From contig CANJNZ010000016.1 of NCBI GenBank assembly GCA_947476045.1, positions 1-64,000 on the forward strand: DNA of 64,000 nucleotides, given 5' to 3'. Origin of the DNA: Chthoniobacteraceae bacterium (GTDB lineage Bacteria > Verrucomicrobiota > Verrucomicrobiia > Chthoniobacterales > Chthoniobacteraceae). A program made the translations under genes and the position numbers. The first letter of the stretch is position 1; each line of letters starts with the position of its first letter. Of this stretch, positions 1 through 64,000 are shown one piece after another. The notes below the pieces were generated by a model. It was not told the DNA's origin. It ran no database searches and saw only the letters and a list, made by a program, of their open reading frames with translations.

Positions 1-228
1 GCTGCACAGAACTTTGCAACTTCTGAGTGTCCATCCATTTGAGAAAATGCCTCTCCATGAACTACTTGCAAAACATGACTTCAACCCTTTGACACCGCAA
101 GATTGCAACCAATTACTACTGTGGTAGTTACTGCCGGACACTCGTGGGATCAATACTTAATTCGTTAATTTTCAGCTTCGGGAACAGCCCTCTGGTGTTC
201 TTGCGGCGCATCCGCTACGGCTCGCGCG
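1..228. other. Intergenic / upstream region, no gene recognised
   Basis: This stretch is less GC-rich than what follows and I find no convincing reading frame in it. It contains a weak hairpin (5-bp arms at 115-119 and 124-128). It probably carries the promoter region of the membrane-protein gene starting at 229, but I could not pick a confident -10/-35 pair, and it may also hold the end of a gene outside the window. Confidence 0.4.
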
Positions 229-1299
229 ATGGAAAAGAACGCACTCACCGATTCGCCGGGCTCCGCGCCTGCCGGCGGAAAGTGCGCGCTGCTCTTGCTG
301 CTCGCAGCGATCACACTGCCGCTGAGTTTGCTGTGGGATTTTTCGTGGGAGTCCACCGTTGGGATTGATCGCGTTTTGGCGTGGCCACACGTGCTCACCT
401 ATGCAGCAGTGGCAATGGCGGGCCTCACGGCGGTGTGGATGATCCTTTGCGGAAAAAATGGCGTCGCTATTTCAAAATGGCGCGCGCCGGTCGGAGCATG
501 GCTTGCGCTTTGGGGAGCAGTGGCGTTTGTGGCGGCGTTCGCTTTTGACCGCTGGTGGCAGGCTGGCTACGGGCTTGCGGCGGGGATTTGGCATCCACCG
601 CAGATTGCGAAAGCGGTGGCGTTTTTTGCCATCGCATTTGGTGCATGGTGGTGTGTTCCTCGTTGGGGCGGCGGTGTCGTGACGGCGATGATTGCGACGG
701 TCTCGCTGGCTCACGGCTTTGCAAACCGCCAGCACGATGCGTTCTTTTATCAACTCGCGTGCGGGACTTATCCGCTCGTGCTCGCTGCGGTGTCGGTGTC
801 GGGTGGCGGACGTTTTCCTGCGACCCGCGCGGCGCTGCTCGGCATGGGCATTCATCTCGCAGCGATGTGGATTTTACCGCTCATCCCCGGCTCGCCAGAA
901 ACTGGACCGATCTACAATGCGCGCGACCATCTTTTGCCTCCGCCCTTTCCTCCGCTCATCGTGCTTCCCGCGCTGGTGTTCGACTGGTTGCTCGCTGCGC
1001 GCAAGGACACCGATTGGCGCGCCGCGATGGAAACGGGCTTCGCATTTTTCACCATCTTTGCCGTGGCCCAGTGGCGCTTCGCGGAATTCCTCCTCACACC
1101 CGCTGCGGACCATTGGTTCTTCGCCGGCGGGGGAAAACACTGGCCGTTCTTCCTTCGCATCAGCGACGAAATGCGCACCGCTTTCTGGCCCGGCGAAGTT
1201 CTCGACATAAAGAACACCGCCATCGCCATCGCACTCGCCACAGGCTCCAGCCGCATCGGCCTGTGGCTCGGCGCATGGCTCTCTCGCTTCGCACGATGA
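229..1299 (+). CDS. Polytopic membrane protein of unknown function
   Basis: A 356-residue protein with about eight to ten hydrophobic segments, many Trp residues and no soluble domain. The segments include residues around 17-35, 50-70, 85-105 and 130-150, so it should lie in the inner membrane. Its stop overlaps the start of the next gene in an ATGA arrangement, which implies translational coupling with the His-rich membrane-anchored protein downstream. The pair may act together in metal or redox handling, but that rests only on the partner. I do not recognise the family. Confidence 0.75.
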   Translation: MEKNALTDSPGSAPAGGKCALLLLLAAITLPLSLLWDFSWESTVGIDRVLAWPHVLTYAAVAMAGLTAVWMILCGKNGVAISKWRAPVGAWLALWGAVAFVAAFAFDRWWQAGYGLAAGIWHPPQIAKAVAFFAIAFGAWWCVPRWGGGVVTAMIATVSLAHGFANRQHDAFFYQLACGTYPLVLAAVSVSGGGRFPATRAALLGMGIHLAAMWILPLIPGSPETGPIYNARDHLLPPPFPPLIVLPALVFDWLLAARKDTDWRAAMETGFAFFTIFAVAQWRFAEFLLTPAADHWFFAGGGKHWPFFLRISDEMRTAFWPGEVLDIKNTAIAIALATGSSRIGLWLGAWLSRFAR

Positions 1300-2825
1300 A
1301 AACCCTCCTCATCGCCATCCTTTTGTTCGTCGTTCAAATCGCGCGCGCGCACGTTGGCAGTCCGAATGTTTTCTACGACGGTCACGCAGGGCCGCACGCC
1401 GTCCGTGTCGTCATCCGACCGCCTGCCGCGCTGCCGGGAAATGCGCAGATTGATGTGCGCGTGAGCGACTCTTCCATTTCCGCCGTCACCGTCCGTCCCG
1501 CTTTCATCGGAGCAGGCCCCGAGGCCGATCCCGCGCCCACGCCCGCGCTCGCTGTCGCGGGAGATGCACAACTTTTCACCGCCATCTGCTGGCTCTCGCG
1601 CAGTGGCACCTATGCCGTCCGCATCGCACTCGAAAGCCCGGGCGGCGGTGGCATCGTCGAGGTGCCGCTTCGCGCTGCGTCCTTCGTGCGGCCCGTCATG
1701 CCGCCCGCGCTCGGCGGGACGCTCGCCACGCTCGGCGCGCTTCTTTTTATCGCCGCCGCGTGCCTCGCCGGAGCCGCCGCACGCGAAGCTACGCTCTCAC
1801 CCGCAACCGTCACCGCGCTCAGCGATCGCAAGCGCGGGCGGCGCGTCGCTGTCATCACCGCACTCGTGCTCGGCGGCGGCGTGTGGGCGGGCACTGTGCG
1901 CTGGCAGAAAATGGATCGCGACTTCCGCAGCAACGCGCTCTCTCGCCCGCTGCCCGTCACGGCAGCCATCCGCACCGACGGCGAAACGCGCCTTCTCCAC
2001 CTCACGCCGGACGCCACAAGCACCGCAGCCAGCGCTTGGGATACGCTAGTCACCGACCACGGCAAACTCATGCACCTCTTTCTCATCCACGAGCAGGGCG
2101 CAGGTGCATTCGCACATCTGCATCCAGTGCGGCGCAGCACTACGGATTTTGAAGGCGTGCTACCGCCATTGCCCGGTGGAAAATATCATCTCTACGCCGA
2201 AGTCACCCACGAGAACGGCACTGACGAAACGCTCATCAGCAGCGTCACTCTGCCCGAACCAGCCGGCTCCGCAAAGCAGACAAGCTGGACGATGAAAAAC
2301 GACGCGTGGTGCATGTCGCCCATCGCACCGAGCGGTAATTCCGCCCGTCCAAACGCGCTCGATTACGACGACTCCTGGCACGTCAGCGCTACGCCCACCG
2401 ACGCGCGCACGAGTGTGCTCATGGGCGGCTTTCGCATGGTGCTGCAGACGCCAGGCATTCTCATTGCCGACCGTGAAACCGCGCTACGATTCGCCGCCTT
2501 TTCGCCATCCGGCGAAGGCGCAACGCTCCAGCCCTACATGGGTATGCTCGGCCACGCAGTCGTCCGCCGCAGCGACGGCACCGTCTTCACCCATCTGCAT
2601 CCATCAGGCACGATCTCCATGGCCGCGCAACAGCTCTTCGCCCGTCTGGACAATCCAAAAGAACCTCCGACCCCGCAGCCTCAGCCATCGGCTTCCGCGA
2701 CGAATGAAGTCACATTCCCCTACGCATTCCCCCAGCCCGGCGACTATCGAATGTGGGTGCAAGTGCGGATCGCCGGTCGCGTGCTCACGGGTGTTTTCGA
2801 TGTGACAGTGAAAGCGCGCGAATAG
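1296..2825 (+). CDS. Membrane-anchored periplasmic protein with His-rich putative metal-binding repeats
   Basis: A 509-residue protein. The open frame extends far upstream, but the ATG at 1296 is the credible start: it overlaps the previous stop (ATGA) and opens an 18-residue signal peptide ending in ARA-H. A beta-rich domain follows (about 20-130), then two hydrophobic segments (about 138-161 and 183-199), then a long extracytoplasmic part. That part has two similar His motifs: residues 255-276 (DHGKLMH then FAHLHP) and 420-442 (GHAVV then FTHLHP and a Met). Paired HLHP motifs suggest copper or another metal as ligand, which is an inference. No enzymatic signature was seen. Confidence 0.75.
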   Translation: MKTLLIAILLFVVQIARAHVGSPNVFYDGHAGPHAVRVVIRPPAALPGNAQIDVRVSDSSISAVTVRPAFIGAGPEADPAPTPALAVAGDAQLFTAICWLSRSGTYAVRIALESPGGGGIVEVPLRAASFVRPVMPPALGGTLATLGALLFIAAACLAGAAAREATLSPATVTALSDRKRGRRVAVITALVLGGGVWAGTVRWQKMDRDFRSNALSRPLPVTAAIRTDGETRLLHLTPDATSTAASAWDTLVTDHGKLMHLFLIHEQGAGAFAHLHPVRRSTTDFEGVLPPLPGGKYHLYAEVTHENGTDETLISSVTLPEPAGSAKQTSWTMKNDAWCMSPIAPSGNSARPNALDYDDSWHVSATPTDARTSVLMGGFRMVLQTPGILIADRETALRFAAFSPSGEGATLQPYMGMLGHAVVRRSDGTVFTHLHPSGTISMAAQQLFARLDNPKEPPTPQPQPSASATNEVTFPYAFPQPGDYRMWVQVRIAGRVLTGVFDVTVKARE

Positions 2826-2883
2826 AAACCATCAATCGCAGACACTCTCCGCTTGCACATGCACGGGCGGCGGTGCTTTCCCT

Positions 2884-3462
2884 ATGGGCATGTTGTTGTG
2901 GCGCGAAAAAATTCCTGACTCCTGGCTGCCGAAAATCCGGGCGAACCTGCCGGAGGTGCTGGTGGATCATGCACATTTGGAACGCAAGGCAGCGACGACG
3001 GCGCTGAACTTGGAAAAGTATGGCGAGTTGCACGAGCACGTTTCGGAGCTGAATGCGATTGCCATCGAAGAATTGCAGCATTTCGAGCTGGTGCTCGGGC
3101 TGCTGCGGGAGCGCGGCATTCCGTTCAACTTCCCGAAAAAGAGCCCGTGGATTTCTGGAATGATGCAGGCGGTGCGAAAAGGACGTCGCGAGCAGGTGAT
3201 TGATCATCTCATCGTGTGCGCGCTTATCGAGGGGCGCTCCTGTGAAAAATTTCAAATCCTGTCCGAGGCGATCCGCGATCTGGATGCGAAGCTGGCAGGT
3301 TTTTATGCGAGCCTTGTGGAGAGCGAGGGGAATCACTACGCGACTTATTTGATCATGGCACGGCACATTGACCTCGCGGAGACGGAGCGACGGCTGGATT
3401 TTTTCCTCGATCTCGATGCAAAGCTCATCCGTGAGCCGAACCGCTGGGCGATGCTGCACTGA
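2884..3462 (+). CDS. miaE: tRNA-(ms2io6A)-hydroxylase MiaE-like
   Basis: A 192-residue ferritin-like four-helix protein matching MiaE, the diiron monooxygenase that hydroxylates the isopentenyl group of ms2i6A at position 37 of UNN-reading tRNAs. The expected carboxylate and His ligands are visible: E33 in HLER, E63 and H66 in EELQHFE, E116 in LIEGRSCEKF, and E148 and H151 in ESEGNHY. Length fits the family. The gene lies 58 bp after the previous stop and converges on the FGGY kinase, with only 11 bp between the stops. Confidence 0.92.
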   Translation: MGMLLWREKIPDSWLPKIRANLPEVLVDHAHLERKAATTALNLEKYGELHEHVSELNAIAIEELQHFELVLGLLRERGIPFNFPKKSPWISGMMQAVRKGRREQVIDHLIVCALIEGRSCEKFQILSEAIRDLDAKLAGFYASLVESEGNHYATYLIMARHIDLAETERRLDFFLDLDAKLIREPNRWAMLH

Positions 3463-3473
3463 GGAAAAACTGA

Positions 3474-4928
3474 CTACTTCAAGAGCGACTCAAGCTGCGT
3501 CTGGCGGGCGCGCTCCTCAGCGTATTGGCGGGCAAGAGTTTTTTGCGGCTTCACTGGGTGGATGAGTTTGCGTGACGGGATGGGGTAGCCGAGTTTTTCG
3601 AGCGCGAAGACGGCGGCTCCGCGCAGAGAGGCTTCGGGTTCGTCGTTTGGATAAACTGGCTGACCGAGGACGTTGGCGAGGCGCTGAAAGGAGCTGGGCG
3701 ATTTCTGAATGCCGCCGCTGACGATGAGTTTTGGCGCTGTGGTTTCATCTTCGGCGAGCAAGTCGTAGATGCGCGCGATGCGATGGTAGGTGGCCTCGGT
3801 GAGAGCCTGAAGAATGTCGAGCGCCGTGGTGCTTTGGCGGAGGCCGTGGATGGAGCCGGTGGCGTCTTCATTCCACATCGGCGCACGCTCGGCGGTCCAA
3901 AATGGGAGGACGGCGAGTCCGTGTTGAGGGCCGGGGCGTGCGGCGAGCGCGGCTTCGAGTTCGGGGCCGTCGGTGAGGCGGAGTTCGCGAAGGCACCACG
4001 CGCGGAGGTTGCCGGCGTTGCTGACTGCACCGCCGACGAGGTGGCGACTTGCATCCGCGCGATAGCAAAAAAGGCCGAGCGGGGCGCGTGCGTTTTTGCC
4101 CGAGCGCATGACGCGGATGGCGGCGCTGGTGCCGACGTTGATGGCGGCGAGACCGGGTTTGGTTGCGCCGGAGCCGAGGTTCGATGCTGCGCCGTCGCCA
4201 ATGGCAGGAAACCACGGCACGTCTTTCAACTCGGGAAATTGCGCGGCGAACGCGCCGTTGACGGGCGTGGGATCGTCGCTGAGCGGGCGCATTTTTTCCG
4301 GCGTAAGATGCGTGAGACGGAGCATGCATGCGTCCCAATCGAGCGCGGCAGGATCGAAAAGGCCGGTGCCGCTCGCCATGGAAAAGGAGCAGTTCGCGCT
4401 GCCCGCGAGCTGAATCTGGAGCCACTCGGCGGGCGACATCCATTGCGCGATGCGCTGGAAGAGTCGCTCGTCGTGCCGGTCGAGCCAGCGCAATTTTGCG
4501 GGCCAGAAACTCGCGCGCAACATGCAGCCGGTGCGGGCGTGGACTTCGGCTTCCTTGCGATCTTTTCGCAGGCTCTCGGCGGCGGCGCGGCAGCGCGAAT
4601 CGGCCCACGTGATGATGCGCGTGATGGCCTCGCCCTTCCCGTTGCAACCAACGAGGCTGTGCCAAAAGCTGGAAACCGCGATGGCGCCGACGGGCCGTGT
4701 GCGAAGGAGCGAATCGGTGCGGCGTTTCGCCAGCGTCTCGGCGATGCACTTTCGCACCGCACCGAGAAGCGCGCCGGGTTCAATTTCCGCGCCGCCCTCC
4801 GCCGACGTGAAAAGCGTGTAGCTTTGCTGCGCTGTCGTGCCGGGCTGTCGCTGCCCGGTGATATCAAACAGCGCGGAGCGCGCGGAAGATGTGCCGAGAT
4901 CGAGCGAGAGAACAAGCGGCGTGGGCAT
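3474..4928 (-). CDS. FGGY-family carbohydrate kinase, gluconokinase-like
   Basis: A 484-residue kinase starting at the ATG at 4928. A longer frame to 5018 exists but runs through repeat-like intergenic DNA. The N-terminal ATP-binding motif DLGTSSARSALFD is at residues 10-22, the sugar-binding region includes WHSLVG and ITWADSR, and the C-terminal half has the IVSGGIQKS type glycine motif of FGGY kinases. The MASGTGLFD segment resembles gluconate kinases more than xylulose or glycerol kinases, so D-gluconate is the likeliest substrate, but specificity is inferred. It is divergent from the small membrane protein at 5041. Confidence 0.88.
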   Translation of the reverse strand: MPTPLVLSLDLGTSSARSALFDITGQRQPGTTAQQSYTLFTSAEGGAEIEPGALLGAVRKCIAETLAKRRTDSLLRTRPVGAIAVSSFWHSLVGCNGKGEAITRIITWADSRCRAAAESLRKDRKEAEVHARTGCMLRASFWPAKLRWLDRHDERLFQRIAQWMSPAEWLQIQLAGSANCSFSMASGTGLFDPAALDWDACMLRLTHLTPEKMRPLSDDPTPVNGAFAAQFPELKDVPWFPAIGDGAASNLGSGATKPGLAAINVGTSAAIRVMRSGKNARAPLGLFCYRADASRHLVGGAVSNAGNLRAWCLRELRLTDGPELEAALAARPGPQHGLAVLPFWTAERAPMWNEDATGSIHGLRQSTTALDILQALTEATYHRIARIYDLLAEDETTAPKLIVSGGIQKSPSSFQRLANVLGQPVYPNDEPEASLRGAAVFALEKLGYPIPSRKLIHPVKPQKTLARQYAEERARQTQLESLLK

Positions 4929-4935
4929 GATGGGA

Positions 4936-5025
4936 ATGACGAATGGCGAATTACGGGTTACGAATGAAGCAGGAAATTCGGGAAACGTGAAGTTCTGGCT
5001 TCCTACGGCACCCGCCATTCGTCAT
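4936..5025. repeat. Inverted repeat from a short repeat family, in a divergent promoter
   Basis: Perfect 13-bp arms (4936-4948 and 5013-5025, ATGACGAATGGCG and its complement) enclose a segment with further GAATGA / ACGAAT words. It fills most of the gap between the divergent FGGY kinase and the 185-residue protein, so any promoter here must coexist with it. The wording resembles short GTCATTCG-type repeats scattered through PVC genomes; that is recall, not a search. Confidence 0.7.
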
Positions 5026-5040
5026 CTATATTTCACAATC

Positions 5041-5598
5041 ATGCCCGCCGAAGCCCGCATCACGAAACTTTGGACCCAGCAAAAAGGAATCATCCCCTTC
5101 CTTTTTCTCGCCTACGCCGCCTGGTTTTTATGGGACGGCTTCATCGGCTACCCCCGCAGCAACGAGCGCTGGGACAAACACGAGGAGCTAAAGGCCGACA
5201 ATGCAGCATGGGAGAAATATTGCGCGGAACGTGGATGGAAAACGGAAGCGCCTCACCGCCGTCTGGAGAGCAAGGATATCCTCGGGCAGTTTGTCGTTGG
5301 CGGAATTACCGGAGCGATCGGTCTTTTCGCGCTGATATACTGGCAGCGCCAGCGTCGCACCGTAGTGCGCTCAGATGAGGAAGGCGTGACCACTCCCAGC
5401 GGAAAACGCGTGCCCTACGCTGCGATCACTCACGTGGATAAACGGAGGTGGAAAGCGAAGGGTTTATCTACTGTTCGCTACACGCTGAATGGTGAAAACG
5501 GTCAGTTCACCCTCGACGATGCGAAGCATGATCCAAAAGCCTTGGACATCATTTTAGGCGACATCGTCTCGCGTGGAACCGCTAAGGTGGAGGAGTAA
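5041..5598 (+). CDS. Hypothetical membrane protein with two hydrophobic segments
   Basis: A 185-residue protein read from the ATG at 5041. Residues about 16-34 and 90-108 are hydrophobic, with a charged, Trp-rich region between them. The C-terminal 75 residues are soluble and beta-rich (VRSDEEGVTTPSGKRVPY), similar to PH-like or membrane-associated beta domains. Topology suggests that both the short N-terminus and the C-terminal domain are cytoplasmic. It ends 8 bp before the convergent DEAD-box helicase stop. Function unknown. Confidence 0.75.
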   Translation: MPAEARITKLWTQQKGIIPFLFLAYAAWFLWDGFIGYPRSNERWDKHEELKADNAAWEKYCAERGWKTEAPHRRLESKDILGQFVVGGITGAIGLFALIYWQRQRRTVVRSDEEGVTTPSGKRVPYAAITHVDKRRWKAKGLSTVRYTLNGENGQFTLDDAKHDPKALDIILGDIVSRGTAKVEE

Positions 5599-5606
5599 GC
5601 CAGACG

Positions 5607-6824
5607 CTATTTTCGCCGCCCAATCGTGAAGCCTTTGTGGGTGCGGGCTCCGCGACCAAAACCACCGGCGGGGATGCTGCTCTCATTAAAGAGCGCGGTG
5701 TAGAGGTAGTTGAAGCCTTCGAGTTTCTGACGGGGGATTTGTGCGCTTATGTAACGCTCGATTTTGCGGACGGGGTCGAGATCCTCGGCGGTGAAAATAG
5801 TGAATGCGTCTCCGCTTTTCAGCGCACGGCCCGTGCGTCCGATGCGGTGGACATAGTCCTCGGGATGCTGTGGCACGTCGTAGTTGATGACGTGGGTGAC
5901 GCCCGCGATGTCGAGCCCGCGCGCGGCGATGTCGGTGGCGACGAGCACTTCGTATTTTCCACTTTTGAAACCAGCGAGCGCCTCTTCGCGCTCACCCTGA
6001 CTGCGGTCGCCGTGGATGGCGGCGACTTTGTGTTTCATACCGGCGACTCGTGCGCAGACGATGTCGGCGGCTACTTTTGTCTGGGTGAAAATAATCACGC
6101 TCTCGAAATGAGTCATCTCCAGCATGGCGAGGAGCAGATCCATTTTTTGATCTTTTGCCACTGGGTAGAGCGCGTGGGCGACGGTCTCGGCGGCACTTTG
6201 GCGGCGGCCGATTTCCACGGCGATTGGGTCGGTCAGGATCCACTTCGTGAGCGACTCCAATTCGGGCGGGAGTGTAGCGGAGAAAAAGAGCGTCTGCCGA
6301 CCTTTTGGGCACGATTTGATGATACGCGAGACGTCGGGGAGAAAGCCCATGTCGAGCATCCGATCTACTTCATCGAGCACGAGGTATTTCACCTGGCCCA
6401 ACTTGATGGTGCCGTCTTCCATGAAATCGAGGAGCCGTCCCGGTGTCGCAGCGATCACGTCCGCGCCTTTCAGCAAAGCTTCGCGCTGTGAACCGTAGCC
6501 GACACCACCGTGGATGAGCACGGAGCGGAGACCGGTAAATTTTCCGTAGTCCTCGAAGCTGCTGTGGACCTGCTGCGCGAGTTCGCGCGTGGGTTCCAAG
6601 ACGAGAACGCGTGTGCCCTCGTTGCTGGGTCCGCCGAGTTTGGAAAGGAGCGGCAGCGCGAACGCGGCGGTCTTGCCCGTGCCGGTTTGGGCCGAGCCCA
6701 TCACGTCACGACCTTGCAGGACGAGAGGCATGGCCTCCGCCTGAATCGGGGTGGGTTCTGTGTAACCTTTGGCCTCAATCCCGCGCAGCACCGCCTCGGA
6801 TAGGCCGAAATCTTTGAATGTCAT
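5607..6824 (-). CDS. rhlE: DEAD-box RNA helicase, RhlE-like
   Basis: A 405-residue ATP-dependent RNA helicase with both RecA-like domains. Visible motifs are the Q motif (YTEPTPIQAEA), Walker A (SAQTGTGKT, 45-53), PTRELAQQ, TPGR, motif II at 151-154, SAT (183-185), ARGLDIAGVTHVINYD and HRIGRTGRA. Motif II reads DEVD instead of DEAD. The C-terminal tail is short and basic (GARTHKGFTIGRRK), giving a compact RhlE-type protein likely to act in ribosome assembly or RNA turnover. RhlE against related subfamilies cannot be settled by eye. Confidence 0.9.
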   Translation of the reverse strand: MTFKDFGLSEAVLRGIEAKGYTEPTPIQAEAMPLVLQGRDVMGSAQTGTGKTAAFALPLLSKLGGPSNEGTRVLVLEPTRELAQQVHSSFEDYGKFTGLRSVLIHGGVGYGSQREALLKGADVIAATPGRLLDFMEDGTIKLGQVKYLVLDEVDRMLDMGFLPDVSRIIKSCPKGRQTLFFSATLPPELESLTKWILTDPIAVEIGRRQSAAETVAHALYPVAKDQKMDLLLAMLEMTHFESVIIFTQTKVAADIVCARVAGMKHKVAAIHGDRSQGEREEALAGFKSGKYEVLVATDIAARGLDIAGVTHVINYDVPQHPEDYVHRIGRTGRALKSGDAFTIFTAEDLDPVRKIERYISAQIPRQKLEGFNYLYTALFNESSIPAGGFGRGARTHKGFTIGRRK

Positions 6825-6951
6825 CGGGCGGCGGATGTAGCGTGGTGAGCGCTGGGTGCAACCTCCATTTTACGAGTCCAGTATCGAGCAGGGTTGTTTT
6901 TCAATGGGCACTGCGGTCTACAAGGAGGCGCCTTTCTGTGATTTTTCTCAA

Positions 6952-8085
6952 TCACCGACCAACTGGCTTCTCTATTGCAGGCTTGGAATCTTCGTTCGCC
7001 GCCTTGCTCAACTTCATGATGAGCATCCCGGCGGCAACGAGACCGGCCAGCAACATGATAAGTATGGCGACGGTGAACCAACTCAGACCCTGTTGCGACT
7101 TTGGAGCGTCGATTACCACACGTGCTTTTTGTTGGGCCTTTCCTCCGGCACGCATCCGCGCCAGCGCCTCGTCGCGGGCAAACTGAAGCTGTTCGATAAA
7201 CTCATCATAGCTCTGCTGCCGGTCATCCGGATTCTTCAAAAGCGTGCGATTGATCGCGTAAGCCGTAGCGTTGCAAACATGAGGCGCCCACGCCTGGATG
7301 CTCACTGCCTGCGCACGCAGATGCTTCAGCGCGACATGCGAGGCATCCTGCGCCTCAAACGGCGGCCTTCCTGAAATGGCATGAAAGAGCGTCGCGCCGA
7401 GCGAATAAATATCACTGCGAAAATCCTCCGAAACTCTGTTCAGTCGCTCGGGGGACAAATAATATGGAGTTCCCCAGATTTCACCAGTTGCCTGCGCCTG
7501 CTGCTCGAAAAGAATCGCCAGTCCAAAATCCACGATCTTAGTGGTTCCATCCTCGGCGAACAAAATGTTTCCCGGCTTCACATCGCGGTGAACCAGTCCG
7601 CGCTCAAAACCCGCCTTCAGTCCTTTTGCAATCTCGATCCCGATTTGCAACGCCCGCACCTCCGGCACACGCACTATCTTTTCCATCAATCCATCCAGCG
7701 TTCCGTTTGCCACCAATTCCATCGCCAGAAAGACGTGCCCATCGTCGGCACCGAACGAGTAAACCTTCACCACGTTTGGGTGATTGATGGAAGCCGTCAC
7801 CCGGGCCTCGCTCTCAAACATACTCACAAATTCCGGATCGCTGCTGTATTCCGTGCACAATAGTTTCAACGCGACGAAACGGTTCAGTGTTTTATCCACC
7901 GCGCGATACACGACTCCCTGTCCGCCCTGGCCCAAAATGTTCAGCATTTCGTATTGCCCGAAATTTCTGCGCACATGAATCGCCTTTGCGCAAATGGGGC
8001 ATGTTCGTTCCGCAAAAATCTGCGCGCCAGTAACATCGAGAAGCGAACCGCAAGCAGGACAGGATTCAGTCTGGATTTCAGGCAT
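6952..8085 (-). CDS. Membrane-anchored Ser/Thr protein kinase with N-terminal zinc ribbon
   Basis: A 377-residue Hanks-type kinase. It opens with a treble-Cys ribbon (C9xxC12 and C29xxC32), followed by the kinase domain (about 44-310). The domain shows the Gly loop LGQGGQGVVY, catalytic K74, HRDVKPGN (D169) and DFG (187-189). A single transmembrane segment near 340-362 places the short tail outside, so the kinase faces the cytoplasm with almost no sensor domain. It closely resembles the N-terminal part of the 833-residue kinase at 56914-59415, so the two are paralogues. It is divergent from the MFS gene. Substrates unknown. Confidence 0.9.
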   Translation of the reverse strand: MPEIQTESCPACGSLLDVTGAQIFAERTCPICAKAIHVRRNFGQYEMLNILGQGGQGVVYRAVDKTLNRFVALKLLCTEYSSDPEFVSMFESEARVTASINHPNVVKVYSFGADDGHVFLAMELVANGTLDGLMEKIVRVPEVRALQIGIEIAKGLKAGFERGLVHRDVKPGNILFAEDGTTKIVDFGLAILFEQQAQATGEIWGTPYYLSPERLNRVSEDFRSDIYSLGATLFHAISGRPPFEAQDASHVALKHLRAQAVSIQAWAPHVCNATAYAINRTLLKNPDDRQQSYDEFIEQLQFARDEALARMRAGGKAQQKARVVIDAPKSQQGLSWFTVAILIMLLAGLVAAGMLIMKLSKAANEDSKPAIEKPVGR

Positions 8086-8215
8086 CGTGGAAATTACCGC
8101 GCTTATGTAGCAGAGAGAAGCATAGCAGGGAAGAGGCCAGATCGTATTTCCGCCAGGAACAAAAAACTATCTTTCCGCCCTGCTTCTACCCAGCCATTCA
8201 TCATCCTCATTCCCA

Positions 8216-9634
8216 ATGGCCGCACATTTCCGAGACATCACCCCCGAACAACGCAAGAGCGGCCTCGCTGCTTGGCTCGGCTGGTTTTTCGACGGGCTGG
8301 ATATGCATATATATACGCTCGTCGCGACATTGTTTGTGGCGCTTTTATTTCATGGTGACTCACTAAAAGAGGAGTGGCGAATAGCAGCCGACAGCCTTGA
8401 TGTCCTTAGCAGAGAGCAATGGATTCAATGTTCAAACAGATGCTCATACGTAAAAGAAATACCTTTCGATACCGCCGACACCAACCATGACGGATATATT
8501 GGTCGTGATGAATTTTTCCTAGCCGCAGCGAACCAGCGCGGACTGGCTGCCAGCACCGAAGTGAGGCAGCGCACCTCCTGGATACAAGCTGCCTTTCTCA
8601 TCGGCTGGGCGCTCGGCGGCACATTTTTCGGCAGGCTCGGCGATATCATCGGGCGCAGCCGAGCGCTTTCCCTCACTGTGCTCACTTACGCCGCATTCAC
8701 GGGCCTCTCCTTTTTTGCGCAGACTTGGTGGCATCTTTTGATTTTCCGTTTTCTCGCCGCGCTTGGCATCGGCGGCGAATGGGCCGTCGGCTCCACGCTC
8801 ATCGCCGAGACGTGGCCCAAGGCGTGGCGCCCATGGACAGCCGCCGTCCTGCAAGCCGGCGTGAACCTCGGCATCCTCATCGCCTGCGCTGCGGGCGTCC
8901 TGCTCAGCGGCTCGCACCCGCGCTATCTTTTCCTCATCGGAATCATCCCTGCGTTGCTCGTTTTTTACATCCGCCGCCATGTCCCCGAGCCAGCAGCTTG
9001 GCTCGCTGCGCGAAAAGAACAGCCGCAGGCCAGAGTCGCCGATCTTTTCCGGGGCGAAACGCGACGCATCACCCTTGTTTGCGTCGGCATCTGCGCCTTC
9101 TCGCTCACCGCTTGGTGGGCGTTCATTTTCTGGCAGGCGCAACACCTCCGCAGTCTGCCCGAAGTCGTCGCCCTCAGCGGCACTGCGCGCGACAGCCTGC
9201 TCTCTGCGACTTTCGCGTGGATCATCGGAGTCAGCATCGTGGGCAACTTCGCCGCCGGCTGGCTCGCGTCGCGTTTCGGCTACAAAGCCACGTTGGTTTT
9301 CATGTTCAGCGGTTTCGCCATTACAATGTGCGGCGCTTTCGGCACCGAGCACGCGCTCGCTCCGCTCTCCCGATTCTGGCTGCCCGCCGTGGCTTTTTGG
9401 AGCGGTGTTTTCGGCCTCTTTACCATGCTGCTGCCTCCGCTTTTTCCAACTCTCCTCCGCACGACTGGCGCGGGGTTTTCCTACAATATCGGACGTATCG
9501 CCGCTGCCATCGGCACCATTTTCGCCGCGCAAATCACCGCAGGAGGAAACTTCCGCGTGACGCTTTTCTACGACGGCCTCCTCTTCCTGCCCGCCATCGC
9601 TTTCACCCTCATGCTGCCACGCGAATCGAAGTGA
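8216..9634 (+). CDS. MFS transporter with an EF-hand in the first periplasmic loop
   Basis: A 472-residue major facilitator carrier. TM1 (about 30-46) and the loop-2 motif GRLGDIIGR (about 139-147) are separated by about 70 extra residues. Inside that insert lies a canonical EF-hand calcium loop, residues 88-99 (DTNHDGYIGRDE; D, N, D, Y, I, E at positions 1, 3, 5, 7, 8, 12), plus two Cys (72 and 76). The remaining helices look like organic-anion or sugar carriers; the substrate is unknown. The insert is built from lower-GC DNA (about 43% over 8341-8520 against 62% in one flanking line). Calcium could gate or stabilise the carrier on the periplasmic side (inference). Confidence 0.88.
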   Translation: MAAHFRDITPEQRKSGLAAWLGWFFDGLDMHIYTLVATLFVALLFHGDSLKEEWRIAADSLDVLSREQWIQCSNRCSYVKEIPFDTADTNHDGYIGRDEFFLAAANQRGLAASTEVRQRTSWIQAAFLIGWALGGTFFGRLGDIIGRSRALSLTVLTYAAFTGLSFFAQTWWHLLIFRFLAALGIGGEWAVGSTLIAETWPKAWRPWTAAVLQAGVNLGILIACAAGVLLSGSHPRYLFLIGIIPALLVFYIRRHVPEPAAWLAARKEQPQARVADLFRGETRRITLVCVGICAFSLTAWWAFIFWQAQHLRSLPEVVALSGTARDSLLSATFAWIIGVSIVGNFAAGWLASRFGYKATLVFMFSGFAITMCGAFGTEHALAPLSRFWLPAVAFWSGVFGLFTMLLPPLFPTLLRTTGAGFSYNIGRIAAAIGTIFAAQITAGGNFRVTLFYDGLLFLPAIAFTLMLPRESK

Positions 9635-9673
9635 TTGCTGGTCACGTGCAGCCGATTCCTGCTCACTAAAAAC

Positions 9674-10828
9674 GTGCGTCTGCTTTTCATCAGCAATCTT
9701 TTCCCCGACATGCGCGAGCCCTATCGCGGGCTGGACAACGCCGCCGTGCTCCACGCGCTCTCTTCGCGCTGGGAAATCCACACACTCGCGCTGCGCCCCG
9801 TGCTGCCTTGGGCGCGCAAAAGCTGGCAGCCGCGCGCGGACGATGTAGCGCTGCGGCCCACGTTCGTCCCCACGAGCTACGTGCCGAAATTTGGCACGCA
9901 CTGGAATCACAAGCTCGCGGCCAACGCGCTTCGCCGTCACCTCGACGCCGCACGTCGCGATGCGCATTTCGATGTTGTGCTGTGCTCGTGGCTTTTCCCG
10001 GATGCGTGCGCCGTCGCGCGCTTACAGGAGGAATTTCATTTCCGTTTCGTCGCCATCGCGCAGGGCTCCGATGTGCATCAGTATTTAAAAATGCCCGCCC
10101 GTCGCAAAGTGATGGCGAAGCTCCTCACGCGAGCATCGGCAATCATCACGCGCAGCGCGGAGCTGGCGCGATTGCTTGGAAAAACCGGACTGCGAAAAGA
10201 TCGCCTGTTTCCCATTTATAATGGTGTGGATGTGGCCGCGTTTCACCCGCCTACCGAAGCCGAACGCGCTGAAGCCCGTGCTACGCACAAACTCCCACAA
10301 AGCGCTCCGACCATCCTCTTCGTGGGAAATTTTTTCCCCATCAAAAACCCGCACGCCCTCCTCGAAGCCCACGCCCGTCTGCGTGCAATCCCCGAGCTGC
10401 GCGAAACCCAGCTCGTCCTCGCAGGCGGCGGCCCGCTGGAGCCGGAACTGCGTTCGCTCGCGGAAAAACTCGGCCACGCGGCCGGTGTCCATTTCACCGG
10501 CAGACACGACGCGAACGGCATCGCCCGCCTCATGCGCGCCGCCGATGTGCTCGCGCTGCCCAGCGACAACGAAGGCGTGCCAAACGTAATCCTCGAAGCC
10601 TTCGCCAGCGGCCTGCCCGTGGTCGCCTCGCGCGTCGGCGGTATCGCCGAAGTCCACCGCCACGACTTCCTAGGCCAACTTACGCCGCCTCGCGACGTGC
10701 CCGCACTCGCCGCCGCTTTGCAGAAAACTTTGCTCACCCCGCCAGATCGAAAGCGCATCGCAGAATTCGGCCGCACTTTCACATGGCAGGCTACGGCGGA
10801 TGCCTACCACCGCCTTCTCGTGCAATAG
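9674..10828 (+). CDS. GT-B glycosyltransferase (family 4-like)
   Basis: A 384-residue glycosyltransferase. The frame is open from a TTG at 9635, but the GTG at 9674 gives the typical opening RLLFISNLFPDM, so I prefer it. The C-terminal GT1 domain shows ILFVGNFFPIKNP, the donor-site LPSDNEGVPNVILEAFASGLPVV region cut into its usual pieces, and the conserved Glu pair. The enzyme should use a nucleotide sugar on a cytoplasmic membrane acceptor. Its neighbour is a polyprenyl-phosphate sugar transferase, so both probably build an exopolysaccharide or surface glycan. Confidence 0.88.
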   Translation: MRLLFISNLFPDMREPYRGLDNAAVLHALSSRWEIHTLALRPVLPWARKSWQPRADDVALRPTFVPTSYVPKFGTHWNHKLAANALRRHLDAARRDAHFDVVLCSWLFPDACAVARLQEEFHFRFVAIAQGSDVHQYLKMPARRKVMAKLLTRASAIITRSAELARLLGKTGLRKDRLFPIYNGVDVAAFHPPTEAERAEARATHKLPQSAPTILFVGNFFPIKNPHALLEAHARLRAIPELRETQLVLAGGGPLEPELRSLAEKLGHAAGVHFTGRHDANGIARLMRAADVLALPSDNEGVPNVILEAFASGLPVVASRVGGIAEVHRHDFLGQLTPPRDVPALAAALQKTLLTPPDRKRIAEFGRTFTWQATADAYHRLLVQ

Positions 10829-10830
10829 GT

Positions 10831-10844
10831 TGACGCTTGCGTCA
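10831..10844. promoter_or_regulatory. Perfect 14-bp palindrome ahead of the sugar-transferase gene
   Basis: TGACGCTTGCGTCA lies 2 bp after the glycosyltransferase stop and 1 bp before the ATG at 10846. It could be an operator or a small RNA hairpin near the start. No other copy was noticed in the window. If translation starts at the later ATG (10945), the palindrome is in a 5' leader. Confidence 0.35.
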
Positions 10845-10944
10845 CATGTTCGAAAAGGCAGACATTTCTCTTGCGCTAAGTAATTCTACGCGGAACATAG
10901 GCAACCGCTCGCCCTCGTCCTCACTTTCTAAAACCCTTTTCCAA

Positions 10945-12438
10945 ATGAACTCCAACGGCCTCCTCGGAAAGCATTGGTTCCAAGTGACCATGCACTTCCT
11001 GCTGTATGTATTCCTTTTCTGCGCGAGCTGTGTCCTCAGCGCGAATATTGCAGTCAATTATGCAGACTACACGGCTGCCAATGTGGTGGAGAAATACTGG
11101 TTGTCGTTCGGCATCTCATCGGTCGTGTTTTCCTCATCCATTTACATCGCAGGCCTCTACACTTCGCAGAGCCTGAATAAAAGCGCGGCACGCCGTTTCT
11201 TCCTGCTCAATGGGTGCGCGTTGTTTTCCATGCTGATGCTCATCGGCGTCGCCTACACATTCACCGCACATCCGCTGGGCCGTTCTTTCATGGCGGTGAA
11301 TACAGGCATCCTCATTGTATTCTCATTCGCCCACCACGCCTATCTCCTCCACACACTCAAGACCGCCCGCGAGCGCGTCGCCTACATCGTCACCAGCTCC
11401 TTCGATGAGGGCGAAACGCACATCTTCTCCGACATCGGCCTGAAGCACCTCGACTTCGTAGGCGTCGTCGCCGGTCTCGGCTACCAGCCCACTGCGCGCC
11501 ATCCGATGCTGGGGAAAGTGGACGACCTCGCCGATATCATCCGCGACCACCGCATAGACCGCGTGCTCGTCACCGGCAAGAGCCTCAACAATGCCTCGCT
11601 CAGCCGCCAGTTTTGCAAACTGCGCTATTCCGGCGTCACCGTCATGCCCCTCATCATCCTCTGCGAGGAAATTGACCAGCACGTCCCGCTCGAACTCATC
11701 TCCTCCGAATGGCTCCTCAACGCCAGCGGCGAGCCGCAGCTTCTCTACATACGCAAAGTCAAACGCCTCTTCGACATCGTCACCTCATCGCTCGGACTCA
11801 TCCTCAGCCTCCCGATTCTCCTCCTCGCGATGCTGCTGGTGAAGCTCACCTCCAAAGGCCCCGTCCTTTTCTACCAAAACCGCAGCGGGCGCTTCGGAAA
11901 ACCTTTCTCCATGATCAAACTGCGCAGCATGTGCATGGACGCCGAAAAAGCCGGCGCACAGTGGGCGCAGGGCGGCGCAACCGGCAGCCGCGACCCGCGC
12001 GTCACCCGCATCGGCAGTATTTTGCGCAAATACCGCATTGATGAAATCCCGCAGCTCTGGAACGTGCTTAAAGGCGAAATGAGCTTCGTCGGCCCGCGCC
12101 CCGAGCGCCCCGAGATGATCACCGAAATCGCCAGGCAAGTCCCCTACTACGAAGAGCGCATGATGGTGCAGCCCGGCATCACCGGCTGGGCGCAAGTCAA
12201 CTACCCCTACGGAGCCAGCATCCTCGATTCCCGCCGCAAGCTCGAATACGACCTGTATTACCTCAAACACATGTCGTTCTTCCTCGATACATTCATCCTG
12301 CTCGACACCGTCCGCACCGTTCTTTTTGGCGGAGCCAAATCCCGCGAGCGTCGTCTGCAAGCGATCACGATGGAAAAAATCGAAGCCCTTCGCACCAGCG
12401 AAACCAAGCCCACCGAATTGGAACTCGGCACCGCCTGA
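10945..12438 (+). CDS. Polyprenyl-phosphate sugar-1-phosphate transferase (exopolysaccharide initiation)
   Basis: About 497 residues from the ATG at 10945; an in-frame ATG at 10846 would add 33 residues of low-complexity sequence, and no strong ribosome site decides between them. Four N-terminal hydrophobic segments are followed by a Rossmann-like region and a C-terminal bacterial sugar-transferase domain beginning KRLFDIVTSSLGL. That domain holds KLRSMCMDAE, RDPRVTRIGSILRKYRIDEIPQLWNV and GPRPERPE. It is the WcaJ/EpsE type of initiating enzyme, loading sugar-1-phosphate onto undecaprenyl phosphate. It follows a glycosyltransferase and precedes a VanZ-like protein. Confidence 0.9.
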   Translation: MNSNGLLGKHWFQVTMHFLLYVFLFCASCVLSANIAVNYADYTAANVVEKYWLSFGISSVVFSSSIYIAGLYTSQSLNKSAARRFFLLNGCALFSMLMLIGVAYTFTAHPLGRSFMAVNTGILIVFSFAHHAYLLHTLKTARERVAYIVTSSFDEGETHIFSDIGLKHLDFVGVVAGLGYQPTARHPMLGKVDDLADIIRDHRIDRVLVTGKSLNNASLSRQFCKLRYSGVTVMPLIILCEEIDQHVPLELISSEWLLNASGEPQLLYIRKVKRLFDIVTSSLGLILSLPILLLAMLLVKLTSKGPVLFYQNRSGRFGKPFSMIKLRSMCMDAEKAGAQWAQGGATGSRDPRVTRIGSILRKYRIDEIPQLWNVLKGEMSFVGPRPERPEMITEIARQVPYYEERMMVQPGITGWAQVNYPYGASILDSRRKLEYDLYYLKHMSFFLDTFILLDTVRTVLFGGAKSRERRLQAITMEKIEALRTSETKPTELELGTA

Positions 12439-12465
12439 TTTCAGCGAGCGCACACTCTCTCCGCC

Positions 12466-13422
12466 GTGGCTGAAAGCGCCCCCGCAACCCAACCGCGCAG
12501 TTTACGCCGCTGGCTCCTAGCCGCAGCAGCCTGCGCGGGAGCTTTTCTCATCCCGATCCACTTCGCGGTGAACAACGAATTTTGGGAGCGCCTCATGGAC
12601 GCCGCGCACATCCCCTTCGTCGCCATCCTCACAATTTTCGCATGGCGCATCCTCCCCGCTCGCATCGTGGAAAAGCGCGCCCTCATCGCCTTCATCATCT
12701 GCACCGCAGCCGCCGGACTCGCCGAATGGCTCCAGCGCTTCACCGGACGCGAACCAAGCTGGAGCGACTTCACCAATAGCGCCGCCGGGGCCTTCCTCAC
12801 ATTCCTCGGCATCACCCAATGGCAACGCCGCCCCGTGCTTCCGTGGCGTCTGCTCTATATCGCCTACGCAGCCGCGATCTGCGCAATCACCGTTCTCCCC
12901 GCGTGGCGAGAACTACTCGCCATCGCGTGGCGCTCCAACAGCTTTCCGACACTCGGTGATTTTGAAAACACACACGAACTCCGCCTGTGGTGCGGCAACG
13001 GAAAACGCGACGCCCCCGACGGCGCACGCATCCGCCTCGTCCCCGAACACGCCAGCCACGGCACACACTCCCTCCGCATCGAAACCCGCGCTCACGGAAA
13101 CCCCGGCGTCCGCTTCCTCGCCGCCGATCAGGACTGGCGCGATTATCGCACACTCGCCTTCGATATTTTCAATCCCGGCGACTCTTTCACGCTCTCCCTG
13201 CGCATAGACAACGATTTCCCGAAGCCCGAACGCGAAGATCGCTTCTACCGCGCCCTCCCCATCGCTGCGGGATGGAATCACATCGCCATCCCCCTCGAAG
13301 AAATCGCCAGCACGCCCAAAAACCGCCGCCTCAATCTTGCCGCCATCCGCCGCGTCGTCCTCTTCCTCGAAGACCCCGCGCAGCCCCACGTCTTCCACCT
13401 CGATCACGTCCGCATCGAATAA
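12466..13422 (+). CDS. VanZ-like membrane protein fused to a carbohydrate-binding-like beta domain
   Basis: A 318-residue protein starting at GTG 12466. The first 130 residues contain four to five hydrophobic segments with the spacing of VanZ-like proteins (FWERLMDAAHIPF, LAEWLQRFTGREPSWSDFTNSAAG). After the last segment, residues about 155-318 form an extracytoplasmic beta-sandwich resembling CIA30 or carbohydrate-binding modules (SLRIETR, WRDYRTLAFDIFN, LDHVRIE at the end). Sitting after the exopolysaccharide genes, it may bind or anchor surface glycan. That role is inferred. Confidence 0.78.
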   Translation: MAESAPATQPRSLRRWLLAAAACAGAFLIPIHFAVNNEFWERLMDAAHIPFVAILTIFAWRILPARIVEKRALIAFIICTAAAGLAEWLQRFTGREPSWSDFTNSAAGAFLTFLGITQWQRRPVLPWRLLYIAYAAAICAITVLPAWRELLAIAWRSNSFPTLGDFENTHELRLWCGNGKRDAPDGARIRLVPEHASHGTHSLRIETRAHGNPGVRFLAADQDWRDYRTLAFDIFNPGDSFTLSLRIDNDFPKPEREDRFYRALPIAAGWNHIAIPLEEIASTPKNRRLNLAAIRRVVLFLEDPAQPHVFHLDHVRIE

Positions 13423-13506
13423 CCGCCCGCTCGGAAAACGATCACATCACAGCGCAGTTGCCAGCCAAGGCCGCTTCCCGCATCTTCCCGGCCCGAAAAT
13501 TTTCTC

Positions 13507-15303
13507 ATGTCTTTCTTCATCACCACCGCGATTGATTACACCAACGGCGCACCGCACATCGGCCACGCTTACGAAAAGGTGCTCGCCGACGTGCTCGCGC
13601 GCTACCATCGGCTGAAAGGCGACGAAGTCTTCTACCTCACCGGCGTGGATCAGCACGGGCAGAAAGTGCAGCAGAGCGCGGAAAAGGCGGGCCTCGCTTC
13701 ACAGGAATACGTGGACGGCATCACAAAAAAATTCACCGCACTCTGGGAAAAGCTCGACGTGAAATATGACGCGTGGGCCGCCACCACCGACCCGCTCCAC
13801 AAGGAATGTGTGCGCGCCAATCTGCAAAAACTGTGGGACGACAAAGACCCCGCCACGGAACAGAGCCGCTGGATTTATAAAAAGACGCAACGTGGATTTT
13901 ACAGTGTGCGGCAGGAACAATTCCTCACCGACAAAGAACGCGGCCCCGATGGGCAGTTCGGCCCCGAGTGGGGCGTCGTCGAAGAGCGCGACGAGGAAAA
14001 TTTCTACTTCCGCCTCACGCAAGACCCCGCAACCGGACTGCCCGGATGGGACCCCAAACAGTGGCTCCTCGATTTCATTGATAGACGCAGCGCCGCCGGA
14101 AAGCCCTTCGTCGTTCCCGATTTCCGCGTCTCCGAACTTCGCAACGCCGTGGAAAAACTCGAAGGCGACCTCTGCATCTCCCGCCCCGCCTCGCGACTGA
14201 AATGGGGCATCCCGTTTCCCGAGAGCTTCGGCGCTGGCTTCGTCACCTTTGTGTGGTTCGACGCGCTCGTGAACTACATCACCTTCGCCCCCGGCCACGA
14301 CCCGCACTACGGCGAGCGAACCGCCAAGGCGCCAGGACGCCAAGAAGAGGAGAACGCAGAAAATCTTGGCGCCTTAGCGTCTTGGCGGTTCAACGATTTC
14401 TGGCCCCCGCTCCACGTCATCGGCAAAGACATCCTCATTCCCGCCCACGGCGTCTATTGGCCCATCATGCTCAAAGCGCTCGGCTTCACCGATGACGAAA
14501 TGCCCACGCTGCTCGTCCACGGCTGGTGGAACATCCGGGGCAAAGGCGGCGAAAGCGAAAAGATGAGCAAGAGCCTCGGCAACGTCGTGGACCCCGACCT
14601 CCTCGCCGACAAATACGGTCCCGAAGCCCTCCGCTACTACCTCATGAGCGACATCGCCACCGGGCGTGATGCGGATTTTTCCGAAGAGCGCCTCGTCCTG
14701 CGCTACAACACCGACCTCGCCAACTCACTGGGCAATCTGCTCAACCGCACGCTGAGTATGGTGGGGAAGTATCGGGAGGGTGTGTTGAGTCCAACACCAG
14801 CGCAGAACGCGCTTACAAGTGCACAGTATGAGAGCTTGTCCGCAGAAATCCGAATGGCGGGCAAAATCCCTTTCACCATCAACCTGCCGGACTTTCCAAC
14901 GATAACGCACGAGAGTGTGCTTCTTGTTCGGCGAGCGTTTGACGAATTACGCCCCGACCTAGCATTCGACTTCGTAGCCCGGTTTGCGACGATCGCCAAT
15001 CGTGCGGTCCAAGTGATGGAGCCTTGGGCTCGATTCAAGGATCCGGCCCAAGAGCCTACGCTCGATAGCGTCCTTTACGAACTCGCCGAATCGCTCCGCA
15101 TCATCGCCATCCTGATCTCACCGGTGCTGCCGAAAGCGGCGCACGGGATTTTCGACCAGCTCAACTGGAAGCTCGACGAAGCCAGCAAGGACACGCGTTT
15201 CCGCCTCGCCGATGCCGTCTGGGGCGGCCTGCCCGACGGCCACGTCCTCGGCAAACCCGTCCCGCTTTTCCCCCGCATCGAAGCCCCCATCGCTACGCCG
15301 TAA
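13507..15303 (+). CDS. metG: Methionyl-tRNA synthetase, carrying an in-frame palindromic repeat insertion
   Basis: A 598-residue class I synthetase charging tRNA-Met. The HIGH motif is at 17-20 and KMSKS at 352-356, followed by the helical anticodon-binding domain. No C-terminal tRNA-binding appendix is present. Residues about 271-295 are encoded by an inverted-repeat element (14318-14391) that keeps the frame and adds about 25 residues between NYITFAPGHD and the conserved FWPPLHVIGKDI. A stretch of the anticodon domain (about 14750-15070) has less GC-biased codons than the rest. The stop lies 4 bp before a second element of the same family. Confidence 0.95.
   Translation: MSFFITTAIDYTNGAPHIGHAYEKVLADVLARYHRLKGDEVFYLTGVDQHGQKVQQSAEKAGLASQEYVDGITKKFTALWEKLDVKYDAWAATTDPLHKECVRANLQKLWDDKDPATEQSRWIYKKTQRGFYSVRQEQFLTDKERGPDGQFGPEWGVVEERDEENFYFRLTQDPATGLPGWDPKQWLLDFIDRRSAAGKPFVVPDFRVSELRNAVEKLEGDLCISRPASRLKWGIPFPESFGAGFVTFVWFDALVNYITFAPGHDPHYGERTAKAPGRQEEENAENLGALASWRFNDFWPPLHVIGKDILIPAHGVYWPIMLKALGFTDDEMPTLLVHGWWNIRGKGGESEKMSKSLGNVVDPDLLADKYGPEALRYYLMSDIATGRDADFSEERLVLRYNTDLANSLGNLLNRTLSMVGKYREGVLSPTPAQNALTSAQYESLSAEIRMAGKIPFTINLPDFPTITHESVLLVRRAFDELRPDLAFDFVARFATIANRAVQVMEPWARFKDPAQEPTLDSVLYELAESLRIIAILISPVLPKAAHGIFDQLNWKLDEASKDTRFRLADAVWGGLPDGHVLGKPVPLFPRIEAPIATP
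14318..14391. repeat. Palindromic repeat element inside metG
   Basis: The arms 14318-14344 and 14365-14391 (27 nt each) pair at 23 of 27 positions, with a 20-nt centre. The core wording is ACCGCCAAG ... CTTGGCGGT. The element is translated in frame as part of MetG. A related copy with CCACCAAGAC wording lies just past the metG stop (15307-15390). Confidence 0.85.
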
Positions 15304-15306
15304 TAT

Positions 15307-15390
15307 TTAACCACCAAGACACAAAGGCGCAAAGAAGCGGGACTGGGCCGATGAATCTTATCTTGGTGCCTTGGTGTCTTGGTGGTTCAA
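15307..15390. repeat. Palindromic repeat element between metG and the M42 peptidase
   Basis: The left arm (15307-15334) and right arm (15362-15390) are imperfect inverted copies built on AACCACCAAGACAC. The left arm lies just after the metG stop. The right arm encodes the last ten residues of the convergent peptidase. It may serve as a shared transcription end, but no clear T-run follows. Confidence 0.85.
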
Positions 15391-16323
15391 GAATCGCCGA
15401 TACTCGGCCATGCGCTTTTCCAGACGTGCGCGCAAATCAGCGTGTGGGTCGGCGGGTTTGGCTTTTGCCACTTCCACACAGAGCTGCGCCATGCCCACGG
15501 CGTCTGCCACATTCACATACTCCTGCGCGATGCGATTGCGCGGGCCGCAGTTGTGGTAATTGCCGAGCGCCACGCACAGCGCGGCGGTGCGGTAGCCGTA
15601 GAGCGCGTAAGCCGTGGCTTCGCAAGTGCCGCCCTGCATGAGCGCACGCTGATGCGGGATTTTTGCGCGTGTGGCGGCGTTTTGAATTTCCGCAGTTGCT
15701 GCGCTGTCGAAGACGCTCGTGCGGTCGCCCACACGGACGATCACGCCCGCGCCAAGTTCGACCGGCCCGCCTTTCACGCTGCTCGTTTCGAGCGAGACGA
15801 TGGTGGTGCTTTTGGGAAGCGCGCCGCTTTTGGCGAGATGGATCGCGCCGACAAAACCCACTTCCTCGGCACGTGTGAAAATCCCGTAAGTTGAACACTC
15901 CGCGCCGCTCTGCTCCAGCTCCCGCAGCATCGCCACGATGCACGCGCAACCGATGAGGTCATCGCACGCCCTCGAATAAATCCGTCCGTTGCGCACCTCG
16001 AAGGCTGGCAAATCCCACATCCGAAACGCGCCAAATTTTTGCGTGGCGGGTTTCTTTTTCCGATAAACTTCGGGGACGCCGCCGAGAAATTCGCGCCCGA
16101 CATACGCGGGGTGATCCATGTGCGCTGCGAAGGCGAATCGCGCCTTTGCACGCCCGCGCCGGTAGTGGGCGATGACGTTGCCAAACGCATCGCGCTGCAC
16201 GCTCACATGAGGGCAATCCTCCAATAGTCGCTCGATTTCATAGCGCACCGCGTCTTCGTGAAATGGCGCAGTCGGTTGCGCGAGGATGGAGAAGGCGAGA
16301 TCGAGATACGCGTCGGTTTTCAT
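15358..16323 (-). CDS. M42-family metallopeptidase (aminopeptidase-like)
   Basis: A 321-residue zinc aminopeptidase or deblocking peptidase. I start it at the ATG at 16323 (MKTDAYLDLAF); the frame stays open to 16620 but that part overlaps the divergent acyltransferase. Metal-site motifs seen are AAHMDHP, RACDDLIGC, TRAEEVGFVGA, SLETSS and a late GNYHNCGP. The final residues LNHQDTKAPR and the stop codon come from the right arm of the repeat at 15307-15390, so the original C-terminus was replaced or extended. Substrate unknown; M42 enzymes trim peptides from the N-terminus in the cytoplasm. Confidence 0.9.
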   Translation of the reverse strand: MKTDAYLDLAFSILAQPTAPFHEDAVRYEIERLLEDCPHVSVQRDAFGNVIAHYRRGRAKARFAFAAHMDHPAYVGREFLGGVPEVYRKKKPATQKFGAFRMWDLPAFEVRNGRIYSRACDDLIGCACIVAMLRELEQSGAECSTYGIFTRAEEVGFVGAIHLAKSGALPKSTTIVSLETSSVKGGPVELGAGVIVRVGDRTSVFDSAATAEIQNAATRAKIPHQRALMQGGTCEATAYALYGYRTAALCVALGNYHNCGPRNRIAQEYVNVADAVGMAQLCVEVAKAKPADPHADLRARLEKRMAEYRRFLNHQDTKAPR

Positions 16324-16352
16324 ACAGGAAGAAAGCGCGTGCTCCGGCAAAA

Positions 16353-16395
16353 AGTGCAAGCGTAAGTGCGGGAATACGACACTTGCGCTTGCACT
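16353..16395. repeat. Inverted repeat in the divergent M42 / acyltransferase promoter
   Basis: 16-nt arms (16353-16368 and 16380-16395) match at 15 of 16 positions around an 11-nt centre; the core is AGTGCAAGCG. It lies 30 bp upstream of the M42 start and 33 bp upstream of the acyltransferase start, an ideal place for an operator affecting both genes. It could equally be a repeat-family copy. Confidence 0.65.
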
Positions 16396-16427
16396 CCGCC
16401 CCCTGCCTGCTGCTGCATACAGCGTCC

Positions 16428-17393
16428 ATGTCACTCTGGAAACGCATCCGCTACCGCATCGAAGCCGCAAGTGTGCGGCTGCTCGCGTGGTTGATCCCGC
16501 GACTTTCGCGAGAGCGCTGTGTCCGTCTGGCCAACGCGCTCGGTGAAATTGCCTGCCGCCTGGACCGTCGTGGACGTGCCGTCGCGCTTGCGAATGTCGA
16601 GTGCGCCCTTGGCGACTCACTTTCGCCGGAGCAGCGCCACGACGTCGTGCGGGCGAGCTACCGAAACTTCGCGCGCACGATGATCGATCTTTTTTGGGCG
16701 CCCGCCCTGGCCCTGCCGAAAAACCGGCGCTGGCTGCGCATTAATGACCTCGATGACTGCGGCACCTGCGCAGAGAATCAGGGCATCGTCCTGCTCACAC
16801 TGCACATCGGCAATTGGGAGTGGGCTTCACTTTCCGCCCCGTGGATGGGTTATACGTGTATCGCAGTAGCAGAGGAGTTCAAAAATCCCGCTCTGGCCGA
16901 TATTTTCCGCACACTGAGGCAGACGACCGGACAGACAATCATCCCGCAGGAAAACTCGATGATGAAAATGCTCAGAACCGTGAAGCGTGGCGGCTGCACG
17001 GCGCTGCTGAGCGACCTCACATTGCGCCCGCAACAAACGAGCACCATCATCCGCGCATTTGGAATGGAACTTTGTGTGAGCGTGCTCCACGCAGTCCTCG
17101 CACAGCGTGCCGGAGCGCTCATCGTTCCAGGCATGTGTCTGCCGGATGCGGACGGCGGTGCGACGATTCATTTTCTCAAGCCACTAAAATTCACTGCGGA
17201 CGCAAGTCTTCAGCAAATCGCACAGACATGCTGGGATTGCTTCGAGCCACACGTCCGCGCCCAGCCCGGCCTGTGGCTTTGGCCCTACAAACACTTTCGC
17301 TACAAACCGCGCGGCACTACTGGCGAATATCCCTTTTACTCGAACGAATCCGGTGCGTTTGAAAAACTTCGCCGCAGGGAACTCGGCACGTAA
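16428..17393 (+). CDS. Lipid A-type lauroyl/myristoyl acyltransferase (LpxL/HtrB family)
   Basis: A 321-residue inner-membrane acyltransferase. Start ATG 16428 opens with a basic, amphipathic N-terminus and a hydrophobic stretch. The HX4E catalytic motif is visible in LLTLHIGNWEWAS, and the later PGLWLWPYKHFRYKPRG segment is the usual family ending. It should transfer an acyl chain to a lipid A precursor or related glycolipid, which supports a Gram-negative envelope. It is divergent from the M42 peptidase across a 16-nt inverted repeat. Exact acyl specificity is unknown. Confidence 0.85.
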   Translation: MSLWKRIRYRIEAASVRLLAWLIPRLSRERCVRLANALGEIACRLDRRGRAVALANVECALGDSLSPEQRHDVVRASYRNFARTMIDLFWAPALALPKNRRWLRINDLDDCGTCAENQGIVLLTLHIGNWEWASLSAPWMGYTCIAVAEEFKNPALADIFRTLRQTTGQTIIPQENSMMKMLRTVKRGGCTALLSDLTLRPQQTSTIIRAFGMELCVSVLHAVLAQRAGALIVPGMCLPDADGGATIHFLKPLKFTADASLQQIAQTCWDCFEPHVRAQPGLWLWPYKHFRYKPRGTTGEYPFYSNESGAFEKLRRRELGT

Positions 17394-17446
17394 TTCGTCG
17401 TCGTCGGCATTGACACCCCACCGCCGCCCGCTTTTTCTCCCCGCCG

Positions 17447-18031
17447 ATGAAACAAATTCTCACACTCCTCACCGCCTTTGCCGCGCTCACGCTCGGCGCG
17501 TGCGTTAGCTCCAGCGGAAGCTACCACGTCACCGCCTATGCACCGAAGAACCCGGCAAACGTCCGCGTGAAAGTCTCCACTTCCACACAGCACATCTACG
17601 TCATGGAAGGCGACCGCTGCCTCATGGCCGTTCAGGGTTGCGTCGGTGCCACAGGCGCGACTGGCTCGGGCAGCTACTCCATAATCGAGAAAATCAAAGA
17701 CAAACGCCGCGCGAGCGAGCCGGACGCCGGATACCCGATGGCCTACTGGTGCTCGTGGAAGTCCGCCTACGGATTCCATGAAGGCTTTGTTCATCCGCGC
17801 CCACGCACGCACGGCTGCATCCGCATGCACCGCGAAGCTGCCGCACGCTTCTACGCACTCGTGCGCATCGGCACGCCGGTGAGCATCGCCTCGTCACAAC
17901 CCGAGGATTCCACGATTGGCCGCAGCGTCATGCGCCTCGACCAGTCACGCGATCCCGATCCGCCACGCTCGGTGATGCTGTCGTCGAGCTGGTTCAAAGA
18001 CCCAGCCGGCCCGCTGCTCATCCAGCAGTAA
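17447..18031 (+). CDS. Small L,D-transpeptidase (YkuD) lipoprotein
   Basis: A 194-residue protein with a lipoprotein signal (TLGAC, Cys 19), so it is likely lipid-anchored in the envelope. The YkuD catalytic motif is THGCIRMH, with H122, C124 and R126. Such enzymes form 3-3 crosslinks in peptidoglycan or attach proteins to it. The Gly-rich GATGATGSG segment before the catalytic core and the Ser-rich tail are not typical. A rho-independent terminator follows 22 bp after the stop. Confidence 0.88.
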   Translation: MKQILTLLTAFAALTLGACVSSSGSYHVTAYAPKNPANVRVKVSTSTQHIYVMEGDRCLMAVQGCVGATGATGSGSYSIIEKIKDKRRASEPDAGYPMAYWCSWKSAYGFHEGFVHPRPRTHGCIRMHREAAARFYALVRIGTPVSIASSQPEDSTIGRSVMRLDQSRDPDPPRSVMLSSSWFKDPAGPLLIQQ

Positions 18032-18052
18032 AATACCCGCAACTCTCACAAG

Positions 18053-18084
18053 GGCGCCCGCGACTCACGTTGCGGGCGCCTTTT
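18053..18084 (+). terminator. Rho-independent terminator after the L,D-transpeptidase gene
   Basis: A perfect 9-bp GC stem (GGCGCCCGC, 18053-18061, with 18072-18080), a 10-nt loop and a TTTT run. It separates the transpeptidase from ispH. Confidence 0.88.
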
Positions 18085-18122
18085 CTTTCGCCATTTCGCA
18101 TCCACCGAGTAGCATCCTCATC

Positions 18123-19343
18123 GTGTCCGCTGAAACTCCAACCGCTCCGAAACGCGTGAATCTTCGCACGCCCGACGTCATGGCCGCCGTGCAGGCGCAG
18201 GTCGAGACGCACTACCGCAGCGAAGTCGTCGAGCGCGTGCGCGCAAACGGCGGCGTCTTGAGTGTTGATGGAGTGACCGTTCGACTCGCGAAGCAGTTCG
18301 GGTTTTGCTACGGCGTCGAGCGCGCCATAGACCTCGCCTACGCGGCTGCAAAAGTTTTCACCGACCGCCGCCTCTTTATCCTCGGCGAAATCATCCACAA
18401 CCCCGAGGTTAACGAACAAATCTCTGCACTCGGAATCCGCAACCTTCTTGGAAAGGACGCGCAGGCGGATGTGGATACCATCACCGCCGACGATGTCGTC
18501 ATCGTCCCCGCCTTCGGCACTGATGTCACCACACTCGCACGTATCAAAGAACGCGGCGCGCAAATCGTGGACACGACCTGCGGCGACGTGATGAGCGTGT
18601 GGAAGCGCGTGAAACAAAACGCCGCCGAGGACATGACGAGCATCATCCACGGCAAAGCCACGCACGAAGAAACGCGCGCAACCGCCAGCCGCGCCATCGC
18701 AGGCGAACGCGGCCACTACCTGGTTGTGCTCTCGCTGGATGACACCGATTACGTCTGCGACTACATCCGCAAAGGCGGAGACAAGGCGGCTTTCCTCGCA
18801 CGCTTCGCCGGAGCGATGAGCCCCGACTTTGACCCCGACTTGCATCTCAAGCGCGTCGGCGTCGCCAACCAGACCACAATGATGCGTGGAGAAACTGAGG
18901 AAGTGCAGCGGCGCATCATGGCTGCCGTGCAAACACGCGACGGAACGGAGACGGCGAAGAACAACTACCGCTTTTTCGACACGATCTGCGGAGCCACACA
19001 GGAGCGGCAGGATGCGCTAAAGGACATGCTCGCAGAGCCGCTCGACCTGCTCCTCGTCATCGGCGGCTACAACAGCTCGAACACTTCGCACCTCGCCGAG
19101 ATGGGCGAAGCAGTGCTACCGACTTACTTCATCCGCAACGCGGGAAAACTCGAATCGCGCGAGCGCATCACTCATTTCGATCAGCACAAAAAGAGCGAAG
19201 TGGTCACTGAGAACTGGCTGCCAAAATCTCCCATCACCATTGGCGTGACCGCTGGTGCGAGCTGCCCGAATAATTTGATCGAAGACACAATCGTTCGCGT
19301 CTTCGACCTTTACGGCATCCCGCGCGATCAGGTGCTCGCGTAG
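18123..19343 (+). CDS. ispH: 4-hydroxy-3-methylbut-2-enyl diphosphate reductase (LytB)
   Basis: A 406-residue [4Fe-4S] enzyme for the last step of the MEP isoprenoid pathway, giving IPP and DMAPP. The three cluster cysteines appear in FGFCYGVERA, DTTCGDVMSVW and FDTICGATQERQ. It is about 90 residues longer than the E. coli enzyme, matching the longer cyanobacterial/plant-like form. The start is GTG 18123, preceded by a terminator, so it likely has its own promoter in the 18085-18122 gap. Confidence 0.95.
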   Translation: MSAETPTAPKRVNLRTPDVMAAVQAQVETHYRSEVVERVRANGGVLSVDGVTVRLAKQFGFCYGVERAIDLAYAAAKVFTDRRLFILGEIIHNPEVNEQISALGIRNLLGKDAQADVDTITADDVVIVPAFGTDVTTLARIKERGAQIVDTTCGDVMSVWKRVKQNAAEDMTSIIHGKATHEETRATASRAIAGERGHYLVVLSLDDTDYVCDYIRKGGDKAAFLARFAGAMSPDFDPDLHLKRVGVANQTTMMRGETEEVQRRIMAAVQTRDGTETAKNNYRFFDTICGATQERQDALKDMLAEPLDLLLVIGGYNSSNTSHLAEMGEAVLPTYFIRNAGKLESRERITHFDQHKKSEVVTENWLPKSPITIGVTAGASCPNNLIEDTIVRVFDLYGIPRDQVLA

Positions 19344-19349
19344 CGTTCG

Positions 19350-20269
19350 CTACCGCCAGCCGAGATCCACGACCACTGCCCGGTGATCCGAGTAAATGGA
19401 GGTGCGATGTTCACAGCGCACGACGCGGAAGTGTTTGCTCAGCCAGATGTGATCGAGGCTCATGATCGGCGCGACCATCGGCCACGTCGCCGCGTAGCCA
19501 CTGCCAGCGGTCTCGAACGCATCCTGCAAAAGCTCGCGCATCTTCTCGTAATAGATCGAGTCAATCGGCGTGTTGAAATCCCCCATCACGATCAGCGGCT
19601 CGCCCTCGTGCGCTTTCACGATTTGATAAAGCCGCTCAAACGGTGCGCGGCGCGTCTGCCGCGGGTCGCCGTCGAAATCCACTGCAAGCACCAGCACGCG
19701 GCGACCACCGAGCGTCACGCGGCGGAGTTCGTATTCCCCGGCTTTGTTGAGCGTGCCAGCTTCCACGATTTCTGCCGGTTCGGAAGCTGCGAGCAGCATC
19801 TGACGATGAAGCTCCGTGACTGCTTTCGGAGCAAGTTGCTGAATCCACTTCGGCTGCAACGGCCCGCCTGCTTTGCATTCGCCGAAGCCGAGCAAATCTG
19901 CCTGCCATGATTTTGCGTGTTCCAGCACGCCATCAATCCGCCAGCCGGGGCGTGCGATATTCCAATACGCCACGCGAAACTCTGCGCGTCCGGTGTCCTT
20001 CGGTGCAAAGCGGAAACTCGTCCACGCCCACACGGACGCGCAGAAAATCGCTGCGACAATAAATGCACCACGCACCATGCGGTGTTTCCTCCAACGGATC
20101 GCGCACACCACGCCAGCCAGCATCTGCAACGCCCACGGTGTTGCATAATAAACAAGCGACCATCCATCAAACGATCCCGCACCGTGAATCGCAGCAGCAG
20201 GCCCGCGACGAGCAAAGCTGCGGCTCCATACATCGAAAAACGCCAGAGCCAGTGGAAAATTTTTCTCAC
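19350..20269 (-). pseudogene. Endonuclease/exonuclease/phosphatase-family membrane protein, frameshifted near 20170
   Basis: The C-terminal part (about 19350-19990) is a clear EEP domain with LLGFGECK, MGDFNTP, SLDHIWLS and SDHRAV. The natural start is the GTG at 20269, which overlaps the upstream glycosyltransferase stop (GTGA) and opens a good hydrophobic N-terminus (RKIFHWLWRFSMYGAAALLVAG). That frame must shift at a three-base T run on the coding strand (20169-20171) to continue into FDGWSLVYYATPWALQ. Adding one T restores a 306-residue protein with about three membrane segments and an EEP domain outside. It may be a real loss, a sequencing error or a slippage site. Confidence 0.75.
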
Positions 20270-21219
20270 AGCGCGCCAAAAAACTCCGAGAGCTTTCGCG
20301 CCACCGCCGCGAAGCTGAGCGCCTCGTTCGCCCTTGTCTGCGAGAGCTCCATGGCTGCGCGCCACGCCGCGTCATCGTGGAGCAGCGGCTCCAGTTCCAA
20401 TCCCTCAAAGGCCAGTCGTTCGACGGCGCTGTTTCCGCCGATACACGGCATCCGGCACAGCAGCGCATCGCCTGCGACCTGACCGGGCACTGCGCTCGAA
20501 TCGAGTTGGAAAACCACGCGGCATTTCGACATCGCCCGCAGGTATTCCGTGTATTTCAGCGGCCCTTCCACCACGCGCAATTGCTCACAACCGAGAGCCG
20601 CGAGTTTCTTTCGCCCGGAGCGCCCATCGCAATTAAACGCCGTCACCGGGACGCCCATTGCGCATGCTTGTGTGAGCGCTGCTGCGTGGTTGCGCGAAGG
20701 CACATCCCACTCACGCGTGCCGATGAAAATCCCGCGGCGTTCGTTGAGAGGCGACGAAAAATCCCAGCGCGAATCGTCCACCGCATAGGGCGTGGGGATG
20801 AACTCTGCCACACGCGCACCCGCCGTGCGGTAGAGCGGCACCAGTTCGGGCGTGCTGCTCAGCGCTGCGTTTGCCTCAGCGCAAATTTCGCGGAACAGCG
20901 GGAGCGCGTCGCTGCCTTCGAGTTGCTTCGCCACTTGATGCTGGCCGCTCTCTTTCCACGACACGGCCACCTTTTTCCCACGGGCCAAAAGCTCACGCAG
21001 CGCGCGGCGTGCAGTCTTTAAATCGCGGCGCAGCAGCAGCAGCACGGCGCGCTGAGATTCGGGAATGCGCGCAGCGTCATCGTAAAAACCACCGTTCGTG
21101 CACGCGGCGTAGGCGTGGTAGTTCACGGGTGCGTGCGTGCTGTCGTCCGGCGCGCCCGCTCCATCGGCGAAGTGCTGTTCGGGATCGCGGCCACCGGGAT
21201 TGAGGACTGCTAGTTGCAT
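20266..21219 (-). CDS. Glycosyltransferase-like protein (GT-B fold, C-terminal half)
   Basis: A 317-residue protein from the ATG at 21219 (MQLAVLNPGGRDPE). The middle and C-terminal parts have GT-B features: a RRGIFIGTREWDVPSR turn, then the donor side with LRAMSKCRVVFQLD, PGQVAGDALLCRMPCIGGNSAVE and a trailing helix. I cannot name the sugar. Its TGA overlaps the GTG of the EEP protein by 4 bp, so the two form an operon and probably serve one surface-glycan or lipid pathway. Confidence 0.72.
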   Translation of the reverse strand: MQLAVLNPGGRDPEQHFADGAGAPDDSTHAPVNYHAYAACTNGGFYDDAARIPESQRAVLLLLRRDLKTARRALRELLARGKKVAVSWKESGQHQVAKQLEGSDALPLFREICAEANAALSSTPELVPLYRTAGARVAEFIPTPYAVDDSRWDFSSPLNERRGIFIGTREWDVPSRNHAAALTQACAMGVPVTAFNCDGRSGRKKLAALGCEQLRVVEGPLKYTEYLRAMSKCRVVFQLDSSAVPGQVAGDALLCRMPCIGGNSAVERLAFEGLELEPLLHDDAAWRAAMELSQTRANEALSFAAVARKLSEFFGAL

Positions 21220-21362
21220 TCGGGCGCGGAGAATAGGCATGACACGGTCTTCGGCAAGCTGTGCAGATTGTGGACGGGCTGGACTGAAGGACAACCCGCC
21301 ATCCCGCGAAGCTTGCGGCTCGGCGGGCGGGTGGATAGTTTGCGCGCCCTTTTTCCAAAACT

Positions 21363-22883
21363 ATGAGCCAGCCACAGACCGCCATCACACCGACACGCGA
21401 CGCAGACTTTCCTGAATGGTATCAGCAAGTCGTCAAAGCCGCCGACCTCGCCGAAAATTCCGACGTGCGCGGCTGCATGGTGATCAAGCCATGGGGCTAC
21501 GGCATCTGGGAAGCGATGCAGCGCGGGCTCGATGGGATGTTCAAGGCGACCGGCCACAAGAATGCGTATTTCCCGCTCTTCATTCCGCTCAGCTACATGG
21601 CGAAGGAGGCCCAGCATGTGGAGGGTTTTGCGAAAGAGTGCGCGGTCGTCACGCATCACCGCCTCGAAAGCGACGGCAAGGGCGGGCTGCGGCCTGCGCC
21701 TTCAGCGGAACTGGCGGAACCGCTCGTCGTGCGGCCCACGAGCGAGACGATCATCGGCGCGACTTACGCGAAGTGGGTGCAGTCGTATCGCGACCTTCCG
21801 ATTTTGATCAACCAGTGGGCGAACGTCGTCCGCTGGGAAATGCGCCCGCGCGTCTTCCTGCGCACGGCGGAATTTTTGTGGCAGGAGGGCCACACGGCGC
21901 ACGAGACAAAAGCCGAGGCCGTCGCCGAAACGGAGCAGATGCTAGGCGTCTATGCCACGTTTGCGCGCGACTGGCTGGCGCTACCGGTTTTCACCGGCGA
22001 GAAAAGCGCGGGCGAGCGTTTCCCTGGCGCGGAGCAGACGCTTTGCATCGAGGCGATGGTGCAGGATCGCAAGGCCATCCAGGCCGGCACGTCGCACTTC
22101 CTCGGACAGAATTTCGCGAAGGCGAGCGGCATCGAGTTTCTCTCGCGCGAAAACAAAAAGGAGTTCGCGTGGACGACGAGCTGGGGCGTCAGCACGCGGC
22201 TCATCGGCACAGTCATCATGGCGCATGGCGACGACGACGGCCTCATCCTCCCGCCGCGCATCGCACCCGCGCACGTCGTCATCCTGCCCATCGTGCCGAA
22301 GCCCGACATGCGCGACTCCGTCTTCGCCGCCTGCGACGCGCTCGCCGCGCAACTGCGCGCGACCATTTTTGCCGGCGAGCCAATCCGCGTGGAGGTGGAC
22401 AAGCGCGACCTCACCGGCGGCGTGAAAAGCTGGGAGTGGATCAAAAAAGGCGTCCCGGTGCGCGTGGAAATCGGGCCCCGCGATTTGGAAAAAGGAACCG
22501 TCGCTTTTGCCCGCCGCGACCGCGGACACAAAGAAAAAACCTTCCCGACCAATGCCGAACTCCTCGCAAGCATCGCCACGACCTTGCAGGAAATCCACGA
22601 CACGCTCCTCGCCCGCGCCACCACGTTGCGCGACACGCACACGGTGAAGATCGAAACCCGCGAGGACTTCGTTAAATTCTTCACCGCCAAGGACGACAGC
22701 AAGATCAGCGGCGGCTTCGCCCTCGCCCATTGGGACGGCACCGCCGAGACCGAGACGGAAATCAAAGAGCAACTCAAAGTCACCATCCGCTGCATCCCCG
22801 CCGACGCCCCCGCAGAAGACGGCCCCTGCGTCTGGAGCGGCAAACCCAGCAAACGCCGCGTGCTCTTCGCGAAGAGCTACTAG
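21363..22883 (+). CDS. proS: Prolyl-tRNA synthetase, class 3 (archaeal/eukaryotic-like)
   Basis: A 506-residue class II synthetase charging tRNA-Pro. Class II motif 2 is NVVRWEMRPRVFLRTAEF and motif 3 is in AWTTSWGVSTRLIG; the proline-site region TSHFLGQNFAKA is clear. It lacks the INS editing domain and has the C-terminal extension ending in KSY, as in ProS type 3 enzymes. The C-terminal tyrosine, typical of this class, is present. The gene converges on the small secreted protein with 19 bp between the stops. Confidence 0.95.
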   Translation: MSQPQTAITPTRDADFPEWYQQVVKAADLAENSDVRGCMVIKPWGYGIWEAMQRGLDGMFKATGHKNAYFPLFIPLSYMAKEAQHVEGFAKECAVVTHHRLESDGKGGLRPAPSAELAEPLVVRPTSETIIGATYAKWVQSYRDLPILINQWANVVRWEMRPRVFLRTAEFLWQEGHTAHETKAEAVAETEQMLGVYATFARDWLALPVFTGEKSAGERFPGAEQTLCIEAMVQDRKAIQAGTSHFLGQNFAKASGIEFLSRENKKEFAWTTSWGVSTRLIGTVIMAHGDDDGLILPPRIAPAHVVILPIVPKPDMRDSVFAACDALAAQLRATIFAGEPIRVEVDKRDLTGGVKSWEWIKKGVPVRVEIGPRDLEKGTVAFARRDRGHKEKTFPTNAELLASIATTLQEIHDTLLARATTLRDTHTVKIETREDFVKFFTAKDDSKISGGFALAHWDGTAETETEIKEQLKVTIRCIPADAPAEDGPCVWSGKPSKRRVLFAKSY

Positions 22884-22902
22884 CAGCGCCTAGGCGTTGC
22901 GG

Positions 22903-23457
22903 TCATTTTGAGTGAGCCTTCCGCCATTCTTTTTCGGCCCGCTGGCAGTCGGGACAGATATAAATCTTGGCTTCGGTGTAGGGGCCTACAACACAACCTC
23001 CTGACCAGTAATCGAGCGCGAAAGGAAACTCCTGTTGGCGGAGTTCCTGCGATGGGTCGCTACGGCGAATCGCAAGCAGGCCATAAGCAATCGGAACACG
23101 TATCACTCGCATCTTCCTATTATGGGCGGGACAAATGTTACTTACGCCCTCTGTAGTGTAGCGGCCCGCTTCGAATTTCTTGAGGAGAGACGCCCAGTAA
23201 TGTTCACTCTCTGCCAGAATCGGGAGAATCTCTTGAATCTCCTCCGATTCGCGACGTGCTCTAGCGTCGTTGGGTTGAGAATCGATTTCTTTTTTGCGTT
23301 GAGTTAGAGTCTTGTAGTCGTGGCGAACCTTTTCGAGTTCCGCACGTATGCTTTGCTGTTTCGCATTGGGTGTCTGCTGAGCCATTGCGGAGACGACCGC
23401 CGCCGTAAGCAAATATAGAAGCGTAAGTTTCACAAATGCGCGAGCGACGCCTAACAT
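22903..23457 (-). CDS. Small secreted protein with Cys pairs (possible zinc ribbon)
   Basis: A 184-residue protein from the ATG at 23457. Residues 1-26 form a signal peptide ending near AMA-Q. A helical, charged region (about 30-90, LEKVRHDYKTLTQRKKEID) looks coiled-coil. The C-terminal half has ICPAH and, near the end, ICPDCQ, which could bind a metal together. Codon use is less GC-rich than its neighbours, hinting at a different origin. Unknown family. Confidence 0.7.
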   Translation of the reverse strand: MLGVARAFVKLTLLYLLTAAVVSAMAQQTPNAKQQSIRAELEKVRHDYKTLTQRKKEIDSQPNDARARRESEEIQEILPILAESEHYWASLLKKFEAGRYTTEGVSNICPAHNRKMRVIRVPIAYGLLAIRRSDPSQELRQQEFPFALDYWSGGCVVGPYTEAKIYICPDCQRAEKEWRKAHSK

Positions 23458-23609
23458 AGTATTGAACCGCAGAGAGAACTGGCATGGGCGGAGCCGGACG
23501 GGCATAGCGTGGGGAGAAAAACGGGGGCTGGGATGCCTTGGCAAATGGAAATTACCGCTGCCATCACCGGGGAGAAATTTTTTACCACGCATCCCACGCA
23601 CTGCGGGGT

Positions 23610-24509
23610 TTATTTTCCCTCGCGGAGGACGAAGAGGGCGGCGACTCCGGTGACGGCGATGATGCCGCCGAGGATGGTGCGGGCGGTGGGGCGCTGGCCG
23701 TCCACGGCCCAGGCGATGAATTGCGTGGCGACGGGGACGGTGGCGACGATGGGCATGAGGATGCCGGGCTGCATGGTGGCGAGGCCCCATTGGAAACAGG
23801 CGACGCCGATGCTCGGTCCGGCGAGGGCGTTGGCGACGATCCACAGCCACGCACGCGGCCACACGCCGGGGGCGGCGGGCGGCTCAGGTTTTTTGCGGCG
23901 CATGATGAGGTAGAAGACGAAGCCGACGACGATGCCAGCGAGGATGCGTTCGTAGGCTGCGGTGCCGCCATCCACCGGCGCGCCGATTTTATCCGCCTCG
24001 ATGAATGCTTTGCGGCTGAGCACGGCGCCGAAGCCCTGCCCCATCGCCGAGCCGATGCCGAAGAGGACGCCGACCCAGAAATTCCCGCGTGGCATTTCCG
24101 AACCGTGATCCGGTGCGAGGGCGATTATGACGCCGCTGAGGATGACGGTGCCGCACAGGATGTCGCGCCAGCCGAGGCTGTCACCAAACCACACCCACGC
24201 GACGACGGTGGTGATGGGCGCGGCGAGGCAGTGCGTGAGCAGCATGGTGAGCCGGGGGCCGATGCGCTTGAGTGAGGAAAAAAGGGCGAGGTCGCCGAAG
24301 CCGAAGCCGATCAAACCGCTGGCGAGGAGCCACGGCATCGCGGGGCCGCCGAGGCCGTGTCCATAAACATGCGACCAGATGCCGAGAAGAACGGCGGCGA
24401 CGAGCATGCGGGTGAAATTTGCCGCCGCACCGCCGACCATGCGCCCGGAGCGCGCGGCGCAAATCGCGGAGCAACTCCACAGGCAGGTTGTGAGCAAGGC
24501 GGGCAACAT
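23610..24509 (-). CDS. EamA/DMT-family permease
   Basis: A 299-residue inner-membrane protein with ten predicted helices in two EamA repeats: the first ends near LAAPITTVVAWVWFGDSLGWRD and the second near FIAWAVDGQRPTARTILGG. Start ATG 24509; the longer frame to 24632 is unlikely. EamA proteins export or import small metabolites, and the substrate cannot be told. It is divergent from the two small membrane proteins. Confidence 0.88.
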   Translation of the reverse strand: MLPALLTTCLWSCSAICAARSGRMVGGAAANFTRMLVAAVLLGIWSHVYGHGLGGPAMPWLLASGLIGFGFGDLALFSSLKRIGPRLTMLLTHCLAAPITTVVAWVWFGDSLGWRDILCGTVILSGVIIALAPDHGSEMPRGNFWVGVLFGIGSAMGQGFGAVLSRKAFIEADKIGAPVDGGTAAYERILAGIVVGFVFYLIMRRKKPEPPAAPGVWPRAWLWIVANALAGPSIGVACFQWGLATMQPGILMPIVATVPVATQFIAWAVDGQRPTARTILGGIIAVTGVAALFVLREGK

Positions 24510-24615
24510 GAAGGCGCGGAGGTAAGCGGTGACTGCGCGGGATGACAAATGCGGAATGTGAATTCGCAAGCACGGAGCGTTGACCGCGCGGGGAGCGGGT
24601 GCCTTTAATACGCCC

Positions 24616-24879
24616 ATGAGCGAGCCAACCACACCCGTCCCGCCGTCAGCGCCAAGAAAGCCGATTGATCAACTCGTGGAGAAGACTGCGAGCGAAGTGC
24701 GCAAGCAACCGGTGAGGTCGGTGGTGTGGGCGTTTTTCATCGGCATCCTGCTCACGGTTTTCCCCATCGGGCGTGTGGTGGGCGGCGTGGTGAGTCTGGC
24801 GTTTGCGCTGCTGCGGCCCGTGCTGCTGCTGCTCGGTGCGGTGAAACTTTGCGAGGAATTCGAGGAACGCCGCAAGTGA
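24616..24879 (+). CDS. Small membrane protein
   Basis: An 87-residue protein with a Pro-rich soluble N-terminus (TTPVPPSAPRKP), an amphipathic helix and one or two hydrophobic segments (about 38-73). It resembles the size and layout of DUF883-like ribosome- or membrane-stress proteins, though the match is weak. Its stop overlaps the next start (TGATG), so the two are coupled. Both may be stress or envelope proteins. Confidence 0.75.
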   Translation: MSEPTTPVPPSAPRKPIDQLVEKTASEVRKQPVRSVVWAFFIGILLTVFPIGRVVGGVVSLAFALLRPVLLLLGAVKLCEEFEERRK

Positions 24880-25061
24880 TGAACGCGGAGGAAATCCAGC
24901 AACGCGCGGCGATGGCGGTGAGGAAGCTGGCGGATTTCCGTGCGCAGTTGCGAAGGAGTCCCGGGCTGGCGCTACTGTCTGCGGTTGCCGTGGGTTTCGC
25001 TGTGGGGCTGGTGCTGCGGTGCTTTGAGCGCAAACCAGTCGAGCGGGTGGACGAGGACTAA
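24879..25061 (+). CDS. Small membrane protein, DUF883/YqjD-like layout
   Basis: A 60-residue protein with an amphipathic N-terminal helix (EEIQQRAAMAVRKLADFRAQL), one transmembrane helix (about 30-47) and a charged end. It overlaps the previous gene by 1 bp (TGATG). Short proteins like this often tether to the inner membrane by the C-terminus. No specific function is visible. Confidence 0.75.
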   Translation: MNAEEIQQRAAMAVRKLADFRAQLRRSPGLALLSAVAVGFAVGLVLRCFERKPVERVDED

Positions 25062-25103
25062 AAAAAACACACCCTCCGCCAGCAGGACCGGCTCAGGGTG
25101 TGT
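25061..25103 (-). terminator. Terminator for the Roadblock/MglA operon
   Basis: 9-bp arms (ACACACCCT at 25067-25075 and its complement at 25095-25103). Read on the minus strand, the hairpin is followed by seven T residues, so it ends the operon running from 27862. On the plus strand there is only an A-run after it, so it would be poor for the small membrane-protein pair. Confidence 0.8.
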
Positions 25104-25120
25104 AAAAACAGGGAGAAAAA

Positions 25121-25591
25121 TTAAGTGCGCTTGAAGAGCGAGTTCACGTCTTCCGGATTCATGTCGCAGAGATCGAGACCCATGTCGCCGCGTGCGGAAG
25201 CGGTTTTGATTTGGTTGGCGATCTGTTTTACCGCTGGCGCGGCGTAGTATTTCATGGAGCCGACGGTTTGCTGCGTGCCGAAGACGAGGACGAGGAGACA
25301 GTGTTCATCAATGTTGAGGATGAGCGTGCTATAGGTCTCACCCTGCTGATACATGCTGCTGAAATTGTTCTCGTTCACAAGCTGCGCCATGAATTGCGTG
25401 GCGTTGAATGCATTCGAACCAAGGGTGGCGAAGGTGACCGTGTCCACAGATTCGCTGCTGCCATACTGGTGGATGAGGTAGCCGGCTTTCTCGACGATCA
25501 TCGCGAGCATGGCCTCGCTCTTTTTGACCAGGTCCTGAAGGTAATGGTCAAAACAGGCGATGTCTTCTTCGATGAGTTGTGGAAATGCCAT
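25121..25591 (-). CDS. Roadblock/LC7-domain protein (MglB-like)
   Basis: A 156-residue cytoplasmic protein with a Roadblock fold: helix, MLAMIVEKAGYLIHQYG start of the beta sheet, LVNENNFSSMYQQGETYSTLI and ILNIDEHCLLVLVFG. In other bacteria such proteins act as GTPase-activating or co-scaffold partners of Ras-like MglA. It is the last gene of a three-gene operon with the GTPase (30 bp upstream) and the large Roadblock scaffold, so it is the natural GAP-like partner. Its C-terminus (about 120-156) is Asp-rich and extends past the domain. Confidence 0.85.
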   Translation of the reverse strand: MAFPQLIEEDIACFDHYLQDLVKKSEAMLAMIVEKAGYLIHQYGSSESVDTVTFATLGSNAFNATQFMAQLVNENNFSSMYQQGETYSTLILNIDEHCLLVLVFGTQQTVGSMKYYAAPAVKQIANQIKTASARGDMGLDLCDMNPEDVNSLFKRT

Positions 25592-25621
25592 GTGAGTGCA
25601 CTCTCTCCCGGGGGAGAGGGT

Positions 25622-26221
25622 TTATTTGTTCAGATATTTGTGAATGAGCATCTTCGTAATCATGTTCAGCGTCTCGAAAACTCCTTCACACTTGTTGGCC
25701 ACGCCTTCAAAATACGGGACATGAACTTCGCGGTTGTTCAACACGTATTCCAGATATTCGACAGGTGCCGCGTCCTCAGTGTCACGCTTGTTGTATTGGA
25801 TGACGTAGGGGATGTCCTCAAGGTTGAGGTTTAGAGACTTCAAATTGTCTGTCATGTGGCCGAAGGTCTCGATGTTTTCGCCCATTTTCTCGTATTGGCT
25901 GTCTGCCACAAAAACGATGCCGTCCACTCCACGGAGCACAATCTGGCGCGTCGCATTGTAGATGACCTGGCCGGGCACGGTGAAGAGCGAGAATTTGGTT
26001 TTGAAACCCTTGATCGTTGTCGCTTCGAGTGGGAAGAAGTCGAAGAAGAGCGTGCGGTCACTGCTCGTCGCAAGGCTGGTCATTTTGCCCTTGGGCGCTG
26101 AATCAGGCACCTGCACATTGGCGTGGACTTGCTCTAGGTTGGTGGTTTTGCCGCTCTTTGCAGGACCGTAATATACGATCTTCAGCTGTAGCTCTTTGGT
26201 GGCGCGATTGATGATGGCCAT
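25622..26221 (-). CDS. mglA: MglA-like small Ras-family GTPase
   Basis: A 199-residue prokaryotic small GTPase. The P-loop is at 19-26 (GPAKSGKT), switch II has TVPGQ (81-85) followed by VIYNATRQIVLRGVDGIVF, and the base motif is NKRD (144-147). It matches MglA of Myxococcus closely around TVPGQ and FVADSQ. MglA sets cell polarity and motility together with a Roadblock GAP and a response regulator. All three partner types are encoded here, so this is a complete-looking module. The gene lies 12 bp after the scaffold gene. Confidence 0.93.
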   Translation of the reverse strand: MAIINRATKELQLKIVYYGPAKSGKTTNLEQVHANVQVPDSAPKGKMTSLATSSDRTLFFDFFPLEATTIKGFKTKFSLFTVPGQVIYNATRQIVLRGVDGIVFVADSQYEKMGENIETFGHMTDNLKSLNLNLEDIPYVIQYNKRDTEDAAPVEYLEYVLNNREVHVPYFEGVANKCEGVFETLNMITKMLIHKYLNK

Positions 26222-26233
26222 AGTGTTTAAATG

Positions 26234-27862
26234 TTAAGCGTTTTGGGTTGCGAGTTCCTCGGCGATGAGGTGGAGACCGCCCGGCAGCGTGGTTCCAGTT
26301 TTACCGAGAGTAGCAAAAAATACTTTTCCTCTGCGGAAGAAACGACAAGGGCCGTTCGAGGTCACGACCGCAACCTCCGAGGTTTCGCCAAGCTGCATTT
26401 CCCCTGTGTATTTATCGAGTCGGCTGAAAATCTGTGGCATGAATGCAGCGAATGTATCAGCAGCTATTCCTTCGGGAAGTTTTTGTGCAACTACAAGTCC
26501 TTCTTCGAGGGCGACGATGGCACCGGTCACGCCAGGCAGAGTGCAAGCATGCTTCACAAGTTCGCTGGGATTCCAACTCGTCTTGCCGGGTTCATTGAAT
26601 AGCTCGCCTAGATTTTCCGGTTCGCTGCTCTGCGAAGGTGTGGTAGTGGCTGCGACAACAGCCACGGACGGCTGCTCAACTACGGGCTCTGGCTTTAAGG
26701 TAAACGAAAGAGGCGCTGCGGGTGCGGCCTCTACTTGCGGCTCGGCAGCGACTGGCATTTTCAGTTCAACAGGTGCCAAAGGTGCAGCAGGCGCTACAGG
26801 TGCCACAGGCTCAGGAGCCGGCGCAGCAGGCGTGCGTCCAGCAGCCGGGCCAAAGAAATCTGGCAATTCCGTGCTCGCTGCATCTTTAGTGCTGCTGCGT
26901 TTCTTGGCTCCAGTCGCGGAGACAAATGCAGGAGCAACGATTTTTAGCGGCAGCAAGAGCTGGGTATCATCCGGAATGTCGATGTTGCCGCTAAAAGCGG
27001 GTTTCAGGTAGCCACGGAGCTGCGCCCACGTGAAGAGGACCTTGCCTTTTTGCAGGCCTGCGCTGACTTCGCCAACGGGAAGAACGATTTTCGTATCGCC
27101 AGTAAATATGGAAAGTTCGCTACGAACACCCTCGGGCCAGCCAGCAGCGACTTCGACAAGTGCGAGTGAAAGCTCGCCGTCGAGCTTCAATGGCTCGGGC
27201 GCAGACGCGACCGGTTCTTTCCGCGTCGGGACATTGCTTGGAATACCACTCGTTTCTTTGCCGGGCGGCTCAAACGATGGCATCCTCAGCGTCTTCGGCT
27301 GCTCGACGGCTGACGGAACAGGAGCGGCAACTTGTGGCGCTGGCTGCAGCGGTGCCGAAGCGGCTTGATTGAGTGCACGAGAGGTATTGTCGCCACCGAA
27401 AAGCCCGGTGACTTCCGCAGGCACATCATAATCACGCTGGTCGTCACGGCGCTTGAGACGGGCAGGGTTGATGCTTTTGAAAATCTCGGAAAGCGGCACT
27501 TCGACCATGCGCTTTTCTTCCACGTCGGCTTTTCGCAACGTTCCGCCCGGTGCCTGACGATACAAACTGGCGAGGGACATTTTTACCGTGCCTGTGGGCA
27601 ATTGCTTCATGATCGCGGTCACCGGCAATACGACCTTCACAGAAGCCTCAGGCATTTGATTGATAATCGCCTTCAGGTCGTTGGGGAATTTTTCCAAAAT
27701 CGAACGAAGCGAAAGTGACGCTACTTCCACAGCGTGATTAGCAGCGGCGGCAATTTCAGGCTGCCGTGCGACGGGTGCTGAAAAAGGAGTTGCGACTCGT
27801 GGTGTCTGAACGACGACTTCAGAACTTGTCCTGTTGAAAATTTGTTTAAGAAACTTGAACAT
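26234..27862 (-). CDS. Large scaffold protein: two repeats of an unknown domain plus C-terminal Roadblock domain
   Basis: A 542-residue cytoplasmic protein. Two related blocks of about 70-80 residues (about 49-130 and 227-310) share the pattern FP.dLk..I...p.a.v.LPV..I...L..G.V....a.L, and are joined by Pro/Ala-rich linkers. A second linker leads to a C-terminal Roadblock/LC7 domain (about 415-540; LVKHACTLPGVTGAIVALEE). It is first in the operon with the MglA-like GTPase and the small Roadblock protein. I infer a scaffold or GTPase regulator. The repeat family is not one I recognise. Confidence 0.82.
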   Translation of the reverse strand: MFKFLKQIFNRTSSEVVVQTPRVATPFSAPVARQPEIAAAANHAVEVASLSLRSILEKFPNDLKAIINQMPEASVKVVLPVTAIMKQLPTGTVKMSLASLYRQAPGGTLRKADVEEKRMVEVPLSEIFKSINPARLKRRDDQRDYDVPAEVTGLFGGDNTSRALNQAASAPLQPAPQVAAPVPSAVEQPKTLRMPSFEPPGKETSGIPSNVPTRKEPVASAPEPLKLDGELSLALVEVAAGWPEGVRSELSIFTGDTKIVLPVGEVSAGLQKGKVLFTWAQLRGYLKPAFSGNIDIPDDTQLLLPLKIVAPAFVSATGAKKRSSTKDAASTELPDFFGPAAGRTPAAPAPEPVAPVAPAAPLAPVELKMPVAAEPQVEAAPAAPLSFTLKPEPVVEQPSVAVVAATTTPSQSSEPENLGELFNEPGKTSWNPSELVKHACTLPGVTGAIVALEEGLVVAQKLPEGIAADTFAAFMPQIFSRLDKYTGEMQLGETSEVAVVTSNGPCRFFRRGKVFFATLGKTGTTLPGGLHLIAEELATQNA

Positions 27863-28016
27863 TTTCGGGCTGATTTTTCAAAACAGAATTAGCAACATGG
27901 GTGCCACCAAGCCTTACTAAACAAAAATATATCTTCTCATCCTGTCGGCTTGCCCCTTGCTATAAATCTGCTGTTTCTCCTCGTTATAAATTCAAGTCTA
28001 GCCCAACATCACGCAC

Positions 28017-29069
28017 ATGGCCACGCGCCAAAAAATCCTAATTCTCGATGACGAACAGGACCTTCTGGAAATCTACCAGGAGATTCTTGCACGTCTCCCC
28101 AGCCAGCCGGAAATCCGCACGGCCACCAACGGCCACGACGCCATAGCACTTCTCGAAAACGAACCGTTCGCTTTGCTCCTCGTGGATTTGAACATGCCGC
28201 AGATGGATGGCTTTCAAGTCCTCGCCGTCGTTCGCCGCCGCTTCCCGACGCTCCGCACCGTAGTGATGACTGGTGCGACCGAGGACGACCTCCGTGCGCG
28301 CGCCTATCGCATTGGCGTGGATCTTTATTTGGAAAAGCCGAAGACCGGGCGTGAAATCATCTTCTTTGTGGACTGCATCGAGAGTCTGCTCGAACGCGAA
28401 AACCAGGGCGGCTTCCGCGGCGTTCAGAGCAAGACCCTCCTCGATATTCTCCAAATGGAGTGCATCACACAAAATACCTGCGTCCTCAAAATCACCAGTG
28501 CCCAGGGCGAAGGTCGCGTGTGGATTCAAAAAGGCGAAATCATTGACGCCGCAGTCGAAGACAAAAGCGGCAAGCCCGCCATCGTCGAGATGCTCGCATG
28601 GAAGGCTGGTAATTTTGAAGTCCTCCCCTACGGACTGCCACGTCCTCGCAACATCTTCATCAACTACGAAAGTCTCCTCATGGAGACGGCGCAGACGATG
28701 GATGAGGCTGAGGAGATCACTGCAAACCCCGAGCAAACCCCGGAAGGGATGCTGGCTTCCTTCTCTCGTTTCACCGGCGTCCAGTTCGCCATGGCCGTGG
28801 ACCTCGATGGCGGAAAACACGAACACTGGGGCTGCGACGAACCCATCATCCTCGGCGAGTGGATTGCAAAAACCACCCAGTCTTTCAAACAACTCGGGGT
28901 AAAAACCCAGGCTGGCGAACTCCTGGATATCGAGTCGCTCGGTCAACAACGTCACCTCTCCATTCTTTCCGGCGATCAGGAAGCCCTCGGAATCGGCTTC
29001 ACACGCACGCTTGGCATTGGTCAAATCCACGAAACCCTAAAGCAAATCGAAGCAAAATGGGCATACTAA
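28017..29069 (+). CDS. Response regulator: receiver domain plus PATAN (DUF4388) domain
   Basis: A 350-residue protein. Residues 1-125 form a receiver with the phospho-acceptor D57 (LLLVDLNMP), the acidic pair DD at 11-12 and K107 (LYLEKPK). Residues about 135-235 form a PATAN-type domain (FRGVQSKTLLDILQMECITQNTCVLKI), found in polarity and pili regulators of cyanobacteria and Myxococcus. The C-terminal 110 residues look like a Roadblock-like beta fold. It is divergent from the MglA operon (155-bp gap) and likely signals to it. No kinase is nearby. Confidence 0.88.
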   Translation: MATRQKILILDDEQDLLEIYQEILARLPSQPEIRTATNGHDAIALLENEPFALLLVDLNMPQMDGFQVLAVVRRRFPTLRTVVMTGATEDDLRARAYRIGVDLYLEKPKTGREIIFFVDCIESLLERENQGGFRGVQSKTLLDILQMECITQNTCVLKITSAQGEGRVWIQKGEIIDAAVEDKSGKPAIVEMLAWKAGNFEVLPYGLPRPRNIFINYESLLMETAQTMDEAEEITANPEQTPEGMLASFSRFTGVQFAMAVDLDGGKHEHWGCDEPIILGEWIAKTTQSFKQLGVKTQAGELLDIESLGQQRHLSILSGDQEALGIGFTRTLGIGQIHETLKQIEAKWAY

Positions 29070-29779
29070 GACCGTTTTCCAGGGCATCTGTCCCCGTCAG
29101 CGCCGAGCGGCTTCCGAGCGGTTGTTTCGCCGTCCACCGTGGCGGTGCAGTCGTTTCATCCACGCTCAGCAGTTCCTATTCAAAAAAATTAATGGCCGAA
29201 ATTGCTAGCACAGTTCTTGAGGCTTTCAGATCCGCAAACGAAAATAACTTCCTGCTCCACGATCTCCACATTCACTACAGCGGGCTTCACATCCTCGCTC
29301 GCGAATTACGCGGAGGCGCACTCATTTTCCTCAATCCACAACAGCCAAACTTTACAAGGCCCACACTTCCTTCCGCCATGAGCTACAAAAACCTCGACGA
29401 ATTCATCCTCCACCTTGAAGCCCACATCGAATGCTGGAAGCAGTTCAATCACTACGTGAACCTTGCACGGGACAAAAAATTCACGCCCGACGAAGAGAGC
29501 CAGTTTCTCGATCTGAAAAGCCTCATCACCCAGGGCACTGAAGCCGTCGCAGCGAGCGATGCAAAAGGCGGCCCGCGCAAGGAGGACGTGCTCGCTCTCT
29601 TCGCCAGCGCACCCTCACTGCGCTACCTCTCGGATATGAGCGACAGCATTCCCAGCGTCGAAGGCCAGTGGCACCGCATCTATCTCTCCCTCCAATCTCT
29701 GCTCGGCCAGCTCAAGGTGCAGCAAAATAAAGCCGAGGAAAAAGGCAACGGCGGCTGGAGTTTGTTCGGTCGAAAATAG
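29057..29779 (+). CDS. Partner protein of the receiver-PATAN regulator
   Basis: A 240-residue protein from the ATG at 29057, overlapping the regulator stop by 13 bp, so it is translationally linked. The first 95 residues (ERLPSGCFAVHRGGAVVSSTL, then FLLHDLHIHYSGLHILARELRGGALIFLNP) have the beta-alpha layout of Roadblock-like domains. The rest is helical with a central charged helix (LHLEAHIECWKQFNHY) and a basic end. No exact family recognised. Its last codons form half of a convergent hairpin (29772-29790). Confidence 0.75.
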   Translation: MGILRPFSRASVPVSAERLPSGCFAVHRGGAVVSSTLSSSYSKKLMAEIASTVLEAFRSANENNFLLHDLHIHYSGLHILARELRGGALIFLNPQQPNFTRPTLPSAMSYKNLDEFILHLEAHIECWKQFNHYVNLARDKKFTPDEESQFLDLKSLITQGTEAVAASDAKGGPRKEDVLALFASAPSLRYLSDMSDSIPSVEGQWHRIYLSLQSLLGQLKVQQNKAEEKGNGGWSLFGRK

Positions 29780-29790
29780 CGGCTATTTTC
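29772..29790. terminator. Convergent hairpin at the shared gene ends
   Basis: 8-bp perfect arms (29772-29779 and 29783-29790, GAAAATAG and its complement) with a 3-nt loop. The left arm holds the last codons and stop of the plus-strand gene, and the right arm holds those of the minus-strand giant gene. It may act as a weak bidirectional stop; A/T-rich arms make that uncertain. Confidence 0.4.
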
Positions 29791-32700
29791 CGGCCACCCA
29801 CTGCACTGCGTTTTTCAGCAGCGTTTGGTAGGCTTCGAGGTTGTGGGCGCGTTCGTCGTGGCCGAGGGTGAAGCCGACGATGCGGGCCTTCGGGTGCTTC
29901 ACGATGAAGACTTGCGGGAAGACTTTGCCGCTCTTGCGGCTGGTCGCGGTGGCGAGGACTTCGATGGGTGTGGCGGCTGGATCGGGGTTGTAGTTGTAGA
30001 GTTCGTCGGTGATTTCAAACTCCGCTGGCACGCCCTTCGTGATCGGGTGCTCGGCGTTGGTGACTTTCGCCGTGAATGGCCCGAGCGCGTCGTGGCCCTT
30101 TGTTCCGCCGCCGATGATTTCCTTGTTCCACTCGGGGAAGTTTCTCCACGCATACCAAGTGCCGGGATGGTGCGCGATGATTGCTCCGCCGCGATTCGCG
30201 TAATCCATCAGTGCCTTCTTTGTCGCGGAGCTGATGGGCTGGTTCGCGCTGAGCAACAGCACGTCCACGCGGTCGAGGATGGCGGGGATGCCGTTCAGGT
30301 TTTGCGTATAATCCACCCAGCCGGTGACGGGCGTGAGCGTGGCTTTGTCGGTGCCGCCGAAAAACTTCACGAAGTCGTGCGACGAACCTCCGCCGACGAT
30401 GAGCACGCGCGGGCCGTTCGCGGGGCGCGTGGCGGGTGGCTGCGGGACAGGGTCGGTGAACTGCGGCTTGAAGCCTGCGTCTTCATCCACAGCAGCGCTC
30501 TTCGGCGCGGGCGCGGGCGCTGCGGCTGGTGCAGCATCGCCCAACTCCGCAGTGATCCCCACGATGGTCGGCGCGGCGTTCGTGCCGAAGCTCTCCAGCA
30601 CGATGCGATCGATCTCCGTCGCGGCGCTCAACTGCTTCGTGAACCAGCGCATCTGGTGCGCTTTCACGATGCCTTCGGCAAATTTCGAGCCGGGGACATC
30701 CACACGGTTGATGTAGTCGGAAAACTCGTTGCCGTTCTTACACACGAACGTCTCGCTCGCGCCGCCGGTGGCGTGGACGGTGATTTTCAGCACGTCGCTG
30801 GTGTCCGTGCCTTCTTTCAAAAATCCCCAGCCAGTCACGCCGCCGAGGAAATGCAGCCTGCTCGCCTTGAATCCCACTTTCACCTCCACGCGCTGCGGCA
30901 TCGTTTGCGCGACCGCGTTTGCCGGGCCGCCTTTGAGCACGACGATGTTCGACGCAGCCTTCTCCGGCGCGACGACGTTGAATGGAATGGTTCCGATCAT
31001 GACCGTGCCGGTCTTGCTGAACTCGAACGATTCGCCCTTCGCGGCGGCGCTGTTGTAAATGCCGCGCGAGGTGTTCGTGGTGAATGCGCTCTTGAGGTCG
31101 AGCACGCGGAACTTCCCGCCGTCCACGCTCTGCATGTAGGCGATGATGTCGCGCAGCGCTTCGCCGCCGAGCCCCTCGAAGCCCTCGGGCATGAGCGAGC
31201 GTCCGGTGTTCGTGCGCGATTTGAGGTCGGCGACTTTCACCTCCTGCACTCCGGCGAGGCTCTTCAGCGTGATGCTCGCGGCATTTTCCGCAGCGATGAC
31301 TCCGGAGAAAAGCTGGCCGTCCTTCGTTTCGAGATTCCATGCGTTAAAGCTCGGGTCCACCTCGGCATTCGGGTCCACGATCGCTCCGAGCAATTCCGCT
31401 GCGCCGTGCGCTCCCATGCCGGTGAGGCCGGGGCCGATGTCCGCTCCGCCGTCGCCAAATTTATGGCAGATGGCGCAGGTCGTCGTGAAAAGCGCCTTGC
31501 CCTTCGCGGGGTCGCCTTTGCCTTCGACGACGGGGAGGAGCTTCGCGATGGCCTCCTTCTTCGCCTTCGTCTGCGGATTCAATTCCGCGAGCATGTCGGT
31601 GGCGCGTTTGGCCACGCCTTTGTCGGGATGCGTGCGGAGACGCGCGGCCGTGGTCGGGCCGAGCTTCGTCACGTCCACGGCGTTGCTCTTCAGCGCATCA
31701 AGGAAAGCGAGCGTCCAGTCGGCGCGCTTGAGCAGCGTGTCAAAAGCGGGAGCTTGCACGTCGGCGGGCAGTTTTTCGTAAGCGGCGGAAAGTGCCGTGC
31801 CCACGCTCACGTCGTCCGTTTCGCCGAGGGCGGCGATGAGGCCGCGCTGGAAGCCGGGCGTTCCGGCGGCGAGTTGTTTCACCACGGCGGGGAGAATCGT
31901 GGCGTCGCTGCTGCGGAGGCTGATGAGACTGCGCGCAGCGGCGAGACGCACGGCGTCGTCGGCCTTTGCATCGGCGACGGCGGAAAGGAGCGAGCCGGAG
32001 AGTTTGGCGACCTCGCCCTTGAGCGCACCGGCCTTGTCCCACTTCGCGGCGAGCGGGAGCACGCTGGAATTGGCTCCGCTCACGAGCAGCTTGGCGAGCG
32101 CGGCGGAAAGTTCCGGCGTCATCGCGGGCGCGTCTTTGAGTTTGCCGAGTTTTTCGAGAATCGCGCTCTTGAGCGCATCGGTGCTGGCGGGTTTGCCCGC
32201 GAGCGCGATGACGAGCTTCGCAGTAGCATCCACGTTGTTCCTCCACGCGATGGCGCTGGCGAGTTGCCCGACGAGCTGCGCGTATTGCGCCGAGTCTGCG
32301 CTATCAAGCGCAGCCGCTATCGCCGCATCGGGAGCTTGATTGAGCGCGCCGACGGCTGCGCTGCGCTGCCAGTCGTCTTCAAACTTCGGCCATGCAGCGA
32401 CGATTCCCTCCGCCCCGTATTTATTGAGTTCTCCAGTTGCAAGCGCACGAAGCGCGGCGACTCTCACCTGACCGTCAGAATCAGTCAGCAACTTCACTAG
32501 CAACGCCGTCGAAGTTTTCGAGAACGGTTGTCCAACCGCCTCTACAATAGCAGCAGTATTGCGCCGAACAGATGCATCCTTATCTTGCAGTGAACTTACG
32601 TTGAATTCTGAGAGTTGATCTGAGCCATAGATGGTCCATAACGCAGCGATTCGAACTTCGGGATTTTGGTCCTTGGCCTTGCCTTCAAGTATTGGATCTC

Positions 32701-34924
32701 GCATTGGATACTTGCTGGGCGGCAATGGCTTGATCATGTCACGATAGAGTCGGCTCGCCTGCATCCGCACATGCGCGCTTGGAAATGCCAACGCCCTAAC
32801 TAACTCCTGCGCGCTGGCCTTCGACAAATCCGGCACCGTGAGTTTTTTCGCGTCCTTGTGGTCAATGCGCCAGATGCGGCCGAAGTAGTGGTCGCGGTCG
32901 GGGCGCACGGCGGCGTTGACCTTATTGTGGTCGGGGCCGCGCGTGTCGTTGTGGATGACGGCCTGATTGTAAAAGTCGCCGATATACACCGCGCCGTCCG
33001 GGCCGACGCGCACTTCGATGGGACGCCACCACATGTCGCGGCTGCGGATGAACTCCGTCTCCTCGCGGCCCGGCAGTTTTTTCGCCGAGTAGGTGGAGCC
33101 GGCGGGCGTGAGGCGCTGGTGCGCGATGATGTTGATGGTCGGCTCCGTGCAGAAGTAATCGCCGTTGTATTCCGCCGGCCACGAGCCGCCGTCGTAAATC
33201 GCGCAGCCCGCGCCTGCCGTGAAATCGCCCACGCGGTCAATCTGCACGTAGGCCATCTGCTCCCACGTCATCGCGGGGAAGCTCTTTTGCGCGCCGATGA
33301 TGACGCTGGAGCTTTGCGTGTTGCCCACTTTTCCGCGCGCCAGCGCATACTCGGGGAGGACGACCTGGCTGAGCAGCGTGCCGCTCGTCGGCTGCGTCCA
33401 GAAAAAGCGGTTGTCGCCGGTGACGTGGAGACCCCACGTGTTGCCGCCGCGCGAGCTGTATTGCTCGAAAGCGGAGCCGTCCGCTTTGAAACGCACGACG
33501 CCGGAACCGATGTTGCCGAATTTCTTGCTGCCATCGGCGCTCGTCACCTCGCCCGCGCTGTAGCCGTGCGTAGCGTAGATCCAGCCGTCCCAGCCCCATC
33601 GCGGATTGTTGATGACCGCGTGTGTGTCGCGCGTTCCAAGACCGGTGTAGAGTTTTTCGACTTTGTCGCACTTGCCGTCGCCGTCCGTATCGCGGAGGAA
33701 AAGGATGTCCGGCGCCTGCGTGACGATGACGCCGTCCTTGTGAAAGACGAAGCCGGTGACGAGTTCGAGCCCTTCGTAAAAGACCACTTTTTTGTCCATC
33801 ACACCGTCGCCTTTGCTCGATGTGAGGATGCTGATTTTGTCGAGGGCCTTGCGCTCCTGCTGGCCGACAGCGGGGTCAATGCCGCCGTGATCCTTCCACT
33901 CCTTGCCACGGTAATCCGGGCGCATCCCGCGACGACCATTCGGATACTCGGGCGTCTCGGCGACCCACAAACGGCCCGCCGGGTCCCAGTCGAAATTCAT
34001 CGGCTTCGTGATAAGCGGCTCGGAGGCTACGAGCGTGAGTTTGAAGTCCGGGTGAATCTCCAGCGCCTTGAGCGTGTCCTCGGGTTTCTGCGGCCCGCCC
34101 TCGGGATATGTGAGCGAGGCGACTTCCTCCGGCTTGCAAAATTCGTCCACATTTTCGCGATGACCCGCCCACGCAATCGAGCGCAGCAACACCGCGCGGA
34201 AGTGCGGTTTTTCAAAAGTGAAGTAGAGATGGCCGGGGATGCTCACCACGGCGCGGTAGGGTTTCGCCCCGCCCTCGGCGGTTTTTTCGTAAGTCCACAT
34301 CATCGGCTGCACGTCGAAAACCTGCACCTTGTCGCCGGGAGCCTTTCCGCCGCGCCCGTATGGCGTGTAGCTCGTGGCCAGCACGTTGACGTCGGGCGAG
34401 ATGTCCATGTCGTAGTAAATCTCGTCGTTGATGCGGAAATTCGACGCGCCCCGCGTGATGGGATGTCCGCCGCCGATTTTTTGGTTTTCGGTGTAATAGA
34501 GATCCATCATCCCCTCTTTGAACTTCGTCTTTCCCGGCACCCACGCGCCGCCGATGACGCTCTTCCACCACGGCGGATCATTGCTCACCGACGCTGTGTG
34601 AATGACCACGAGCCCGCCGCCACGCTTCGTGAACTCGGCAACATTGGCCTTCTGCTCCTCGGTAGCGTTGCCGCCCTCCTGCGCATACATCACGAGCACA
34701 TCGGTCTGCTTGAGCTGTTCGGCTGTCGGCCAGTCCATCGCGCCGTCCGTTTTCATCCCGCGCTCCGCGAGCAACACCTTCCAATCGTTCAGAAATTTTT
34801 CGTGCTCATGCGCATTCGGCCCGTGCGATTTTTTTCCACCACGGATGAACACCCGGAGCGGCTCCGCAGCGACTGCGGAAAGTGTGAGGCAGATGAAAAG
34901 AATGAGTTGAAGGCAGCGTTTCAT
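29783..34924 (-). CDS. Giant PVC-type secreted protein: ThuA + membrane-bound dehydrogenase + HEAT repeats + CxxCH haem + ThuA
   Basis: A 1,713-residue protein from the ATG at 34924 with a signal peptide (FICLTLSAVAA). Order: ThuA-like domain (about 20-265), PVC membrane-bound dehydrogenase domain with propeller-like blades (about 290-720), Ala-rich HEAT-like repeats (about 735-1110), a haem c site CAICH near residue 1150, a beta region, and a second ThuA domain (about 1480-1713). The two ThuA domains are similar but not identical. It likely works in the periplasm or on the surface in oxidative sugar or polysaccharide breakdown. A stretch encoded near 32521-32640 has about 46% GC against 67% in one flanking line. 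Confidence 0.9.
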   Translation of the reverse strand: MKRCLQLILFICLTLSAVAAEPLRVFIRGGKKSHGPNAHEHEKFLNDWKVLLAERGMKTDGAMDWPTAEQLKQTDVLVMYAQEGGNATEEQKANVAEFTKRGGGLVVIHTASVSNDPPWWKSVIGGAWVPGKTKFKEGMMDLYYTENQKIGGGHPITRGASNFRINDEIYYDMDISPDVNVLATSYTPYGRGGKAPGDKVQVFDVQPMMWTYEKTAEGGAKPYRAVVSIPGHLYFTFEKPHFRAVLLRSIAWAGHRENVDEFCKPEEVASLTYPEGGPQKPEDTLKALEIHPDFKLTLVASEPLITKPMNFDWDPAGRLWVAETPEYPNGRRGMRPDYRGKEWKDHGGIDPAVGQQERKALDKISILTSSKGDGVMDKKVVFYEGLELVTGFVFHKDGVIVTQAPDILFLRDTDGDGKCDKVEKLYTGLGTRDTHAVINNPRWGWDGWIYATHGYSAGEVTSADGSKKFGNIGSGVVRFKADGSAFEQYSSRGGNTWGLHVTGDNRFFWTQPTSGTLLSQVVLPEYALARGKVGNTQSSSVIIGAQKSFPAMTWEQMAYVQIDRVGDFTAGAGCAIYDGGSWPAEYNGDYFCTEPTINIIAHQRLTPAGSTYSAKKLPGREETEFIRSRDMWWRPIEVRVGPDGAVYIGDFYNQAVIHNDTRGPDHNKVNAAVRPDRDHYFGRIWRIDHKDAKKLTVPDLSKASAQELVRALAFPSAHVRMQASRLYRDMIKPLPPSKYPMRDPILEGKAKDQNPEVRIAALWTIYGSDQLSEFNVSSLQDKDASVRRNTAAIVEAVGQPFSKTSTALLVKLLTDSDGQVRVAALRALATGELNKYGAEGIVAAWPKFEDDWQRSAAVGALNQAPDAAIAAALDSADSAQYAQLVGQLASAIAWRNNVDATAKLVIALAGKPASTDALKSAILEKLGKLKDAPAMTPELSAALAKLLVSGANSSVLPLAAKWDKAGALKGEVAKLSGSLLSAVADAKADDAVRLAAARSLISLRSSDATILPAVVKQLAAGTPGFQRGLIAALGETDDVSVGTALSAAYEKLPADVQAPAFDTLLKRADWTLAFLDALKSNAVDVTKLGPTTAARLRTHPDKGVAKRATDMLAELNPQTKAKKEAIAKLLPVVEGKGDPAKGKALFTTTCAICHKFGDGGADIGPGLTGMGAHGAAELLGAIVDPNAEVDPSFNAWNLETKDGQLFSGVIAAENAASITLKSLAGVQEVKVADLKSRTNTGRSLMPEGFEGLGGEALRDIIAYMQSVDGGKFRVLDLKSAFTTNTSRGIYNSAAAKGESFEFSKTGTVMIGTIPFNVVAPEKAASNIVVLKGGPANAVAQTMPQRVEVKVGFKASRLHFLGGVTGWGFLKEGTDTSDVLKITVHATGGASETFVCKNGNEFSDYINRVDVPGSKFAEGIVKAHQMRWFTKQLSAATEIDRIVLESFGTNAAPTIVGITAELGDAAPAAAPAPAPKSAAVDEDAGFKPQFTDPVPQPPATRPANGPRVLIVGGGSSHDFVKFFGGTDKATLTPVTGWVDYTQNLNGIPAILDRVDVLLLSANQPISSATKKALMDYANRGGAIIAHHPGTWYAWRNFPEWNKEIIGGGTKGHDALGPFTAKVTNAEHPITKGVPAEFEITDELYNYNPDPAATPIEVLATATSRKSGKVFPQVFIVKHPKARIVGFTLGHDERAHNLEAYQTLLKNAVQWVAGK

Positions 34925-35032
34925 GGGAATTTTCAGAAGTTGGGAATTTGAAGCGAGCGGCGTGTGTAGCGCGCGCGCAGACAACCGCCAGCCTTTCTAA
35001 GAACTTAGAGAAAACTCGCGGCCCTTATGCGT

Positions 35033-36067
35033 TTAGCGCGAAATGAGCGCTCCGGCGGCTTGTTGATTCCAGCCGAGCGCGGCGACTAGGGCGCGGGAGG
35101 CGGACTGGCGTTCGAGGGCGTCGGTGGCGAGGACGACTTGCAGCAGTGCTCCTGCGCCGATGGCCTCACCGAGAAATTCTTTCGCGACAAGTTCGCGGGG
35201 GGCGGGCGATGTTAAGTGACGCGCGGCGGCGGCACGAAGCAGTGCGTCCACCCACGTTCCGTTTGCGCCGCTGGCGAAAATATCCACGCCTCCATCGGGC
35301 TTGAGCGCGGTGAAGACGCGATCCAGCGCGGCGGAGGCTTCGCGGCGGGAGATGAAACTTTCGCCGGGATGCGATGTGATTTTTGCGCGACGACCATCGT
35401 GTCCGAGCAACACGGCTGCCGCGCCCTCGGCGAGCAGCGCGCCTTTTCCCGGACGCGCGAGCCGCCAGTCGCGATGCGCTTCGATGAGCACCCAGTCGAG
35501 TTCCTCGGCAGCGACTACGAGGACGTGATCCGCGTCGCCGAGTTCGAGGAGTTGCGTGCCGAAGTGCAGCGCCTGCAAGCCGACCGTGCCGTCACCGACG
35601 AGCGTGTAAGTCGCTCCATCCACGCCGAGCATCGCGGCGAGATGACTGGCGGGGGCATTGTAAACCGTCTCGGGAAAAAGCATCGGGCTGGCGGTGTTCG
35701 CGCCCTGTTTCACGATCTGCTCGTAGAATCGCCGCGTGTATTGCACGCCTCCGCTCGATACGCCGAATACGATGGCGAGCCGCGATTTTTGCGCGGGCGA
35801 AAATTCGGAACCGCTGTCCGCGAGCGCGGCTTTCCCCGTCGCAGCCGCGAGCAAACTGATCGCGCTCGAACGCCGCAGGCGCGGTTCGCGACCGAGGTGC
35901 GCGGTGTATTCCGCAGGCACCGGTGCCGCGCAGAGCTTGCGGCCTGTTTCGGGATTCGTGACTTCGACGACTGCCGCTCGCTCGCCTGCTTCGATACGAC
36001 GCCAGATCGTATCGAGATCGCCACCGAGCGGTGTGACGCAGCCGATGCCAGCGATGCGCACGTTCAT
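35033..36067 (-). CDS. Ketosynthase-like protein lacking the catalytic triad (chain-length-factor-like)
   Basis: A 344-residue thiolase-fold protein from the ATG at 36067. It follows the ketosynthase gene with an ATGA overlap, so the two should form a dimer. At the active-site positions it has VGDGTVG (157-163) where the ketosynthase has NACASGS, GANGT (267-271) in place of the AHGT His motif, and KEFLGE (296-301) in place of KGMMGH. Cys and both His are absent. This is the pattern of a chain-length-factor-like partner that binds but does not condense. The family role is inferred from polyketide and aryl-polyene systems. Confidence 0.82.
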   Translation of the reverse strand: MNVRIAGIGCVTPLGGDLDTIWRRIEAGERAAVVEVTNPETGRKLCAAPVPAEYTAHLGREPRLRRSSAISLLAAATGKAALADSGSEFSPAQKSRLAIVFGVSSGGVQYTRRFYEQIVKQGANTASPMLFPETVYNAPASHLAAMLGVDGATYTLVGDGTVGLQALHFGTQLLELGDADHVLVVAAEELDWVLIEAHRDWRLARPGKGALLAEGAAAVLLGHDGRRAKITSHPGESFISRREASAALDRVFTALKPDGGVDIFASGANGTWVDALLRAAAARHLTSPAPRELVAKEFLGEAIGAGALLQVVLATDALERQSASRALVAALGWNQQAAGALISR

Positions 36068-37275
36068 CCCCTCACCTCCTCGATGACCACGCTCGCATTC
36101 GTGCCGCCAAAACCAAACGAGTTCGACACCACGCAGCCGACTCGCGCTTCGCGTGCGGCGTTGGCGACTATGTTCAATTCCCACGCGGGATCCGGCTCGC
36201 GATAGTTGATATTGGGCGGGAGAAACTGCCCTCGCAGCGCGAGCACGCTGAATACTGCCTCGATGGCACCCGCCGCACCGAGCGAATGTCCCATCATTCC
36301 CTTCGTCGAACTCACCGGCACCCGTGCGCCGAAAATCTTCGCAATGGCCGCGCCTTCGCTTGCGTCGTTGAACGGCGTCGCCGTGCCGTGGGCGTTGATG
36401 TAGTCCACTTCGCCGGGTGAAAGTGCGGCATCTTCGAGCGCACGACGCATCGCCATCTCGGGGCCGATGCCGCTCGGGTGCGGCTGCGTGAGATGGTGAT
36501 TGTCCGTCGAGATACCGTAGCCCGTGACCTCCGCGAGAATCCTCGCCCCGCGTAGCCGCGCACTTTCCAAATCCTCCAGCGCAAGCACCGCCGCCCCTTC
36601 GCCGAGCACGAGTCCGCTGCGCGCTTTGTCAAAAGGACGAACTTTATCCGTCGTCGCCGCTTGCAGCGAATCGAAGCCGACAAAGACCAGTTCGGAAATC
36701 GCATCATAGCCGCCACACAAAACACGCCGGTATTTTCCCGAACGCACGAGGCGAAATGCATGACCGATGGCGTTGGAGCCGGACGCGCACGCATTCGCGA
36801 TAATTTGCACCGGCACGCGAAAGCCTCCTGCTTCCATGGCATCGAGCGCAGGTTTCTGCGGCTGATAATTCGCCAGCCACCCCGCGCGCTCCCTCGGACG
36901 CCGCCGTTCGACCTGCGCACGATAGAACTGCTCGCCAAACGACATCCCCCCGCTCGTCGTCCCGATGATCATGAACTCCGGCGCAAACGCCGCATCCGCC
37001 CGCAACGCCTCGCGCGTCGCCCCGATCATCATCCCGCTCGCGCGATGCAACCCCTTCGTCATTCCGAATTCGTCATCCGTCATTTTCCCCACCTGCCCCG
37101 CCGATTTCGAGCGGCACTTCGTCGTGTCGAAAGCAGTCACCGGCGTCACGCAATCGCGCGCTTCGCGGAGTGCGCTCTCATTTTCCACCACTCCGAATCC
37201 GAGTGGACTAACAATGCCGACCGCCGTCACAGCGACGCGGCGGGCATTGGAATGTGGACTGGAAATTCGAGGCAC
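36064..37275 (-). CDS. Beta-ketoacyl-ACP synthase (FabF/KS-like), catalytically intact
   Basis: A 403-residue condensing enzyme starting at GTG 37275. Catalytic Cys 163 lies in NACASGSNA, His 296 in NAHGTATPF, and K325 and H330 in STKGMMGHS, so the full triad is present. It should extend an acyl-ACP chain with malonyl-ACP. The coupled downstream partner is degenerate, as in KS-CLF pairs. Residues 64-80 (KMTDDEFGMTKGLHRAS) are encoded by DNA resembling the genome's GTCATTCG-type short repeats, although the alignment there also fits FabF length. Divergent from the GtrA/LolA/ACP operon. Confidence 0.92.
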   Translation of the reverse strand: MPRISSPHSNARRVAVTAVGIVSPLGFGVVENESALREARDCVTPVTAFDTTKCRSKSAGQVGKMTDDEFGMTKGLHRASGMMIGATREALRADAAFAPEFMIIGTTSGGMSFGEQFYRAQVERRRPRERAGWLANYQPQKPALDAMEAGGFRVPVQIIANACASGSNAIGHAFRLVRSGKYRRVLCGGYDAISELVFVGFDSLQAATTDKVRPFDKARSGLVLGEGAAVLALEDLESARLRGARILAEVTGYGISTDNHHLTQPHPSGIGPEMAMRRALEDAALSPGEVDYINAHGTATPFNDASEGAAIAKIFGARVPVSSTKGMMGHSLGAAGAIEAVFSVLALRGQFLPPNINYREPDPAWELNIVANAAREARVGCVVSNSFGFGGTNASVVIEEVRG

Positions 37276-37359
37276 TGCCGGACGTTACGCGCAGCGGCGT
37301 GCACAAGGCAACTGCGGGAGATGTTCAGCGCGAAGTTGGCAAGCGATGAGCAAAGCCCT

Positions 37360-37812
37360 ATGTCCGGCGCGATGGAAAATGAAGACAACCGCGAAACCGA
37401 CAAGCAGCGCCAGACAGTGCGCCAGCGTTTGCTGTGGTTTTTTGCAGGCGCAGGCGTGAACTACCTGCTCATCGCGACGCCTTTCAAATACCTGAGCAAA
37501 CACACCGACTGGCCGACGTGGTTGATTTCGGCGTGCAGCGTGGGCGTGAGCACGACTTTTTTCTTTTGCTGGAATTACTTCGTCAATTTCCGCACTGACT
37601 CACGCAAGCGCGACGCCTTCGCCCGCTACCTCACGGCGGTCATCGTGCTCGGCCTCATTTCCACGGGTCTGTTGACAGCTTTCAAACATTTCAATGTTCT
37701 CAAACTGCAATCCTTCCCGCTGGATCTCGATGTCGTGGTGCTCCAGCTCTGCTTCGGCCCGTTGAAATTTCTCGTCTATCACTACTGGGCGTTTCCCGTG
37801 GCCAAAAAATGA
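37360..37812 (+). CDS. GtrA-like membrane protein
   Basis: A 150-residue protein with four hydrophobic segments and a basic N-terminus. The layout and the FFFCWNYFVNFRTDSR loop match the GtrA family, which helps flip lipid-linked sugars or related intermediates. Several in-frame Met codons exist; I chose the ATG at 37360. It opens the biosynthetic island's plus-strand run, so its cargo may be the island's lipid product (inference). The family shows no catalytic residues. Confidence 0.8.
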   Translation: MSGAMENEDNRETDKQRQTVRQRLLWFFAGAGVNYLLIATPFKYLSKHTDWPTWLISACSVGVSTTFFFCWNYFVNFRTDSRKRDAFARYLTAVIVLGLISTGLLTAFKHFNVLKLQSFPLDLDVVVLQLCFGPLKFLVYHYWAFPVAKK

Positions 37813-37838
37813 ACGGGAGTTGTTGCACCTCACGATAA

Positions 37839-38489
37839 ATGATTATGGCTGTCTCCATGTTGCGCACGATCCTTCTCGCCACCGTCCTCGTCTTCACCTC
37901 CGAAGCCGCGCCTCTACCACAGGCGCGCGCCAATGCGCTGCGTGATCAATTTCAAAGCCGCCAGCGCGAGACGAAAACGTGGTCGGCAAGTTTTACACAA
38001 ACCGTCGCGATGCCGGGAATGCGCGAGCCGGTCGTGAGCACTGGCGCGCTGGCGTATCGTGCACCGGAGCAGTTGCGGCTCGATTTTTCAAAGCCTGCGG
38101 ATGAGTTCGTTCTCGCGCTGGGCGATCAGCTTTTTGTGCAAAAAGCCGGGAAGAAACCCGCGCTCAAGTCGCTGAGCGGCGACAATGCTGGAAAACCCTT
38201 TCAATCATTGCTCGGCCTGCTGCGCGGCAAGCCGGTCGAGGAGGAGGCTTTTTATACGCCGGAAGTTTCGCGTGAAGAGGGACGCTACATCGTGGTGCTC
38301 ACGCGAAAGGCCGATGCTTCAGGCCGGATGCCGAAACGCATCACGAACTCGATTGATGTGGAGTCGCTCGAAGTGCGCGAGGTGATTGTCGAACTACCGA
38401 ATGGCGGCACGCTCAGCTATCGCTTCGACGAAATCGCGCGCAACCGCCCGCTCGACGCGACCCGTTTCGCAGCACCCGCGATGCGCTGA
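37839..38489 (+). CDS. LolA-like outer-membrane lipoprotein carrier
   Basis: A 216-residue periplasmic protein with a signal peptide (TILLATVLVFTSEA) and the LolA half-barrel pattern (FQSRQRETKTWSASFTQT, RAPEQLRLDFSKP, LGDQLFVQ). In aryl-polyene clusters a dedicated LolA-type carrier sits among the biosynthetic genes, so here it may deliver the product to the outer membrane. As housekeeping LolA it could serve lipoproteins instead. The next gene is the ACP, 53 bp on. Confidence 0.82.
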   Translation: MIMAVSMLRTILLATVLVFTSEAAPLPQARANALRDQFQSRQRETKTWSASFTQTVAMPGMREPVVSTGALAYRAPEQLRLDFSKPADEFVLALGDQLFVQKAGKKPALKSLSGDNAGKPFQSLLGLLRGKPVEEEAFYTPEVSREEGRYIVVLTRKADASGRMPKRITNSIDVESLEVREVIVELPNGGTLSYRFDEIARNRPLDATRFAAPAMR

Positions 38490-38542
38490 CGCATCCTTGC
38501 GCTTGTCACATTCGCGCTGCCGACTACTGTCCACGACCGATA

Positions 38543-38836
38543 ATGAGTCAACGTTCAGACAACATTGGCGCGGTGCCAACCGACAACGACACGATGCAGG
38601 TCGCAACGCGCCTGCTCGGGCGAATCCGTAGTGAACTGCTGGAACTCGACGGCACGTTCGGAGTGGATTCGGATCTTTTCGCAGCGGGCCTTGATTCGAT
38701 GGCCATCATGCAACTCGTCCTCATGCTCGAAGACGAATTCAACGTAAAGCTGCCCGACTGTTCGATCACGCGCACGACTTTCGCCACCGCGCGCCAGATA
38801 GCCGAGGCCGTCGCCACGGCCCGCGCGCAATCCTGA
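38543..38836 (+). CDS. Acyl carrier protein
   Basis: A 97-residue ACP with the phosphopantetheine site S52 in GLDSMAIMQL and a classic helical acidic body. The N-terminal 15 residues are an extension and the M at residue 18 could be the true start. It is followed at once (TGATG overlap) by the acyltransferase, so the two likely function together. It is a dedicated rather than housekeeping ACP given its biosynthetic neighbours. Confidence 0.93.
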   Translation: MSQRSDNIGAVPTDNDTMQVATRLLGRIRSELLELDGTFGVDSDLFAAGLDSMAIMQLVLMLEDEFNVKLPDCSITRTTFATARQIAEAVATARAQS

Positions 38837-40125
38837 TGTCCGTGACGCAGGCCGGACGCACGGAGTTGAGCGGTGCTGATTGGTTTCTCGTCAGCGTCGA
38901 ACAAATGATGCGCGCCGCAGGACAAGGCGAGCACGCCGGACTCACCGTGCTGCGGCTCGGGCCGGGTTTTGAAATTGAGGCACTGCGCTCCGCTGCCGCA
39001 CGTCTTGCCGAAGCGAGCCCCATCGCCGCAGCACGCCTGCGCAAACCGATCCTCGGCGTCCCGCGCTGGCAGTGGAATGGGAACGCACACGCCATTTTTT
39101 CGGTCAGCGAAGAGCGCGGAACGTGGGAAAAAGTGGGCGGTGAATTACTAAATGCGACGCCTGAATCGCCAGTGACATTTGTTATTCTACCTGAAACCGA
39201 TGGACGCACGACAGTGCTCGTTCGTTGGCGCCACGGCTTACTGGATGGAAAAGGCGTGGAGCTTTTTCTCGCCGAGATCGCGCGACTGGCTGACGAAAAG
39301 GCCGAACCATCGCGTGAAAACTCATGGAGCCCGCCTGCACCGCGCACGCAGGGTTGGCGGGCGTTCGCACGTGAGGCAGAGAAATTCAAAGACCACTTTT
39401 ACGAGCTATCCAAACTCGGCATTCGCTCATTGGGCGGCACAAAGACGAAAGCAGCCAAAGCGCGATTTTTTGTGGAAGAATTTAGCATCGAGGAGACCGC
39501 CCGCATCGCCGCTCGTGCGGAACAGGTGACACATGGGGTTTTTCAAATGGGCTGGTTTCTTTCCGCAACGATGCGGATGCACCTCGCCGTGCTGGAGCAA
39601 CGCGGAGAAACCGCAGAGTCGTTTCAATCCGGCTGCGCAGTGCAGCAGCGCAAACGCGGTGCACGGCATCCGATTTGGCAAAATCAAGTCTCCCAGCTTT
39701 TTTTTAACATGCTCCCGGCGGAACTCGCGGACCACGCAAGCGCGGCGCGGCGACTCAATGAACAATTCGGCGAGCAGACACGCCAGCGGCTCGATGCGGC
39801 GTTTGCGGCGATGACGCGGCTTTTCCGGCGACTGCCGTCACGCTTGTATCTACGCATGTTGCTGCGCAATTCCGGCGGTCATCTCACTTCGTTTTTCTTT
39901 TCGCACACCGGTGAATTTCTGCCGGAGTGCAAGACGTTCTGCGGCGCGCCCGTGGTGGATGGCTGGCACATTCCCTCGGTGAGCCAGCCGCCGGGCACGG
40001 GTGTTTTTTTTAGCCAGCGCGGAGGAAAACTCGCCGCCACGATCTCTTGGCGCGAAGGATCGATCAGCAACGAGGAACTGGAACTGATGCGCTCGAAAAT
40101 GCGCGAGGATTTGCTCGGGATATGA
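38836..40125 (+). CDS. Condensation-fold acyltransferase (CoA/ACP-dependent)
   Basis: A 429-residue protein of the CoA-dependent acyltransferase superfamily. The HxxxDG motif is at 133-138 (HGLLDG), after VRWR, as in condensation domains and wax-ester synthase-like enzymes. Later, residues about 280-380 match the second half (PAELADHASAARRLNEQFG, SHTGEF). It probably moves the ACP-bound chain to an alcohol or lipid head group. It overlaps the ACP and the next FAD gene (ATGA). Exact acceptor unknown. Confidence 0.78.
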   Translation: MSVTQAGRTELSGADWFLVSVEQMMRAAGQGEHAGLTVLRLGPGFEIEALRSAAARLAEASPIAAARLRKPILGVPRWQWNGNAHAIFSVSEERGTWEKVGGELLNATPESPVTFVILPETDGRTTVLVRWRHGLLDGKGVELFLAEIARLADEKAEPSRENSWSPPAPRTQGWRAFAREAEKFKDHFYELSKLGIRSLGGTKTKAAKARFFVEEFSIEETARIAARAEQVTHGVFQMGWFLSATMRMHLAVLEQRGETAESFQSGCAVQQRKRGARHPIWQNQVSQLFFNMLPAELADHASAARRLNEQFGEQTRQRLDAAFAAMTRLFRRLPSRLYLRMLLRNSGGHLTSFFFSHTGEFLPECKTFCGAPVVDGWHIPSVSQPPGTGVFFSQRGGKLAATISWREGSISNEELELMRSKMREDLLGI

Positions 40126-41393
40126 AGTGCGATGTGCTCATTCTTGGCGGCGGCGGCGCAGGTATCGCGGCGGCAGTTTCCGCAGCGCGGGCGGGCGCGC
40201 ACACGGTGCTCGTCGAACGTCACGGCGCTCTCGGCGGGATGGCGACTGCGGCACTCGTTCATTCGGTCTGCGGACTTTACCTGCTGCGCACAGAGCCGGG
40301 CGCACTGCTCGCCAATCGCGGACTGCCGGGGGAATTTGCCACACGACTGGTGCGAGCGGGTGCCTCGGCGGGACCAGTGCGAATGGGCCGGCTCGATGTG
40401 CTACCACATTCGCCGCCGGGATTTGCCGCCGTCGGCGATGCACTCACAGCAGAGTGCAAAGAACTCGATGTGCGACTTCACACGGAACTCATCGCTGCGC
40501 AGGGAAGCGGTCGTGTGAATTCCGTGGAAACCATCTGTCGCGGCGTGCGCATGACTTTGGAGCCGCACACCGTAGTGGATGCGAGCGGTGATGCCGTGGT
40601 CGCAGCGCTCGCGGGCGCGGGCACCGAGCAGGCAGAATCCATACATCTTCAGCGGCCCGCTTTTATTTTCGCTCTACACACGGTGGAGGTCGCAGCGCTA
40701 GGCGACGAAGGGCGCATTCATCTCGCGCACCAAATCGCTGAGGCAGTTCGTGATGGTCGGCTGGACCGCGGAGCACTCGGGGCGCAGTTCCGCACGACAG
40801 GGAGAGGTTCGGAAATTTATGCAACGGTGGATCTGGCAGGGCCGGAAAACTTCGATCCAAATTCGCCTGCTCATTTATCCGCACTCGAACGCACAGGGCG
40901 AAAAATCGCCGTGGAGTTGTTTACTTACCTTCGTGCAAATCACGCGGCGTTTGCCCGCGCAGAGCTGGCAGCTTTTCCAGCGCGTGTCGGAATTCGCGAG
41001 AGTCGGCGCGTTTGTGGTGAAATCACAATCACCGCCGACGATGTGCTGCATGGCACCGAAACACCCGATGTGGTCGCACTCGGAACATGGCCAATGGAGT
41101 TGCGTGAAAAGGCTACGGGGCCGCGCTGGCGTTTCCCGGATGATAACCGCCCGACGCAAATCCCGCTCGGTGCATTGAAAGCGGCGGGAGTGGATAATTT
41201 ATGGACGGCGGGACGCTGCATTTCGTGTGTGCACGAAGCGCAGGCTGCGCTGCGGGTGATTGGAACGTGCTTCGCCACGGGGCAGGCAGCAGCCATAGCG
41301 GCAGCATGGCAGGCAAAACACGGGCGACCACCAACCGCGACGGATGTGCGGGCACAAATCGAAACTTTGAACGGAGGCGAAACATGGCGTTGA
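40122..41393 (+). CDS. FAD-dependent oxidoreductase (PF12831-like)
   Basis: A 423-residue flavoprotein from the ATG at 40122, overlapping the acyltransferase stop by 4 bp. The dinucleotide motif GGGGAG lies at 9-14 and is followed by VLVERHGALGGMATAALVH. The C-terminal part has DNLWTAGRCIS and the G-T-C cofactor loop (VIGTCFATGQAAA). It should oxidise or desaturate an acyl or aromatic intermediate. It ends 10 bp inside the ligase gene. Its substrate is not visible. Confidence 0.85.
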   Translation: MKCDVLILGGGGAGIAAAVSAARAGAHTVLVERHGALGGMATAALVHSVCGLYLLRTEPGALLANRGLPGEFATRLVRAGASAGPVRMGRLDVLPHSPPGFAAVGDALTAECKELDVRLHTELIAAQGSGRVNSVETICRGVRMTLEPHTVVDASGDAVVAALAGAGTEQAESIHLQRPAFIFALHTVEVAALGDEGRIHLAHQIAEAVRDGRLDRGALGAQFRTTGRGSEIYATVDLAGPENFDPNSPAHLSALERTGRKIAVELFTYLRANHAAFARAELAAFPARVGIRESRRVCGEITITADDVLHGTETPDVVALGTWPMELREKATGPRWRFPDDNRPTQIPLGALKAAGVDNLWTAGRCISCVHEAQAALRVIGTCFATGQAAAIAAAWQAKHGRPPTATDVRAQIETLNGGETWR

Positions 41394-42823
41394 ACGTGAC
41401 GGATCTTGTCGCCGCACGCGCCGCCGAAGAACCCGGTCGCGCAGCTTTGCTTCACGATGGGCAGATGTGGACGTATCGCGATTTGCTCACGCGCGCGGAT
41501 GCGATTGCAGAACGTCTGGGTGATATGCTTCGCGGTGAACGCGCAGCTCGTGTGGCTCTGTTTTGTCCGAATGGGCCGGATTACGTAACGCTCGCGCTGG
41601 GAATCCTGCGTGCGGGGGCCTGCCTCGTGCCAGTGGCATCCGAGCTGGCAGTGCCCGAGCGGACTACTCAAATCGCACTTACCGCTCCGCGACTCATGCT
41701 AACTGCCGGAGCGCATCCCTGGCTGCCAGCGGAGGGCGTGAACGAGGAAGTTGCGGGTATTCACTTTTCGTGGTGCGCATTGGCTGAGACTCCGAATTTT
41801 CCCGAAGATCGTTTCGTGGCACTAAATCCCGCGTTCGTTCGTTTCAGTTCAGGCACAACGGGAAGCAGCAAGGGCATCGTGCTCAGCCACGAAACGCTGC
41901 TCGCGCGCGTGCGCTCGGCCAATCGTCGCCTGCAACTGACGCCGCAGGATCGCGTGTTGTGGACACTGCCAATGGCTCATCATTTCGCCGTTTCGATTAT
42001 GCTCTATTTGATCGAAGGCGCGACGACTGTGCTCCATGATTCGCATCTCGCGGAGGAGGTGCTCACGACATCGCGTGCGACAGGCGCGACAGTTTTTTAC
42101 GGCTCGCCTTTTCACCTCGCTCTTTTGGCTGCGGAAAGCTCGGGGCGCGACTGGCCTTCGCTGCGACTGGCAGTCGGCACGGCGGCGGCGGTGTCTGCGA
42201 CAACTGCGGAAGCTTTTCAAAAACGCTACGGCATCTCTCCAGCGCAGGGCTTTGGGATCATCGAGGCCGGGCTTCCGCTATTGAACACCGATGCCGCTGC
42301 CACAAAACCGACAAGCGTCGGACGACCTGATGACATCGCAGTGCGGCTGCGCGATGAGCGAGGTGCGGATGTGCCGCAGGGTGAAATCGGCGAGTTGTGG
42401 CTACGCGGGCCGGGGATCTTCGATGCGTATCTTGCTCCGTGGTGCGAGCGAGCGCAGGCAACGGATGATGGGTGGTTTGCGACAGGCGATCTGGCGTGTC
42501 AGGATGCAGACGGCCATGTGTTTCTGCGAGGGCGACGGAAGTCGGTGATCAATTTTGGCGGTATGAAATTTTTCCCAGAGGAAGTGGAAGCAGTGCTCAA
42601 TACTCACCCAGCAGTGCAAGAGAGCCGCGTGACCGGCGAGGCGCACGAACGCTGGGGAATGGTGTCCGTGGCAGATATTGTTCCTCGCGATGCAACTCAG
42701 CCGCCGACTGGCGTGGCACTCGGCAAGCACTGCCGCGAACAGCTCGCGAGCTACAAGGTGCCGATGAAATTTCATGTGGTTGCCGAGCTGCCACGAACAG
42801 CGAGTGGAAAACTGAAGCGATGA
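41384..42823 (+). CDS. AMP-dependent acyl-CoA/acyl-ACP ligase (ANL superfamily)
   Basis: A 479-residue adenylate-forming ligase starting at ATG 41384, 7 nt after a good ribosome site (GGAGG). The ATP P-loop SSGTTGSSKG is at 155-164, the core ends with the LGRPDDIAVRL and FATGDLA motifs, and the C-terminal lysine sits in TASGKLKR at the very end. It should activate a carboxylate starter and load it on the ACP. The next gene overlaps (ATGA). Starter identity is unknown; aryl-polyene clusters use an aromatic acid ligase here. Confidence 0.9.
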   Translation: MALNVTDLVAARAAEEPGRAALLHDGQMWTYRDLLTRADAIAERLGDMLRGERAARVALFCPNGPDYVTLALGILRAGACLVPVASELAVPERTTQIALTAPRLMLTAGAHPWLPAEGVNEEVAGIHFSWCALAETPNFPEDRFVALNPAFVRFSSGTTGSSKGIVLSHETLLARVRSANRRLQLTPQDRVLWTLPMAHHFAVSIMLYLIEGATTVLHDSHLAEEVLTTSRATGATVFYGSPFHLALLAAESSGRDWPSLRLAVGTAAAVSATTAEAFQKRYGISPAQGFGIIEAGLPLLNTDAAATKPTSVGRPDDIAVRLRDERGADVPQGEIGELWLRGPGIFDAYLAPWCERAQATDDGWFATGDLACQDADGHVFLRGRRKSVINFGGMKFFPEEVEAVLNTHPAVQESRVTGEAHERWGMVSVADIVPRDATQPPTGVALGKHCREQLASYKVPMKFHVVAELPRTASGKLKR

Positions 42824-43476
42824 GCACCAGCGACAAGGAAATCGTAAAACATATTTCATCGCTCTTCGCACGACGCTGGATGCGTTTTTATTCGCGGGGA
42901 AAATTACGGCACGATCCCGCATTTCCAGCCGCTTTTGAAAGGATCGGTTCTTCCTCACTCCCACTGCTGGACATCGGTTGCGGGGTGGGATTGCTCGCTT
43001 TTTACCTGCGTGAACGCGGCTTTGCGCCCCACATCGTGGGTCTGGATGTGGACGGAGAAAAAATCCGCGAAGGTCAGGCTGTTGCGGGAGAACACTATGC
43101 AGGTGTTTTTCTCCAAACTGGCGATGTTTCGGCGCTGCCGGAGTTTTCCGGGAATGTGGCGATGCTCGATGTGCTGCACTATTTACCAGCAGAGGTGCAG
43201 CAGCGCGCTCTTGAGGATATGGCGAAGAGGGTCGCGACGGGCGGTTGGTGTTTTATACGCACGACGCCGAACGATGGGAGCTGGAGATATCGGTCCACGC
43301 AGTTTGAAGAGTGGTTTGCGCGAATGATCTCTTGGAGCGCACGCCCAGTGGTCGTGTATCCCACGCTCGCGCAAATTGAGGCGTGCTTCCCAGCAGCGGA
43401 GTTCGAGGCGGAGGTGCGCCCGCTGTGGGGCAACACGCCGTTCAACAGTTGGCTGCTGGCTTTTCGGCGGCGCTAG
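42820..43476 (+). CDS. SAM-dependent methyltransferase
   Basis: A 218-residue class I methyltransferase. The glycine motif is at 51-57 (DIGCGVG), then LDVDGEKI (motif II acidic residue) and VAMLDVLHYLP. It overlaps the ligase (ATGA) and ends convergently 35 bp inside the patatin-like gene. In a pigment pathway it would O- or C-methylate the aromatic end. That role is inferred from position. Confidence 0.88.
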   Translation: MSTSDKEIVKHISSLFARRWMRFYSRGKLRHDPAFPAAFERIGSSSLPLLDIGCGVGLLAFYLRERGFAPHIVGLDVDGEKIREGQAVAGEHYAGVFLQTGDVSALPEFSGNVAMLDVLHYLPAEVQQRALEDMAKRVATGGWCFIRTTPNDGSWRYRSTQFEEWFARMISWSARPVVVYPTLAQIEACFPAAEFEAEVRPLWGNTPFNSWLLAFRRR

Positions 43477-44335
43477 AAAGCGTCGCGGCAACAGTGCGTG
43501 CGGATGCTGCGCCGAGCGCAATGAGATCACGGGCGTAATCGGGCCAGGGCTTCGGCGGTGGCAGCGTGATGGGGATGCCGATACGAGGACGCTGAGAAAT
43601 TGTTTCTGCTGTGACGACGACCTTTCCGGAGCGACGGGCAAGTTCGAGTTTCCACCGCAGCAATTCATCAGCGGTGAGCTGGTGTCCGGCGAGCATAGCG
43701 GCGGCGAAATTGAAGCGGTGAGTGCGCTCGCGTGAGCGGAGCTGCGAATCGTAGATGATGCTATGGGCCACGATGTGGGTGACGGCGGAATCGTCTATCC
43801 ACTGCTCGACAGGCACGGAGCTGCCAAGGCCGCCGTCCCACAGAAGTTCATCCCCGATTTTTCGCGGAGCGATAATGCCGGGGAGTGCGCAACTCGCGAG
43901 CATGGTTTCAATCAGCGGGCCACGGTCGCGGAGTTCGACGCGATTGGTGCGGAGATTGGTGACGGCGATATGAAGACGGGCGGTGGTGCAGTCCTCGATG
44001 CGGCGGTCACCGACGAGGTCACGCAGCAACTGCTCCAGATGCACGCCTTTGATCAAAGCGGGAAAACCCGGCAGACCGAGCAGCACAAACGGCCCGCGAA
44101 ACGGTGTGCGCCATTCGCGGAATTTACCGCGTAGTTTCGGGTGCGTGAAGGCGGCCTCCATTTCGTCGAGACTGAGCCCGGCGGCATAAAGTCCGGCAAC
44201 AATAGCACCTGCGGATGAGCCTGCGACATACGCTGGGCGATGGTTTGCGGCGATGAGACCGCGCAGAAAGCCAAGATGGGTAGCGAAGCCAAGGAACGAG
44301 GAGCCGAGTGCAATGGCGAGACGGGAATCAGTCAT
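43442..44335 (-). CDS. Patatin-like phospholipase with a degenerate oxyanion hole
   Basis: A 297-residue protein from the ATG at 44335. The nucleophile elbow is AGSSAG (S41), and the catalytic Asp is D167 in WDGG, both intact. The usual glycine-rich GGGxRG motif before the elbow is GSSFLG, an unusual replacement. It is last in a minus-strand run with the flippase-like protein (8-bp overlap) and the halogenase-like gene. Its tail overlaps the convergent methyltransferase by 35 bp. It may release the product from a lipid or carrier. Confidence 0.85.
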   Translation of the reverse strand: MTDSRLAIALGSSFLGFATHLGFLRGLIAANHRPAYVAGSSAGAIVAGLYAAGLSLDEMEAAFTHPKLRGKFREWRTPFRGPFVLLGLPGFPALIKGVHLEQLLRDLVGDRRIEDCTTARLHIAVTNLRTNRVELRDRGPLIETMLASCALPGIIAPRKIGDELLWDGGLGSSVPVEQWIDDSAVTHIVAHSIIYDSQLRSRERTHRFNFAAAMLAGHQLTADELLRWKLELARRSGKVVVTAETISQRPRIGIPITLPPPKPWPDYARDLIALGAASARTVAATLSSAAEKPAANC

Positions 44336-45302
44336 GAGTGGTGTCTGTCTTTTGCACGGAGCGAAAGCGAAGAAAAACTGGAACGCCCGCGAATGCCCAC
44401 GATGCGGCGATGATGAATCCAGTGAGCGAAATGAAAACCGCTGTGGCTGGCGCGATGCCACAGAGCGGAGTGAGTAGGGCTTGCATTGTCGTTTCGCGCA
44501 GGCCGAGTCCGGAGATGGTGACGGGCAGCATCGAGACGACATCCATCACAGGCATGACGCTGAAAGCATCGCCCAGCGAAAGATCAGCAGCGAATGCGAG
44601 CGCCGAAAAATAGAAGAGCAGGAAGTAGCACGCATGACTTGCGGCGGAGAGAATGAGTGCGGCACATGCGCGTCGGCGGTCAGCGAAAAATGTATCGAAA
44701 ACGGCGGCTATCTCAATGATGCGGGCGCGGAGCGGAATCCATTGCGGAGTCCTGCGCAATAGTGGAGCGCGGCTGGAGATGAACCACACGAGCAAGGCCC
44801 CCGCTGCAATACCGAGAAAGATGAGCACGGCGTGGAAGAGCGCAGCGGTTGCGGGCGTTTTGTGAAACCAATCGCCGCGCCTCATCGCAACGATGAAAGT
44901 CCACACGATGATTGAGACAAAACCGCTGAGGCGATCCATGAGCACAGCGAGAACGCCACCCATTTTCCGCTGCGGAAATTGCAGCGCGAGGAATGCTATT
45001 TTTACCGCATCGCCGCCGGCCATGCCCGGGAGAAATAGCGAGGTGAAAAGGCCGAGGAAATGCAGCGCAGCAGCGCGGCGAAGCGGCAGCGCAACGCCCG
45101 CGAGATGGAGGCAGCACCACCAGCGAAGCAGACTGGCAAGTTCGTTCAGACCCGCAGCGACCCACGCTGGCAAAAGCCACGCGGGCGCTGGCGGCGGCGG
45201 GAGGGAAGCGAGTTGTTGGCGTAATGATGGATCGCGCAGCAACCACGCGAATAGGGCGATGGTAAACACGATCCGGATGATGAGCCATAGGTAGCGCTTC
45301 AT
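44328..45302 (-). CDS. Lysylphosphatidylglycerol-synthase TM-region family membrane protein (flippase-like)
   Basis: A 324-residue inner-membrane protein with eight or so helices, from the ATG at 45302. The LPGMAGGDAVKI and VSMLPVTISGLGLRE segments match the family that includes AglD and the LPG-synthase transmembrane region, without a C-terminal transferase domain. Such proteins may flip lipids. It overlaps the patatin-like gene downstream and follows the halogenase-like gene by 10 bp, so the three are probably one transcript. Confidence 0.85.
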   Translation of the reverse strand: MKRYLWLIIRIVFTIALFAWLLRDPSLRQQLASLPPPPAPAWLLPAWVAAGLNELASLLRWWCCLHLAGVALPLRRAAALHFLGLFTSLFLPGMAGGDAVKIAFLALQFPQRKMGGVLAVLMDRLSGFVSIIVWTFIVAMRRGDWFHKTPATAALFHAVLIFLGIAAGALLVWFISSRAPLLRRTPQWIPLRARIIEIAAVFDTFFADRRRACAALILSAASHACYFLLFYFSALAFAADLSLGDAFSVMPVMDVVSMLPVTISGLGLRETTMQALLTPLCGIAPATAVFISLTGFIIAASWAFAGVPVFLRFRSVQKTDTTHD

Positions 45303-45312
45303 CGTTCCGTAT

Positions 45313-46563
45313 TCAGATGATGGCGGCCGCGGAGGGATCGCCAAGCCATGAGCCATGGCGGGACATGAGTTGCACCAGCCCACGCGAGTAGCGCGAAAGC
45401 GTGCTGGCACCCGAGGCCATGCAGGCGATGTTTCGCTCCATGTGGCTCTGCATGAAACGACTGATCGCTCCGGGGTATTTTTTACCGAGCGCGAGGCCGG
45501 TGTGATACATCGCGAAGATTCTACCGTCGTAAAAATAACCGATGAGCTCCTGCCATGCACGCAGCCAGTCGTTCATTTGTCGGGCGTATTTGGCAGGTGT
45601 CTCGATGTTGTCAGCGAGGATTTCCGCCGAACGCAATGCGAGCATGAGGCCGGGCGAAAGCATCGGATCCACAAAGCCGAATGCGTCGCCGACCATGACC
45701 CATCCGGGGCCGTGGCCGCGCTCGGAAATGAGTTGGTAATTCGTGTAGCTCGCCACTTTCGTGAGTCGTTGACGGTTTACGCCGGCTGCGGAAAGCGCGG
45801 GGTCGCGTGCGATGGCGGCTTCTAGTCGTTGCTCTGGCGTTTCGCCAAGGCGGGCGGCTTCGTCACGATTGATGACGACGCCAACCGACAGCCGGTCGCG
45901 CAGCGGGATGCGCCAACTCCAGCCGACGGCGAGACGCGTGATGACAATTTGCCCGCGTGGCTGCGGCTCCTCGAATCCGGCATAGTGGGCGAAATATGCG
46001 GCGTCTTTGCGTGTGCCGACGGTTGCCGGGATTTCTAGCACACGGGCGAAAGTGCGTGCGCGGCCCGTGGCGTCCACAAGCAAATCCGGTTGCTTGCCGC
46101 CGAGTGATGGCGCGGCGGCGAGGGATTCAGCGGAGAGTTGAATTGTGTCTGCGCCGGTGCGTTCGACTTTCGCGCGCTGCGCGACCCGTGAGACGCCGAG
46201 TTCGATGGCACGCTGTTCGATGATCGAATCGAACTCAGCACGCGGGACGTTGTAGGCGAAAGTCGGAAGCTTGCACTTGGAGACAGACTGGAAATTGAAG
46301 GTGATCGTGCTGTCGGGCCCGAAGACGAATGTCGCACCGGGTTTATGCTGGCCGATTTCCGCAACTCGCTCGCGGACGCCGAGGCGATCCAGCATCGGGA
46401 GGATGGAGGGGATGAGCGATTCGCCGACGAGGAGGTCGGGTCGCGCACCGTCTTCGAAAAGTGTGACGGAATAACCGCGCTGGATGAGATGACAGGCGAG
46501 CGCGGAGCCGGATGGACCGCTGCCCAGAATGGCGACTGTGTGGATGCGTTTTTTCATCGCCAA
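45313..46563 (-). CDS. FAD-dependent halogenase-like monooxygenase
   Basis: A 416-residue flavoprotein. FAD motif GSGPSG lies at 14-19, GESLIP at 47-52, a Lys in GQHKPG (K74) corresponds to the halogenase catalytic Lys, and WSWRIP at 215-220 is the WxWxIP signature of flavin-dependent halogenases. GDAFGFVDPMLSPG follows near 290-303. Halogenases and related geranylgeranyl reductases share this fold, so specificity is not proven. Position in a KS/ACP island recalls the halogenase of xanthomonadin clusters. Confidence 0.83.
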   Translation of the reverse strand: MAMKKRIHTVAILGSGPSGSALACHLIQRGYSVTLFEDGARPDLLVGESLIPSILPMLDRLGVRERVAEIGQHKPGATFVFGPDSTITFNFQSVSKCKLPTFAYNVPRAEFDSIIEQRAIELGVSRVAQRAKVERTGADTIQLSAESLAAAPSLGGKQPDLLVDATGRARTFARVLEIPATVGTRKDAAYFAHYAGFEEPQPRGQIVITRLAVGWSWRIPLRDRLSVGVVINRDEAARLGETPEQRLEAAIARDPALSAAGVNRQRLTKVASYTNYQLISERGHGPGWVMVGDAFGFVDPMLSPGLMLALRSAEILADNIETPAKYARQMNDWLRAWQELIGYFYDGRIFAMYHTGLALGKKYPGAISRFMQSHMERNIACMASGASTLSRYSRGLVQLMSRHGSWLGDPSAAAII

Positions 46564-46653
46564 AAAAACCGAAGTCTACGCGCCAAAAGACAGCGCGTTA
46601 TCGTCGGCAAAAGCAGGCGTTGCAACAAGAGATGCGGCGGATGAGCCGTGCAA

Positions 46654-46830
46654 TCAGTTGCCACCCGCTCCGGGCATCATCGATCCAAAGGGACCCGTTC
46701 CCTCCCAACGCTCGGGCTTATTCCACGGGATCGAAGTGACACGATCGGGATCTTTGTTTTCCTCGGTGCTGGAGCAGCCGCCGAGACCCAGAAGCAAACC
46801 GATAAGTGCTGAGAGCACCAGTGCGCGCAT
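46654..46830 (-). CDS. Small lipoprotein with a conserved-looking Trp tail
   Basis: A 58-residue protein from the ATG at 46830 to TGA 46656-46654, too short for many gene finders. It starts with a lipobox signal (LGLGGC, Cys 19), followed by SSTEENKDP and then IPWNKPERWEG and a Gly-rich end. It should be anchored in the envelope. It lies 2 bp from the end of the coiled-coil protein gene upstream on the same strand, so the two form an operon. Unknown role. Confidence 0.72.
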   Translation of the reverse strand: MRALVLSALIGLLLGLGGCSSTEENKDPDRVTSIPWNKPERWEGTGPFGSMMPGAGGN

Positions 46831-46832
46831 GA

Positions 46833-47735
46833 TTAATTAGGAAGCGGAAGCGGAGGATTCGGTGCGACACCTGCAACAGGCGCTGCTTCCTCGATTTTCA
46901 CTTTATCCTCGCCGGTGTAGATAACTTCATCTCCGGGCTGAACAAACATGCCACGAACAAAAGTGCCGGCCTGAATATCGGCGATGGACTGGTTGGCTTC
47001 GACATTGGTGATTTTCACTTTGCCGATGGCCTTGCCGTCCCGTGCGACGATCATGATCTTTCCGTTTGCAGCACCTTGCTTATCGCCAGTGCTGAGGACG
47101 CAAAAGCCCCAGCCCGGGTTGACTGCCATGACTTTACCCTTGAGTCCTTTATCAATGATGTTCTTGGAGTATTTATCGATGGTCTTTTTCTTTTGCGCGA
47201 TTTCCTCTTCGTTCCGCTTCTTGTCAGCGGTGAGGCCGGCGATGATCGTCTCATGCTCAGCACGGATCTTCTCCAATTCCACAATCTTGGCCTCCTGATC
47301 CTTGACCTTGGCCGCCATGGTGGCGATTTGCTCCTTGATGGCCGCAATAGCCTGCGTTGGGTCGAGATTGTCACCTTTCGGAATTCCGAGCGCTTCCGCG
47401 ATCTTTGTCTGCATGTCTTCAAGTGCAGCTTTCTGTGCGTCACGCTCTGCTGTGACGGCTTCCAGCTTGGTCTTGGTGCTGGCGAGTTCGGCCTCGGTGT
47501 CGCGGAGCTTGGTTTTGGTTTCGGCGAGTTCAGCCTCGGTCTTCGTCAGCAAGGCCTCCACCTTGTCGTATTCCGACTTGGTTCTCTTTAGCTCCGCCTT
47601 AGTAAGCTCGAGGATGTTGTGGGTCCTGAGGCCTGTGTCCTGCAGAGTGACGACTAGCTTGTTGCCCTCGAAGCCCAAATATGCAGCGACTCCGGCAATA
47701 ATCAGCGTGAGAATGGAAAAAATTTTCGGCGCCAT
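46833..47735 (-). CDS. Membrane-anchored coiled-coil protein with C-terminal beta domain
   Basis: A 300-residue protein. A single transmembrane helix (about 5-22) is followed by a long heptad coiled coil (about 35-195, rich in Lys, Glu and Thr; KAELKRTKSEYDKVEALL). The C-terminal domain (about 205-280, MAVNPGWGFCVLSTGDKQGA, IGKVKITNVEANQSIADI, PGDEVIYTGED) resembles the beta domain of MreC-like proteins. It would face the periplasm. It is followed by the small lipoprotein. Function unknown; a cell-shape or envelope role is plausible. Confidence 0.8.
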   Translation of the reverse strand: MAPKIFSILTLIIAGVAAYLGFEGNKLVVTLQDTGLRTHNILELTKAELKRTKSEYDKVEALLTKTEAELAETKTKLRDTEAELASTKTKLEAVTAERDAQKAALEDMQTKIAEALGIPKGDNLDPTQAIAAIKEQIATMAAKVKDQEAKIVELEKIRAEHETIIAGLTADKKRNEEEIAQKKKTIDKYSKNIIDKGLKGKVMAVNPGWGFCVLSTGDKQGAANGKIMIVARDGKAIGKVKITNVEANQSIADIQAGTFVRGMFVQPGDEVIYTGEDKVKIEEAAPVAGVAPNPPLPLPN

Positions 47736-47910
47736 GTTTATTTGAGGTGGTTGGTTTTAAAATTGTAGTTGTTCTGGAGCAGCGTGGGTAGTTGCGCCCT
47801 TTCAAAGAGAAGGCCTTTTAAGCCGTGGTCTTTTTAATTGGCAAGGGGTTTCCGCGAAATCTTCCTGACTTTTCATTTTGCATCATTCGCAGAGCCTGCC
47901 ACTGTCCGCG

Positions 47911-48008
47911 CTCCGTCAGGGGCCATGGACTGAAGGCTAGCCAACCCCGCCAGGGCCGGAAGGCAGCAACGGCAGCTTGCCCTTCTTTGTCGTGGTTCCC
48001 TGACGGAC
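47911..48008 (+). ncRNA. ffs: Small signal recognition particle RNA (4.5S type)
   Basis: The outer stem CCGTCAGGG (47913-47921) pairs with CCCTGACGG (47998-48006). The conserved apical domain has CAGGGCCGGAAGGCAGCAACGG, cut here into its parts GGAAGGCAGCA, plus the GCCAACCCC side. A T-rich run follows (about 48010-48018), so it probably terminates there. It targets ribosomes with signal sequences to the membrane. Endpoints may be a few bases off. Confidence 0.9.
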
Positions 48009-48080
48009 TTTCTTTTTTACCAGGAAAGCATCTGTATTTCGCTCGACGAACGCTGCTCATCGCGGCAAGCAGTGCTCACG

Positions 48081-48587
48081 ATGAAACTGCACCATTTTCT
48101 CCCACTGCTCGCCGCACTCGCACTCTCCGCCTGCTCCACCACCCGCAAAGGCCCGGGGGGCGGCGGTGCCGATGGCGACTACGTGAGCGGCACCCCGCTC
48201 GGCACTCCCCTGCCCGACAGGCAGGAAGGCGTGTCCTTTCTCGGCTCCAATGTGGATCGCTCGAAATTCCCGCCGGTTTATTTCGGCTTCGACAGCACAA
48301 GCCTGAGCGCCGGGGAAAAAGCGAAGCTTCACGGCGTGGCGGAAGCCGCCAAGAGCGGGAGCACGATCATCGTCGCTGGGTTCACAGATGAACGCGGCAC
48401 ACCGGAATACAACCGCGGCCTCGGCGAGCGCCGAGCGCTCACTGTGCGTGAGGAATTGATCGCACTCGGCGCGGGAGCAGGGCGTTTGCAGACAGTGAGC
48501 TTCGGCGAGGAAATGCCCGCCGATTCCGGCAGCGGCGATTCCGCATGGGCGAAAAACCGCCGCGCGGAATTCGGCGTGACCCGCTAG
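48081..48587 (+). CDS. Pal-like peptidoglycan-associated lipoprotein (OmpA C-terminal domain)
   Basis: A 168-residue lipoprotein from the ATG at 48081. Lipobox LSAC (Cys 18) is followed by a Gly-rich linker and an OmpA-like domain (about 65-168). The peptidoglycan-binding motif is GFTDERGTPEYNRGLGERRA, nearly identical to Pal. It would tether the outer membrane to peptidoglycan. It comes 70 bp after SRP RNA and ends 6 bp before the convergent recA. Confidence 0.9.
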   Translation: MKLHHFLPLLAALALSACSTTRKGPGGGGADGDYVSGTPLGTPLPDRQEGVSFLGSNVDRSKFPPVYFGFDSTSLSAGEKAKLHGVAEAAKSGSTIIVAGFTDERGTPEYNRGLGERRALTVREELIALGAGAGRLQTVSFGEEMPADSGSGDSAWAKNRRAEFGVTR

Positions 48588-48593
48588 CGCCCG

Positions 48594-49643
48594 CTACTTC
48601 TTCGCAGCCGCGTCTTCGTTCAGCCTGGCCTGCACGACGGCGTAAAGTTCCTCGTAGAGCTTCGTATCCGTTTTCAGCAATTCCTTCGCGGCGTCGCGTC
48701 CCTGCGCGAGCTGGTTGCCTTTATAGCTAAGCCACGAACCGCGTTTTTCCACGATGCCCTTTTCCAGCGCGAGGTCGAGCAGCGCGCCGGTCGAGGAAAT
48801 GCCCTCGTTATACATGATGTCGAACTCGCACTCGCAGAATGGCGGCGCGATTTTGTTCTTCACGATTTTCACCTTCGTGCGGTTGCCCGTCACCACGCCG
48901 TCGCTCGATTTGATCGCGCCGATGCGGCGGATGTCCACACGCACGCTCGAGTAAAATTTCAGAGCCTTGCCGCCGGGTGTCGTCTCCGGGTTGCCAAACA
49001 TCACGCCGATCTTCTCGCGGATCTGGTTCGTGAAAACACACACCGTCCGCGCCTTCGAAATCAGCGCCGTCAGCTTGCGCAACGCCGCGCTCATCAGCCG
49101 CGCCTGCGCGCCCACCGTGCTGTCGCCGATTTCGCCCTCGAGTTCCTGCTTCGTCACGAGCGCCGCCACCGAGTCGAGCACGATCACGTCAATCGCGTTC
49201 GAACGAACCAGCGTCTCCACGATCCGCAGCGCCTCTTCGCCGCTGCTCGGCTGAGACACGAGCAAATCGTCCAGATTCACACCTAGCTTCTTCGCATATT
49301 GCGGGTCGAGCGCGTGCTCCACGTCAATGAACGCCGCCAGCCCGCCGCGCTTCTGCGCCTGCGCGATCAGCGTCAGCGTGAGCGTCGTCTTGCCCGACGA
49401 CTCCGGTCCGAAAACTTCGCACACGCGCCCGCGCGGAAACCCGCCCGCACCCAGCGCACGATCGATGAGAATGTTGCCCGTCGGGATCACCTCCACATCC
49501 ATGTGCTGTGAATCGCCGAGGCGCATGATGGCCCCTTCGCCGAAATCCTTCGCAATCGTCTGGAGGACAAGATCGAGATTCTTGTTACGTGCTGCGATCA
49601 CTTTGCTTTCTTTCGTTTCGTCGGTTTCGGAGGCTTTGGCCAT
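48594..49643 (-). CDS. recA: RecA recombinase
   Basis: A 349-residue RecA from the ATG at 49643; the frame to 49766 upstream is not supported. Walker A is GPESSGKTT, Walker B is [11 protein letters not shown], and the DNA loops and C-terminal acidic tail are normal. It promotes strand exchange and the SOS response. No LexA-type palindrome was recognised upstream by eye. It is convergent with the Pal-like gene. Confidence 0.97.
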
Positions 49644-49790
49644 GGTATGTGTGGGCTGTGGGTTGGTATGAAATTGAACGCCCCGTGAGTATGGCCCCCA
49701 CGCCGCCGGGGAAAGCGAAAACATCCGCAACTTCAAATATGGCTGCGACTGCTCTCTGACCAACAAAAGGGCTGGCTAAATCTCCGTTGT

Positions 49791-51065
49791 TTAGTGGCGA
49801 CCATACTTTCGTAAAAATTCTAGATCGTAAAAATCGCTCTCTACAGCTTTCCGCGGGAGTTCTCCACTCAGTAATTTCTGGCGCAGTTGCTCATATTTTG
49901 AGTCGGCAGCCGGGTATCCTTGGATGAGCAACGCCTGTAGCTCGTTACGTGGAAACCCTTTGCCCTCCTTCACATTTTGGAGTGCCACTTCAAATAGAAG
50001 CTCTGTCGCCGCCGGTTCGCGCGTTTTGCCGAGCGCGGCTGCTGCGATCCCACCAATGACACCATTTTCGTTCTTCATTGCGTTAGCGACAACTTCAAAC
50101 GCGACTTTGTCTTTTGTCGCTGCGAGTCCATCCAAAATGCTCGATAGACTCTGCGTGACCGTATTTGCAGCGAGTTGCGGACGCGCTCGCTCTATTAAAT
50201 AATCCCGATAGCGAACATCTCCAGTCTGCCTGAAAAGCGCCGACGCCACACCCGCAGCCCTGCTTGCCTCAATAGTGATAGGAGGTCTCTCGTGAAGCTC
50301 ATCAAAGAGCGTAGTCAGTTTCGCAACAATCTGCGGTGTGACTTTCTTCTCGGCGATCTCCAGTGTATTCGTGAAGCCATACGGATTACTCAATCGCTCC
50401 AGCCAATACTCGGTCGGTAGTTCCCGGCCGTGCTTTTCTAAATAATAGCCGTAATCTACTGAGTTCAAATACTTCGCTTCTTCAGCTCTGGTTCGCATCC
50501 AAATATCGTAGATCACTCCGTCGAAACTCTTATCTTGAAAGATAGTAATCTCTTTCAGAACCCGCGCCCGAATAAACATATATTCGAATTGCCCGATAGT
50601 GATTTCAGAGGCTTTGAAGTTAAAACCCTGTGCAATCCAGTCGCTCATTTTTTTGTGAGCAAACTCGTCACAGTCACCGAGGTTATAGATTGCAAGCACA
50701 GCCTCCAATGAAACGGATGGATTTTTATCCTCAGCCAACCTTTCGAGAGTCCATAAATATTTAGCTGCCAGTTCGGTCTTGCCGGCTTTCAAAGCCTTCC
50801 GAATCCAAGTGGGAAGTATCTCTACGACGTGCCTTTTGGTGTCTTCATCCTTAAAGCAATTTTCACTATTAAAAAATGGGCCTTCCCAAGGCATATCAAC
50901 CGGTTGTGGCAGCGAAACCCTAAGATGTGAAAATTCCTGATCGCTCATCCTCGGGTATGCAGACTGAGGCCCTGTGTCGGAACCGAAACTTTCCTTCCGC
51001 CATAGGGCTGTAAGAACTGCGATGGTCGAAAACAGAACAACAGCAGTAAGCGCGCGACGATTCAT
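49791..51065 (-). CDS. Hypothetical secreted or membrane-anchored helical repeat protein
   Basis: A 424-residue protein from the ATG at 51065. A single N-terminal hydrophobic segment (about 4-21) is followed by an all-helical region with repeated short helices (LERLAEDKNPSVSLEAVLAIYNLG and similar), like HEAT/TPR-type repeats. Codon use is much less GC-biased than the neighbouring recA and protease genes (one line counted near 47% GC). This suggests foreign origin. Function unknown. Confidence 0.78.
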   Translation of the reverse strand: MNRRALTAVVLFSTIAVLTALWRKESFGSDTGPQSAYPRMSDQEFSHLRVSLPQPVDMPWEGPFFNSENCFKDEDTKRHVVEILPTWIRKALKAGKTELAAKYLWTLERLAEDKNPSVSLEAVLAIYNLGDCDEFAHKKMSDWIAQGFNFKASEITIGQFEYMFIRARVLKEITIFQDKSFDGVIYDIWMRTRAEEAKYLNSVDYGYYLEKHGRELPTEYWLERLSNPYGFTNTLEIAEKKVTPQIVAKLTTLFDELHERPPITIEASRAAGVASALFRQTGDVRYRDYLIERARPQLAANTVTQSLSSILDGLAATKDKVAFEVVANAMKNENGVIGGIAAAALGKTREPAATELLFEVALQNVKEGKGFPRNELQALLIQGYPAADSKYEQLRQKLLSGELPRKAVESDFYDLEFLRKYGRH

Positions 51066-51172
51066 TGCACTCATCCGTATAAGAGAGGGCATGGGACGGG
51101 ACAAGGAAGCGTTTCCCTCCGCCTAACAACAAAGCCACGAGAGCCCGCCGGACGTCGTGCTAAAGTCCCGCC

Positions 51173-52060
51173 ATGAAACACTGGCTCGCCCCGCTCGTCG
51201 TCGCCCTCTTCATCGCCGCAACAGCCGCTCAGGAAGCGCCATCGCTCCAGACTTTGCGCACTGACGCCGCGAAGCTCCAGCCGCTGATGCAAAAGAAAAC
51301 GCGGCCCGCCGCTGGCGACTGGCTCGCGGAGCATCCCGAGGACGGGCAGACGTTTGATCAATACCTCGCCTCCCGCCCGAACCGCCCGACTGCGGAGCGC
51401 ACGACACTTTACATCCAGCCCATCGGCGATTTCACCAAAGCGCAGGAGCCGCTCGTGAAAGACACGGCGGAAATCCTGCGCATCCATTTCGGCGTGCCGG
51501 TGAAAGTCCTCGATGCCCTGCCAGACGCCGCGATTCCCGACCGCGCACGCCGCACGCATCCCAAGTGGGGCATGAAGCAATTCCTCAGCGCCTACATTTT
51601 GGAAAGTGTGCTGCTGCCGCGCCGCCCGAAGGACGCCGTGGCGGTGCTCGGCCTCACGGCAACGGATCTTTTTCCGCAGCCCTCGTGGAATTTCGTCTTC
51701 GGCGAGGCATCGCTCGAAGAACGCGTCGGCGTGTGGTCGCTCGCCCGCTACGGCGATGCGGAGAAAGACTACGCCACCGTGCTTCGCCGCACGCTGCAAG
51801 TGGCGACGCACGAAACCGGCCACATGTTCGGCATCGAACACTGCACGCTCCACGAATGCGGCATGAACGGCTCCAACAATCTCGCCGAAAGCGACCACGC
51901 CCCGATGCCCTTCTGCTCCGTGTGCGATCTGAAACTCTGGTGGGCCTGCCGCCTGGATCCCGCCGCGCGCTACACCTCCCTCGCCGACTTCGCAAAAGCC
52001 CACGGCCTCGCAAAAGAGGAAGCCGAATGGAGACGCCGCGCGGAGGTGCTGAAAAAGTAG
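51173..52060 (+). CDS. Archaemetzincin-type zinc protease
   Basis: A 295-residue secreted protein with a signal peptide (LVVALFIAATAA). The archaemetzincin signature is intact: HETGHMFGIEH (213-223), then C224-x4-C229, the M after CG, and C248-x2-C251. This set binds a catalytic zinc and a structural zinc. The protein is longer than the archaeal form because of about 75 N-terminal residues (signal plus a linker). Substrates unknown. The reading frame shows strong GC bias. Confidence 0.9.
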   Translation: MKHWLAPLVVALFIAATAAQEAPSLQTLRTDAAKLQPLMQKKTRPAAGDWLAEHPEDGQTFDQYLASRPNRPTAERTTLYIQPIGDFTKAQEPLVKDTAEILRIHFGVPVKVLDALPDAAIPDRARRTHPKWGMKQFLSAYILESVLLPRRPKDAVAVLGLTATDLFPQPSWNFVFGEASLEERVGVWSLARYGDAEKDYATVLRRTLQVATHETGHMFGIEHCTLHECGMNGSNNLAESDHAPMPFCSVCDLKLWWACRLDPAARYTSLADFAKAHGLAKEEAEWRRRAEVLKK

Positions 52061-52070
52061 GACGCTTCCG

Positions 52071-52196
52071 CAAGGAGCGGCGACATTCCTGTCGCCGTCC
52101 AAATTCGCGCGCAGCGCCTGACGTGTTCCGCGTGCCGAATGGAAAGAATGGCGCTTCGCGCAGCGAGGTCGGCGACAGGAATGTCGCCGCTCCTTG
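52071..52196. repeat. Perfect 27-bp inverted repeat flanking a 72-nt spacer
   Basis: The arms (52071-52097 and 52170-52196) are exact complements. Each arm holds an inner near-palindrome (CGGCGACATTCCTGTCGCCG), so each could fold alone as well as together. It lies 10 bp after the archaemetzincin stop. This is typical of repeat elements in PVC genomes, but no other copy was seen in the window. Confidence 0.85.
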
Positions 52197-52206
52197 TATC
52201 AACTCC

Positions 52207-52431
52207 TCACCGTTTCCCGTCAGCGGCGGGATACAGACTGATCAATACGGGTGGGGTTTTGTCTGCTTCGGCGGCGGTGATGATTTCGCGGAGCTTGGCG
52301 ATTTGCGGGGTGAGGCCGCTGCCGGTGGCCTCGTCCACGGTCCATGTGCTTCGACTATCCCGATAGGCGGCGCTGCCGCAGAAAGCGGAGCAGGCGCCGT
52401 TTTTCCTCGCCACGTTCACCTGTGCCGACAT
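52207..52431 (-). CDS. Possible small protein or gene remnant
   Basis: A 74-residue frame (ATG 52431 to TGA 52209-52207) in the otherwise empty 395-bp gap. Third positions are mostly G or C, as in real genes here (TVDEATGSG, ITAAEADKTPP). No domain is recognised and the ribosome site is weak. It could be the tail of a decayed gene. It is divergent from the 621-residue protein 24 bp away. Confidence 0.4.
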   Translation of the reverse strand: MSAQVNVARKNGACSAFCGSAAYRDSRSTWTVDEATGSGLTPQIAKLREIITAAEADKTPPVLISLYPAADGKR

Positions 52432-52455
52432 TGATAGCCGCCACTTTTTTAAACC

Positions 52456-54321
52456 ATGTCTGACGAAACCACCGCACACACGCCTGAACCCCTTGCAGAT
52501 GGCCCCGCGCAAAGCACCGAAACAGCGAGTGCCGCACCCGCCGAGACCAATGAGGCACCGGGCACTGCCGCTGATCTTGCGGCTTTCGCCGAGGCCTCGC
52601 TAAAGGGCCGCCTTTCCAACGCCGACGAAGATCGTGCCACACGCATCATGCGCGAACTCATCCTCGCGGGCGATGCCGGCCCGGCGCTCGACGCGATGAC
52701 GAAGCTGCCGTGGATTCTCGGAGTCCGCGCCGCCGAGCAGGCGTGGCCCACGCTCAGCGACACCGCGCACTCACAACTCATCCAGGGACTCGTGAAACTC
52801 GAAGGCGACAATGCCGCGCGCCTCCGCCTCAGCCTCGCGCGTTCGCTCGCAAAAATCGAACTCGCCACCGGCCTCCAACTCGCCGCCATCACATGCCGCG
52901 GTCTTTTCGACGCGGAAAAAGGCGCGCTCACGCCCGATCACTCGAAGCTCATCGGCAATGTCTTCATCGGTCGCGGCAAGCCGTGGGTGCTCCAGCTCCC
53001 GCTCGACGGACTCGATTCCGACGACGCCGTGCCCATCGCTTCGTGCGTCGTTTTCAGCGCGTTCAACGTCAACAATCCACCGATTACGCAGCTCAGCATC
53101 CTGCGCTATTCCGCCGAGCGACTTGGTGCGCTGCACGAAAACCTCATCGCCATGATCGCGAAATCCGTCGCGCGCTGGAACGGCAAATGGCAAAGCTCAC
53201 TTCGCAGTGAAATCCCCGACCTCCCTCCCGTCATCGTCGCAGCACTGAGCGAGAAAAAGGAATCCGCGCCCGCACCCCGCAACGAGCGTAACGAGCGTGC
53301 TCCACGCAAAGAAGCACCGGCGGATGCCGCACACGACGAAGAGCCCGAGCCGCCACTTCCGCCTGAGCTGGAGGAAAAATTAAAAATTGCCACCGAAAGC
53401 GGCGACGCCGATCTCGTCGCGCAAGTCTCGCAGGAGATCAACGCATGGCGCGAAGCCCACCGCGCCACGCAACAGCAGTCGGAAGAAAATGAGCAGGAGA
53501 CCAAGAGCGAGGACGAACAAAACGGACGCCGTTCGCGCGGTCGCGACAAGCGGGATCGCGGCGAAAGAAAAGAGCGCCCCGCCTACGTCTCCCGCGAACA
53601 GGAAGCGGCCACGAAACAAGGAGGCAGCTTCAATTTCACCAACGCCGTGCGGCAGTTGGAGAACTACGTGCAGGGTCTCCGCAACGAACTCGCAAGCACG
53701 CAGGCCAAACTCAAACGCGGCGAGGGTGGTCGTCGCACGGGGGCCGTTCTTTCCCACGATGAAGCGAGCCTCAGCCCCGAGGAACTCAAGCGCCTCGTCA
53801 TCCAGCTCGAACAGCGCAATGCCGAACTCAAAGCACGTGTCGAAGAACTTCTAGCCGACAGCGAAACCCGCGCCCTCAGCATGGCCGCAGGCACGGATAC
53901 TCCACCGCCCGACGCCCTCACACAGCTCCGCAATTTGCTCGCGCTGAAATTGCAGGACGAATACAGCGACTACATCGCACTCGAAAGCCGCTCGACTGAT
54001 CTCATCGTCCAGCAGCACTATCGCGGACTGATTCGCAGTGTCTTTTCCACGCTGCGCACGGAGGGCATCGCACTCGCCGGCGAACTTCCACCACCGCCGC
54101 CCGAACCACCGGCACCACTTCCGCCGCCGCCCGTAGATATCGATGACGAAGAGGATGAGGATGACTTGGACATCGTCGAAGATGCCGACCCAGCCGAAGA
54201 ATCTGAAACCGCCGAGGTCGAAGAACTCGAAGAGCACACGGGCGAAGTTCCCGATGAGCCCGAGGTTTCCGAAGCCCCCACTAGTAAGGCCGCGGAATCA
54301 CGCGACGCTCGGGATTCGTAG
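52456..54321 (+). CDS. Large disordered/coiled-coil protein of unknown function
   Basis: A 621-residue cytoplasmic protein. The first 40 residues are disordered, residues about 45-265 form a folded helical domain, and a charged linker rich in Glu, Lys and Arg (about 270-390; RRSRGRDKRDRGERKE) follows. After it come a coiled coil (about 400-480), a helical domain (about 490-560) and a Pro-rich then acidic tail (PPPPPEPPAP, DDEEDEDDLD). It resembles nucleic-acid or ribosome-associated scaffolds in layout only. Its end overlaps the next minus-strand gene by 41 bp. Confidence 0.75.
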   Translation: MSDETTAHTPEPLADGPAQSTETASAAPAETNEAPGTAADLAAFAEASLKGRLSNADEDRATRIMRELILAGDAGPALDAMTKLPWILGVRAAEQAWPTLSDTAHSQLIQGLVKLEGDNAARLRLSLARSLAKIELATGLQLAAITCRGLFDAEKGALTPDHSKLIGNVFIGRGKPWVLQLPLDGLDSDDAVPIASCVVFSAFNVNNPPITQLSILRYSAERLGALHENLIAMIAKSVARWNGKWQSSLRSEIPDLPPVIVAALSEKKESAPAPRNERNERAPRKEAPADAAHDEEPEPPLPPELEEKLKIATESGDADLVAQVSQEINAWREAHRATQQQSEENEQETKSEDEQNGRRSRGRDKRDRGERKERPAYVSREQEAATKQGGSFNFTNAVRQLENYVQGLRNELASTQAKLKRGEGGRRTGAVLSHDEASLSPEELKRLVIQLEQRNAELKARVEELLADSETRALSMAAGTDTPPPDALTQLRNLLALKLQDEYSDYIALESRSTDLIVQQHYRGLIRSVFSTLRTEGIALAGELPPPPPEPPAPLPPPPVDIDDEEDEDDLDIVEDADPAEESETAEVEELEEHTGEVPDEPEVSEAPTSKAAESRDARDS

Positions 54322-54757
54322 CGCCCGCTTCGCGATAGATCGGCCCCGGAGTCGATGAGAGAAGCTCCGCGCCCTTCAGCACAAACTCGGGATAGAAGCT
54401 GTTGCTCGCCGGCTCATACACCGTGTCGCCGGAGAAATTTCCGACCAGTTTGTATTCGTAGTTATTGTCCGAGCCGAGCTTCCCGCCTTCGCGATCCGGC
54501 GCGAACTTCGAGTTCTCATTCATCATCACCATCTTCGCTTTATCCCACGATTCACCGGAGCGCCGCACGTAACCCCAGAATTTGTAGTCCACTTTGTAAA
54601 AGCGCCGTCCCACGTAATAAGCTCCAGCAGGTTCCTTCGATATCGCTTCCACCATCGCCTTGCGCGAAGCCGAGTTGCTGGAGAAGCCGCCGGTCGTTTC
54701 GCAACTGGTGAAAATGAGCGAGAGCAGCAGGGCAAATGCGGGACGTGTGAGATTCAT
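54281..54757 (-). CDS. Small lipoprotein of unknown function
   Basis: A 158-residue lipoprotein with a lipobox (FTSC, Cys 19) and a soluble beta-rich body with many Tyr and Trp (FYKVDYKFWGYVRR, NNYEYKLVGNFSG). It overlaps the convergent 621-residue gene by 41 bp, an unusual arrangement. It is followed upstream by the glycosyltransferase, with 41 bp between them. No family recognised. Confidence 0.78.
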   Translation of the reverse strand: MNLTRPAFALLLSLIFTSCETTGGFSSNSASRKAMVEAISKEPAGAYYVGRRFYKVDYKFWGYVRRSGESWDKAKMVMMNENSKFAPDREGGKLGSDNNYEYKLVGNFSGDTVYEPASNSFYPEFVLKGAELLSSTPGPIYREAGATNPERRVIPRPY

Positions 54758-54798
54758 GGCCAGCGCGTGTAGCGGGTTCCCACGCGTGGCGCAACGAC

Positions 54799-55851
54799 TC
54801 AGCGTCGGTAGAGTGCCAGATAGTCATCCACCATCTTGATGTGGCTGAAACGCGACTCCGCGTGAGTGCGCACTTTCGCACGATCCAGCGCGAGCACGGC
54901 GGGGACGAGTGCAGCGAGATCGCCGGGTGTTGCGGCGGTGAGGCCGGTGATGCCTTCATCCACCACTTCGCCAACGCTGCCACGACGCACGCCGAGCACG
55001 GGACAACCGCACGCCATCGCCTCGATCATCACGAGGCCGAATGGCTCATCCCACGCGATGGGGAAAACGAGCGCAGCGGCGTGCCGGAGCAATTCGGTTT
55101 TTTGCGCGTGATTCGCAGGGCCAATCCAGCGGACACGCTCGCCATCAATATGCGGCTGCACTTTCTCCGCGAAGTAATGTTCTTCCGCCGCGTTCTGTGG
55201 TTTGCCTGCGAGGACGATGGGCATTCCTGCCGCCTTCGCGATGAGGATGGCGTCGAGCGGGTTTTTCTGCGGCGACATGCGCCCGAGAAAAGCGAGATAT
55301 TTTCCCGGCGCGAACGACGGCGCGTATGCGGAAAAGTCCACGCCATTATAAATCACCGGAAACTCGCGCCCGAGCCTCACGGCTGTCTGCGCAAATTGCG
55401 CGCGGCTGATCGCAGCCACGGGCACCTGCGGATAGCGGCGCAGCGCCCATTCGTCATCCGAGTGCGGGCTGGTGTGGTAGGTGAAAAGACACGGTTTGCC
55501 CGCGGCTGCCGCGAGCGGGAGCAGCGTGGGAGAAAGATGGAAGTGCAGCACGTCGAATTCATCCTGTGCAGCGAGCGCATCGGCCATTGCGGCGTTGAGA
55601 TAGTATTCGTGCATCAGCGCGTCGCCGCGTGCCATGAGTTCGCTGAGATTCGCTGGAATCACTGCGCGAAGCTTCGCTCCTGTGCAGCAGTCACCGCTGG
55701 CGAAAAGTGTCACCTCGTGCCCGCGCTCCACCAATTCATCACATAGCAATGCGAGTAAAAGCTCGATGCCGCCATAGGTCGTCGGCGGGACAGGTGTCCA
55801 AAGCGGAGCGATTTGTGCGATGCGGAGCTTGTTTCCAGCGGCAGGTTGCAT
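54799..55851 (-). CDS. Glycosyltransferase family 4
   Basis: A 350-residue GT-B enzyme. The N-terminal domain opens with IAQIAPLWTPVPPTTYGGIE and later contains FHLSPTLLPLA. The C-terminal donor domain has FLGRMSPQKNP and the family signature FPIAWDEPFGLVMIEAMACG. It probably adds a sugar to a surface or cytoplasmic acceptor. The N-terminal TYGGIE motif is shared with many trehalose- or mannosyl-type family members. Divergent from the second L,D-transpeptidase by 15 bp. Confidence 0.9.
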   Translation of the reverse strand: MQPAAGNKLRIAQIAPLWTPVPPTTYGGIELLLALLCDELVERGHEVTLFASGDCCTGAKLRAVIPANLSELMARGDALMHEYYLNAAMADALAAQDEFDVLHFHLSPTLLPLAAAAGKPCLFTYHTSPHSDDEWALRRYPQVPVAAISRAQFAQTAVRLGREFPVIYNGVDFSAYAPSFAPGKYLAFLGRMSPQKNPLDAILIAKAAGMPIVLAGKPQNAAEEHYFAEKVQPHIDGERVRWIGPANHAQKTELLRHAAALVFPIAWDEPFGLVMIEAMACGCPVLGVRRGSVGEVVDEGITGLTAATPGDLAALVPAVLALDRAKVRTHAESRFSHIKMVDDYLALYRR

Positions 55852-55866
55852 ACGTAGAGCGCGTCC

Positions 55867-56907
55867 ATGTTAGCCCGATCCATGTTTGCGCCAATAACGA
55901 TCACAACACTCACACTCGCCGCGTTCACTTTCGCCGCCGAGCCCGAAAGCGGGCTCACGCCGCAAGAGCCCGCAAAAACCGGCCCGCTTGCAGTGCTGGA
56001 GCCCGAACCACAAGCCGCTCGTGCCATCCTCGTGGACCGGCGCGAGTTGAGCGCGCAGCTGCAAATTTTCCTCGACCAGCAGCTATTCTCTCCGGGGATG
56101 ATTGACGGCAAGGCTGCGAAGTTTGCCGTGATGGCGCTGCGCCGCTGGCAGCGCGCGCACGGTCTGCCGGAGACGGGCGTGGTGGATGAAAACGTGCCGC
56201 TCGATACCGTGTATCCCGTCTATACCTTCCACACGATTTCGAAGGACGAATTTAAATGGTGCGGCGACGTGCCAAAAAAGACCAGTGAGCAGGCCAAAAA
56301 GAAAACGCTGCCTTACGCGAGCTACACTGAATTTCTCGCGGAGCGCTACCACTGCTCGGTTGAGTTTCTCCAGAAGCTGAACAAAGGCGTGAAGTTCGAG
56401 ACTATGAAAGCGGGGGACCAGTTGCGCGTGCCGAATGTCGCGCCTTTTAAAATCGAAGAAGTGCCGGACACCGGAAATTTTCCTGAAAATCCGGAGTTCA
56501 AAAACCGGCGCATCGTGATCAACCGCAAGGACACAATCCTCGAACTCTACGATGGCGACGCACTCATCGCGAGCGTCCCCATCGCCCCCGGCTCGCCTGC
56601 TCATCCCACGCCGCCTGGCAAATGGCGCATCCTCGGCGTCGCCGCCATGCCCACTTTCCGATGGGACGAAGGCGTGCTCAACCGCGGCGTGCGGACGGAA
56701 AATTTCTACATGCTGCCCGCCGGGCCGAATAATCCAGTCGGCGTCGGCTGGATCGCACTGAACAAACCCGGTATCGGCATTCACGGAACAAACAACCCCT
56801 ACAGCATCGGCACATGGGCGAGCCACGGCTGCATGAGATCGGCAAACTGGGACATCGCACGCATCAGCAAGATGGTGACGAAAGGGATGCAGGTCGAAAT
56901 CAAGTAG
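55867..56907 (+). CDS. L,D-transpeptidase with peptidoglycan-binding and LysM-like domains
   Basis: A 346-residue secreted protein with a signal peptide ending near FAAEP. A peptidoglycan-binding-like helix region (about 60-105) precedes a LysM-like segment (about 130-190, FLAERYHCSVEFLQKLNKG). The YkuD domain is C-terminal, with the catalytic motif SHGCMRS (H320, C322, R324). It should make 3-3 peptidoglycan crosslinks or anchor proteins. It is a distinct paralogue of the small lipoprotein transpeptidase at 17447. The start ATG could also be at 55882. Confidence 0.9.
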   Translation: MLARSMFAPITITTLTLAAFTFAAEPESGLTPQEPAKTGPLAVLEPEPQAARAILVDRRELSAQLQIFLDQQLFSPGMIDGKAAKFAVMALRRWQRAHGLPETGVVDENVPLDTVYPVYTFHTISKDEFKWCGDVPKKTSEQAKKKTLPYASYTEFLAERYHCSVEFLQKLNKGVKFETMKAGDQLRVPNVAPFKIEEVPDTGNFPENPEFKNRRIVINRKDTILELYDGDALIASVPIAPGSPAHPTPPGKWRILGVAAMPTFRWDEGVLNRGVRTENFYMLPAGPNNPVGVGWIALNKPGIGIHGTNNPYSIGTWASHGCMRSANWDIARISKMVTKGMQVEIK

Positions 56908-56913
56908 GCACCA

Positions 56914-59415
56914 CTACTGTCCGCGGGGCGCGTCGTTAAAGCCTCGTCTCGATGGATTCAGTGGCTTGTTTGCACTTTCGGTCCCATCACTAAAACCCGG
57001 GTCCGGCTTGGGCTGTGCTGGCTGCTTTTGTATGACGGGTGCCGGCGGCGGGAAATAGATCGCCTTCAGCAAGCTGTATTGCTCATCCAGATTAGCCGCT
57101 TCGTCCATCAACGCGCGGGCCTCGGGGTAAAGCTGAGAAAACATGCAATATACACCTGCATACCATTTGCGGGCTGCGATGCTTTTCTGGGTCTTGGAGG
57201 GATTGTTGTAAAAATTCGCCATGGCGAGCACGGACTGCGGGGATAGCTCTGTCCAGGGGACAGGCACCGTCCCATAAGCAAATTGGATTTCGATATTTGC
57301 TTCGTTCACCCGGGCAACTCCGCCGATGATCTGCTGGCCGCTCCTGCGCAGAATCGGGGATTTGTAAGTGAGCGAATTCAAATCAAACATGAGCTTCTCT
57401 TTGAAAAGCATGAGCCATTCGACCCGGTGCACGATCAAATCGCGTTCCTTCGTCCGCGTGCTCCCCTTCAAAGCGAGACCGTTAATGAGATTGAAAGCCT
57501 CCTTGAACAGATATCTGTCACAAAGATTCTTCACCTTGATTTTTGCATCAGAGATCGCCTGCTCATCTCCAGCATCTGCTGCGGCCTTTTTTTGCTCTGC
57601 AGCCTTTTTATTCGCAACAAGCATATCGGTGAGCTTCGAACTGATATCGCGCTCTACTTGATTAAGCTGACCGAGCAGCGCGCTGGATTTAATCTTGTCC
57701 TTCACTTCCGGCAGTCGCTTGAGTGCGGCAGTGACGAGATCCGGTTCCGTTTCGTATTTCCTCAACGTCTCCACCGTCCTCGAAAAAAGTGAATACTCTT
57801 CGAGATACGGTGCGACGAGCGGGCGATACTCGGCGACCCATGATGATTCATTGGCAGGCATCGCGTCCTGGAATTGCCTCATCAACGTAATGCCGTTTTT
57901 CAGATCACCAGCCTCCCAGTTCTTTAAGCCGAGGATCAGCAGGGCGATGGACTCATACGACTTGTTGTCGAATTTTCCCGCTACTTCTATGGGTGCAGTT
58001 TCGGAGGCTGAGGCAAGTTCACCGAGGCTTGTGAAGAAACCCACGAGCTTCGTATCAAGCCCGATCGCAGCGGGCGAAATTCGTTTTGCAAGATCGCCAA
58101 AGATATACCGCGCGGGCACCGGACGCCCGGCGAGCAGCTCGCACAAACCCTCATGGATGGCGCTCCAGCTATTGCGCGGCTCAGGAAGACGCCCGTCCGC
58201 ATACAGAGTGCGAAATTCAACCGCTGCCGGACGAAAACTACCTTTGATCATCTGGAGACGAGCTTGGTTGTAACGCGACTCGGCATCGTCGGTCTGCGCC
58301 GTTTTAGCTGGTGGAGCTGCCGGCGGAGCGACGACAGGCCGGCGGCCCATATGTGAAATCCCAAAATAAACCCCGCAGGCCACCAACGCAGCCATCAATA
58401 TATAACCGATGCCTATTCCGCCGTGCGGCTCGGGTGCCGCGGGCGCAGCGGTGCGCGCCATCGCTACAGGATTTGGGCGTTTGCGATGCTCGCTCTTTGC
58501 GTATTCGAGATTCTGGATGAACTCCTCATAACTCGACCAGCGGTCCTCAGGCTTCACCGAGAGCGCCTTATCAATAACATAGCTGGTCGCTGAAGCCACA
58601 TGCGGAGCGTAGTGATGCAAATGCGTGGGCTTGCTCTTGATCCGCTTCAGCTCGCTCATCGAATTCGTCTCAGAAATAAACGGAGGACGTCCCGCGATGG
58701 CGTGGAAAAGCGTCGCCGCCAGCGAATACATGTCGCTGCGGAAATCCTCCTGCTGCCCATCCAACTTTTCCGGCGAAACGTAAAACGGTGTCGCCCACAC
58801 TTCGCCCTCTTCCTCGTGCTGCTTCTCGACCAGAATCGCCAGACCGAAGTCCACGATCTTCGCTGTGTTCTCGTCGGAAAACAAAATATTGCCCGGCTTG
58901 ATGTCGCGGTGAATCAACCCTTTTTCCAGCCCCGCCTGCAGCCCTTTTGCAATTTGGATGCCCACATCCAGCGCGCGATCCTCTGGCACTTTTTTGACCT
59001 TTGTCATGAGTGCGTCCAGACTCCCGTTGTCCACCACCTCCATCGCGAGATAGAGCAGGCCCATATCTTCGCCAAAAGAGAACACCTTCACCACGTTCGG
59101 GTGGCTCAAACTCGCAGTCACCTTCGCTTCACTTTGGAAGCGCCGCACAAAAATAGGATCCTCGCTATATTCCCGCTTCATCAACTTGATGGCCACGGCG
59201 CGGTTTAATTTTTTGTCCACCGCGCGATACACCATCCCCTGCCCGCCCTCGCCCAGAACGCCGATGATCTCATAGTTCGCAAAAAGCTGACGCACGCGCA
59301 TCGACGTATTGCAGGATGGGCACTCCAACTTGGCATAAGGCTCCTCCTTCGACACATCAATCATCGCGCCGCAAGACGGGCACGTAGCGATATTCGTTAT
59401 TGCGGAAGATTCCAT
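56914..59415 (-). CDS. Large Ser/Thr protein kinase with zinc ribbon and long extracytoplasmic domain
   Basis: An 833-residue kinase. It starts with a zinc ribbon (C12xxC15 and C32xxC35), then the kinase domain (about 48-315) with LGEGGQG, K77, HRDIKPGN (D171) and DFG. A transmembrane helix (about 327-346) is followed by about 480 residues outside the cytoplasm: a helical, charged domain that ends in a Pro-rich tail. It is a paralogue of the 377-residue kinase at 6952 with an added sensor. Its stop converges on the L,D-transpeptidase gene, suggesting a link to cell-wall sensing (inference). Confidence 0.9.
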   Translation of the reverse strand: MESSAITNIATCPSCGAMIDVSKEEPYAKLECPSCNTSMRVRQLFANYEIIGVLGEGGQGMVYRAVDKKLNRAVAIKLMKREYSEDPIFVRRFQSEAKVTASLSHPNVVKVFSFGEDMGLLYLAMEVVDNGSLDALMTKVKKVPEDRALDVGIQIAKGLQAGLEKGLIHRDIKPGNILFSDENTAKIVDFGLAILVEKQHEEEGEVWATPFYVSPEKLDGQQEDFRSDMYSLAATLFHAIAGRPPFISETNSMSELKRIKSKPTHLHHYAPHVASATSYVIDKALSVKPEDRWSSYEEFIQNLEYAKSEHRKRPNPVAMARTAAPAAPEPHGGIGIGYILMAALVACGVYFGISHMGRRPVVAPPAAPPAKTAQTDDAESRYNQARLQMIKGSFRPAAVEFRTLYADGRLPEPRNSWSAIHEGLCELLAGRPVPARYIFGDLAKRISPAAIGLDTKLVGFFTSLGELASASETAPIEVAGKFDNKSYESIALLILGLKNWEAGDLKNGITLMRQFQDAMPANESSWVAEYRPLVAPYLEEYSLFSRTVETLRKYETEPDLVTAALKRLPEVKDKIKSSALLGQLNQVERDISSKLTDMLVANKKAAEQKKAAADAGDEQAISDAKIKVKNLCDRYLFKEAFNLINGLALKGSTRTKERDLIVHRVEWLMLFKEKLMFDLNSLTYKSPILRRSGQQIIGGVARVNEANIEIQFAYGTVPVPWTELSPQSVLAMANFYNNPSKTQKSIAARKWYAGVYCMFSQLYPEARALMDEAANLDEQYSLLKAIYFPPPAPVIQKQPAQPKPDPGFSDGTESANKPLNPSRRGFNDAPRGQ

Positions 59416-59533
59416 GCAGGAGGCTTGCAGGAATACACATCCCCACGCTGGAGGGCAAGTGGCTCAAAATCACCGCATCGAATTTTCCACAAGCCCTCTT
59501 GCCCCCGCTGCCACCGCCCGATAGCAAAGCGCC

Positions 59534-60370
59534 ATGCCCGCGAAGCGCCGCAAACCTGCTGCCACCAAACGCAAACCCAAAAGCGAACCACGCTTCATCG
59601 AGGGCATCCACCACTACTGCGACCGCTGGTGCGAACGGTGCGAATTTTCCCACCGCTGCATCAAATTCACACTCACCGAGGAACTCTGCGGCCCCGGAAC
59701 TGCCATGCGCGATGGTGCTAGCCAGACGGTTTTCGACGCGCTCAGCCGCGTCTTCACCGAGGCCCGAAGCGAAATCGAACGAGCTGCGAAAAAGAACGCC
59801 TTCGACGACGAGGAAACACTCGCTGCCGGCGTCGCAGTGGAAAAGCGCCTGCAACGCCGCGCCCTCCGCTCCGGTTCACGTGAAACCAAGGCAGCGCTCA
59901 CTTACGCGCACATGGCCGACGAGTGGTTCAATAACGAACTCAAACTCCCGCTCCAACGTGTGCGCGACCTCGAACGCCGCGTCCATCAGGGACTCGTCAG
60001 CGTCGCTTTCGCCAAGGGTGAACTCGTCCGCCTGAATGACTGCGTGGAGAGCATCCGCTGGTATCAGCACCTCATCTACGTGAAGCTCTGCCGTGCGTTT
60101 AGTTCGCGAGTCGAAGAAACCGAGGACCGTCAGACCGGTGTGCTCGATTCCGATGGCTCCGCCAAAGTCGCACTCATCGCCCTCGACAACACCATCGAGG
60201 CATGGACGGCACTTCAGTCGCTCTTCCCGGAAAAAACAGACAGCATTCTGGAAATCCTCGTTCACCTCGACCGCCTGCGCACCGCAACGACAAAGCGTTT
60301 CCCAAAAGCCCGGAAATTCAAACGCCCCGGCTTCGACGAAAAACCCCCGCGCAAAACCAAGAAGCACTGA
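59534..60370 (+). CDS. Hypothetical protein with N-terminal Cys cluster
   Basis: A 278-residue protein with a basic N-terminus followed by C29-x3-C33-x2-C36-x5-C42 (RWCERCEFSHRC) and C52. These could form a zinc site or a [4Fe-4S]-like centre. The rest is helical with long charged helices (LQRVRDLERRVHQG, EILVHLDRLRTAT), and it ends with a basic tail. Its stop meets that of the convergent cysteine desulfurase. Family unknown; a regulator with a redox centre is possible. Confidence 0.75.
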   Translation: MPAKRRKPAATKRKPKSEPRFIEGIHHYCDRWCERCEFSHRCIKFTLTEELCGPGTAMRDGASQTVFDALSRVFTEARSEIERAAKKNAFDDEETLAAGVAVEKRLQRRALRSGSRETKAALTYAHMADEWFNNELKLPLQRVRDLERRVHQGLVSVAFAKGELVRLNDCVESIRWYQHLIYVKLCRAFSSRVEETEDRQTGVLDSDGSAKVALIALDNTIEAWTALQSLFPEKTDSILEILVHLDRLRTATTKRFPKARKFKRPGFDEKPPRKTKKH

Positions 60371-61459
60371 CTACGCGCAGCCCATCTCGCGGGCGGCGGA
60401 CTTCGCTCCTTCGAGCAATCGTGCCCAGTCATCCGATGTCGTTTCCCATCCGGCACTGAATCGGAGTGCGCGCCCGGCGTCGTCCGGCGGGATGTTCATT
60501 GCGGTCAGCACGTGCGATGGCTTTTCCTTTCCGCTCGCGCACGCGGAGCCGGTCGAAACTGCAAAGCCGAGGCGATCCATCACGACGACCCAGCGTCTGC
60601 GACAATCCGGCTGCTCGGGCATGATGACGGACGATGTATTCCAAAGCCGCGGAGCTTCTGCACCCAGCACTCTTGCGGTCGGCAACGCGGAACAGAGTTC
60701 TTTTTCAAAATCATCACGCCACGCAGCGCGCTTGTTGGTCGTGGACATCGCAGCTTCGCGCTCTTCCAGCGCAGCGACCATCGCCAGAATTCCTGCGACG
60801 TTCTCCGTCCCGGCCCGACGACCATTTTCCTGCGGCCCGCCTCGCAGCAAGGGCGAGAAATCGCGCGGGCATTTTAAAAATCCAACTCCCTGCGGCCCAC
60901 CAAATTTGTGCGCGCAACCGCTGACAAAATCGCAAACGCCCAGTCCGCAGGAAGGCAGTTTTCCAATCCACTGAGCGGCATCACAGAAAAATGGAACGCC
61001 CGCTTTGTGACAAAACGCGAACATTTCCCGCCAAGGCTGGAGCACGCCAGTCTCATTGTTCGCCGCCATCACGGCGACGAGCGCTGGCCTGCACCCCGAT
61101 AATTCCGCTCCCAGCCATGCCGCATCCACTACGCCCGACGATGCAACCGGGATTGTCCTCGCCCCATGCGATGGCTCAATCACACATGGATGCTCGATGG
61201 CCGACACCAATTTTTCATCAAACTGCGCCAGCACCGTATTCGCTGATTCCGTCGCGCCGCTTGTGAAAACAATCTCCTCCGCTGAGCAGTCGAGTAACTT
61301 CGCCAGACGACCACGCGCATCATCCAGAGCGGTTTCCGCTCTTTGTCCGAGCCGGTGTGGCGACGAAGCATTCGCTGGAAATTTCTCCACAGCTTCAAGC
61401 CAGACACGCTTTGCCGTGGCGGAGATGGGATGCGTGGCGTTGTGATCAAAATACAGCAC
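60371..61459 (-). CDS. Cysteine desulfurase (NifS/IscS-like)
   Basis: A 362-residue PLP enzyme from the GTG at 61459. PLP-Lys 185 lies in CAHKFGGPQG and the catalytic Cys 307 in STGSACASG. The N-terminal LYFDHNATHP is the family opening. It removes sulfur from cysteine to feed iron-sulfur or lipoate biosynthesis. It is divergent from the H-protein-like gene, and the cluster that follows (CobW, Cys-rich protein) may form one sulfur or metal module with it. Confidence 0.93.
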   Translation of the reverse strand: MLYFDHNATHPISATAKRVWLEAVEKFPANASSPHRLGQRAETALDDARGRLAKLLDCSAEEIVFTSGATESANTVLAQFDEKLVSAIEHPCVIEPSHGARTIPVASSGVVDAAWLGAELSGCRPALVAVMAANNETGVLQPWREMFAFCHKAGVPFFCDAAQWIGKLPSCGLGVCDFVSGCAHKFGGPQGVGFLKCPRDFSPLLRGGPQENGRRAGTENVAGILAMVAALEEREAAMSTTNKRAAWRDDFEKELCSALPTARVLGAEAPRLWNTSSVIMPEQPDCRRRWVVVMDRLGFAVSTGSACASGKEKPSHVLTAMNIPPDDAGRALRFSAGWETTSDDWARLLEGAKSAAREMGCA

Positions 61460-61528
61460 CCATGCAGGAAAGCCGTCGTGCCAATGATGGGCAAGCTGCC
61501 AGCCAACGTCTTCACAAAATCAATTTGG

Positions 61529-61562
61529 TTGTTGGATGTCGGGCGCGAGATGTTGGATGTTG
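61529..61562. repeat. Degenerate GTTGGATGT repeat upstream of the H-protein-like gene
   Basis: Words such as GTTGGATGTC and GATGTTGGATGTTG occur in a row here. Similar tracts are a common PVC repeat type. The stretch lies in the divergent promoter region of the cysteine desulfurase and the H-protein-like gene and could be read as N-terminal extension of either frame; I exclude it from the genes. Confidence 0.5.
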
Positions 61563-61573
61563 TTTGCCACGCG

Positions 61574-62035
61574 ATGAACGCGACCTCTTTTTACAAACGC
61601 AGCAACTTCGTCACCCACCTGCCCGTGGAGTGTCTCTACAGCCCTTCGCATTTCTGGCTGGCCAATGTTGGAGGACAAAAATGGCGCGTGGGGTTTACCA
61701 AATTCGCTACACGGATGCTTGGCGAGATCGTGGAGGTGCGTTTTGAAAAAACTACAGGGGCTGCGTTGGAGAGCGGCGAGATCGTCGGAAGCATCGAGGG
61801 CTTCAAGGCCATCAGCGATCTCTACTCCTGCGCGAACGGAACTTTTTCCGCCGCCAATCCCGCGCTCGCCAGCGCAGTGGAGAAAGTCGGTGAAGACCCG
61901 TATGGCAAAGGCTGGCTCTACGAAATCGAAGGCACGCCGGACGAAAAATGCGTGCCCCTCGACGCTTATCGCACGATGCTCGACGCGACAATTGACAAAA
62001 TTCTCGAAAAGCAAAAAGTCGACGAAACACCGTGA
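61574..62035 (+). CDS. Glycine-cleavage H-like (lipoyl-domain) protein
   Basis: A 153-residue protein from the ATG at 61574; an earlier ATG at 61553 lies in repeat-like DNA. The lipoyl domain has the expected Lys 78 in GFKAISDLYS, matching the lipoylation motif of GcvH. The N-terminal part (HLPVECLYSPSHFWLA) differs from standard GcvH. No other glycine-cleavage genes are near, but a desulfurase, a CobW GTPase and a Cys-rich protein are. It may be a lipoate carrier of a sulfur pathway (inference). Confidence 0.78.
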   Translation: MNATSFYKRSNFVTHLPVECLYSPSHFWLANVGGQKWRVGFTKFATRMLGEIVEVRFEKTTGAALESGEIVGSIEGFKAISDLYSCANGTFSAANPALASAVEKVGEDPYGKGWLYEIEGTPDEKCVPLDAYRTMLDATIDKILEKQKVDETP

Positions 62036-63177
62036 GCAATCCGCAATCCGCAATCCCCAATCCGCAATCAAACAAGGCGCGCTACATCATGCTCGGCGGT
62101 TTTCTTGGCGCCGGGAAGACGACGGCTGTCGGCGCGCTCGCTAACCATCTCGTCCAGCAAGGACTTCGTGTCGGACTCATCACGAACGACCAAGGGAGCG
62201 AGCTAGTGGACACTGCCATGCTGCGAGCGCACGGTTTTCAAACCGAGGAAATCACCGGCGGCTGTTTTTGCTGCCGCTTTGCAACGCTCGCCGATGCTGC
62301 ACGCAAACTGAGCGCTGCGACACGGCCTGATGTTTTTATCGCGGAACCCGTCGGAAGCTGCACCGATCTCGTCGCCACCGTCACGTATCCGCTGCGACGG
62401 CTCTATGGCGATGCGTTTACAGTCGCGCCGCTCAGCGTGCTCGTGGACCCGGTGAGGGCAGAGCGGCTGTTCGGTTTTGCGGAGGGCGGGAAGTTTTCCG
62501 ACAAGGTCGCCTACATTTACCGCAAGCAACTCGAAGAGGCCGACCTGCTCGTCGTCACGAAGACCGACACACTCGACGCCGCACGACTGGAGCGACTGCG
62601 CGCGCGTCTCGCGGAGGAATGTCCGCACGCCGAGGTGCTCGCAGTGAGCATCCGCACGGGCGCGGGTGTTGCGGAGTGGTTTGAGAAAATCACATCGAGC
62701 GAGCAGCAGGCGCGCGCGACGATGGCTGTGGACTACGAGCTTTACGCCGAAGGCGAGGCGCTGCTCGGCTGGCTGAATGCAACCATCCAAATCGCGGGCG
62801 AACCGGCCTTTGATAGCAAGATGGTGCTGAAATCATTCGCCAGCGAGATTCAGCATTTGCTCGCTGCGCGGGGCGGGGAGATCGCTCATTTGAAAATGAC
62901 GCTCAGCCCCGACACCGGCCTCGGCGACATCGCGGCGATCAGTCTCGTGCGTTCCGATTTCGTTTCCGAACTTTCGCTCACGCTCGATGCACCAGTTTCC
63001 AGCGGCCAACTCATCCTCAACTGCCGCGCCGAAGCCGCGCCCGAGGAAATCCGCGATGTCGTGCGTGCAGCCGTCGCGAATATGAACATCGGCGGCGTCA
63101 CCGCACAGCTCGAACACCTCGAATTTTTCCGCCCCGGAAAACCCGAGCCGACGCACCGGGACAACGTGTCCGTTTAA
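62032..63177 (+). CDS. CobW/COG0523-family GTPase (putative metal chaperone)
   Basis: A 381-residue P-loop GTPase, starting at GTG 62032 with a GTGA overlap with the previous gene. GFLGAGKTT (23-31) is the P-loop and CxCC (C78, C80, C81 in GGCFCC) is the family metal-binding motif. The N-terminal 12 residues (SNPQSAIPNPQS) are coded by a heptamer tandem repeat. The real start might be M20. It should insert Zn, Co or Fe into a partner. The C-terminal region has a long substrate-like tail. Confidence 0.88.
   Translation: MSNPQSAIPNPQSNKARYIMLGGFLGAGKTTAVGALANHLVQQGLRVGLITNDQGSELVDTAMLRAHGFQTEEITGGCFCCRFATLADAARKLSAATRPDVFIAEPVGSCTDLVATVTYPLRRLYGDAFTVAPLSVLVDPVRAERLFGFAEGGKFSDKVAYIYRKQLEEADLLVVTKTDTLDAARLERLRARLAEECPHAEVLAVSIRTGAGVAEWFEKITSSEQQARATMAVDYELYAEGEALLGWLNATIQIAGEPAFDSKMVLKSFASEIQHLLAARGGEIAHLKMTLSPDTGLGDIAAISLVRSDFVSELSLTLDAPVSSGQLILNCRAEAAPEEIRDVVRAAVANMNIGGVTAQLEHLEFFRPGKPEPTHRDNVSV
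62037..62069. repeat. Tandem heptamer repeat at the CobW gene start
   Basis: About 4.7 copies of CAATCCG (one copy CAATCCC), 33 nt in all. The frame of the CobW gene runs through it, giving a repetitive N-terminus. Heptamer length makes it prone to slippage, so the start could vary in length between strains and, because 7 is not a multiple of 3, in frame. Confidence 0.8.
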
Positions 63178-63178
63178 T

Positions 63179-63571
63179 ATGTCGAAAATTCTCTACTGCC
63201 ATTGCCAATACGCGCAGGTCGTCCCGAAGGACGTGAAGGAAACCGTGCTGCGCAAGTTGTGCGAGAGCGGCGTGGCGTTTGATGCCGTCGCGGATCTTTG
63301 CGAGATGGCCGCGCGCCGCGATCCTGCGCTGGCGCAACTCAGCGCGAGCGGTGAGGTGAAAATCGCTGCGTGTTTTCCCCGCGCGGTGAAGGGACTTTTT
63401 CACCAATGCGGCGCGGATCTCGCGGCGGATAAAACGGAGGTGATCAATATGCGGACGCTGACGGCGGAGGAAGTCGTCGCGCGGCTGGCGGCGGAGGATC
63501 TGCGGGCGAATGTGCCGGGCAAAAACGCGCAGTTGCCCACGACGCCCAATGACGGCAATGTGAACGCATGA
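63179..63571 (+). CDS. Small Cys-rich protein with HdrA-like N-terminal motif
   Basis: A 130-residue cytoplasmic protein. Six Cys are present (7, 9, 28, 41, 65, 77). The opening ILYCHCQYAQVVPKDV resembles the first Cys motif of heterodisulfide-reductase A-type proteins, and CFPRAVKGLFHQC follows. It may carry an iron-sulfur or sulfur group. It lies 1 bp after the CobW gene and overlaps the HicB gene by 4 bp, which ties it to the desulfurase/CobW group. Exact family not known. Confidence 0.75.
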   Translation: MSKILYCHCQYAQVVPKDVKETVLRKLCESGVAFDAVADLCEMAARRDPALAQLSASGEVKIAACFPRAVKGLFHQCGADLAADKTEVINMRTLTAEEVVARLAAEDLRANVPGKNAQLPTTPNDGNVNA

Positions 63572-63792
63572 AGACGCTGCAACTCACCGCACTGCTCGAA
63601 CGCGAGGACGATGGCTACGTGGCGCTCTGCCCGGAGCTGGACGTGGCGAGCCAGGGCGACACGGTGGAAGAGGCGCGTGCGAATTTGAAGGAAGCCGTGG
63701 AGTTGTTTCTCGAAACCGCGCCGCGCGAGGAGCTGGAAAGACGTTACCACGCGGAGGTGTTCATCAGCCGCTTCGAGGCCGCGTATGCCTAA
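63568..63792 (+). CDS. hicB: HicB-like antitoxin
   Basis: A 74-residue protein with the HicB partial RNase-H fold: ALLEREDDGYVALCPELDVASQGDT followed by the EEARANLKEAVELFLE helix. It lacks a separate DNA-binding tail, so it is a short form. It precedes and overlaps the HicA gene by 8 bp. HicBA pairs are type II toxin-antitoxin modules in which HicB neutralises the HicA mRNA-cleaving toxin. It overlaps the Cys-rich protein start-to-stop by 4 bp. Confidence 0.9.
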   Translation: MKTLQLTALLEREDDGYVALCPELDVASQGDTVEEARANLKEAVELFLETAPREELERRYHAEVFISRFEAAYA

Positions 63793-64000
63793 GCTCGGCG
63801 TCTTTTCCGGTGCGGAGGTGTGCCGGATTTTGGAGGCGGAAGGTTTCCACATCGTCCGCCAGCGCGGCAGCCACATCATCCTGCAACGCACGACGGATGC
63901 AGGCGCGGCGACGGTGCCGGTGCCGAATCACCGCGTAGTGCGTATCGGCACATTGCTCTCGATTATTCGCCAAAGCGGTGTGCCCCGTGAGCGGTTCATG
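63785..64000 (+). CDS. hicA: HicA-like mRNA interferase toxin (cut by window end)
   Basis: The first 72 codons are visible from ATG 63785. The double-stranded RNA-binding-like fold has the catalytic His in GSH (30) preceded by LEAEGFHIVRQR, and later VPVPNHRVVRIGTLLSIIRQSG. HicA cleaves mRNA or tmRNA in translation-independent fashion. It overlaps HicB by 8 bp. The end lies beyond the window, so its length is not known, but few residues should be missing. Confidence 0.9.
   Translation, partial: MPKLGVFSGAEVCRILEAEGFHIVRQRGSHIILQRTTDAGAATVPVPNHRVVRIGTLLSIIRQSGVPRERFM

Follow-up and report, generated by a model that had tools for sequence, protein, structure and literature searches.

We analysed a 64,000-nucleotide stretch of DNA (the window) from a Chthoniobacteraceae genome (Verrucomicrobiota; 4.37 Mb in 123 contigs), and found at positions 25121-29779 all five genes that an earlier note had placed there. 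They are genuine genes arranged as two divergent operons, one encoding an adaptor, MglA and MglB, and the other a REC-PATAN response regulator and a fifth protein (gene5). The features are listed below, with the evidence for each in brackets:

25062..25120, minus strand: likely intrinsic terminator following mglB, a CACACCCT...AGGGTGTG stem with a T run on the minus strand (read from the sequence)
25121..25591, minus strand: mglB, predicted Roadblock protein of 156 aa with an MglB-type C-terminal extension, EDVNSLFKRT (Pfam Robl_LC7 and profile comparison with 6izw)
25622..26221, minus strand: mglA, Ras-like GTPase of 199 aa with Group 1 motifs (profile comparison with 6h17/5ymx, invariant motifs)
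26234..27862, minus strand: adaptor, 542 aa, with two beta-alpha repeat domains, Ala/Pro-rich linkers and a C-terminal Roadblock domain (AlphaFold2, Pfam, structure comparison)
27413..27730, minus strand: adaptor repeat domain 1, residues about 45-150, a new domain family (hhalign against repeat 2; no Pfam match)
26903..27181, minus strand: adaptor repeat domain 2, residues about 228-320 (AlphaFold2 block; hhalign against repeat 1)
26237..26581, minus strand: adaptor C-terminal Roadblock domain, residues about 428-542 (Foldseek 5.1e-8; VIA Z up to 16.7)
27863..28016, no strand: divergent intergenic region of 154 nt between the operons (sequence and ORF coordinates)
28017..29069, plus strand: response regulator, with REC at 1-130, PATAN/DUF4388 at 133-235 and a probable cryptic Roadblock domain at 242-349 (Pfam, invariant residues, AlphaFold2)
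29057..29779, plus strand: gene5, with an N-terminal part of about 105 aa and a conserved C-terminal part (gene5C) of about 133 aa (orthologues, alignments)

In the direction of transcription, the minus-strand operon runs from the adaptor (27862-26234) across a gap of 12 nt to the GTPase gene (26221-25622), and across a further 30 nt to the small Roadblock gene (25591-25121). On the plus strand, the 350-aa regulator gene and gene5 overlap by 13 nt, the ATG of gene5 lying inside the end of the regulator gene, and locus coordinates show the same overlap in relatives; the earlier note had not pointed it out. A promoter scan found no consensus sigma-70 promoter in the intergenic region; the terminator has a loop longer than the terminator scanner permits, and its inverted repeat was read directly from the sequence. 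All five genes are under purifying selection (dN/dS 0.03-0.24 against two congeners, one comparison being saturated), thus the ORFs are not chance. The closest loci come from MAGs labelled Spartobacteria, Chthoniobacteraceae or Prosthecobacter, and from Chthoniobacter flavus Ellin428, which has the same gene cluster (MglA identity 82%); from these named relatives we assign the window's genome to Chthoniobacterales. Elsewhere in the window, two minus-strand ORFs (6952-8085 and 56914-59415) have a zinc-ribbon-like N-terminal start followed by kinase-like sequence (GQGGQGVVYRAVDK and GEGGQGMVYRAVDK, respectively). A protein of about 174 aa with a zinc-ribbon-like start (MDIIFNCPECEQELEV in L080) is encoded downstream of mglB in six loci (L059, L064, L080, L097, L105, and L109).

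The GTPase, described in the earlier note as Ras-like with all G motifs, is a small single-domain protein of 199 aa that matches Ras/Arf in Pfam and indeed contains G1 (GPAKSGKT), G3 (TVPGQ) and G4 (NKRD), together with an Arg finger (DRT). K25, R56, T57, TVPGQ (81-85) and NKRD (144-147) are invariant in an alignment of 28 sequences, and R56 adjoins the G2 threonine, T57. When a profile of these 28 GTPases was compared with solved structures, the best matches were M. xanthus MglA (6h17 and 5ymx; E 8e-71 and 9e-71, respectively), and Thermus MglA gave E 4e-68. By the criteria of the 2014 survey of Wuichet and Sogaard-Andersen (PMC4316618), namely a TVPGQ G3 and an Arg finger by the G2 Thr, the GTPase would be a Group 1-type MglA, an assignment made by motif and profile comparison; Verrucomicrobia are listed in that survey with Group 5 and without Group 1 MglA.

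The small Roadblock protein in the GTPase operon was likewise called correctly: the 156-aa product matches Pfam Robl_LC7 (6.5e-8), and its orthologue profile aligns with M. xanthus MglB (6izw) at E 8.3e-25, through the C-terminal LF helix. The protein is therefore predicted to be an MglB, LF helix included. In M. xanthus, the D/E-containing C-terminal helix of MglB binds MglA and promotes exchange (PMC6785124). The kinship with Myxococcus parts suggested in the earlier note is thus borne out as far as the homology of MglA and MglB goes.

The 542-aa protein had been described as a Roadblock scaffold with unfamiliar repeats; its Roadblock domain and its repeats both stand, and the scaffold (adaptor) role is one that its architecture suggests. 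AlphaFold2 predicts three confident blocks (residues about 45-150, 228-320, and 418-542) separated by long Ala/Pro-rich linkers, predicted with low confidence and apparently flexible. The C-terminal block matches Pfam Robl_LC7 in the window protein (1.4e-5) and in 22 of 23 orthologues, and structure comparison agrees (Foldseek 5.1e-8; VIA Z 14-17, the top match having Z 16.7 and rmsd 2.1 over 114 residues), with LAMTOR2 at VIA Z of about 13-14. No significant match to MglB was obtained for this C-terminus by hhalign; since the domain is clearly Roadblock by fold, we regard the hhalign comparison with MglB as insensitive here. What the note called unfamiliar repeats is a beta-alpha domain of about 85 residues, present in two homologous copies (hhalign 97.4%, E 1.5e-11); a search of the orthologue set gave no Pfam match for it. 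Fold searches with the full-length adaptor and regulator gave lists filled by Roadblock and REC matches, respectively. The repeat domain is also found in two other proteins of relatives, a long coiled-coil protein (L031:1081-3363; an ORF of 2494 aa in G261) and a 158-aa ORF beside a secDF-like gene (L019:1492-1968, in G212).

The regulator on the opposite strand is a receiver-PATAN protein, as had been proposed (Pfam Response_reg 6.5e-22; DUF4388/PATAN 6.1e-15), and its receiver, predicted to be phosphorylatable, has residues D11, D12, D57, and K107 invariant in 25 orthologues. Its third domain (residues 242-349), which the earlier note does not mention, is probably a cryptic Roadblock domain: the AlphaFold2 model has the helix and strand order a-bb-a-bbb-a, as in Roadblock. 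The signal in the sequence is weak: Pfam Robl matches 3 of 21 members, at best with 0.004, and the best-matching solved structure is a Roadblock, at E 0.24. With hhalign, the regulator C-terminus gave no significant match to MglB, in the same insensitive comparison.

Among the 80 loci with the best MglA matches, 61 could be tested for gene5 and 57 of these have an orthologue. In loci that show both halves, the two form a single gene in 12 cases and two separate genes in 50; most relatives thus keep as two genes what is fused in gene5, which suggests that the two halves act together. The N-terminal half shows a strand-helix-strand pattern by eye. The Roadblock-like identity previously proposed for gene5 was not established, as neither Pfam nor hhalign (the latter against MglB, and insensitive here) returned a Roadblock match for its N-terminus.

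Co-occurrence of the genes in relatives, which the earlier note had put forward as a check, is borne out by two sets of genomes. Among the 80 best MglA loci, which were chosen by MglA similarity and are not a random sample of the phylum, the adaptor lies directly upstream of mglA on the same strand in all 76 testable loci, mglB lies directly downstream in all 77, and the regulator is divergent from the mglA operon in 63 of 68. The five loci without the divergent regulator have a full-length orthologue elsewhere in each genome, and in the four genomes inspected (L121, L122, L123, and L124) the regulator-gene5 cassette is apart from mglA yet intact. The adaptor, MglA (E<1e-110), the full-length regulator (E<1e-150) and gene5C (E<1e-59) are found in the same 11 of 29 Chthoniobacteraceae genomes, counts that are non-independent trials, as the genomes are related and some are incomplete. 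The other 18 genomes are without this set; in two of them the repeat domain occurs on its own, and a few give hits to a receiver alone or to a distant GTPase. One genus (g109) is split 2/2 for the module and another (g112) is without it throughout, which indicates that the module was gained or lost as a unit. Thus, the adaptor-mglA-mglB and regulator-gene5 cassettes are inherited and lost together in some Verrucomicrobia. The MglA-Roadblock signalling module claimed for the window is upheld, but its compactness is qualified, as the two operons can separate in a genome. A phylum-wide search found the adaptor in 4 of 195 genomes, compared with 17 having an MglA match; this sample apparently holds no genome with a subdivision 3-like MglA, and 4/195 is no measure of module frequency.

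The two-operon MglA switch module most likely puts type IV pili, whether their assembly, their retraction or their polar placement, under the control of a phosphorelay, a reading to which we give a probability of about 0.6. In nine subdivision 3 loci, mglB is followed by a co-oriented gene for a PilT/PilU-family ATPase; six of these ATPase ORFs start -3 to +34 nt from the mglB stop, and in the remaining loci the ORF start is extended or broken. Four PilT-family proteins checked from the subdivision 3 loci all score above the NCBIfam pilT_fam cut-off. This gene order makes type IV pilus control the best explanation. In addition, the window's genome has a second, degenerate MglA-like gene 3′ of PilB- and PilT-type ATPase genes (G000:C54:20654-21184; L114:12637-13191), encoding a GTPase with an altered P-loop (GSVAAGKG) and an altered G3 (TLSGHV); each of the six genomes in the window's genus has a second MglA-like match, and the window's genome has a PilM match above cut-off. 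Published work ties both kinds of protein to pili or spreading: MglA and SgmX stimulate type IV pili in Myxococcus (PMC7519303), Thermus MglA/MglB homologues are implicated in colony spreading (PMC12393216), and PATAN regulators are linked to pili, PixE being hypothesised to bind PilB1 (PMC7690835). We favour pili as the output because of the pilT linkage, the second MglA near PilB/PilT genes, and these published MglA and PATAN ties. Reading the neighbouring genes by eye, we recognised no pilus gene beside the module in the window itself. Of 147 genomes in the order, 145 have PilT-family genes, module-less genomes included, so pili do not need the module; the presence of PilT was therefore rejected as a discriminating test. 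As a separate observation, in six genomes of another family of the order (G220:C419, G205:C14, G242:C389, G248:C47, G254:C399, and G211:C543), a second MglA gene and a PATAN-encoding ORF are on the same strand, 0.9-1.1 kb apart.

The closest described system is the MglA/MglB polarity module of Myxococcus xanthus (with RomR, RomX, RomY, and SgmX), which shares the Group 1 MglA motifs, the intrinsic Arg finger and the MglB C-terminal helix, and in which a receiver-domain protein also works with the GTPase and the output includes type IV pili. In Myxococcus, the genes for RomR and the Frz partners are not near mglA (PMC4316618), whereas mglA, mglB, the adaptor and usually the regulator are clustered here; the regulator has PATAN and a probable Roadblock domain, and we found no described counterpart of the repeat-bearing adaptor. 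Thermus thermophilus likewise has a GTPase and Roadblock pair of related structure (3t12, 1j3w), but the profile aligned with Thermus MglB only to residue 142, and with M. xanthus MglB through the C-terminal helix. The cyanobacterial PATAN-CheY-like regulators PixE, PixG, and LsiR, which have a published type IV pilus link, also combine PATAN and a receiver in one protein; their PATAN is N-terminal to the receiver, whereas in the window regulator REC is N-terminal, PATAN is in the middle and a further domain follows at the C-terminus, and a partner is encoded alongside. Ragulator/LAMTOR similarly uses Roadblock domains as a small-GTPase platform, and the adaptor Roadblock resembles LAMTOR2, but this is a eukaryotic lysosomal complex and homology with the window system is not evident beyond the Roadblock fold. 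MglA-MglB coupling and occasional MglA-PATAN neighbourhoods were already known in 2014 (PMC4316618). A search of the open-access full-text literature, which turned up that survey and a globin-Roadblock sensor structure, gave us no description of this module, and the adaptor, its repeat domain, the regulator with REC, PATAN and a third domain, and the two-cassette layout appear new.

Other outputs have to be weighed against pilus control. Streptomyces conservons (CvnA-D) likewise combine MglA-like and MglB-like proteins, encoded together with a kinase in a conserved locus of several genes that is linked to two-component signalling, and they control the formation of aerial mycelium (PMC4316618). 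A similar relay, in which a sensor kinase acts through the regulator on MglA with a non-motility output (development, secretion or gene expression), would fit the retention of PilT in the order with or without the module. We consider it unlikely: domain searches of the five proteins returned no histidine kinase, DUF742 or DNA-binding domain, the regulator and adaptor being there instead of CvnA (the kinase) and CvnC (the DUF742 protein), and pilT lies inside the operon in one clade. That restriction of the linkage to nine loci of one clade, where it may be a single event, could itself mean that pilT was a clade-specific recruit to a cell-polarity system with non-pilus clients, for example envelope or exopolysaccharide machinery, and the new repeat domain does occur in a long coiled-coil protein; but the second MglA-like gene adjoining pilus-type ATPase genes in the same genus again indicates pili, and we rate this reading as more improbable still.

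It is also conceivable that two independent systems, an MglA-MglB-adaptor switch and a REC-PATAN-gene5 pathway, merely lie back to back. Five genomes do have the two cassettes at separate sites, and gene5C-like genes without linkage to mglA are found in another family of the order (f2). However, both cassettes are in the same 11 Chthoniobacteraceae genomes and neither is in the other 18, one genus being split 2/2, and the divergent linkage is retained in 63 of 68 loci; independence therefore seems to us the least probable reading of all.

If the module does regulate type IV pili, MglB dimers would act as a GAP on MglA and, via the C-terminal helix, as an exchange factor; the Roadblock domain of the adaptor would pair with MglB or with the C-terminal domain of the regulator and tether the GTPase, and the repeats might bind partners, for example the pilus motor. 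Once D57 is phosphorylated, the PATAN part or the Roadblock pairing would change, setting MglA-GTP at the pilus machine. A more specific and tentative version, which we think possible rather than probable, is that the repeats are a new interaction domain and that the adaptor, MglB, the regulator C-terminus and possibly gene5 form a Ragulator-like Roadblock hetero-oligomer, with the phosphorelay setting both the state and the place of MglA at the pilus motor, along another route than that of RomR/RomX.

With this locus, Verrucomicrobiota would gain a defined Group 1-type MglA switch whose candidate partners are encoded together, a compact system for studying the phosphorelay control of MglA and the number of Roadblock proteins required. 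The adaptor repeat represents a further domain family, one that Pfam lacks, and close relatives with and without the module provide natural controls.
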